Virus record (IMG/VR): IMGVR_UViG_3300043429_000717
Span: 1 to 28,470 of that record
DNA length: 28,470 nt
Origin: a virus
Direction: 5' to 3' (one strand)
The notes beneath the pieces are model-generated. The model had not been told where the DNA came from. It saw only the letters and a program-made list of their open reading frames with translations, and did not search any database. The translations under genes were made by a program, and so were the position numbers. Below, in pieces: positions 1 through 28,470 of this stretch. Each line of letters begins with the position of its first letter. The stretch's first letter is position 1.

Positions 1-1128
1 CTGATAATTTAGGACCCCGCTTTCAAATTGCGCTTTTACCTCCGTCGGGGTGGTTGCTGATTTTTTGAACGAAATCATTTTCCCGTTTGCGGCCCCCAGG
101 GATTTCGCGCCGCCTTTTATTTCCTGCAGGGGCTGGATCTGGAAATCATCAAAAATCATTTTCAGGGTCCGGTTGATATTGTTGGCATTTTCCAGGCTGA
201 TCCCGGAATATTTTACAGATACAGAAATGCCATTATCCATGGCCCATTTTTCGGCCTCCTTAATATTTTTGGCCGGCTTAAATCCCCCAGGGGCCGGGGC
301 TTCAATTTTAGCCTGGCTGGGCGGGTCCGCTTTCGGGATGGGCAGATCAAAATTCCGCATCGCCAGCCCCCTGTCCCTGGGCGCGATGTCAAAATACGGG
401 TGATCCTTGCTGAAAACGTACCCAGATTGACCAGGGTTCATTTTGAACAGGTCGTCCATCTGGGTTTCGGCTTCAGTCACTTTTTCCATCTTCGCGTCCA
501 TCCCCGTCGGGACCCCCTCGGACAGCTGCAGCAACAGGCACCGACAGTTAAAATGATTCAGCGGGGCAATTTTTTTCCATATCGGATCATTCACCGGGGC
601 AATGATTCCATCCAAATGCCTGCAGATGTCAGACGTTCGTTTGTCCATGACAGCGGAATATTCCAACAGGGGCAGGATGTCAGCATTTTTTTCAATGTCC
701 AGCCATTTCCTGGCGTTCTGTGCCTGTCCTATGGCGGTGTCATATTCCGTCCGCAACCAGGTTTTATTAAACAGGTCATACGTCTGTTCGGCCTTTTCGC
801 GGAATTGTTTGAATGGTACTATCGTTCCATCGTCACTGATCAGCGCGCTGGACATAGTTCTGATCTGTTGGTATGTTTTGGCAGCGCTAAACAGATAGAT
901 ATTTGACCGGAGTTCTGACAATAATTCCCGGTCCTGCATGTTAAACCCAGGGGGCAGTTTTTCCCCTGACAGCGCGGTCCAGGTCGTGCCGAACCCCTCA
1001 TAAACGCCCTGTTTCAGATAGTCTGCGATCTTAAAATACAACAGCGGGGGCAAACTTTCCTGGGTGACTTTACCCATGTAAATTTGCCGGAATAATTGCT
1101 GAATGTATTGATCACTGATCTGCAACAT
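1..1128 (-). CDS. Phage minor head protein, Mu gpF / MuF family, partial (C-terminus beyond window)
   Basis: The frame is open from an ATG at 1128 to the left edge (376 codons, no stop), so the C-terminus is missing. The MuF core is clear around residues 157-200: a D-K-R-T-S-x-x-C-x-x-L-D-G stretch (D162, C169, H171, D173), then D-P-x-W and a final N-H-F-N-C-R-C (H192, C195, C197). MuF proteins sit in the procapsid near the portal and assist head assembly. After a Pro/Ala-rich linker (about 265-285) comes a second domain from about residue 286, containing W295, an N-G-I turn and an A-N-N-I-N-x-T-L stretch. It resembles extra C-terminal domains fused to MuF proteins, possibly zincin-like, but the diagnostic part is off the edge. 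The start overlaps the stop of the upstream gene by one base (TAATG), which implies translational coupling. Confident for MuF, weak for the extra domain. Confidence 0.88.
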   Translation of the reverse strand, partial: MLQISDQYIQQLFRQIYMGKVTQESLPPLLYFKIADYLKQGVYEGFGTTWTALSGEKLPPGFNMQDRELLSELRSNIYLFSAAKTYQQIRTMSSALISDDGTIVPFKQFREKAEQTYDLFNKTWLRTEYDTAIGQAQNARKWLDIEKNADILPLLEYSAVMDKRTSDICRHLDGIIAPVNDPIWKKIAPLNHFNCRCLLLQLSEGVPTGMDAKMEKVTEAETQMDDLFKMNPGQSGYVFSKDHPYFDIAPRDRGLAMRNFDLPIPKADPPSQAKIEAPAPGGFKPAKNIKEAEKWAMDNGISVSVKYSGISLENANNINRTLKMIFDDFQIQPLQEIKGGAKSLGAANGKMISFKKSATTPTEVKAQFESGVLNYQ

Positions 1129-1436
1129 TAAACGCTGGATTTCCGCATTTTCATTTTGTACTGTTCAGTAAATGGCAGACATTTCATCTGCACATCTTCC
1201 GGGCTGATGTTTTCGACCTTTGAAACCGTTTCAATTCCGTAAACGCGGACCAGGTTTTTCCACTGTTTGACGGTCCTATTTTTGGCATTTGTTCCAAACG
1301 CCCTTTCGTAACTATCGCGTACCTCTGGGACGTTTGCATGTACGGCCAACGCCTTTTGGGCAATGACCACCCGTTCAAATGGCCTCAATAGTTTGTTAAA
1401 GATCCATTCAGCCAGTTTCAGGCGTGCTGTTTTCAT
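1128..1436 (-). CDS. Small conserved-looking head-region protein, function unknown
   Basis: A 102-residue, basic, mostly helical protein (KTARLKLAEWIF at the start, many Lys/Arg, ends KMKMRKSSV). It lies between the portal gene (gap of 12 bases) and the MuF gene (one-base overlap), inside a tight head operon. The start has an A-rich leader (AAAACACATAGCACATG) typical of this genome. No catalytic motif or membrane segment is visible. Its place suggests a portal or head-assembly accessory protein, which is inference from position only. Confidence 0.72.
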   Translation of the reverse strand: MKTARLKLAEWIFNKLLRPFERVVIAQKALAVHANVPEVRDSYERAFGTNAKNRTVKQWKNLVRVYGIETVSKVENISPEDVQMKCLPFTEQYKMKMRKSSV

Positions 1437-1448
1437 GTGCTATGTGTT

Positions 1449-2840
1449 TTAGGAATAAAGGTGTTTCAGTCTGTTCTGGACCTTTTTTATTTCCTCCAGT
1501 TTGTCCGGATCTTCCAGGTCGTCATCTTCATCAGGTTCCGAGGCTTCAATTTCCCCGGTGGTTATGCCTGTGCGTTCCTCGAAATATTTTGCGTCCATCT
1601 TCAGCCCGGCGTTTTTCATCACCTGGGCGATTTCCGCGGTCACTTTATTGCTGGCATCTTCGCGCGCGCGGAACGCTTCACGTTCGGCGTCGTTTTTATA
1701 TTCAAACCTGATCCCCTCTGGGATCTTGAATCCCAGTGCGCGCATTTTCGGCAACAGCTGGCCGTTTACCATTCGTTCAATGAACTTTCCATCTTTCACC
1801 TGTTTATCCCGAAGGGCTGCAGCTATGGGGTTATCATCCCCCTGGCCGGCTCCCAGCTTTCCAGGCGTGCTGTCAATGGCGTCCGAATGACCCAGGATCA
1901 GTTTGGAAACCTTTTTTTCGCAGCGCTGTTCCAGGCTTTCATAACTTTTGTACCCGGTTCCGCTGGTGCTGGTGTCCAAAAATTGGATTTCATCCATGGG
2001 GTCGATAATGGCATACCCGGCTGATCCCATGTTTTGAATGGCTGATTCCAGTTCCGCCCTTTCGCTTTCCTCTGTTTTGGTGGTTTTGCCCACCCTGTAT
2101 GGCATGGCGAACAGTTCCACAAAATCCCCGTTGTATCCCAGCGTATTTCGCAGGAAAATTTCATACAGGCCGATTTTGTAAAACAGGCCATATCCACATG
2201 ACCCCACACCGTTTTCGCTGGGGGTGGATACCCATATATGCCAGTCCTTATATGGTTCCTCTGCAAACTTTGCACCCGACAGACTGTAAATAAATTCAGC
2301 CACGTTCAGGCGGTCCGGGGATACGTTCCAGCGCCGGATCAGGCTGGTATTTTTGAACTGGTCGCCCTCTATGTCCCCTAGGGAAATAAGACTGTACCCA
2401 AAAAACAGGGCGTCCAGGGCGTAATTGATCACCAGGTCAAACCAGTCACCATTGAACAGATCTTTCAGGGTTTCAACGTCATTTCCTGCCTGATCTTTGA
2501 AACAAAAATCCCTTAATAGGGTCAGATCCTTTCGGCGGTCCATTAAACTGTAAACGTGACCGTTTAGGATCACGTCAATGAACATACGCTGCATCTTTAC
2601 CCGGTGGGGATACCAGGCGTTTTCCGCCTCTGTGACCGCTTCCCGCCACATGGCGACGTCATGACGCAAACGCTGCAGCTGGACCGGGGCGATGTAGTTG
2701 GTCAGGTTCCTGGCCAGATCTGTCGATCCGCCGCCCTGACGTACAGCCACGCTGCCAGGGGCGCCAAAGGTCACCGGCTGGGTGTTTGCGTTGAATCCCG
2801 CGGCGTTCCTTATGGATGATATTCGATTTCGTTTGCCCAT
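1449..2840 (-). CDS. Portal protein, DUF935 / Mu gp29-like
   Basis: A 463-residue protein placed as expected for a portal in a Mu-like head module, between a gp36-like protein and a MuF protein. The middle of the protein (about 90-330) has the look of DUF935 portals: a FFGYSLISLGD stretch, an R-R-W-N-V-S-P-D-R element, an LRNTLGYNGDFVELFAMP segment, and a late EKKVSKLILGHSDAID stretch. Portals form the dodecameric ring at the head vertex through which DNA is packaged. The C-terminus is very acidic (EPDEDDDLEDPDKLEE) and then basic. The ATG shares one base with the stop of the upstream gene (TGATG). The family call is from recognition and context, not a search. Confidence 0.86.
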   Translation of the reverse strand: MGKRNRISSIRNAAGFNANTQPVTFGAPGSVAVRQGGGSTDLARNLTNYIAPVQLQRLRHDVAMWREAVTEAENAWYPHRVKMQRMFIDVILNGHVYSLMDRRKDLTLLRDFCFKDQAGNDVETLKDLFNGDWFDLVINYALDALFFGYSLISLGDIEGDQFKNTSLIRRWNVSPDRLNVAEFIYSLSGAKFAEEPYKDWHIWVSTPSENGVGSCGYGLFYKIGLYEIFLRNTLGYNGDFVELFAMPYRVGKTTKTEESERAELESAIQNMGSAGYAIIDPMDEIQFLDTSTSGTGYKSYESLEQRCEKKVSKLILGHSDAIDSTPGKLGAGQGDDNPIAAALRDKQVKDGKFIERMVNGQLLPKMRALGFKIPEGIRFEYKNDAEREAFRAREDASNKVTAEIAQVMKNAGLKMDAKYFEERTGITTGEIEASEPDEDDDLEDPDKLEEIKKVQNRLKHLYS

Positions 2841-3718
2841 CAGTATGAATTAATGTTTTTAATTGGTCCGCCGTACCGTATCCGGGCGCCCTGTTTGGGC
2901 TGGATCAGGGGCAGCTTTGCGGTCATTTCCCCGCGGGCAAACGATCGCAGCATTTCGGTGGCATTGATGTATCTGTCCCGGCGAAGGTCAGGGATATTCC
3001 TGGGCGCGATCCGGCTGTGGACATGGTATAAACAGATGTCAATGACCGTCATCAGAACAGACTGGGTTCTGTTGTCGCCGGCGGTCCATTTCGTCGCGTC
3101 CGTTGGAAGGGTTCCAGGCGTCAGGCTGTACGCTGTCCCAGTCCCCCAGAACGTGACGCCGTTTTCGGGATCATCAGGGAAGATGTTGGGATACGGGATA
3201 TTTTCGATCACGCGAAACTGGATATTATCCCCGTATTTGATTGATGGACGTTTGCAGACGTATGTTTTGTTTTTCCAGAAAACCTGATCCCCTGCTTTGT
3301 ACAGGGTTTGATAATTAAAAACGGGCTGGGGATACTTCACATAAAACAGATCGTACTGCTCCCCCAGGGCGGACCATTTTGCAGCGTTGAAGGCTTCAGG
3401 GGTGGATATTTGGGTGATGCACCTGTAAACCTTCCCGGCCTGCAGGACCAGGGCGCCGACGTTGTAGGTCGCCTGGGCGCTGTATGCTGTGGCGTCCAGG
3501 TAAACGCGATCCGCGGCCTTATATGCCACAGCGGCGGACCAGGGCATGGTTTCCGTGAATTCCTGGCTGGTGTCATACTTTTGGGCCAGGTACCCATACG
3601 CTTCCTCTATGGCCTGCAGTTCAGCGGTGGCCAGGACCGTCAGATCATTGCCGATCACCTGGTTCAGGTTATCTGTTTGGATCTGACGCTTAAAATCTTG
3701 TACTATTAGGTATCCCAT
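2840..3718 (-). CDS. Head completion / gp36-like (DUF1320-like) protein with carbohydrate-binding-like inserts
   Basis: A 292-residue protein. The start is taken at the ATG at 3718, where MGYLIVQDFKRQIQ begins. The frame stays open upstream to 3814, but that part lies within the HNH gene, and 3718 gives a one-base stop/start overlap (TGATG). The first 55 residues and the last 75 (RDRYINATEMLRSFARGE, then GARIRYGGPIKNINSY) look like the DUF1320/gp36 head-tail joining family, usually about 140 residues long. Between them are two modules rich in Trp/Tyr and Gly, about residues 62-122 and 135-216. They have the Y-x-x-G-x-x-V...G-K-x-Y-x-C...W rhythm of CBM5/12 carbohydrate-binding folds. The extra length thus looks like surface domains inserted into a connector protein. 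The gp36 call is fairly safe, the CBM call tentative. Confidence 0.75.
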   Translation of the reverse strand: MGYLIVQDFKRQIQTDNLNQVIGNDLTVLATAELQAIEEAYGYLAQKYDTSQEFTETMPWSAAVAYKAADRVYLDATAYSAQATYNVGALVLQAGKVYRCITQISTPEAFNAAKWSALGEQYDLFYVKYPQPVFNYQTLYKAGDQVFWKNKTYVCKRPSIKYGDNIQFRVIENIPYPNIFPDDPENGVTFWGTGTAYSLTPGTLPTDATKWTAGDNRTQSVLMTVIDICLYHVHSRIAPRNIPDLRRDRYINATEMLRSFARGEMTAKLPLIQPKQGARIRYGGPIKNINSY

Positions 3719-4281
3719 CAAACAAATTTGAAGGTGTGGCCACCCGCGTAATTTCTTACGCCTCGGCAAACTTTGTTGATATTCTGGTAATGAATGTTCA
3801 TCTGCCTGGCACATTCATGCAAACCGTCATACACTACCCCAGTGCTTACACATAAAATCCGCTTGCTTTTGTAATTTTTGTTCCCTATCCGATTTAACCT
3901 GTTCATTTTTGAGGAATGAATCATGTTTTCTGATTGGGTACACCATTCAAGATTTTCCACATTGTTGTTTTGTGGATCAAAATCTATGTGATTGACAAAC
4001 GGCTTACGACTTGGATTTTCTATAAAGGCTTCAGCCACAAGTCTATGCACCTTTATTTTTTTGCTTTGTGCGTTTTTTGTAAGAGTAACGACCATATATC
4101 CGCCGGTCTTGCTTTTGACTTGATTCAAAAACGCCTCTTTTATCTCAAATTCCTGATTGTTGCCGTGACCGGCATAATACTTTCGTAATAATGTTTTTAC
4201 TCTCCCCTGGTTGGAAATTTCGTAGATGCCTTCATATCCCTTTATTGGCTTCCATTGCTCTCTTGATGGGAAATTTACCAT
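3718..4281 (-). CDS. HNH homing endonuclease with NUMOD4 and NUMOD1-like DNA-binding motifs
   Basis: A 187-residue protein starting MVNFPSREQW. The frame extends upstream to 4413, but that stretch runs through an intrinsic terminator (4363-4395), so 4281 is preferred. In order: NUMOD4 (W-K-P-I-x-G-Y-E-G-I-Y-E-I-S-N-x-G-R, residues about 9-28); the HNH_3 core (H-R-L-V-A-E-A-F-I, then V-N-H-I-D-F-D, N-N-N-V-E-N-L-E-W-C-T and E-N), about 80-122; and a NUMOD1-like C-terminus (V-Y-D-G-L-H-E-C-A ... N-K-V-C-R-G ... G-G-H-T-F-K-F). Such enzymes cut an allele that lacks the insertion and spread the gene by recombination. It is wedged between a terminated small-gene cluster and the head operon, and it overlaps the next gene by one base. 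No intron is seen, so it is probably free-standing. Confidence 0.9.
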   Translation of the reverse strand: MVNFPSREQWKPIKGYEGIYEISNQGRVKTLLRKYYAGHGNNQEFEIKEAFLNQVKSKTGGYMVVTLTKNAQSKKIKVHRLVAEAFIENPSRKPFVNHIDFDPQNNNVENLEWCTQSENMIHSSKMNRLNRIGNKNYKSKRILCVSTGVVYDGLHECARQMNIHYQNINKVCRGVRNYAGGHTFKFV

Positions 4282-4330
4282 GGACGTAATTATTGTCGCT
4301 AAAAGTACGCGCCAAAGTTCTAAAAGTTTG

Positions 4331-4348
4331 TTTTGTATGCCTACAAAA
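4331..4348. promoter_or_regulatory. Inverted repeat TTTTGTA-N4-TACAAAA upstream of the HNH gene
   Basis: Perfect 7-base arms with a 4-base spacer (TGCC) in the non-coding gap between the terminator and the HNH start. Each arm is identical to the 7-base unit of the iteron arrays at 11710-11772 and 11881-11942, and the 7+4 spacing equals the 11-bp iteron period. It may be a binding site for the same protein, for example an operator, but a chance AT-rich palindrome is possible. Confidence 0.4.
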
Positions 4349-4362
4349 TTTGGATGGGATGC

Positions 4363-4395
4363 AAAAAAGAAAGGGCCAGCCTGGAAAGGCAGCCC
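4363..4395 (-). terminator. Intrinsic terminator after the small-gene cluster
   Basis: Read on the minus strand: a hairpin GGGC-T-GCCT-TTCC-AGGC-TG-GCCC (4395-4373) with two 4-bp helices around a small internal loop, followed directly by TTTCTTTTTT. It sits 30 bases after the stop of the gene ending at 4426. It argues that the HNH frame upstream of 4281 is not coding. Confidence 0.8.
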
Positions 4396-4425
4396 CGATA
4401 TGACCATACACAAAAAACGATTTTA

Positions 4426-4728
4426 TCAATCTTTGGCATCCTCCATGTACTTTTTGCAAAGTTTGTCGGTGACCTTTCCGTCATTTTTCTCCAGCCATGA
4501 TTTTATGAATTCATTTTGTTTGTCGGTGAAATTTTCCTGGTCCCAGGTAATTTCATCCTGTGGTTCCGGATAGTCCTGGCCGCGATCGTATCCGCGAATC
4601 CCAGCGTATTCATAGGATCCGATCCCATCATTTTCCATCCGTATGTCACAGGAAAAATCTGGATAAATGTATCCATCAGGATGGATGTTTTCAGGAATCT
4701 CCAGTTCCATTTCGACTGTCGTTTTCAT
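4426..4728 (-). CDS. Acidic small protein, function unknown
   Basis: A 100-residue acidic protein rich in Asp/Glu, Tyr and Gly (IHPDGYIYPDFSCDIRMENDGIGSYEY), with a more helical, Lys-rich C-terminal third. No known motif, signal peptide or membrane segment is seen. It is the last gene before an intrinsic terminator and lies 6 bases after its upstream neighbour. The start context is AATTAAACAAAGATG. Proteins of this size and charge in early or middle phage clusters are often host-takeover factors, but nothing here shows that. Confidence 0.65.
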   Translation of the reverse strand: MKTTVEMELEIPENIHPDGYIYPDFSCDIRMENDGIGSYEYAGIRGYDRGQDYPEPQDEITWDQENFTDKQNEFIKSWLEKNDGKVTDKLCKKYMEDAKD

Positions 4729-4734
4729 CTTTGT

Positions 4735-5028
4735 TTAATTTAGGGCAGCGTTCCCGTGCCGTTTGAAAATCATTTTGTAAAGTTCGTAGGTGTAATTTGA
4801 AAGGGTCACCGGGTCCACATATTCGGACCATTTCGTTTCAAACTTCATTATCAGGGCCTCCCCGTCTGCAGGGGTGCAGCTTGCTAGGGCTTTTTTAGTG
4901 ATTTCGAAATCTTCATTCATGTCCGTCATGATGATTCCGCGGCGGACCTCCCGGTCATACAGGAAAACGCTGAACGCCAGCAATAAAATGATGACGCAAA
5001 CTGTCAGGTAAATGTGAAGGGCTTCCAT
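4735..5028 (-). CDS. Small membrane-anchored protein, function unknown
   Basis: A 97-residue protein with one strong N-terminal membrane segment (about residues 7-24, IYLTVCVIILLLAFSVFLY) followed by DREVRR, which suggests a single-pass anchor with a cytoplasmic tail by the positive-inside rule. The tail (about 65 residues) is soluble and mostly helical. It lies between two small unknown genes in the cluster 5910-4426. Confidence 0.65.
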   Translation of the reverse strand: MEALHIYLTVCVIILLLAFSVFLYDREVRRGIIMTDMNEDFEITKKALASCTPADGEALIMKFETKWSEYVDPVTLSNYTYELYKMIFKRHGNAALN

Positions 5029-5050
5029 TGTGCAGGGGTTTTGTGGGTGT

Positions 5051-5200
5051 TTATTTTTTTACTTCAATCCGGATGTATCTGGATCCGTCCAGTTTGCACT
5101 GGCGGCGGGCTTCCTGGATGGCAAACGTTTTGTTTTCAGCTTCAACGGTAAACGTTTCGACGTATCCGCGGGACAGGCAGTAAACTGTAAACTGTTTCAT
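5051..5200 (-). CDS. 49-residue protein, function unknown
   Basis: Begins MKQFTVYCLSRGYVETFTVEA. The frame is open upstream to 5302, but that region is coded in another frame by the preceding gene. The ATG at 5200 lies 10 bases after the neighbour's stop with an AAAAGCACATG context. The pattern (short strand, turn, strand, helix with TFAIQEARRQCK, then strand) suggests a small alpha/beta fold. It is basic at the C-terminus. No family recognised. Confidence 0.62.
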   Translation of the reverse strand: MKQFTVYCLSRGYVETFTVEAENKTFAIQEARRQCKLDGSRYIRIEVKK

Positions 5201-5210
5201 GTGCTTTTGA

Positions 5211-5378
5211 TTATTGCGTGATTTCGATGTTGTTTTCCTCTGCCCATTCGTACACCAGGGATTCAGCGGCTTCATGGGCATCACCCATGTCGCCCATATC
5301 ACTGTCAGGGCTGGAAATGATCATGTCGTAAATTTTGGCAGTCAGGGCGGCGGCCTGGGTGGCTGTGATTCGTTGCAT
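5211..5378 (-). CDS. 55-residue acidic protein, function unknown
   Basis: Found by reading the strand; it starts at the ATG at 5378 (MQRITATQAAALTAKIYDM) and ends at TAA at 5211. It is strongly acidic (DSDMGDMGDAHEAAE, EWAEENN) and probably all helical. It is spaced 22 bases from the upstream gene and 10 from the downstream gene, on the same strand, and fills what would otherwise be a gap. Codon use is like that of its neighbours. Confidence 0.62.
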   Translation of the reverse strand: MQRITATQAAALTAKIYDMIISSPDSDMGDMGDAHEAAESLVYEWAEENNIEITQ

Positions 5379-5400
5379 CGTGTATGGTTTTAATTTGTGA

Positions 5401-5676
5401 TTATTTGTTTTTTTGGATCCGAGCAGTGATGCAGTCGTATGTCAGCTGTCCGTAATTTTTGACCTCTAAAATCATTTCCCGCAATTCAACGCTGTCATAG
5501 GCCAGGCGTTCCGCGCGGTCAATCAGCCACTGCAGGGCTTCGCGTTTTGTCATGAATTCAAAACTGAACTGAAATGATCCGTCTGGGTTTGATTTGTACC
5601 AGGTACCGCCGCAAAGTTTGCGTAAACTGTTTGTCTGGTAAAATGTGGGGGCTGTGGCGACAATTTGAACGTGCAT
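5401..5676 (-). CDS. 91-residue protein, function unknown
   Basis: Starts MHVQIVATAPTFYQTNSLRKL; leader AACACAAAAAACATG. The order appears to be two or three strands (WYKSNPDGSFQFSFEFMT) followed by helices (REALQWLIDRAERLAYDSVELREMILE). No catalytic motif. It belongs to the small-gene cluster 5910-4426. Confidence 0.65.
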   Translation of the reverse strand: MHVQIVATAPTFYQTNSLRKLCGGTWYKSNPDGSFQFSFEFMTKREALQWLIDRAERLAYDSVELREMILEVKNYGQLTYDCITARIQKNK

Positions 5677-5745
5677 GTTTTTTGTGTTTATGGTTTGTTA
5701 TGGTTTGAAAATTTGCGCGTGTCCCGCCGCGCCCCGGATAGGGTG

Positions 5746-5910
5746 TTATTCAGTTATCAGGAACATTAATGTCGTTTCATTGTCCACCATCAGTTTAGCT
5801 TTGTCCCTCTTTAATGCCGCGCACATAATCGAAATAGCTGCAGTGGTTTTGATGATCTGTTCGTCAATGGTTGAAAATTGTTTACCTCTGTTGATGATCA
5901 GGCGTTTCAT
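5746..5910 (-). CDS. 54-residue protein, function unknown
   Basis: Read directly: ATG at 5910, MKRLIINRGKQFSTIDEQIIK at the start, TAA at 5746. It is preceded by the A-rich leader CAAACACAAAAAACGAACATC and by a good promoter match at 5951-5979, so it is probably the first gene of its transcript. It is basic, with a central helix (IIKTTAAISIMCAAL). No family recognised. The next gene follows after 69 bases that hold only a short GC-rich hairpin. Confidence 0.62.
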   Translation of the reverse strand: MKRLIINRGKQFSTIDEQIIKTTAAISIMCAALKRDKAKLMVDNETTLMFLITE

Positions 5911-5950
5911 GATGTTCGTTTTTTGTGTTTGGTTTGTTGCGTTGACATAT

Positions 5951-5979
5951 CAAAGATAGTAAAACATTCCATACCACAA
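5951..5979 (-). promoter_or_regulatory. Bacteroidetes-type promoter for the small-gene cluster
   Basis: On the minus strand TTG (5979-5977), 18 bases, then TATCTTTG (5958-5951), an exact match to the TAnnTTTG -7 element. It sits in the 109-base gap between the large terminase stop and the 54-residue gene, about 40 bases before that start. Confidence 0.6.
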
Positions 5980-6019
5980 TCACCCGCGCAAACTTTTTTT
6001 GAAACTTTTTTTATGGGGG

Positions 6020-7453
6020 TCAGTATGGCCGTTTCGGGGCATTTTTCCCGACGCTGATTTTTGTGGGCGCGCCGCCCTTTTGGTACTGTGTAAATTCGGC
6101 CATGTAGGCGTAACATAACAGGTAATCCATGGCATCAGAACAGTGGCCATATCGTTCATAGCTGATGCCTGTCTGGGGGTCCTTTTCTTTGATCTTCGCC
6201 TTTGTACCGTCGGACGCCTCTTTTAGGTACATTAAATCGCTGATGCTTTTGGTGCAGCTGTCCCCTATGGTGATTTTCATGTCCCCGACCTGGGTGGCAA
6301 ATACGCTGTTGATCCAGTTTCCGCGCATAACGACCGGGGGCGCTGATTTTGCGACCCGTAAGGTGGGTTTGTATGCTTTCAGGCTTCGCTGAATGATCAC
6401 GAAATCATTGTACCCCTTTTCAGTCCTGGTATCTTCCTGCATGCCCGACGGGTCCCCATATACGAACAGGCCAGCCTGGTGTCCAGGATACCGCCGGATG
6501 AATTCCCGACAGACTGATTCTGTCCTGTTGTTCGGGCTGACCAGGGTGATTTCGTCGATCTGTTTGGCGTGCTTGCCTTCCAGCTGCCAGATGGTGGCTG
6601 TCATGTACGGGTTCACGTTGAAATCGAAAGATATGTGCAGGGGCTTTCTAGGATCGTATTTGACCGGGCCAGTGTCCCGTCCCCGGTCGAACAGCTTGTA
6701 AAAATTCCCGCCTGTCTGCTTTCGCGTCCACAGCCCTTTCGCATAAATGCTGTACAGGTACGGGTTCGTCAATTTGTACGCCTCTATTTGGGCCTTTACG
6801 GCGTCAGGCAACCAGCGATTATCCTGGTAAACTGAATGATGAACGGTGACGCCGTACTGGACCGCGCGGCCTTCCACCTCTATGGTCGTAGTGGTTTGAT
6901 ATTCCAGTTCCGTCCGACCTTCAAAAAATCGTTTCCAGAACCAATTTTCAGTAAAATCCCCTTCCACCTCCGGATTGATGGAAAAATATTCCTGCAGCTG
7001 ATCCGCTTTCCCGGATCTGATCGTCAGGGATATGGTGGCAAAATCTTCTTCCGCCGGAATATCTTCTTCGTACCATACACAGCTGGGATCTTTGATAGAT
7101 TTTAGGCTGTTCGGGTCATCCCCGCCCCTGGCGATGAATCTGTTCCCGTTTAGACAAATGATCTGCAGGGGCGAAACCTTAAAGGTGAACAGATCGTTCA
7201 GCCCCAGGGATTCAATGGTCTGTTTTAGGTTTTCGTAGCTGGATTCCTGGATGGTGTTGTACTTCCGCCTGTACAGGATGCACTTAAAATAACGATGGGT
7301 CAGGCAGTTGTAAACCAGCTGTTTGGCGATGTAGTCCGATTTCGATGATCCCCTGGATCCGTACAGGATGACATACCTATCCCTGCATTTTGTCAGCGGG
7401 ACAAATTTGTCATTGATCAGTTTTCTCCAGGCTGGCCATTGTACTGTAATCAT
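6020..7453 (-). CDS. Terminase large subunit (PBSX / Terminase_3-like ATPase-nuclease)
   Basis: A 477-residue packaging motor. The N-terminal ATPase shows a Walker A-like G-S-R-G-S-S-K-S at residues 32-39 and a Walker B region C-V-W-Y-E-E-D at 125-131. A coupling-like S-I-N-P follows at about 158-161. The C-terminal RNase H-fold nuclease has the expected acidic residues: D277 in I-S-F-D-F-N, D334 in Y-G-D-P-S-G, and D440/D443 in H-C-S-D-A-M-D-Y. The enzyme cuts concatemeric DNA and drives it into the head through the portal. The start overlaps the small-terminase-like gene by ATGA. Full-length and intact. Confidence 0.95.
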
Positions 7454-7785
7454 TGGTCATTTACGTCCGTGTGCAGCACCTTTATGGTTTTTTCGGTGAC
7501 CTCTAATGACTGTTTGGCTTTGCCTTCCAGGCGGTCGATGATTTCCCGATATGCGACCACATCCCCGGCCAGGGCTTTTTTTATCAGGGCCATGTCCATT
7601 TGTTCGGCCACTGTGAATTCCTCAACCTGGCCAGTGGCGATGTTCCGTTTCTGGTTTGTCAGTTCCAACAGGCGCCGCAATCTGGTTGCGGAATTCGGGA
7701 CGCCCTTTGTCCTGCCTTTCGGATTCCCTGACTGACCTTTTTTGAAGGGCTTCAGGTTTTGCGGGTTGGTTGCTTTCCTTGCCAT
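7450..7785 (-). CDS. DUF5681 protein, probable small terminase subunit
   Basis: A 111-residue protein with the DUF5681 signature near its start: [15 protein letters not shown] (residues 14-28), very basic. A helical part follows ([42 protein letters not shown]) and the end is extended. DUF5681 proteins often lie directly before large terminase genes and are taken as the DNA-recognition subunit. Here the stop overlaps the large-subunit ATG by four bases (ATGA). Confidence 0.82.
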
Positions 7786-7804
7786 TGCTGATTCACTGAT
7801 TTTA

Positions 7805-7812
7805 CAAATTTA
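7805..7812 (-). promoter_or_regulatory. Possible promoter -7 element before the terminase genes
   Basis: TAAATTTG on the minus strand, an exact TAnnTTTG match, lies 19 bases before the small-terminase start in a 50-base gap. No TTG or TTTG is found at the usual distance, so support is weak. Confidence 0.3.
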
Positions 7813-7835
7813 GGTTTTAAGTTCCCAAACGTTAT

Positions 7836-8321
7836 TTACAGGCGTTCCATGTGTATCGTCATGTCATGCGGGGCCGTCTGGTTCCCTCCAAAGTAGGGCC
7901 GCAATAAATACCCGACGGGCTGGGGCGGGATGGCAATGATGGCCGGGTCCATCCCCTGGATGTTGATAATGTGGTTCCCTTCACCCTGCAGGATTTCCAT
8001 ATTGATCCACTGATTCAGCGGGGCATATCCCAGGGGCTTAAATTGGAACCTTCCATTCATCCGCCCGTATGCCATCAATATCAATCCATTCCCGATTTCA
8101 TTGACCCATCGCCATCCTACCCGGACGCTGGTGATTTTATGGCTGGGGAAATATCCGATCCCGAACAATTTGTTTACGTCTGCCTGGTCATTTTCCCCGA
8201 TGTCATACCGGCATGAATCCGTAAACATGAATCTGTACTTCAGGATCCGGGGCTGGATCAGTAACTGGGGGAAACGGAAAGGGGCATGTGTCCCCTTCCG
8301 TATTGTGATTTTTTCGCTCAT
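7836..8321 (-). CDS. 161-residue probable beta-sandwich protein, function unknown
   Basis: A soluble, strand-rich protein with many aromatic residues and a closing section VGYLLRPYFGGNQTAPHDMTIHMERL. I associate similar small proteins, with an L-x-P-Y-F-G-G-N-x-x-A-P-H ending, with Bacteroidetes phages, where they are unnamed. There is no signal peptide. It follows the SSB-like gene by 9 bases and precedes the terminase genes, so it may be the last early gene or the first packaging gene. A jelly-roll or carbohydrate-binding fold is possible but unproven. Confidence 0.7.
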   Translation of the reverse strand: MSEKITIRKGTHAPFRFPQLLIQPRILKYRFMFTDSCRYDIGENDQADVNKLFGIGYFPSHKITSVRVGWRWVNEIGNGLILMAYGRMNGRFQFKPLGYAPLNQWINMEILQGEGNHIINIQGMDPAIIAIPPQPVGYLLRPYFGGNQTAPHDMTIHMERL

Positions 8322-8330
8322 TTTTTGATA

Positions 8331-8627
8331 TTAAAATGGTAAATCGTCGTCATCATCTTTCATTTCCATGGGGGTGACCACAATGGTCCCAGGCGGTGGG
8401 GGATCTTTGCGCTGGACATATTTTGCGCTGCCCAAAATCACGCCCTTCATCCCCGCGCGGCGTTCATCTTCACTGATCTTTTGTACAATCATGCCATGGT
8501 TCCCGTATTGATCCGGTTCATCCCACATGATGATCGTCGCGTCCAGGTACGTGCCTTTCGCCCCGACGTACAGGCGTTTTTTCTCGATTTTTTTGCAGTC
8601 AATTTTCAGGCTGATGTTCTGTGCCAT
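8331..8627 (-). CDS. SSB-like single-stranded DNA-binding protein candidate
   Basis: A 98-residue protein with a basic N-terminal half (ISLKIDCKKIEKKRLYVGAKGTYLD), a central strand-rich part and the C-terminal tail K-D-D-D-D-D-L-P-F. That tail matches the acidic DDDIPF-type tip by which bacterial SSBs recruit partner proteins. The size is below that of a typical SSB (about 150-180) but fits a single OB-like domain. It lies in the recombination/replication block, where a phage SSB is expected. The gene overlaps the end of the upstream membrane-protein gene by 29 bases. OB fold not verified. Confidence 0.72.
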   Translation of the reverse strand: MAQNISLKIDCKKIEKKRLYVGAKGTYLDATIIMWDEPDQYGNHGMIVQKISEDERRAGMKGVILGSAKYVQRKDPPPPGTIVVTPMEMKDDDDDLPF

Positions 8628-8796
8628 TGTCGTTTTTTTTGTGTGAATTTTTCAAAAATTTATTGACTATAAATAACAAAACCAGGTGAAATGAAATAAT
8701 AGTCAAAACAGGATAATATCCCAGGGACCAAAAAACCACCATCATCAGGATGACGTAAACGGCCAAAAATGCGATGGATTGAATCAGTCGTTTCAT
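8599..8796 (-). CDS. Small two-segment membrane protein
   Basis: A 65-residue protein with two hydrophobic segments (about residues 6-25 and 30-47) and a hydrophilic tail (KNSHKKNDNGTEHQPEN). Both ends are probably cytoplasmic. No known family. It lies among early genes, away from the lysis genes, so a holin role is less likely than a superinfection-exclusion or membrane-anchoring role. That is inference only. Confidence 0.62.
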   Translation of the reverse strand: MKRLIQSIAFLAVYVILMMVVFWSLGYYPVLTIISFHLVLLFIVNKFLKNSHKKNDNGTEHQPEN

Positions 8797-8805
8797 GTGT
8801 TGATT

Positions 8806-9192
8806 TTATGATTTCAGTGATGCGGTGATTAGGGTGTGTATGATGCGGTCCCCGGCTTTGATATATTCGCCTATGAATACCCGGCCAGATGTAGCGTCAT
8901 ATCCCATCGACGCAAATATGGAATTAATCACCCCACTGCTGTTTGTCACTATTGCGTTTTTATTTGAATTATGGCGGGTTTGGAATCCGTTATTTGTGAC
9001 CTTTTCGATGTACCAGGATTCTGGATCATCTTCATCCTGCAGAAATTGTATCTGGTCGCCGGCTTCTATTTTTGTCAGCACTGCAGCGGCCCGATTGATG
9101 GATATGACCCCAGTTTTTCGATTCATGTAAACGAATGGTTTTTTCCGGGGTGATTTTACAACAGTTTCGGCGTTAAACGTTTTCAGTTTCAT
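8806..9192 (-). CDS. 128-residue early protein, function unknown
   Basis: Starts MKLKTFNAETVVKSPRKKPFVYMNRKTGVISINRAAAVLTKIEAGDQIQF. The N-terminal half looks like a small beta-barrel (strands ISINRAAAVLTKI, GDQIQFLQD, SWYIEKV), reminiscent of AbrB- or SH3-like early phage proteins. The C-terminal half (SSGVINSIFASMGYD ... GRVFIGEYI) is mixed. No active site recognised. The leader is TAATCCAAAAAATG. Similar proteins are common and unnamed in Bacteroidetes phages, as far as I recall. Confidence 0.7.
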   Translation of the reverse strand: MKLKTFNAETVVKSPRKKPFVYMNRKTGVISINRAAAVLTKIEAGDQIQFLQDEDDPESWYIEKVTNNGFQTRHNSNKNAIVTNSSGVINSIFASMGYDATSGRVFIGEYIKAGDRIIHTLITASLKS

Positions 9193-9200
9193 TTTTTGGA

Positions 9201-9536
9201 TTATTTAGTGATCAGTATGAATTTTTCTTTCCCATAGATCGCCTGGGCCAGTTCCCATTTTATTTTCCATTCAGGGGTCGGGAATCCTTTGACTTCATGG
9301 AATTCCTCCCGGCCATCTGGGAACGTCACCCGGAAATCGACGTAATAATTTGTCACATGGCGACCGTTTACGTCCAGCGTCAGTTTGTGCTGGCGCTTCA
9401 CCTCCAGGATTTCCCCCGCCTGGATCCGCCAGTCCAGCTGTTCGGCATATTTCGCCTCCATCTGGCTGTCGTACCTGAATTCCTTGTAAACGGACAATTT
9501 CGCGCCGTATTTATTGCGGGTGGGCTTCCAGGTCAT
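9201..9536 (-). CDS. DUF1064 family protein, PD-(D/E)XK nuclease-like
   Basis: A 111-residue protein with the DUF1064 layout: N-K-Y-G-A-K, then F-R-Y-D-S-Q-M-E-A-K-Y-A (E27), a strand-rich core, Y-Y-V-D-F-R-V (D68) and E-F-H-E-V-K-G (E80, K82). The last elements read as the D...E-x-K of a restriction-endonuclease-like fold. DUF1064 proteins occur next to phage recombination genes and are thought to act as junction or structure-specific nucleases. This one could resolve recombination intermediates made by the RecT/exonuclease pair. It overlaps the upstream gene by 26 bases. Confidence 0.8.
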   Translation of the reverse strand: MTWKPTRNKYGAKLSVYKEFRYDSQMEAKYAEQLDWRIQAGEILEVKRQHKLTLDVNGRHVTNYYVDFRVTFPDGREEFHEVKGFPTPEWKIKWELAQAIYGKEKFILITK

Positions 9537-9882
9537 CCTGTTGGGTTTTTAGTTCGATGTTCAGACGTTCCCCTGTGATCAAGCGGTCAATGATGCTTTC
9601 AATGACATCCCGCTGATCTGGGGGCAACAGGGCCGCCTTTTCGGCGATGGCCAGGGTGGTAAATGGGTCCGCCTTCCATTCGTTCCGGATGCCATCCCTG
9701 ACCGGCTGGGGAAAATGTGGACAGGTGATCAGGTCCTGGGCAATCCAGTCCAGACGTTTGCAATATCCCCCGAACATTTTTTCTGCCAGGGATCCGGGGC
9801 GCTCCCGGACAAAACTGTCCCAGTGATCAAATGCGCGCTTCATGGCCTGCAGGCCGCTGACTATATCGCTTTCCCCTTTCAT
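9511..9882 (-). CDS. Helical early protein, function unknown
   Basis: A 123-residue protein that looks all-helical (QAMKRAFDHWDSFVRERPGSLAEKMFGGYCKRLDWIAQDLI) with a conserved-looking HFPQPVRDGIRNEWKADPFT stretch. It starts by ATGA overlap with the stop of the XRE regulator and runs into the DUF1064 gene, so all three are co-translated. No motif allows a role to be assigned. Confidence 0.68.
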   Translation of the reverse strand: MKGESDIVSGLQAMKRAFDHWDSFVRERPGSLAEKMFGGYCKRLDWIAQDLITCPHFPQPVRDGIRNEWKADPFTTLAIAEKAALLPPDQRDVIESIIDRLITGERLNIELKTQQDDLEAHPQ

Positions 9883-10124
9883 GGTTTGATGGGTTGATGG
9901 GGAACGATGTCCTGGACAAAAACGCCCAGGTAGTTGCAGATCTGAAATAATCGGTAAAGGTTTGCACTATGGTACCCGTTTTCGATTCTGGCAACAGATG
10001 CAGTTTCTATGTTCAATTCCACAGCCAGGTCCAGCTGGCGGATCTTTTTTGATTTCCTGATGTTGGCCACCATTCTGCCCACATATTGGTCAAAATCCTT
10101 TTGTTCCTTTGTTCGAATTCTCAT
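9879..10124 (-). CDS. XRE-family helix-turn-helix regulator
   Basis: An 81-residue, single-domain Cro/C1-type protein. The HTH is at about residues 34-55 (Q-L-D-L-A-V-E-L-N-I-E-T-A-S-V-A-R-I-E-N-G), with flanking helices VGRMVANIRKSKKI and LYRLFQICNYLGV. No oligomerisation or peptidase domain is attached. It lies deep in the early operon, 3 bases after its neighbour, rather than opposite a divergent early promoter. This fits a Cro-like or late-acting repressor better than a classical lysogeny repressor. Candidate targets are the operators near 16148-16168 and 16454-16475 (inference). Confidence 0.85.
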   Translation of the reverse strand: MRIRTKEQKDFDQYVGRMVANIRKSKKIRQLDLAVELNIETASVARIENGYHSANLYRLFQICNYLGVFVQDIVPHQPIKP

Positions 10125-10127
10125 TAT

Positions 10128-10394
10128 TTACGTTTTGAGTTTTTCACTTTTGATTGACAGACGTTCCCCGGTTTCTATGTTTTCGACGATCAATACGTTC
10201 ATGTGGTCCGCAACAATTTTCACCTGGTCCCCTGCGCGCGCATAGATACGCCCCTTTCCGCCTGTGACATCTTCCTGGATGGTGTATATGCCTGTCGGGT
10301 TATCTGCCCGCAATGGGGACAGCGGCCCTCCGGGCGCGTGTTCCTGAAATAGGTCTGGGTGTACAGTTTTTTGCACCCGTCGCATTTTAGCCAT
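10128..10394 (-). CDS. 88-residue barrel-like protein overlapping the zinc-ribbon gene
   Basis: From about residue 33 the protein reads as a compact strand-rich domain (TGIYTIQEDV, GRIYARAGDQVKIV, MNVLIVENIETGERLSI), like a small SH3/KOW barrel, and it ends KSEKLKT. The first 33 residues are coded over the zinc-ribbon frame (10411-10220) and are less convincing, with rarer codons. The true N-terminus may lie further inside, or may be supplied by a frameshift from the zinc-ribbon frame. Function unknown. Confidence 0.68.
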   Translation of the reverse strand: MAKMRRVQKTVHPDLFQEHAPGGPLSPLRADNPTGIYTIQEDVTGGKGRIYARAGDQVKIVADHMNVLIVENIETGERLSIKSEKLKT

Positions 10395-10411
10395 GTGGTA
10401 ATCGTTTTCAT
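10220..10411 (-). CDS. Zinc-ribbon-like small protein
   Basis: A 63-residue frame whose first 37 residues form a convincing zinc ribbon: L-K-C-D-G-C at 9-13 and R-C-P-H-C-G at 30-35, giving four cysteines (C10, C13, C31, C34). The ATG overlaps the stop of the upstream 39-residue gene as ATGA, a strong sign of real initiation. The remaining residues (ITRQAYTPSRKMSQAERG) look like out-of-frame translation of the overlapping barrel gene. Either two genes overlap or one zinc-ribbon/barrel protein is made by frameshifting or hidden by a sequencing indel. Confidence 0.55.
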   Translation of the reverse strand: MKTITTWLKCDGCKKLYTQTYFRNTRPEGRCPHCGQITRQAYTPSRKMSQAERGVSMRAQGTR

Positions 10412-10527
10412 AAATCGTGAATTCGCTGATTTTGTTTGATCTGCATGACCATTGTGATGATGATGACCACAGCGTTCAAAATTGTGAGGATCACCCAGGC
10501 CAGATCATTTTTTTCCATTTTTTTCAT
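10408..10527 (-). CDS. 39-residue single-span membrane protein
   Basis: Starts MKKMEKNDLAWVILTILNAV at 10527 (or at the fourth residue) and stops with TGA at 10408. One membrane segment covers about residues 9-30, flanked by basic residues. It starts 7 bases after the DnaC-like gene's stop and its own stop overlaps the zinc-ribbon start by ATGA. Function unknown. Confidence 0.58.
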   Translation of the reverse strand: MKKMEKNDLAWVILTILNAVVIIITMVMQIKQNQRIHDL

Positions 10528-10534
10528 GTTGAAT

Positions 10535-11455
10535 TCATTTGCGTAAATCTTCGCCGTCCAGGTTAATCACGTTGAACATTTCCCTAATCCTGGACCGGAC
10601 CCTGTACCCATACAGATCCTCAATCTGTTTTCCCCCCAGGTTGGTGGTGACGATCAGTTTTGAAAATAGCCCGCCGCGTAAATATGTCATTTCTATAAAT
10701 TCTTTGAACCAGTTTATTTCCGTTCCGAAATATTTCACTGGGACCGTCTCCGCCCCGACGTCATCCAGTACAATGACATGATCCGCCCTGATCTGCAGTT
10801 CACAGCTTCCATGCTCCCGGACGTGTTCAGCTATTTCCAAAATGGAAACAATTCGAACAGGCGCCAGGGGGTTAGTTCTGACCGCCTTCAGGGTTTCGGT
10901 TTTCCCCGTCCCGCTTTCCCCCAGGACCAGCAATCCCTTCAGCGGATCCATCCCCAGTTCCGTTTCCAGGCGTGCATCATCGGACAGCATGTATGCCAGG
11001 GCGCGGAAATATTTGTCCTGACCGGCCACATGTTTGAACTGGCCATGTTTAGCGATGTAGTGGTTTTCAATTCTGCAAAGTAAAAATTCAGCGGTCCATG
11101 TCGCCCGTAATTGGTTGACCCGTTCCTGTGCCGCGCGTTTTTTCAGTTCAGCGTCCCGTTCGTTTTCCTCTGCCCAGCGTTTGCGATATGCTGCAGCCAC
11201 CAGGATGGATTCCTGATCTTCAGCGCTGATCGTCCAGTCCCTGGTCGCCATTTTGTGGGCGATTTGCTCCGGGCTTGCTCCCTTTGCTGCCAGACGAAAC
11301 GCATAATTTTCCCGCATCCTTTCGATGGCGTATTTCAGATGATATTCGCGTTCCTCTGGGGTCAGGGTGGCAATTAGTTCAGATGGGTTCACGAATGAAT
11401 CCTGGGGCGCTGGGGTCCATTCGCTTTTTGCCATTAGTTCGGATATTTGTTTCAT
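10535..11455 (-). CDS. DnaC-like AAA+ helicase loader
   Basis: A 306-residue protein. The N-terminal half is helical (about 30-130). The AAA+ core has Walker A G-E-S-G-T-G-K-T at 179-186, Walker B V-I-V-L-D-D at 227-232, a sensor-1 region I-V-T-T-N at 268-272, and a late Y-R-V-R-S-R-I-R-E with candidate arginine fingers. It resembles DnaC/IstB-type ATPases that place the host replicative helicase on the phage origin. The start codon at 11455 lies 77 bases inside the upstream replication gene. A second ATG eight residues in (11434) is an alternative start. Pairing with the upstream organizer gene copies the O-P order of lambda. Confidence 0.87.
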   Translation of the reverse strand: MKQISELMAKSEWTPAPQDSFVNPSELIATLTPEEREYHLKYAIERMRENYAFRLAAKGASPEQIAHKMATRDWTISAEDQESILVAAAYRKRWAEENERDAELKKRAAQERVNQLRATWTAEFLLCRIENHYIAKHGQFKHVAGQDKYFRALAYMLSDDARLETELGMDPLKGLLVLGESGTGKTETLKAVRTNPLAPVRIVSILEIAEHVREHGSCELQIRADHVIVLDDVGAETVPVKYFGTEINWFKEFIEMTYLRGGLFSKLIVTTNLGGKQIEDLYGYRVRSRIREMFNVINLDGEDLRK

Positions 11456-12074
11456 TTGGTTGCAATTTTAACCAGTTACGAAAATGTTGCAGCTGTCTGT
11501 TTCGACCTCCATGTGTTGTTCCCTGGCTGTGTATCAGGTAGGCGGACCAGTATGAAACCACCTGGGCATCAGTCAGGGTCCGCTGGGCGGTGATGTAAAC
11601 ATATTCCTTTGCCTGTCCAATTTCCAGGGGCGTCAATGCACCCCCTTCCCCCTGCACCCCCTTCCCTTCATTTTCAATTTCATTTTCATATTCAATATCA
11701 ATATCAGGGGTTTGTACATGTTTTGTAACTGGTTTTGTAGGGCTTTTGTATCTGTTTTGTACAGCTTTTGTACGTTTTTCGCTTATTTCCCGCTCCCGGA
11801 TCATCCGCCTGTTCGAAAAAATGATGGTTTCGCCGGTTTCGATGCCACAGATCTGATTTTCGATCAGTTCATTCAAAATACTTTGTACGCCGTTTGTATC
11901 CGTTTTCCAAAGGTTTTGTAGCGATTTTGTAGACGTTTTGTAGACCCCGCTTTTTTCATTTTTGAACATTTTGAATATGATCTTCAGCCAGGCCGCTTCC
12001 GCTTGCAGGGACAGGCAGTTTGTGTCCTGTTCCCAGTCACCGATGTACAGGGGGATGTATGGAATTTTTGACAT
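11379..12074 (-). CDS. Replication organizer / initiator-like protein
   Basis: A 231-residue protein. The N-terminal 100 residues (IPYIPLYIGDWEQDTNCLSL, AEAAWLKIIFKMF, LQNLWKTDTNGVQSILNELIENQICGIETGETIIFSNRRM) match the DUF1376/phage replisome-organizer winged-helix type. A charged linker (IDIEYENEIENEGKGVQGEGG) separates it from a helical C-terminal part (IGQAKEYVYITAQ, QVVSYWSAYLIHSQ, QLQHFRNWLKLQP). Such proteins bind origin iterons and recruit the helicase loader coded next. Here the gene itself holds two iteron arrays and an AT-rich stretch, as lambda O does. The ATG is preceded directly by the U-tract of a terminator-like hairpin. Confidence 0.82.
   Translation of the reverse strand: MSKIPYIPLYIGDWEQDTNCLSLQAEAAWLKIIFKMFKNEKSGVYKTSTKSLQNLWKTDTNGVQSILNELIENQICGIETGETIIFSNRRMIREREISEKRTKAVQNRYKSPTKPVTKHVQTPDIDIEYENEIENEGKGVQGEGGALTPLEIGQAKEYVYITAQRTLTDAQVVSYWSAYLIHSQGTTHGGRNRQLQHFRNWLKLQPNETNIRTNGKKRMDPSAPGFIREPI
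11637..11666 (-). repeat. Tandem 14-bp repeat forming G-tracts on the minus strand
   Basis: The plus-strand unit TGCACCCCCTTCCC occurs at 11637-11650 and 11653-11666 (period 16). On the coding strand this gives G3-AA-G5-TGCA-G5-AA-G5, which meets the four-tract, short-loop rule for an intramolecular G-quadruplex. It encodes the Gly-rich linker of the replication organizer and touches the AT-rich part of the putative origin. Confidence 0.65.
11667..11942. other. Putative replication origin: AT-rich unwinding region plus two 11-bp-phased iteron arrays
   Basis: The AT-rich, T/A-skewed stretch is 11667-11706. Array 1 has units at 11710, 11721, 11733, 11744, 11755 and 11766 (TTTTGTA; the first is GTTTGTA), with spacing 11, 12, 11, 11, 11. 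Array 2 has units at 11881 (CTTTGTA), 11892 (GTTTGTA), a decayed unit at 11903 (TTTTCCA), then 11914, 11925 and 11936 (TTTTGTA), all at exactly 11. The period is not a multiple of three, so it cannot come from a protein repeat. It equals about one helical turn, which puts all sites on one face of the DNA. Location within an initiator gene next to a loader gene matches lambda-type origins. Replication function is inferred. Confidence 0.75.
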
Positions 12075-12165
12075 AAAAAAAAGGGGGACAACAGCGTGGC
12101 ACTACCGTCGCCCCCATAGGGTTAAAATTCACCCGTTCGATGGTGCCACCACATTGAACGGATCG
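12075..12165 (-). ncRNA. Structured leader / attenuator or short RNA before the replication organizer gene
   Basis: From a TAACTTTG promoter element (12177-12170) a transcript would begin near 12164. It would fold hairpin 1 (12161-12133; outer arms CCGTTC/GAACGG, inner TGGT/ACCA) and hairpin 2 (12115-12083; outer GGGGG/CCCCC), followed by U8 that ends at the ATG at 12074. Hairpin 1 contains GUGGCAC and hairpin 2 contains its exact complement GUGCCAC, so alternative pairing is possible. It could be an attenuator, a free RNA of about 90 nt, or a protein-binding leader. Confidence 0.5.
12083..12115 (-). terminator. Terminator-like hairpin with U8 abutting a start codon
   Basis: GGGGG (12115-12111) pairs with CCCCC (12087-12083), extended by CGAC/GTTG with one bulged T. 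Eight T residues follow (12082-12075) directly before the ATG at 12074. Its form is that of an intrinsic terminator on the minus strand. Confidence 0.65.
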
Positions 12166-12169
12166 TTTT

Positions 12170-12203
12170 CAAAGTTAGTAAAATATTCTGATCAATGGCC
12201 AAA
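12170..12203 (-). promoter_or_regulatory. Candidate promoter for the replication genes
   Basis: TAACTTTG at 12177-12170 matches TAnnTTTG exactly. A TTTG at 12203-12200 lies 22 bases upstream, slightly longer than the usual 19-21. It sits just after the stop of the winged-helix gene, in the only sizeable gap of the early block. Confidence 0.45.
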
Positions 12204-12204
12204 A

Positions 12205-12492
12205 TCAAAACAGGGATGTTTGGGTCCATTTTTTTGCAATGGTCCAAAAATTTACAGTCCTGTTTGATAATGGATCCGGGCCGCGCATGGCCCTGACTAC
12301 CTGGCCACTGTCCACCAGTTCCCCGCGCCTGGGCGTGACCCTGTTAATGGGCCATCCTATATGATCCGCAATCTGGCGGTCATTGCATATCCCCAGTTTC
12401 TGGATGGTCAACAGGACCACCTGACGACAGTAATCCTTACCCTGGGGGCCTTCCTGGTATGCTGGAAGGCTGGTTTGATAATCGTATGACAT
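12205..12492 (-). CDS. Winged-helix DNA-binding protein candidate
   Basis: A 95-residue protein starting MSYDYQTSLPAYQEGPQGKD, 11 bases after the upstream stop. An ATG at 12522 lies inside the upstream gene and is less likely. Residues about 27-65 read as a winged helix: V-V-L-L-T-I-Q-K-L-G-I-C-N-D-R-Q-I-A-D-H-I-G-W-P-I-N-R-V-T-x-R-R-G-E-L, then a wing-like strand (SGQVVRA) and RTVNFWTI. Such single winged helices in phage early operons act as regulators or as replication accessories. Confidence 0.72.
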   Translation of the reverse strand: MSYDYQTSLPAYQEGPQGKDYCRQVVLLTIQKLGICNDRQIADHIGWPINRVTPRRGELVDSGQVVRAMRGPDPLSNRTVNFWTIAKKWTQTSLF

Positions 12493-12503
12493 GGCGGTGG
12501 TGT

Positions 12504-12743
12504 TTACTTGTATGGATCCCATTCGTTTATGAATGAATTGACCGACTTGTAAAATTTCCGTTTTTCTCCCCAGCGTTTAATTTCCTCCGGTGAATTGTCA
12601 GGGTTTTTTATTTCCTGGGTGATGATTTTCTGAACGTGTTTAATCGTTATGCCTGCACTCTTTCGGGCATCATCGCGGGTCAATGCAGTTTCATGGTGTT
12701 CCTCACATAGGATTTTTGCGTATTTTTTTTCCTCTGTTTTCAT
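12504..12743 (-). CDS. 79-residue basic helical protein, function unknown
   Basis: Begins MKTEEKKYAKILCEEHHETALT, with an ARKSAGITIKHVQKIITQEI stretch that may be a helix-turn-helix-like unit, and a tail KFYKSVNSFINEWDPYK. Highly charged and probably all-helical. ATGA overlap with the upstream gene. A DNA-binding role is possible but not shown. Confidence 0.62.
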   Translation of the reverse strand: MKTEEKKYAKILCEEHHETALTRDDARKSAGITIKHVQKIITQEIKNPDNSPEEIKRWGEKRKFYKSVNSFINEWDPYK

Positions 12744-12940
12744 GTGTCCAATTTTATGGAAATTTCGAATCTGTGCTTTTTTGACATACGGGATATTTCA
12801 GCGTTCCATGTTTTCATAATGTCCCGCCTCATTCGCCTGTTTGTGAATTTCATTGTACGGATGATCTGGTCATCCATGTGCATGTAAATGAAACCTGACG
12901 TCTGTTCTGACGTCAGGCCCCAGTTTTGTTTTTTCGTCAT
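12740..12940 (-). CDS. 66-residue basic protein, function unknown
   Basis: A small Lys/Arg- and Met-rich protein (MTKKQNWGLTSEQTSGFIYM, FTNRRMRRDIMKTWNAEISRMSKK). The start overlaps the exonuclease stop by ATGA and its own stop overlaps the next start by ATGA, so it belongs to a tightly coupled run of three genes. No family recognised. Confidence 0.6.
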   Translation of the reverse strand: MTKKQNWGLTSEQTSGFIYMHMDDQIIRTMKFTNRRMRRDIMKTWNAEISRMSKKHRFEISIKLDT

Positions 12941-13674
12941 GGCATGCCACCAGGGTTTTGTGTCCTGGAGTTTTCAAAATCGTTTAGCCATTTCCTGCAC
13001 TGTTCGACCCGGCTGTGGATCCGCATGATGTCCGCGTCATTGCGCTGGATCGTGAATTCAATCAGTCTTTCATTCAGCGGGATGTCATCAAATGTCATGG
13101 CGCGCTGTAGGGCTTCACAGGCTTCGACGAACAGCGGGGTTTCATCTGTAGCGACGCCCATTTTCCACATCAGGCGCCTTTTTTCGTCGTCGATCATTTG
13201 CTGGGGTGTATTGACCAGGCAGTACGCCAGCGTCGCACTGGTGGCCCCGGTCAGATCCATGTACGTTTGCAGCTGCCAGTAATACAGTTTATTCATGTCC
13301 TTTGTCAGCGTCCGCATGAAGGTGTAAATGTCCCAGCTGCTTTTGATGTCAGTGATCGTTTCGGCCTGGTGGATGTTTGGGCCGGTGAACAGATCCGGGG
13401 TCCCTTTTACCCACTGGTTTGACAGGTGATCTTCATTTTTGAAAAAAATCTCCCCTTTGATCCGTGAATAAAGGGTAATCGAATCCTCTTCCACTGCCAA
13501 ACCCTTCGTGATGTATTTGTTTTGTAGATCTTCCTTTCGCCCGTATTTGTTCGCCACATAGACGTCAATCAAGTGGGTTTTCGTCGTTTCAGATAGGGTT
13601 TCTGTTTTGCTTTTGGGTTCAGTCATGATGTGACCGATGGACGACGCCCGGAATAGAATCTTTGAAAAATCCAT
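12937..13674 (-). CDS. YqaJ / lambda-Exo-type recombination exonuclease
   Basis: A 245-residue protein starting MDFSKILFRASSIGHIMTEP at 13674. The open frame further upstream is a shadow of the neighbouring gene. The PD-(D/E)XK core is visible: helix with G-L-A-V-E-E (E62/E63), V-K-G-T-P-D-L (D94), then T-D-I-K-S-S-W (D109, K111), followed by YYWQLQTYMDLTGATSATLAY, the usual Q-x-x-x-Y element. Such nucleases resect a double-strand end 5' to 3' so the partner annealase can bind. RecT is coded nearby and the coiled-coil gene lies between them. Intact. Confidence 0.85.
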   Translation of the reverse strand: MDFSKILFRASSIGHIMTEPKSKTETLSETTKTHLIDVYVANKYGRKEDLQNKYITKGLAVEEDSITLYSRIKGEIFFKNEDHLSNQWVKGTPDLFTGPNIHQAETITDIKSSWDIYTFMRTLTKDMNKLYYWQLQTYMDLTGATSATLAYCLVNTPQQMIDDEKRRLMWKMGVATDETPLFVEACEALQRAMTFDDIPLNERLIEFTIQRNDADIMRIHSRVEQCRKWLNDFENSRTQNPGGMP

Positions 13675-13678
13675 GTTT

Positions 13679-14677
13679 TTAGTTTTTGCTGGTGATGAAA
13701 TTGATGATTTTGTCCAGTAATTCAGTGACTGCAATGTACAATGTTTTGTACTTTTTTGACTTGAATTCATACTTTGTTTTCAGGGCTGCCAGATCCGAAA
13801 TCAGGGCCTTTACTTTTGCTTTGTCGCCCATGGACAGTTCCGCTTCGATGGCTGCCAGGCGGTCCGCCTCCGCGCGGGCTTCAGCTTCCTGTTTTGCCCG
13901 TAGTTCAGCGGCCAGGCGTTCAGCTTCGCGCTGGGCTTCAGCGGCCCTGGCTTCGGCTTCCTTTCGTTCCTGGGCAGCTTTGATGTTGGCCGCCCTCATT
14001 TCCATTTCCAGGCGGTCCAGTTCAGCCCTCCGGGCCTGTTCCTGGGCTTCAGCTTCAACCTTCAGGCGTTCATTCTCCAGGCGTAATCTTTCGCGTTCCT
14101 GGGCTTCAGATTCGGCCCTGGCGATGCGTTCAGCTTCCAGCCTTTGCGCCTCAATTTCTGCAGCCTGCTTTTGCATCTTTGCGCCATTCCACAGTAACTG
14201 AAAATCATCTTCAGTAATTTCCCCCAGGTTGATGTTGGCAATGACATACTGGCGGACATCTTTTACCAGTTCCTCCCGTTCCAGGCGCAATTTTTCACGC
14301 TGTTCGGCTTCAAATATTTCCCTGAATTTTTCCTGGGTTTCCAGGTGTTTTTCGATGGGACTGATCACGGATTCGATCACGTTGTAAACGCCCTGGACCG
14401 CCCGGCCATATCTCAATGAATCTTCCTTTAGCTGTTTCCGCAATTTGTCCGCGTTGATCCGGATTTCGCGCAGGGCCAGACGGGCTTCCCTGGCCATTTT
14501 CATTTCCCTGACCTGGCTGATGTCAGTGACGATCAATTCCGCGGCCCTGTCGTTCCATTCGCGGGCCTGTTCCAGGAACGGGGTGAAACGATCCACCAGC
14601 ATGGTCTGAATTTCCTGATCGACCGCCGTTTCACTGACGGCCAGGATCAAAACATTGTCTGAATTTACTGTGTTCAT
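13679..14677 (-). CDS. Coiled-coil DUF1351-like recombination-associated protein
   Basis: A 332-residue protein with a folded N-terminal part (about 1-110, including VREMKMAREARLALREIRINADKLRKQLKED), then about 160 residues of Glu/Arg/Ala-rich coiled coil (EAQRLEAERIARAESEAQERERLRLE and onward to about 285), and a short basic C-terminus with YKTLYIAVTELLDKIINFI. Proteins of this form (DUF1351) commonly lie with RecT/YqaJ pairs. A scaffold or partner role in recombination is a reasonable inference. It overlaps the upstream gene by ATGA and ends 4 bases before the exonuclease. Confidence 0.75.
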   Translation of the reverse strand: MNTVNSDNVLILAVSETAVDQEIQTMLVDRFTPFLEQAREWNDRAAELIVTDISQVREMKMAREARLALREIRINADKLRKQLKEDSLRYGRAVQGVYNVIESVISPIEKHLETQEKFREIFEAEQREKLRLEREELVKDVRQYVIANINLGEITEDDFQLLWNGAKMQKQAAEIEAQRLEAERIARAESEAQERERLRLENERLKVEAEAQEQARRAELDRLEMEMRAANIKAAQERKEAEARAAEAQREAERLAAELRAKQEAEARAEADRLAAIEAELSMGDKAKVKALISDLAALKTKYEFKSKKYKTLYIAVTELLDKIINFITSKN

Positions 14678-14955
14678 TTTTTTGAATTTACTGTTTGTTT
14701 GTATTGATCTATTTCGGCAAAAAATTCATTGTACGCCTGTTCCCTTTGATCCGCGGGCATGTTCCCGCGGATTTTTAACAGTGTCCGTTCAGCTGATGGG
14801 GACCATTTGCCCCAGTATATCCGGATTTCCAGTTCTGCAAAATGTCCCATCCAGTCAATGAATATATCCCCGTATCCCTCCAGCTGCAGTTCCATGGCGA
14901 CGGTCATGGCACTGGTGTACATGGCGTGTTCCTCTGTGCTGATGTTCCTGTTCAT
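14674..14955 (-). CDS. 93-residue acidic protein, function unknown
   Basis: Begins MNRNISTEEHAMYTSAMTVA and is rich in aromatic and acidic residues (GYGDIFIDWMGHFAELEIRIYWGKW). Probably a small alpha/beta fold. Starts by ATGA overlap with RecT's stop and ends by ATGA overlap with the coiled-coil gene, so it is made with the recombination genes. No family recognised. Confidence 0.65.
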   Translation of the reverse strand: MNRNISTEEHAMYTSAMTVAMELQLEGYGDIFIDWMGHFAELEIRIYWGKWSPSAERTLLKIRGNMPADQREQAYNEFFAEIDQYKQTVNSKK

Positions 14956-15848
14956 TTCATTTCGTTTTCGGACAGTTCTGCAAATTTTGTTTCATACAGT
15001 TCAGCCTGATCTTCGCGGATGTGGGGCTGCAGTTTCATCAGCTGTTCGACAGTTTTGGCATCCTGGATCATCAGGGCCACCCGTTCAGATTCTTTGTCAA
15101 TGACAGGATCATCATTGTCGATGTATGTCACGTCAGTAGTGTCCGCATCATTGATCAGGGCCTGGTCCGTGATGACAGCCCGCTGCATGTCTATGGACAG
15201 CGGGGCGAACTTTGACAGCAAAAGTTTCAGGACCGTTTTGCTGGCCATGGAATCAAAATCAGTGTTCCACAGGCCGCCCTTATTGGTGAACGTTTTGGAA
15301 TATTTCGACCCGTGTTTTTTCAGCTGATCAATGGTCATGAAAAAAGTGGCCTCGTATCCGTTCAACAGCTTGAATTTTGCAGCGTATCCCACAATGACGT
15401 CGGATTTCCTGGTAAAATCGAATTCATAGCCCTCCAGGGGGTTTTCGGATACTATTTGCCCATCAAATATGGGGGCCGCGTAAATGCTTTTGAATTGACC
15501 AGAACGCTGGGCCAGCTGAATAAAACCTTTGTAGCCCATCTGAAATTGCGCCACTGTTTTGGTGGTTCCATCAGGCTGTCGGTTGTTGTACGGGACAATG
15601 TAGGCGAACCCCAGGTTGTTGTTTAATGGCAGGTCCAAAGTTGCCGCAACAGCTGCCGCCTGGTAAATTGACGCCGGGTCAGCTTTTGTCAACAGGTTGT
15701 TTGATGCCACTATCTGCAGGACGCTGGTCATGAACGAACTGGCCCGTTTCCCCAGTAGTTCCTTGAATTTTTGCTGTACCTCTGGGCGTCCGAAAAAATC
15801 CTTCACCGGGTGTTTGGGTGCCGGTTGCACCGCTGTTGTTGTACTCAT
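14952..15848 (-). CDS. RecT-family single-strand annealing protein
   Basis: A 298-residue protein starting MSTTTAVQPAPKHPVKDFFG at 15848. The RecT core is recognisable: K-D-F-F-G-R-P-E-V-Q-Q-K-F-K-E-L-L-G near the start, then SFMTSVLQIVASN, LAAT-like LDLPLNNNLGFAYIVPY, A-Q-F-Q-M-G-Y-K-G-F-I-Q-L-A-Q-R-S-G and ASKTVLKLLLSKFAPLSIDMQ. RecT proteins coat resected ends and anneal them to complementary strands. With the YqaJ exonuclease it forms a complete two-component system. The length is typical (about 270-310). The upstream gene's frame runs 170 bases into this gene. Confidence 0.93.
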   Translation of the reverse strand: MSTTTAVQPAPKHPVKDFFGRPEVQQKFKELLGKRASSFMTSVLQIVASNNLLTKADPASIYQAAAVAATLDLPLNNNLGFAYIVPYNNRQPDGTTKTVAQFQMGYKGFIQLAQRSGQFKSIYAAPIFDGQIVSENPLEGYEFDFTRKSDVIVGYAAKFKLLNGYEATFFMTIDQLKKHGSKYSKTFTNKGGLWNTDFDSMASKTVLKLLLSKFAPLSIDMQRAVITDQALINDADTTDVTYIDNDDPVIDKESERVALMIQDAKTVEQLMKLQPHIREDQAELYETKFAELSENEMK

Positions 15849-16119
15849 TATTGAGGGTTTTAATGATGACGGGTTCAATGATCTGGGTCATGGTGTCCGC
15901 ATAGTAACGGACTAGGCGATTTTTTACGCGGGCGTACCGATCGATTTTATCCACCAGTTCATCGCGGTCAATGAATAAACGTGAAAAATTCATCGGGTCG
16001 CCATTGTCGTAATTTCGGACCTCAATTTTTGCGCGGGTGATCCTTTCGTTTGCTGTTTGGATCATGCCCAGGATGGCCAAACATTTGCCATGCAGCTGGA
16101 TGTGTTTCTGTGTGATCAT
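15679..16119 (-). CDS. First early gene, function unknown (3' end overlaps recT)
   Basis: A 146-residue frame. The first 90 or so residues (MITQKHIQLHGKCLAILGMI, RITRAKIEVRNYDNGD, DRDELVDKIDRYARVKNRLVRYYADTM) read as a good helical protein. The last 57 (Gly/Thr-rich, GATGTQTPGEG) overlap RecT in another frame and look like shadow translation, so the real protein may be shorter. It follows the promoter/operator at 16124-16168 with a leader of only a few bases, so it opens the early operon. No family recognised. Confidence 0.62.
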   Translation of the reverse strand: MITQKHIQLHGKCLAILGMIQTANERITRAKIEVRNYDNGDPMNFSRLFIDRDELVDKIDRYARVKNRLVRYYADTMTQIIEPVIIKTLNNEYNNSGATGTQTPGEGFFRTPRGTAKIQGTTGETGQFVHDQRPADSGIKQPVDKS

Positions 16120-16123
16120 GCTG

Positions 16124-16155
16124 TAAAATTAGTCAAAGATATTTTACCAAACAAA
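16124..16155 (-). promoter_or_regulatory. Early promoter
   Basis: TTTG (16155-16152), 20 bases, then TAATTTTA (16131-16124), one mismatch to TAnnTTTG. A second exact -7 match, TATCTTTG, lies at 16141-16134 but lacks a spaced TTTG. From the first, transcription would start almost at the ATG at 16119, giving a near-leaderless message. Confidence 0.5.
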
Positions 16156-16168
16156 TAAAATTTGTTTG
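16148..16168. promoter_or_regulatory. Operator-like inverted repeat at the early promoter
   Basis: CAAACAAAT-AAA-ATTTGTTTG, perfect 9-base arms with a 3-base spacer. It covers the TTTG element of the early promoter, where a bound dimer would block polymerase. The XRE protein coded at 9879-10124 is a candidate binder. Confidence 0.6.
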
Positions 16169-16186
16169 ACTGCAAAAAATAAAAAA

Positions 16187-16208
16187 CCCCGACGTAGAAA
16201 CGCCGGGG
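16187..16208 (-). terminator. Intrinsic terminator after the 66-residue gene
   Basis: Minus strand CCCCGGCG-TTTCTA-CGTCGGGG, 8 bp with one G-U pair, followed by TTTTTTATTTTTT (16186-16174). The loop and adjacent bases match those of the terminator at 16483-16506. Confidence 0.88.
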
Positions 16209-16234
16209 ATAGGTGTCTGTATGCTGTAGGATTT

Positions 16235-16242
16235 CAAAGATA
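16235..16242 (-). promoter_or_regulatory. TATCTTTG element between a gene and its terminator
   Basis: An exact TAnnTTTG match just after the stop at 16244 and 27 bases before the terminator hairpin. No TTTG at the right distance. If active it would yield a short RNA of about 50 nt ending at the terminator. Confidence 0.25.
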
Positions 16243-16243
16243 G

Positions 16244-16444
16244 TCAGAACTTTGTTTTTTTCAGATCAGCGGTCATTTGTTTTATTCCTGCTTTGATCGC
16301 TTCCCGGTCCTGATCCGTCCAGGTGATGGGTTTTTTGTTCCCATCTTTGCCCCGCATTTTGTGGTAATAAATTTTAACCCCAGGGGCGTATTTTGGGAAA
16401 AACTGTGCAGCTGGGACCAGCTTGAAAAATTCGTCAGTGTTCAT
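16244..16444 (-). CDS. 66-residue single-gene transcript, function unknown
   Basis: Begins MNTDEFFKLVPAAQFFPKYA and is basic towards the C-terminus (GIKQMTADLKKTKF). The gene has its own promoter and operator directly upstream (16449-16479) and its own terminator downstream (16187-16208), so it is a monocistronic unit between the lysis and early operons. The predicted transcription start is within a few bases of the ATG. No helix-turn-helix or membrane segment is evident. The setting would suit a regulator or immunity-type protein, but the sequence gives no proof. Confidence 0.65.
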   Translation of the reverse strand: MNTDEFFKLVPAAQFFPKYAPGVKIYYHKMRGKDGNKKPITWTDQDREAIKAGIKQMTADLKKTKF

Positions 16445-16448
16445 GGCG

Positions 16449-16479
16449 CTAAATTAGTATGATTTCGCATACTAACAAA
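16449..16479 (-). promoter_or_regulatory. Promoter for the 66-residue gene
   Basis: TTTG (16479-16476), 19 bases, then TAATTTAG (16456-16449), one mismatch to TAnnTTTG, 4 bases before the ATG. It starts directly after the U-tract of the preceding terminator and has the same layout as the early promoter at 16124-16155. Confidence 0.58.
16454..16475. promoter_or_regulatory. Operator-like inverted repeat between promoter elements
   Basis: TTAGTATG-N6-CATACTAA, perfect 8-base arms centred between the -33 and -7 elements. A dimeric repressor bound here would block the promoter. The arms differ from those of the 16148-16168 repeat, so a second regulator may be involved. Confidence 0.65.
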
Positions 16480-16482
16480 ATT

Positions 16483-16506
16483 GGCCAGACGTAGAAACGC
16501 CCGGCC
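16483..16506 (-). terminator. Intrinsic terminator after the endolysin gene
   Basis: Minus strand GGCCGGGCG-TTTCTA-CGTCTGGCC, 9 bp with two G-U pairs, followed by AATTTTGTT. It lies 27 bases after the endolysin stop and closes the tail-lysis operon. It shares 14 bases (plus strand GACGTAGAAACGCC) with the terminator at 16187-16208. Confidence 0.78.
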
Positions 16507-16532
16507 ATCCAAACACTGCACATGAGAACAGG

Positions 16533-17036
16533 TTATATCCGGACGTATCCGGACGGGTCAATTTTCTTTTTTTGATGTAGTGCCAACAGCTGGCGAACAG
16601 AATAACCGAACGTTTTCTGGAAATGCGGGGGATCCGAAAATTTCCAGTCACCGCCCCACTCCCAGCCATAACTTTTGAAAATGGCGACCACCTCCATCCA
16701 GTCAGATATTTTATCCCCGTCAAAATCGCTTTTGACGTCCCATACGGCCCGGTCATAATCGCCGTCACCGTCAACGTCATGGATCAGTACAATGTCCACT
16801 GCCAGGCCATAATTGTGCCAGCTGTAGCCACCGCGCGCCCTGGTGACTATCTTCCCCGGCTTTGTCCGCCCCTGGGCGTAAATGGCGTCCTGTTCAGCTA
16901 TGGTTCGAAGGGTGAAGGCGAATCGACAGATCGCGCGGCCAGTTAGGACCTGGCAAATTTCATCGTAGATTTGGCGGGCTTCCTTTCGGACTTTTGGATG
17001 TAGTTTTTCGATCCGTTCCAGCGTGATTTTATCCAT
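16533..17036 (-). CDS. Endolysin, M15 L-alanyl-D-glutamate-type peptidase
   Basis: A 167-residue protein of the VanY/M15C type, like the T5 endolysin. Zinc ligands are H74 and D81 in S-W-H-N-Y-G-L-A-V-D and H138 in P-P-H-F-Q. The acidic catalyst is probably D130 or E126 in W-E-W-G-G-D-W. The family cleaves the L-Ala-D-Glu bond of peptidoglycan stems. Between the two zinc halves sit two Asp-rich loops (D87-x-D-G-D-G-D-x-D95 and D104-x-D-G-D-x-x-x-D112) that look like calcium sites. No signal peptide, so release needs a holin. The start overlaps the upstream gene by 8 bases. Confidence 0.93.
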   Translation of the reverse strand: MDKITLERIEKLHPKVRKEARQIYDEICQVLTGRAICRFAFTLRTIAEQDAIYAQGRTKPGKIVTRARGGYSWHNYGLAVDIVLIHDVDGDGDYDRAVWDVKSDFDGDKISDWMEVVAIFKSYGWEWGGDWKFSDPPHFQKTFGYSVRQLLALHQKKKIDPSGYVRI

Positions 17037-17304
17037 CCATTTTTGATTTTATGTACAGTTTGATCCCGACGGCCCGAACGGTCCCTTCTACCAGGTTGGC
17101 GACTTTCAGCCTGCAGTCCCCGTTAAAATATTTGACCGGCTGATCCTGGGCGATCTGAAAGGCGCGCTGTGTGACCTCCTCCCAGGTCATGGGTTCGGTT
17201 TTGTCAACGTCGTTCATGTTGACAGATAGCAAAACGTATTTTCTTTCCTGTGCCTGTTCCATGGATTTATGTTGAATGAGTTTATCGACAGCGCGCCAGA
17301 TCAT
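17029..17304 (-). CDS. 91-residue protein in the lysis block, function unknown
   Basis: Begins MIWRAVDKLIQHKSMEQAQE; a second ATG at 17262 (MEQAQERKYVLLSVNMNDVD) is also possible. Soluble alpha/beta pattern with MTWEEVTQRAFQIAQDQPVKYFNGDCRLKVANLV. No family recognised. It starts 6 bases after the two-segment membrane protein's stop and overlaps the endolysin start by 8 bases. Confidence 0.62.
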   Translation of the reverse strand: MIWRAVDKLIQHKSMEQAQERKYVLLSVNMNDVDKTEPMTWEEVTQRAFQIAQDQPVKYFNGDCRLKVANLVEGTVRAVGIKLYIKSKMDG

Positions 17305-17310
17305 TGGGCA

Positions 17311-17841
17311 TTATTTGAATCTAATCACGGCCCACCCGACGTTCGTGATGATCAATAACGCGATCAGGCCGTACATTGTCCAGTCCCTTTCCCGCTTCGC
17401 GCTTTTGAATTCCTGCAGCTGTTCATCCCTTTCGGATAGTTGGCCGTTCATGTAGGAAATCTGTCGTTCCATCGTTTGGACCCCTGTGCGGTCAATAATG
17501 GTTTTCAGGACCGTATCCGGCAAATGGACCGCGTATTTTTGTTTTGTGATGGCCATCTGGCCGTCAATGAATCCCTGGGCGTATCCGCTCCGCCGGTCGT
17601 ACACCGTGTCAATAATGGGGACGGGATAGTACACCGAATCCACCCCCCCAGGGATGACGATGGCGATGGTGTCCAGGATGCAGGGATACAAGTCACGAAC
17701 CACTGGGACCATGGCATCCACCAGGGGACGTTTGGCCTGGACCCTTTCCAGGGCGCGCTGGTCATTTTTTGCGACGCTGCACTGGATAAAGGCAAGGTAG
17801 CCCACCAAAATGGCGGCCACCATTGCCATCCGGGAAATCAT
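17311..17841 (-). CDS. Two-membrane-segment protein, spanin-like or lysis accessory
   Basis: A 176-residue protein with an N-terminal hydrophobic segment (about residues 4-22) and a C-terminal one (about 154-173, MYGLIALLIITNVGWAVI). Between them is a long soluble part with VIPGGVDSVYYPVPIIDTVYDRRSGYAQGFIDGQMA and a heptad-like stretch (TMERQISYMNGQLSERDEQLQEFKSAK). The coiled coil, membrane anchors and place beside the endolysin suggest an envelope-disrupting or holin-partner role. A lipobox is not clear. ATGA overlap with the holin-like gene. Confidence 0.68.
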   Translation of the reverse strand: MISRMAMVAAILVGYLAFIQCSVAKNDQRALERVQAKRPLVDAMVPVVRDLYPCILDTIAIVIPGGVDSVYYPVPIIDTVYDRRSGYAQGFIDGQMAITKQKYAVHLPDTVLKTIIDRTGVQTMERQISYMNGQLSERDEQLQEFKSAKRERDWTMYGLIALLIITNVGWAVIRFK

Positions 17842-18026
17842 TGCTTCACCTCCCCGCCGGTGACGTTGTTATCCTTTGCGGCGATCAGGCCCAGGGCCGT
17901 CAATACCGACGTGATGGATACGGCCTGATCAGATGTGATCCAGCCCAGATACGCCGCGGCGGCGATCAGTCCAACAGCCACGCCTGACAGGGTGGTTTTC
18001 CAGTTTTTAGTGATTACTGTTTTCAT
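17838..18026 (-). CDS. Holin-like small membrane protein
   Basis: A 62-residue protein: short basic N-terminus (MKTVITKNWKTTLSG), hydrophobic helix (VAVGLIAAAAYLGWI), a polar turn (TSDQAV) and a second helix (SITSVLTALGLIAAKD), ending KDNNVTGGEVKQ. This layout is usual for small phage holins. Position in the lysis block just upstream of a membrane protein and the endolysin supports it. ATGA overlaps on both sides. Confidence 0.72.
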   Translation of the reverse strand: MKTVITKNWKTTLSGVAVGLIAAAAYLGWITSDQAVSITSVLTALGLIAAKDNNVTGGEVKQ

Positions 18027-18262
18027 TGTTTATCCTGTTTGTTTTGTAAAGTGATTTTGATTTCATTGATCCCGTCCTGCAGTTTGTCCAGCTTTGTGCT
18101 GGTTTGTTCATCAGTACGTTCACGGGCGTTCATCCTCATTTCCAATGCCGAAAGACGGACATCAGTATTTTTCCAAAATGTCAGAACGACGCCGATTATT
18201 ACGATGCTGGCGGTCAACAGTTCGCCCATCGTTATCCCGGCTTTTGCTTTCGGCATTTCCAT
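18023..18262 (-). CDS. XhlA-like membrane/coiled-coil protein
   Basis: A 79-residue protein with one membrane segment (about 13-30, LLTASIVIIGVVLTFW) and a helical charged tail (VRLSALEMRMNARERTDEQTSTKLDKLQDGINEIKITLQ) with coiled-coil heptads. Similar in form to XhlA/haemolysin accessory proteins that work with a holin, although there the membrane segment is C-terminal. The start may be the third residue (18256). ATGA overlap with the holin-like gene. Confidence 0.65.
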   Translation of the reverse strand: MEMPKAKAGITMGELLTASIVIIGVVLTFWKNTDVRLSALEMRMNARERTDEQTSTKLDKLQDGINEIKITLQNKQDKQ

Positions 18263-18283
18263 CCGATGAAATTGTGGGGGTGA

Positions 18284-18703
18284 TCAATTTGATGTAGTGG
18301 TTCCAGATGCAGCGGCCTGACGTGCTGCCTGGCGGGCGCCGGCGGCTGTCCTTTCCTGCAGCTTTAGGGCTTTCAGGGTCAATCTTAACGCCGTGTCTGG
18401 ATGATCGTTTTTCTTTACATACTGATCGTAATCCGCGCCAGTGATGTCGATGTTTCCATTTGCGACGACCACGCCCAGGCTGTCCGAAATTTCATAGTAA
18501 ACGCGGGCAGTGGTTTTGTAGTCATCAAAAACGCAAACCAGATTAATGTCGGACGCATCAAATTGCTGGCCGTTTTTCCAGATCTTGAATTCCTTAATCG
18601 GTTTTTTTTCTCTGACCGGTTGCGCCGGCTTTGTGCTGTCTGTTTGCGCCATCGCCATCATCCCGATGAACAGCGCCATCATCATCATTCCTGTTTTTTT
18701 CAT
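18284..18703 (-). CDS. Exported protein, function unknown
   Basis: A 139-residue protein with a clear signal peptide (MKKTGMMMMALFIGMMAMAQ, cleavage likely before TDSTKP). The mature part has a strand-rich domain (FKIWKNGQQFDASDINLVCVFDDYKTTARVYYEISDSLGVVVANGNIDITG) and an Ala/Arg-rich tail. It follows another small exported protein by ATGA overlap and the signal-bearing fibre. No family recognised; it would act in the periplasm or at the cell surface. Confidence 0.7.
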   Translation of the reverse strand: MKKTGMMMMALFIGMMAMAQTDSTKPAQPVREKKPIKEFKIWKNGQQFDASDINLVCVFDDYKTTARVYYEISDSLGVVVANGNIDITGADYDQYVKKNDHPDTALRLTLKALKLQERTAAGARQAARQAAASGTTTSN

Positions 18704-18915
18704 TTGTTTGTATTTTGATTTTGTTCTGTGACTTGTTTTGCAATTTTAGCGCGGATCTGCTCTGATGTTTTTGCTGGCAATTCCCCCAAAGCGTCATAAA
18801 TAACCTGTATTTCTTGCGCTGAAAGATCCAATTTGTAATTTTTCGGCTGTGTGCCGAATCCAAAACAAATGATAATTGCTGTAAAAATTCCGATGCTTTT
18901 GATTGTCTGTTTCAT
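18700..18915 (-). CDS. Small exported or membrane-anchored protein, function unknown
   Basis: A 71-residue protein with an N-terminal hydrophobic segment (MKQTIKSIGIFTAIIICFGF) that reads as a signal peptide or anchor, then a short helical domain with LSAQEIQVIYDALGELPAKTSEQIRAKI. It lies 12 bases after the fibre gene and overlaps the next gene by ATGA. Small proteins of this type follow fibre genes in other Bacteroidetes phages in my recollection; role unknown. Confidence 0.65.
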   Translation of the reverse strand: MKQTIKSIGIFTAIIICFGFGTQPKNYKLDLSAQEIQVIYDALGELPAKTSEQIRAKIAKQVTEQNQNTNK

Positions 18916-18927
18916 GTGTGTATTTGT

Positions 18928-21900
18928 TTAGTATGTTGCTGCCAAAAGTTTGTATTTAACCCCGTTTATTTCAACCTGTACATATCCAGTTGCTGTGGGT
19001 GCTGTCGTTACATATTCACCCAGTTTCCACGGGCGCGCTGTGCCATCTGTAGGCGCCGCTGTTATGACTTCAGCATTTTTTGTTACCCTGAAACTTTTAC
19101 TTCCATCTGTAAGGTTCAAAAAATTTGAAGATGACCCAGATGCTGTATTTGTAATCAGCATGTATATACCATTGACATTTGCCGTTGTATTCCATGTTGA
19201 TTGTAAATTCAAAATGTCCCCACCATTATTCCCAGTAAATGTTGAACCTGTTACCGTAATTGGTGAAACGTTAGTTGTATTTGATATGGCTAAAACGGTC
19301 GTATCTAAATATAAACCTTTCAAACTTGATGACTGATTATTTACAAAAAATACTGGGCCTTTAACCACTAAACTGGCCGCGTATGTTGAAACGTCCACCA
19401 TGCCAATAGTGACTTCCTGCGAAAAATATGATCTTCCGGATACTTGTAAAATTTCCCCATTATTTGTGTTACTGGTTGTCCCTATAAGTAATTCCCCGGA
19501 TGCGCTTATTGTAGCCCTGACTGTGCTATTTGTCGCAAATTGTAAAGGTTTGTCATAACCTGAACCGACGACGGCGGCGTATGATGATGAACCCGTGAAA
19601 ATGGATCCGCCCGTTGAACTTTCGGCACCGTACAACAGCCAGGCATTTGAACTGTAAATCTGTGCAGCGATGTCGGACGTTCCAGATCTGGCGATGTTAT
19701 GCCCGATAGAAACGTTTGCAGTTACGTCAATCTTCCCAGTGACGCGGGTGTTCCCGTTGACGTCCAGCTGGTATCCGTTGTCGCCTGGGGATGCACCTAT
19801 AAATACGCGCCCGTTATTGAAAATTCGCATCCGCTCCGTGTTATTGGTGCCGAAAATCATTGCGCTATTTGCGCGCTGGTATAAATAAGCATCAGCGACA
19901 CTGGTGCCGCCGAGTAATCCAATATCGAAACCGATAGTATTTGCAGTATTCCGATACAATGTTTGAGCAATCCCGTCCAGTATAAATTGCCCGTTTGTAA
20001 ACATATTCCCTGCGACATTCAATTTATATGATCCCGGGCTGTTTGTCCCGATGCCGACGTTCCCAGATTGCGTAAATCGCACCCGTTCGGCAGGGCTTCC
20101 AGTGTTGGACGTGCTGATCACCAGATCATCGCTGTTCGCAGTTCTGCCGAAAAACATATCTGATGCAGCCACGCCCTGAAAATTGAATCCGGAAAAACGG
20201 GTGTTGTCACCTTTGCCGATGTAGTTCAGGCCCGTCGCCGCTGTCAATGCTGTGGCGCCTTGATTGCTTCGATAATTTCCATCGACGATCAAATTTGAAT
20301 TGCTGTAAATTTCACCGATGACTTGCAGGGCATATCCATAATCTGTGGACGATGTATTTATACCCACTCGTCTGTTGTTAAATACTCTAAAGGCTTCAGC
20401 GAATCCAGCGTTTCTGAAAATTGTTGCCCCGTCTGGGTTATCAACGTAAATGTTGTTGTCTGTAAACAGCATGATTTTCGCTGCATCTGTTCCGCCTGTG
20501 CTGTTTTTCCATTTTAATTGATTCCCATTTTCAAATATTTGATTGCCGTTGACGTGCAGTTTTGAAACGGGGCTGGTGGTGCCGATTCCGATGTTCCCAT
20601 AGGGATATGTAATATTTCGATAGCCTATATTATCCCCCGCAAAAATATCGACGCGCCTATTTGATCCCGTTGCGCTGGGGCGTAATTGTGTCAGAAAATA
20701 CAAGGATCCCAAGGTGGCATCTGTTCCGGCCCTTAATGCTAAATTGCTGTAATTAGCGTCATTTGGCGCGGTGTAATTGTTTACGTTCAGATCCCCGCCG
20801 TTGACGTCCAATTTCGCGCCTGGGAAATTTGTACCAATTCCAACATTTCCGCCCTCATTTATTCGCATTTTTATTGATGGCGATGTTGTACCAGTGACCA
20901 AACTGATCCCGTTTGTGTAACCTGTTCGCGGGTTTGCCTGTATTATTGTTTCGCCATAGTTATCAAACGGAAACGACCCCCCGACATTGCTGGCATAAAT
21001 AAAACCTTGCGCGCCTCCGCCGTCGTTATTTAGGGCAAAATCACTGTCGTAGAAAGTTGTCCTGTTTGTTGATGCGGTCCGTAAAACGCCTAATATTCGT
21101 TCACTCCCAGGGACTGAAAGTTTTGCCGTTGGGGATGTCGTACCAATCCCTACATTTCCGCTGGTCGTCGCAAAGTTTGCCCCGTTGACGGATCGCATGG
21201 TTCCGTTCACGTCGAATTGATACCCGGCGTCGGCGGTTGTATTTAATAATAATCGCCCCTCTGTGGATAGGCTCATTTTTTCAACATGCCCGCCAAAATC
21301 AAAATTGGCGTAACCAAATTTCAATGACCCGTTTAGGTCTTGAATGTATGACATGTATTGCGCCGTGTTTGAATTGATTAAAGAAATTGTCGGCCTTGCG
21401 TTTGCTGTTGATGTTCGTATTGCTATGCCCCTATAATTGGAAACATTATCAACCATTAATTTATTCCCTGACGCCTGTGCGCTGCCAATAATAATATTTG
21501 TACCCTCTTCAAATATTTGTGAATTACCCAGCGTATTCGCCGCTGTCCATTTCGGGATGTAGTTTGTAGTCCCGGATCCGTTTGTTTTTCCTGATCCTAA
21601 ACTGTCGACAGCTTTCTGTACTCTGGCCCTGGTGGCGATGGCCGCCGTATCGACCAGCAATGACTGGCCGGATTTTGTCAGGCCGTATCCTGCAGCCCGG
21701 ATGTATGGCGACAGCATGCTGGACGTATCTGAAATGTTCACTTTCAGATTGATCCTATTTGACAGACCCAGGGTGTCAGCTTTTCGCAAATATGGCGTCA
21801 GCATGGCGGTGGTATCTGATTTTCGCAGATACGGGGCAATCATTGCCGCGGTGTCACTGATGTTTAATTTCAGATTGATCCGGTTCGACAGAAACAGGGT

Positions 21901-23352
21901 GTCTGATTCTTTCAGGTACGGCGACAGCATGGATGCAGTGTCACTGATATTCAATTTTGTGGCCAGTGCAGCGTTTACGTTTGATGTCCTGGCGTATGGG
22001 GACAGCATGGCTGTAGTGTCTGCCTTTCGAAGGTATGGCGTCAACATTGACGACGTATCCGAAATGTTGACTTTCAACGCCAGGGCCGCGTTGACATTTG
22101 ACGTCCTGGCATACGGTGATAACATGCTGGCGGTGTCTGAAATATTGACTTTCAAATTTATCCTGTTGGACAGGGTTGCTGTGTCTGCATCCCGCAAATA
22201 CGGGGACAGCATGCTGGCAGTGTCCGAATATTTTACCGTCGTCGCATTATTCGCCGGGGTGTATCCCAGGGCCTGGGCGATCGTTTTGTTTTTCCACAGG
22301 CGGGTCGTGCTGTCGTATGCTATGACCTGATTATTTATACTGTCAGTGATCAGGACGTTGTGCAGTTCCTCCAGTTCGAATCCGTTCTGTACGTTGACAA
22401 ATATTTCCCCATTATTGGAATTTACCCTGGTGACGACGCCGATGTAAACCATGTGGGCAGGGGCGACGGGTTTGTTCGCTGTTCCGTACAACAGATTTCC
22501 GTTTGTACCTAACCAGACCGGATCCCCGGCGGTGGCGCCTATGGTGTTCAGCCCCGAAAGGCGGCCCTGAATGATCACAAAACCCTGTCCATTTGTTGTT
22601 AGGTTCTGGTATAACAGGCCCAGCGTTTTGCTGGATGTGGCGTCCGACGTGTTTGATGCTTTTGAAACCAGTACATTCGTGCCATCCGCCCCCGTTACAT
22701 ATACCGCCTGACCTTTGTTTATGGATTGTGTGGCTTTCACTGTTTCCCTGACGTCGGTGGTGTAATTGTCGATCCATGCGACATCATAATTTGTGGCGCT
22801 GTTTTTCGCCAGGATCTGGCCGGTGGTTCCGCCTATGGGCAAACCAGCGACAGCCTTTGCATACGGGGCCAGCATGGCCGCTGTATCTGATATGTTCAGT
22901 TTTGTGTTTATTCGATTCGACAGGGTGACCGTATCCCCTTTCCTGAAATACGGGGACAACATGGCGGACGTATCCGATTTCCTCAAATATGGCAGCAACA
23001 TGGACGCCGTATCTGAAATCCTGACCCGTAGGGCCACCAGTGCAGAAACGGAATCATCGCCCTTTTGACGCCAGGCCCTGGTTGACATTATGACCGTATC
23101 GACCGCGGCGTTTGCCCCGATTTTTTCCCATTTCACGCCAGTCCTGACATACAGGGAATCATTTAGGACCACCAGGGACCCAGGTAATTTGTTCTGGACC
23201 GTATCCGCGGGCATAACTATGGCAGCTTTCGCCTTCAGCCTGTTATATGTGAACCCGTACCCGTTGACCATAGTATATCTGGTCGTATCATTTTGACCGA
23301 TGGCGGCCAGGGTGAACGACAAAACAGTAAACAGGGCGATCAGTTTTTTCAT
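18928..23352 (-). CDS. Large tail fibre / receptor-binding protein with an N-terminal signal peptide
   Basis: A 1474-residue protein. Residues 1-19 form a typical signal peptide (MKKLIALFTVLSFTLAAIGQ). Residues 112-163 and 376-552 hold 11 copies of a unit like S-D-T-A-S-M-L-S-P-Y, many joined by L-S-N-R-I-N-x-K-x-N-I. Between them (about 200-335) is a compact domain with KGQAVYVTGADGTNVLVSKA, GDPVWLG and GEIFVNVQNGFELEELH, frequent in phage fibres. Residues 699-1306 have eight modules of the form V-G-I-G-T...L-x-V-x-G. The C-terminus (about 1430-1474, PWKLGEYVTTAP ... EINGVKYKLLAATY) is a short cap; no S74 chaperone is seen. The gene directly follows baseplate genes. Confidence 0.88.
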   Translation of the reverse strand: MKKLIALFTVLSFTLAAIGQNDTTRYTMVNGYGFTYNRLKAKAAIVMPADTVQNKLPGSLVVLNDSLYVRTGVKWEKIGANAAVDTVIMSTRAWRQKGDDSVSALVALRVRISDTASMLLPYLRKSDTSAMLSPYFRKGDTVTLSNRINTKLNISDTAAMLAPYAKAVAGLPIGGTTGQILAKNSATNYDVAWIDNYTTDVRETVKATQSINKGQAVYVTGADGTNVLVSKASNTSDATSSKTLGLLYQNLTTNGQGFVIIQGRLSGLNTIGATAGDPVWLGTNGNLLYGTANKPVAPAHMVYIGVVTRVNSNNGEIFVNVQNGFELEELHNVLITDSINNQVIAYDSTTRLWKNKTIAQALGYTPANNATTVKYSDTASMLSPYLRDADTATLSNRINLKVNISDTASMLSPYARTSNVNAALALKVNISDTSSMLTPYLRKADTTAMLSPYARTSNVNAALATKLNISDTASMLSPYLKESDTLFLSNRINLKLNISDTAAMIAPYLRKSDTTAMLTPYLRKADTLGLSNRINLKVNISDTSSMLSPYIRAAGYGLTKSGQSLLVDTAAIATRARVQKAVDSLGSGKTNGSGTTNYIPKWTAANTLGNSQIFEEGTNIIIGSAQASGNKLMVDNVSNYRGIAIRTSTANARPTISLINSNTAQYMSYIQDLNGSLKFGYANFDFGGHVEKMSLSTEGRLLLNTTADAGYQFDVNGTMRSVNGANFATTSGNVGIGTTSPTAKLSVPGSERILGVLRTASTNRTTFYDSDFALNNDGGGAQGFIYASNVGGSFPFDNYGETIIQANPRTGYTNGISLVTGTTSPSIKMRINEGGNVGIGTNFPGAKLDVNGGDLNVNNYTAPNDANYSNLALRAGTDATLGSLYFLTQLRPSATGSNRRVDIFAGDNIGYRNITYPYGNIGIGTTSPVSKLHVNGNQIFENGNQLKWKNSTGGTDAAKIMLFTDNNIYVDNPDGATIFRNAGFAEAFRVFNNRRVGINTSSTDYGYALQVIGEIYSNSNLIVDGNYRSNQGATALTAATGLNYIGKGDNTRFSGFNFQGVAASDMFFGRTANSDDLVISTSNTGSPAERVRFTQSGNVGIGTNSPGSYKLNVAGNMFTNGQFILDGIAQTLYRNTANTIGFDIGLLGGTSVADAYLYQRANSAMIFGTNNTERMRIFNNGRVFIGASPGDNGYQLDVNGNTRVTGKIDVTANVSIGHNIARSGTSDIAAQIYSSNAWLLYGAESSTGGSIFTGSSSYAAVVGSGYDKPLQFATNSTVRATISASGELLIGTTSNTNNGEILQVSGRSYFSQEVTIGMVDVSTYAASLVVKGPVFFVNNQSSSLKGLYLDTTVLAISNTTNVSPITVTGSTFTGNNGGDILNLQSTWNTTANVNGIYMLITNTASGSSSNFLNLTDGSKSFRVTKNAEVITAAPTDGTARPWKLGEYVTTAPTATGYVQVEINGVKYKLLAATY
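19435..21258 (-). repeat. VGIGT-type module repeats in the fibre
   Basis: Eight degenerate protein modules ((V/L)-x-I-G-T...L-x-V-x-G; e.g. at residues 734-749, 837-852, 921-936, 1099-1115) spaced 60-110 residues apart. They are typical of trimeric fibre shafts and are a natural substrate for recombination. Confidence 0.7.
21697..23019 (-). repeat. SDTASMLSPY repeat blocks in the fibre N-terminal half
   Basis: Three units at 22864-23019 and eight at 21697-22227, separated by a non-repeat domain. Two linker types alternate: short (LRKSDT) and long (LSNRINLKVNI or ARTSNVNAALALKVNI). Codons vary between copies, so protein-level selection has kept the pattern. Confidence 0.8.
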
Positions 23353-23942
23353 GCAGTTATCAATTTATTGTAAAGTATGGACAGCGTTTGTCCAAAATCC
23401 GCGTATGTATTATTCGTCAGCGTCAGGACGCCCAGGGCCTTATTCCAGACATACTGTGCGCCTACCTGGCCCTCCGGAATCAGGGGTTTTATTTCCAGTT
23501 CAATCTGGATGATGTCGGATCCTGCCAGGCTGTTGCCATTGATGTCCAGGGGCGTGATCACGGTGGTCCCGTCCGCGCCGCTGGTCCAGGTTGTATTTAG
23601 CGTCACAATGTAGGAATCAGGCCCGCCGCCGCCGGGCTGGTATGGTGTGGATGGTTGGTTTGGGATGTTGGTAATGGGTCCACGTTCGACGACGTAATAA
23701 ACGTTCCCCAGGCCGGCCATGTCTGTCGAATAATAGGTTTTCGATGCTGCAAATGCGGCGTTCTGCACCTGATCCACTACCAGGGAATCATCCCAGACAA
23801 ATGGCTGGCGACTACTGACCGGTTCATTCAGGCCCTGGATCCCGTTGTCCTGCATTAATTTGTACAGATAGTCCAGGGATCCATACGTCTGTAAACAAAC
23901 GTCATATATTGACTGTCCAGCGATGGCGTTAAATGTTCGCAT
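23349..23942 (-). CDS. LysM/gpX-like tail protein
   Basis: A 197-residue protein, start taken at the ATG at 23942 (MRTFNAIAGQSIYDVCLQTY). An ATG at 23984 would add 14 residues inside the upstream gene. The N-terminus (A-G-Q-S-I-Y-D-V-C-L-Q-T-Y-G-S-L-D-Y-L-Y-K-L-M-Q-D-N) matches a LysM-like unit as in P2 gpX and related baseplate proteins. A Pro/Gly linker (NIPNQPSTPYQPGGGGPDS) leads to a strand-rich C-terminal domain. It probably decorates or completes the baseplate. The last bases overlap the fibre start by four (ATGA). Confidence 0.75.
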   Translation of the reverse strand: MRTFNAIAGQSIYDVCLQTYGSLDYLYKLMQDNGIQGLNEPVSSRQPFVWDDSLVVDQVQNAAFAASKTYYSTDMAGLGNVYYVVERGPITNIPNQPSTPYQPGGGGPDSYIVTLNTTWTSGADGTTVITPLDINGNSLAGSDIIQIELEIKPLIPEGQVGAQYVWNKALGVLTLTNNTYADFGQTLSILYNKLITA

Positions 23943-24240
23943 TTGGTACGGCGTTTGGATTAACAGTAATTTGACCGCCCGCACTGACGGAAACCTGGGG
24001 GTTCGTGACCTTATATCCGTCGGATGTCAGCTCGATCTGGATGGACCGTTTCAGGGCCTGTTCCTGCCCCGCGCTGTTCAGGTATGCAAATACCCCGACG
24101 CCATCAGCTGGGGTTTCTTTCCACCAGCCAGGAAAGGCGTTGATCGTGTCAGCGATGTGCTGGGTGTCACTTTCCGCAATGGCCAGATCCCCGCCCGTGA
24201 TATATATGTCATTGTCCTGTAGTGCGAAATCCTGGTTCAT
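23929..24240 (-). CDS. Baseplate wedge protein, Mu gp46-like
   Basis: A 103-residue protein with the gp46/gp25-type pattern: D-I-Y-I-T-G-G-D-L-A-I-A-E-S-D-T-Q-H-I-A-D-T-I, then P-G-W-W-K-E-T-P-A-D-G-V-G-V-F-A-Y-L-N-S and A-L-K-R-S-I-Q-I-E-L. The family forms part of the baseplate ring around the spike. Starts by ATGA overlap with the spike gene. Confidence 0.78.
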   Translation of the reverse strand: MNQDFALQDNDIYITGGDLAIAESDTQHIADTINAFPGWWKETPADGVGVFAYLNSAGQEQALKRSIQIELTSDGYKVTNPQVSVSAGGQITVNPNAVPNANI

Positions 24241-24860
24241 CCCTGTTCGATTTTCTCATTTTCAATGTCTATCCGCTGGGTGGGTGTCAATGTCCCGGAA
24301 ACCTGTGTGGGGGTCGGTCCTGATGATCCTGGCCCAGTGGTGACGCCGCTGTGGACATGGGCATTATATGCCGTGATCAGGGCGTTCACTTTGTTTTCCA
24401 GGGCGTTTAGCTTTTGCGTCAATTCGATCACCTTCACCAGGCCACCCATGGCCCCGTCGTTCAGCGTCGTTTTCCCATCCTGCAGGGTGATCCGTGTTTC
24501 AGCGATTTCCAGGATCATCCCGTCATCATCAATTTGAACGCTGGCGTCATTTTCCCCGGCGGTCAAAACGATTTTTGACAGTCCGCTAAATAACAAAACA
24601 AACGGCTGGTTGAACGTGCTGTACGCTATAATGACCGTTGAATCAATTTGCGGAATCATCATCATCCCATCATCGACAGACGCCATCAGCTGGACGTTTT
24701 CAATCGTCACAGCGCCCTGTGATGATATGCTGGTGACCGTGCATGTCCGTTTCGGTTCATCCACAGCGTCAACAGTGGCCGACAACAGGCGTACATTGTC
24801 CGACAGCTGGGTTCCGGTCATCCGCTGGACCGCTTCGATGATCTGCCTATTTCCTGCCAT
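24237..24860 (-). CDS. Baseplate spike, gpV / Mu gp45-like
   Basis: A 207-residue protein. An N-terminal OB-like part (SATVDAVDEPKRTCTVTSISSQGAVTIENVQLMASVDDGMMMIPQIDSTVIIAYSTFNQPFVLLFSG) is followed by a strand-repeat region (VQIDDDGMILEIAETRITLQDGKTTLND) and an H-x-H motif in A-H-V-H-S-G-V-T-T-G-P-G-S-S-G-P-T, typical of baseplate assembly proteins. The trimer would pierce or contact the host surface. It shares one base with the hub stop and sits between hub and wedge genes. Confidence 0.82.
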   Translation of the reverse strand: MAGNRQIIEAVQRMTGTQLSDNVRLLSATVDAVDEPKRTCTVTSISSQGAVTIENVQLMASVDDGMMMIPQIDSTVIIAYSTFNQPFVLLFSGLSKIVLTAGENDASVQIDDDGMILEIAETRITLQDGKTTLNDGAMGGLVKVIELTQKLNALENKVNALITAYNAHVHSGVTTGPGSSGPTPTQVSGTLTPTQRIDIENEKIEQG

Positions 24861-26095
24861 CAGTTTATTGGTTTTCCGTTTGCGTCCAGCCTGGTGACTA
24901 AATAATCCAGTTCAATTTCCTGGCGTAATCCATCCACCCCGCCGGTGTACGTCACCCCCTTTACTTTATACCGCCCGTTCCGTTCAGGTAGGATCGTATC
25001 CAGGATGTCAACATTATCCCCGTGCTTTACATACGGGATGCCGAACGTCGTGAATTTACCCTTCAGGCCAGTGTAATAATATTTCCTCAATTCGTTTTCT
25101 GCCAGCTTCGCCAGCTGGTCAGTGGTGGTCGCCCCCAGGAAATGAAGGGTCCGCCTTTCGCCTCCAGTGTTTGGGGGCAGTGGTTTTCCCTTTCCGCCTA
25201 CAATGATTTCCGGGGCGTCAGATGCGTTCCTGAATGTAACCAGGACCTCCAGGCGGACCTTTTTTGTTTTCGCCTGGCCGTCTTTCGTTTTCTTTCCAGT
25301 GCTTTCCTCTATGGTATTTGTGGCCACGGCGGACAGGACCTGATCATCCCGGCGTTTATACTCCAGGGCATCTGAAATGATGTTTTGCTGAAATTTGAAA
25401 ACCTTTTGCCCAGCGTCAACAGCTTCCTGTTCGATGTATTTGAATGATCCGCACCGTAGTTCAGATCCGCGGAAATAGCTTTCAAAATGGAAATCCTTTC
25501 GCAGGCGCGCCAGGACTTCAGCGATCGTTTCATTTTGTGTGATGAAATCCCCCATCTGGGTGGATTCATTTTTGTTTACAGTGAATGACAGGCCGGCGTT
25601 TTTTATCATTTCCTCCAGCATGGTTTGAACGGTGTATTTTGACCCAGAAAAAAACCCGTTTGCACCGCCAGACGCCTGATATTTTTTCAGGGCGTACATG
25701 TTGTCCTGAATTTCCAGGATGAAAGGTTTTTTGGATGTCACGCCGGATATGTACCCATCAAAAATGTCCTGCAGGGGGCTGATCTCATTTCCCCGGCTGT
25801 CAAAACGTGCATATCCCCATTGAATGGCCACTTTGTCCCCCAGCAAAAATGTCGGGACCGTTTCGGAAAATCCGCCCAGGTTCACGTTGGTTCCGCCCAG
25901 TGGATAACGTCGCCCGCTTTTGTCACTGACATAAACGTTTTTTGGCAGCGTGATCGTCCCGGCGTCCGTCAGATTTTGCCAGGTGCTGGTGAATTCAAAG
26001 GCGTGACAAAATTTGTAAACGATCACGCCGTTCCTGCCTGGGAAATCCCTGGTCGGTTGCTGGGTGAACGTTATCTGGGTGATTACTCTGTACAT
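24860..26095 (-). CDS. Baseplate hub, late control gpD / gp27-like
   Basis: A 411-residue protein with the hub layout: N-terminal beta-barrel (FEFTSTWQNLTDAGTITLPKNV, GDKVAIQWGY, DIFDGYISGVTSKKPFILEIQDN), an insert (TVQTMLEEMIKNAGLSF), a second barrel (QNETIAEVLARLRKDFHFESYFRGSELRCG) and a late domain (ATTTDQLAKLAENELRKYYYTGLKGKFTTFGIPYVKHGDNVDI). Gene order tape measure, DUF6046, hub, spike supports it. Hubs join the tail tube to the spike. Confidence 0.85.
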   Translation of the reverse strand: MYRVITQITFTQQPTRDFPGRNGVIVYKFCHAFEFTSTWQNLTDAGTITLPKNVYVSDKSGRRYPLGGTNVNLGGFSETVPTFLLGDKVAIQWGYARFDSRGNEISPLQDIFDGYISGVTSKKPFILEIQDNMYALKKYQASGGANGFFSGSKYTVQTMLEEMIKNAGLSFTVNKNESTQMGDFITQNETIAEVLARLRKDFHFESYFRGSELRCGSFKYIEQEAVDAGQKVFKFQQNIISDALEYKRRDDQVLSAVATNTIEESTGKKTKDGQAKTKKVRLEVLVTFRNASDAPEIIVGGKGKPLPPNTGGERRTLHFLGATTTDQLAKLAENELRKYYYTGLKGKFTTFGIPYVKHGDNVDILDTILPERNGRYKVKGVTYTGGVDGLRQEIELDYLVTRLDANGKPIN

Positions 26096-26097
26096 TT

Positions 26098-26712
26098 TTA
26101 CTGAATCTGTAGTTCCAGGGGTTCGTCACTGATGGCATTGATGCTGAAATCCTGGCGGCTGATCCCGCCGGCGTTTTGGGGCATGCTGTAATCTGTCACG
26201 ACGATATTGTAAATCCCCATTCCGTTCAGGAATCTGGAAACCACAGGAATGGAAACAGGGGCTTCCGCCATTCGCTGGACCGCCAGGGCTTCCGCTTCCG
26301 GATATTGCCCGTTTTGCCCCGTGATGATTCCGTTTATCGAAACCTGAAAATCATCTTTTGAAATATATTCTTTGACCGTCCCGTTCCGCCCCTGGATCTG
26401 GGTTTTGACGATAATGGTGGGCCGGCTGACCGTGCAAAGGACAGTTTCAACGCGGACCTGATCAGTGGTGACCTGTCGGTTCTGGGTAAAATCGGTGTAC
26501 GTCACTGACTGAAATGTCAGGTCGATGACCACAGGCGTCCCCAGGGCTGATTTGTACAGTTCCGGATCCCGGTCGTCTGCCTGGTTGATCTTCCCGTCGT
26601 ATGGGTTGTCACGGACCGACAGCGGGCGGATCCCGGCCAGGTTGTACGTCCTGATCAGGGTGGTCAGCGGGACGGCGGCGATAACATACGGGCGATCTGG
26701 TTGAAATATCAT
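26098..26712 (-). CDS. DUF6046-like tail protein
   Basis: A 204-residue protein that I recognise as the DUF6046 type of Bacteroidetes phages: YVIAAVPLTTLIRTYNLAGIRPLSVRDNPYDGKINQADDRDPELYKSALGTPVVIDLTFQS near the start and strand-rich afterwards. It holds the place of Mu gp43/P2-like proteins between the tape measure and the hub, so it probably joins the tail tube to the hub. ATGA overlap with the tape measure stop. Confidence 0.78.
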   Translation of the reverse strand: MIFQPDRPYVIAAVPLTTLIRTYNLAGIRPLSVRDNPYDGKINQADDRDPELYKSALGTPVVIDLTFQSVTYTDFTQNRQVTTDQVRVETVLCTVSRPTIIVKTQIQGRNGTVKEYISKDDFQVSINGIITGQNGQYPEAEALAVQRMAEAPVSIPVVSRFLNGMGIYNIVVTDYSMPQNAGGISRQDFSINAISDEPLELQIQ

Positions 26713-28364
26713 TGTCCTGCGATTAACTGTGAATCATTTGTGGCGCTGACCAGGGCCTGAGCCACCATTTCCCGAACCTTTGCGGCCCCTTCCGTGACGT
26801 TTGTGGTTTGTATCTTGAAATCCTTAATCAGGGATCCGATGGTCACGTTTATGGTCACCGCTTTAGCTGCCTGGGCGCCTTTCGTTTCAGCTTTGACCGG
26901 GGCGATGGCTGGCGTCGTTTTAGTCCCGCCGGCTGTGGGTCCAGCTACATTTTTCGGGGCGGCGACCGTCTTTTTTGCCTGGTCAGACGCAAAATCTTTC
27001 ATCCCTTCATCATACCCGGTTTTGAATCCATCCGCCAGCTTTCGGCCAGCGTTGACCATGACGTCAGCGGACTGTTTGAAACCTTCGATGACCATGGCGC
27101 CGTCCAGGGTGAAAACCCCTTTGATGACCTTCCAGACGCCTTCAAACGCATCGACTACCAGGGCGGCCCAGGCTTTGATCACGCCCCAGACGCCCCACAG
27201 GACCGCGCGGAACGTCCCGAATTGATTGTAAGCATATACCACGCCGGCGGTCAATGCCCCCAGGGCGACAATGACGATGCCGATGGGGTTTGCGGTCATG
27301 GCCGCGTTCAGTGCATACTGGGCCGCTGCCATCAGTTTCGTGAATATGCTGGCCGTTCCATACGCTGTTCCCAGGGTGTACATGGCCGCGATCTGGACGT
27401 ATGTCACAGCTGTCTGGATTCCCTGGATGGCGACGCCTGCCAGCAATGACGCCCGATAAATGGCATAGGCTCCAGCCACCACGCCCAGGCCGATGGCCAC
27501 GGCTTTGATGGCGTCAGCATTTCGGACCGTCCAGTCCCAGGCTGATCGCATGACATCAATAAACGATGAAACCCCTGACAATATCGCCGCAAACGCCGGG
27601 GTCAGATCACGCCCGATTTTTTCCTGTAGCATGAAAATTTGATTCTGTGAACGGGCGAATTCAGCGTTCAGGCTGGTCATGGCCGCGGGCAGCCCGCCGC
27701 TGACCTCTGTTCGCAGCTGGTTGGCAAATTTGGGCAGAAAATCGGTTGCGATCAGTTCCCCCTTTACCAGCATGTCATCCAGTTTTTGTGTGGTCACTCC
27801 CATGGCGCGGGCAGCTACCTGAAAGGCTCCAGGCATACGTTCACCCAGCTGGCCGCGTAGTTCCTCCGCGGAAACTTTTCCTTTGCTGATCATTTGGGAT
27901 ACAGCCATTAAAGCCCCCTCTGTCTGTTCAGCTGACAGGCCGAAAACCGCTGACGCTTCGCTCATGCTCTCAAATATCGTCCGAACCGACTGACCCTCCA
28001 GTTCTGTTCCCTTTGCAGCGGCTCCGATAGTTTTGTACCCCTGGGCCGCGCTCTGCAGATTCAGGCCCAGTTTGTTCGAAAATTCAGTCAAATATTCAAA
28101 TGTTTCCTGGCCTTGACCGCCGGAAATCATATCCAGTCCGATTTTCAATGATCCTACCTCGCGCGTCACATCAAATACGCTTTTGCCAAAGGCAATAATT
28201 CCCGCCGTTCCAAAGGCGATACCGATGGCGCTGCCCAGATTGTTGGCTGTTGTTTGCGCGCTTCGCATCTTTGTTTCAAACTTGCTCACTTCCTTATCAG
28301 CGACCTGGATTTTCCCGGTCAATAGATCTTTCAGCGTCAGCGTATAGACAACAGTTTCCGACAT
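26709..28364 (-). CDS. Tape measure protein
   Basis: A 551-residue protein. Residues about 60-225 have the tape-measure domain (KSVFDVTREVGSLKIGLDMI ... QMISKGKVSAEELRGQLGERMPGAF and VTTQKLDDMLVKGELIATDFLP). Hydrophobic segments follow at about 285-380, and a charged, Ala/Lys-rich C-terminus. Tape measures set tail length and help DNA cross the inner membrane. At about 1.5 angstroms per residue, 551 residues imply a short tail of about 80 nm (estimate). Confidence 0.92.
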   Translation of the reverse strand: MSETVVYTLTLKDLLTGKIQVADKEVSKFETKMRSAQTTANNLGSAIGIAFGTAGIIAFGKSVFDVTREVGSLKIGLDMISGGQGQETFEYLTEFSNKLGLNLQSAAQGYKTIGAAAKGTELEGQSVRTIFESMSEASAVFGLSAEQTEGALMAVSQMISKGKVSAEELRGQLGERMPGAFQVAARAMGVTTQKLDDMLVKGELIATDFLPKFANQLRTEVSGGLPAAMTSLNAEFARSQNQIFMLQEKIGRDLTPAFAAILSGVSSFIDVMRSAWDWTVRNADAIKAVAIGLGVVAGAYAIYRASLLAGVAIQGIQTAVTYVQIAAMYTLGTAYGTASIFTKLMAAAQYALNAAMTANPIGIVIVALGALTAGVVYAYNQFGTFRAVLWGVWGVIKAWAALVVDAFEGVWKVIKGVFTLDGAMVIEGFKQSADVMVNAGRKLADGFKTGYDEGMKDFASDQAKKTVAAPKNVAGPTAGGTKTTPAIAPVKAETKGAQAAKAVTINVTIGSLIKDFKIQTTNVTEGAAKVREMVAQALVSATNDSQLIAGQ

Positions 28365-28365
28365 G

Positions 28366-28470
28366 TCAGTTCCATTTTATTTGATGCACCAGGTACAGGT
28401 AATATTTCACCCGGCCCCATAATTTCCAGAAATCATCATCCGTCAGTTCATCCGGGTCAATACGCAAACA
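28366..28470 (-). CDS. C-terminal end of the gene preceding the tape measure (partial)
   Basis: A 34-residue end, open to the right edge: it reads CLRIDPDELTDDDFWKLWGR and finishes VKYYLYLVHQIKWN before TGA at 28366. The stop lies one base before the tape measure ATG. The place and the acidic/aromatic composition fit a tail assembly chaperone, the class often made by frameshifting, but the rest is off the edge. Confidence 0.6.
   Translation of the reverse strand, partial: CLRIDPDELTDDDFWKLWGRVKYYLYLVHQIKWN

Follow-up and report, generated by a model that had tools for sequence, protein, structure and literature searches.

A likely iteron origin with 11-bp phasing inside the predicted initiator gene of a virus

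The window analyzed here, the whole 28,470-base stretch of an IMG/VR virus record, raises the question of what two rows of a short repeat are doing inside the coding sequence of a predicted replication gene. The gene lies on the minus strand (11379..12074) and encodes a predicted initiator (replisome organizer) of 231 aa with a winged-helix N-domain, a disordered linker, and a helical C-terminal part. On its coding strand the repeats follow the pattern TACAAAA-NNNN. Array 1 (11881..11942, minus strand; codons ~45-65, within the winged-helix domain) comprises six units starting at 11881, 11892, 11903, 11914, 11925, and 11936, and reads TACAAAA three times, followed by a decayed TGGAAAA, TACAAAC, and TACAAAG. 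Array 2 (11710..11772, minus strand; codons ~101-122, a helix end and the disordered linker) comprises six TACAAAA/TACAAAC units starting at 11710, 11721, 11733, 11744, 11755, and 11766. Together the arrays hold 11 exact TACAAA hexamers (gene nt 132, 143, 154, 176, 187 and 302, 313, 324, 335, 347, 358) and one decayed unit. The first-pass annotation had placed TTTTGTA and close variants at these starts, and the DNA does read TTTTGTA or a one-base variant there, with GTTTGTA/CTTTGTA at three of the 12 units and decay at one (11903, TTTTCCA). Its 11-bp phasing is exact throughout 11881-11942, whereas the steps in 11710-11772 are 11, 12, 11, 11, and 11.

The genomic setting is that of a replication module. 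A DnaC-like helicase loader gene (10535..11455, minus strand; PHROG 50 E 3.7e-14, PHROG 3277 E 2.9e-12) overlaps the 3' end of the initiator gene, downstream of it, and exonuclease and RecT genes lie upstream. The 231-aa protein matched DUF1376 (PF07120) with E 2.2e-5 and 25.2 bits, below the curated cut-off of 30.1 that its homolog in L010 exceeds at 30.4 bits (L numbers are our own handles), and PHROG 3992 'primosomal protein' with E 2.2e-6; its tblastn match to YdaU was weak. These matches and coordinates agree with the earlier placement of the arrays inside an initiator-like gene and beside a DnaC-like loader gene. Phage_rep_O (PF04492) gave no match at E 0.1, RepA_N no sequence match in Pfam or the PDB, and the Pfam domain Phg_2220_C, present in a relative (L014), was absent; the PDB held no believable sequence relative. 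In phage records neither the whole protein nor its C-terminal 87 residues found a match, and matches to the N-domain were weak. No relatives were found in the bacterial genome contigs scanned, and no close relative of the window in the collections searched. Elsewhere in the window, an ORF at 3718-4413 (minus strand) has, by eye, the look of a free-standing NUMOD4/HNH homing endonuclease, and a 1474-aa ORF at 18928-23352 (minus strand), probably a tail fibre, contains many NISDTASMLSPYLRKSDT-like segments and a 39-bp tandem repeat at 22929-23013.

Chance does not account for the repeats. Among lags 5-36, lag 11 was the strongest in the initiator gene, exceeding both codon-order shuffles (z = 7.0, 0/400) and synonymous shuffles (z = 2.7, 2/400), so that the phasing proposed from the letters alone stands against either null; the neighboring DnaC, RecT, and exonuclease genes gave no lag-11 signal (z <= 1.4 under either null). 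The longest chain of one hexamer at 10-12-bp steps has six units in the initiator gene, a length never reached in 2000 shuffles of each kind (at most two units by codon order, at most five by synonymous shuffling), and across the whole window no other chain of at least four units was found except sub-chains of the same array. Could the protein itself have produced the pattern, through a repetitive, lysine-rich linker or through codon usage? Array 2 does code part of the disordered, lysine-rich linker, and synonymous shuffles retain some 11-bp signal, the observed value standing just 2.7 above them. Set against this, 11 is not a multiple of three, as the first-pass annotation had argued, and because the 11 exact units are spread over all three reading frames the protein is not their cause.

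An AlphaFold model of the protein (mean pLDDT 69) bears on the same question. A winged helix is modeled with confidence within residues 11-109, residues 111-143 are disordered, and the C-terminal part is helical. The codons of array 1 specify a strand and helices that belong to the winged helix proper, structured residues that a by-product of the linker would leave unexplained, while array 2 and the AT-rich stretch beside it mainly code the disordered linker, where, going by the model, the protein has room for the demands of the DNA. The top PDB fold matches included, at E 0.02-0.07, 4pt7 and 4pta, the N-domains of RepA_N plasmid initiators (PMC7145576). The winged-helix model and these matches favor reading the protein as an initiator that binds its own gene; the best fold match, at no better than E 0.015, and the almost equal scores of generic winged helices count against it.

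Selection at the DNA level was assessed in three groups of relatives by comparing synonymous codon mismatch at shared amino acids with the expectation from codon usage. Synonymous variation was 0-0.3 of expectation over the arrays and their AT-rich neighbor and ~0.4-1.0 elsewhere. In Pseudomonas-type genes (n = 23) array 1 (codons 55-71) had a ratio of 0.20-0.28, and array 2 with the stretch after it (codons 115-149) had 0.07-0.22, against mostly 0.5-0.9 elsewhere. In Rhizobium-type genes (n = 29) the ratio was 0.13-0.23 at codons 109-143 and ~0.7-0.9 in most of the rest, the first array not being visible in the profile, and in L011-L019 (n = 8) it was 0.00-0.23 over most of codons 115-143. 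The Mann-Whitney P values (2e-12 for the Pseudomonas type, 2e-13 for the Rhizobium type) are descriptive only, since the regions were picked after the profile was seen. The window gene and that of L087 use the same codon at 15 of 24 identical residues inside the arrays, compared with 12 of 43 elsewhere. Synonymous drift of the units, which the first-pass annotation had said would refute its reading if seen in close relatives, is suppressed exactly at the arrays in all three groups. Synonymous variation being suppressed over the arrays and the AT neighbor, selection therefore acts on the DNA, and with synonymous sites frozen at the arrays in relatives we reject a protein-coding cause, the least probable of the explanations considered. 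The freeze was measured in the genes of relatives, the window itself having no close relative in the collections, and this limits what it says of the window.

Twelve viral contigs encoded relatives of the window protein, and those aligned were ~29-43% identical to it over the alignment. Their arrays occupy the same place, mostly in the same phase (L020, with lag 12, is the exception) and with other unit words: AAGCAAA in L011-L019, AGCCAAA in L009, and TACCAAA in L010, with array 1 inverted in the last two. Homologs in Pseudomonas-type phages have the unit TTCAACG. Such variation in the words at constant phase and place is a further point against a by-product of the protein. A collection-wide pattern search for three phased TACAAAA units returned, among the matches listed, many low-complexity sequences, several unrelated initiators, and L087, an independent phage whose protein shares ~50% identity with that of the window over its N-terminal 143 residues and has a different C-terminus. 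At the places seen in the window, array 1 of L087 has three TACAAA units and array 2 has four. Array 1 lies at the same place in L087, L142, and L143, and because L142 mixes TACAAA, TGCAAA, and AGCAAA while L143 has mostly AGCAAA, the word seems to change stepwise in the two arrays. The comparison of homologs for conserved TTTTGTA phasing, suggested at first pass, thus finds place and phase conserved, and TACAAAA itself in L087, but the exact letters differ in distant relatives.

Module swapping is strong in these genes, one C-terminal domain standing behind many different N-domains (L246-L286), and the window protein is itself such a combination. Its C-terminal part is common to L009 and L010, while its N-domain type and its iteron word are common to L087. 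This weighs against an origin recognized by a host factor such as DnaA, with the phage protein a mere helper in helicase loading: the unit word follows the phage N-domain. Host factors can serve phage origins, and to our knowledge TACAAAA is not a DnaA box; we regard this explanation as very improbable. Rows of TACAAA at 10-12-bp steps were also seen mid-gene in initiator-like genes of other families (L104, L131, L042, L066, L137, L061, L136, and L063, the last a Phage_rep_O gene), and to judge from sequence their presence in unrelated initiators may reflect either convergence or exchange of one word.

A total of 111 nonredundant initiator genes gathered from several seeds were surveyed alongside 106 downstream ORFs as controls, with z > 3 as the pass mark. 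Lag 11 passed in 63% of the initiator genes and in 0% of the controls, with mean z of 4.04 and -0.07, respectively; a harmonic appeared at lag 22, and lags 6 and 12 carried a signal of their own, partly due to AT-rich hexamers. Of the 82 genes in the DUF1376-like set 59 passed, as did 11 of the 29 genes combining other N-termini with the C-domain of L142. Most arrays lay at 0.36-0.5 of the length of the gene, and several groups had a second array at 0.15-0.23. The sample is uneven, with many Pseudomonas and Rhizobium types, and counted by N-domain cluster 17 of 42 passed at lag 11 and equally 17 of 42 at lag 12, which counts against the origin reading, as does the failure of about a third of the surveyed initiator genes at lag 11. 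The lag-12 passes mix AT-rich hexamers with true 12-bp arrays, e.g., in L131.

An origin would also need a place to open. The stretch at 11667..11706 (minus strand) has 17% GC, in line with the AT-rich neighbor noted from the letters, and adjoins array 2, following it on the coding strand, where it is periodic in the hexamers GATATT/GAAAAT. It is a probable DNA unwinding element, and the hexamers are perhaps its single-strand binding repeats. Relatives also have a lag-6 signal, seen in about a third of surveyed initiators, and synonymous sites are frozen in the counterpart of the stretch in L011-L019. Flanking the AT-rich stretch is a paired G-run element, GGGGGTGCAGGGGG (11637..11666, minus strand), an exact 14-bp direct repeat. 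A paired G-run element, GGGGGTNNNGGGGG, likewise lies 3' of the AT stretch in L009 (nt 406), L010 (407), L087 (429), L245 (444), and L020 (461), and Proteobacterial types have paired C-runs at a like place (CCCCCTTTATCCCCCC, and CCCCCCCTAAATCCCCCCC in ydaU). In the window copy the runs are numerous enough for a G-quadruplex.

The evidence for selection shows a DNA element and leaves its kind to be argued from context. Operators and centromeres can also be phased repeats bound by winged-helix proteins, and the arrays might accordingly be binding sites at which the initiator or another phage protein acts in autoregulation, partition, or replication silencing. The cumulative GC skew, which has no clear turning point at the locus, counts against an origin. 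However, the AT-rich neighbor is frozen as well, as an unwinding element would be, a helicase loader gene is paired with the initiator gene, and the location inside an initiator gene matches that of proven origins; an operator would be expected near a promoter, and the arrays lie 130-370 nt into the gene. On balance we consider a non-origin role unlikely, albeit less so than recognition by a host factor.

We therefore favor, with considerable confidence, an iteron origin that the initiator binds within its own gene, including the mechanism that follows. The N-terminal winged helix would occupy the TACAAAA units, phased at 11 bp, in a line along one helix face, the two arrays would nucleate a cooperative complex, this complex would melt the adjacent AT-rich hexamer stretch, and the DnaC-like loader encoded by the next gene would then load the host DnaB helicase. 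The arrays, their phase and place, the selection on DNA in relatives, the gene context, and the winged-helix model are results of the analysis; binding by the 231-aa protein, melting, and helicase loading are inferred from the precedents of lambda O, SPP1 G38P, and pSK41 Rep.

A wider generalization, for which we see the arguments as evenly balanced, is that DUF1376-type initiators share a grammar of iterons phased at one turn (11 bp), frequently arranged as two arrays, with one lying within the codons of the reading domain. Because word and domain would drift together, the replicons of related phages would be mutually incompatible. An origin within an initiator gene is already known; what the comparison of these genes suggests is its recurrence, with lineage-specific words, across a large and poorly studied phage family. 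In literature that we covered incompletely, we did not find the family-wide one-turn phase, the array in the reading domain, or the stepwise word change described. For a large phage protein family of 'unknown function' the analysis proposes both a function, that of an origin-binding initiator, and a target site, and the combination of an 11-bp lag with frozen synonymous codons suggests a sequence-only finder of phage origins. The site lies within the gene that encodes its reader, and its word seems to change in graded steps (TACAAA, TGCAAA, AGCAAA), which makes the family a natural experiment on the joint change of protein and site; it could also supply sets of small orthogonal replicons. The finding is a testable generalization and not a new principle.

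Origins embedded in initiator genes are of a textbook kind, and one of the systems closest to the window is orf11 of phage r1t. There, too, the initiator gene lies between recombination genes and a DnaC-like loader gene, and the statistic applied to the window gene detects four GGAACC repeats at 11-bp steps mid-gene; Rep11 reportedly binds short direct repeats within orf11. Unlike the window protein, Rep11 has an N-domain that is not DUF1376-like by Pfam and carries Phg_2220_C, and one array was found, with GGAACC as its unit. ORF20 of 80-alpha and rep of TP901-1 were ruled out as 11-bp cases, with lags of 15/30.

In phage lambda and Stx phages, O binds repeats within its own gene (PMC7466680), and ori-lambda resembles the window in having iterons and an AT-rich region midway through the initiator gene, with the helicase-loader gene P next to it. 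The four iterons of lambda are, however, 18 bp long at 20-24 bp start to start, without an 11-bp signal, compared with 7-bp units at 11 bp in the window, and O belongs to the Phage_rep_O family, which the window protein does not match. The label 'lambda-like' given at first pass therefore fits the layout, but neither the protein family nor the iteron. The organizer G38P of SPP1 binds direct repeats beside an AT-rich unwinding element inside gene 38 (PMC6316719), so that oriL, compared by description, likewise has repeats and an AT-rich element inside the organizer gene; SPP1 differs in encoding its own helicase and in having a second origin, oriR (PMC6316719).

Within the family itself, an earlier study interpreted mid-gene repeats in the replication gene of Obolenskvirus, a genus of Acinetobacter phage, as a possible origin (PMC10888812). 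The member IME-Ap7 has a DUF1376-related gene, although the unit words are different and the Obolenskvirus relative tested (L237) has lags of 8/16, not 11. The ydaU gene of the E. coli Rac prophage shares the DUF1376 N-domain family and carries GTTCAAACA repeats, with other unit words and a mixed periodicity (33, 12, 23, 11). In E. coli K-12 (L140, 5120-5977) these repeats lie mid-gene together with an AT-rich GATA-type stretch. Rac has an active origin, oriJ (PMC3945230), and ydaU is, on its sequence, a candidate site for it.

Beyond phages, the winged-helix N-domain of pSK41 Rep binds repeats in the center of the rep gene (PMC5703833). The window has mid-gene repeats and a modeled winged-helix N-domain as well, and its fold matches to 4pt7 and 4pta are weak. 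The RepA_N systems differ in being plasmid-borne and in having semi-palindromic iterons of 8-9 bp (PMC7145576). In pSK41 Rep the origin sequence encodes a linker that the protein can do without, and in pPR9 the N-domain and the origin have been swapped as a unit (PMC5703833).
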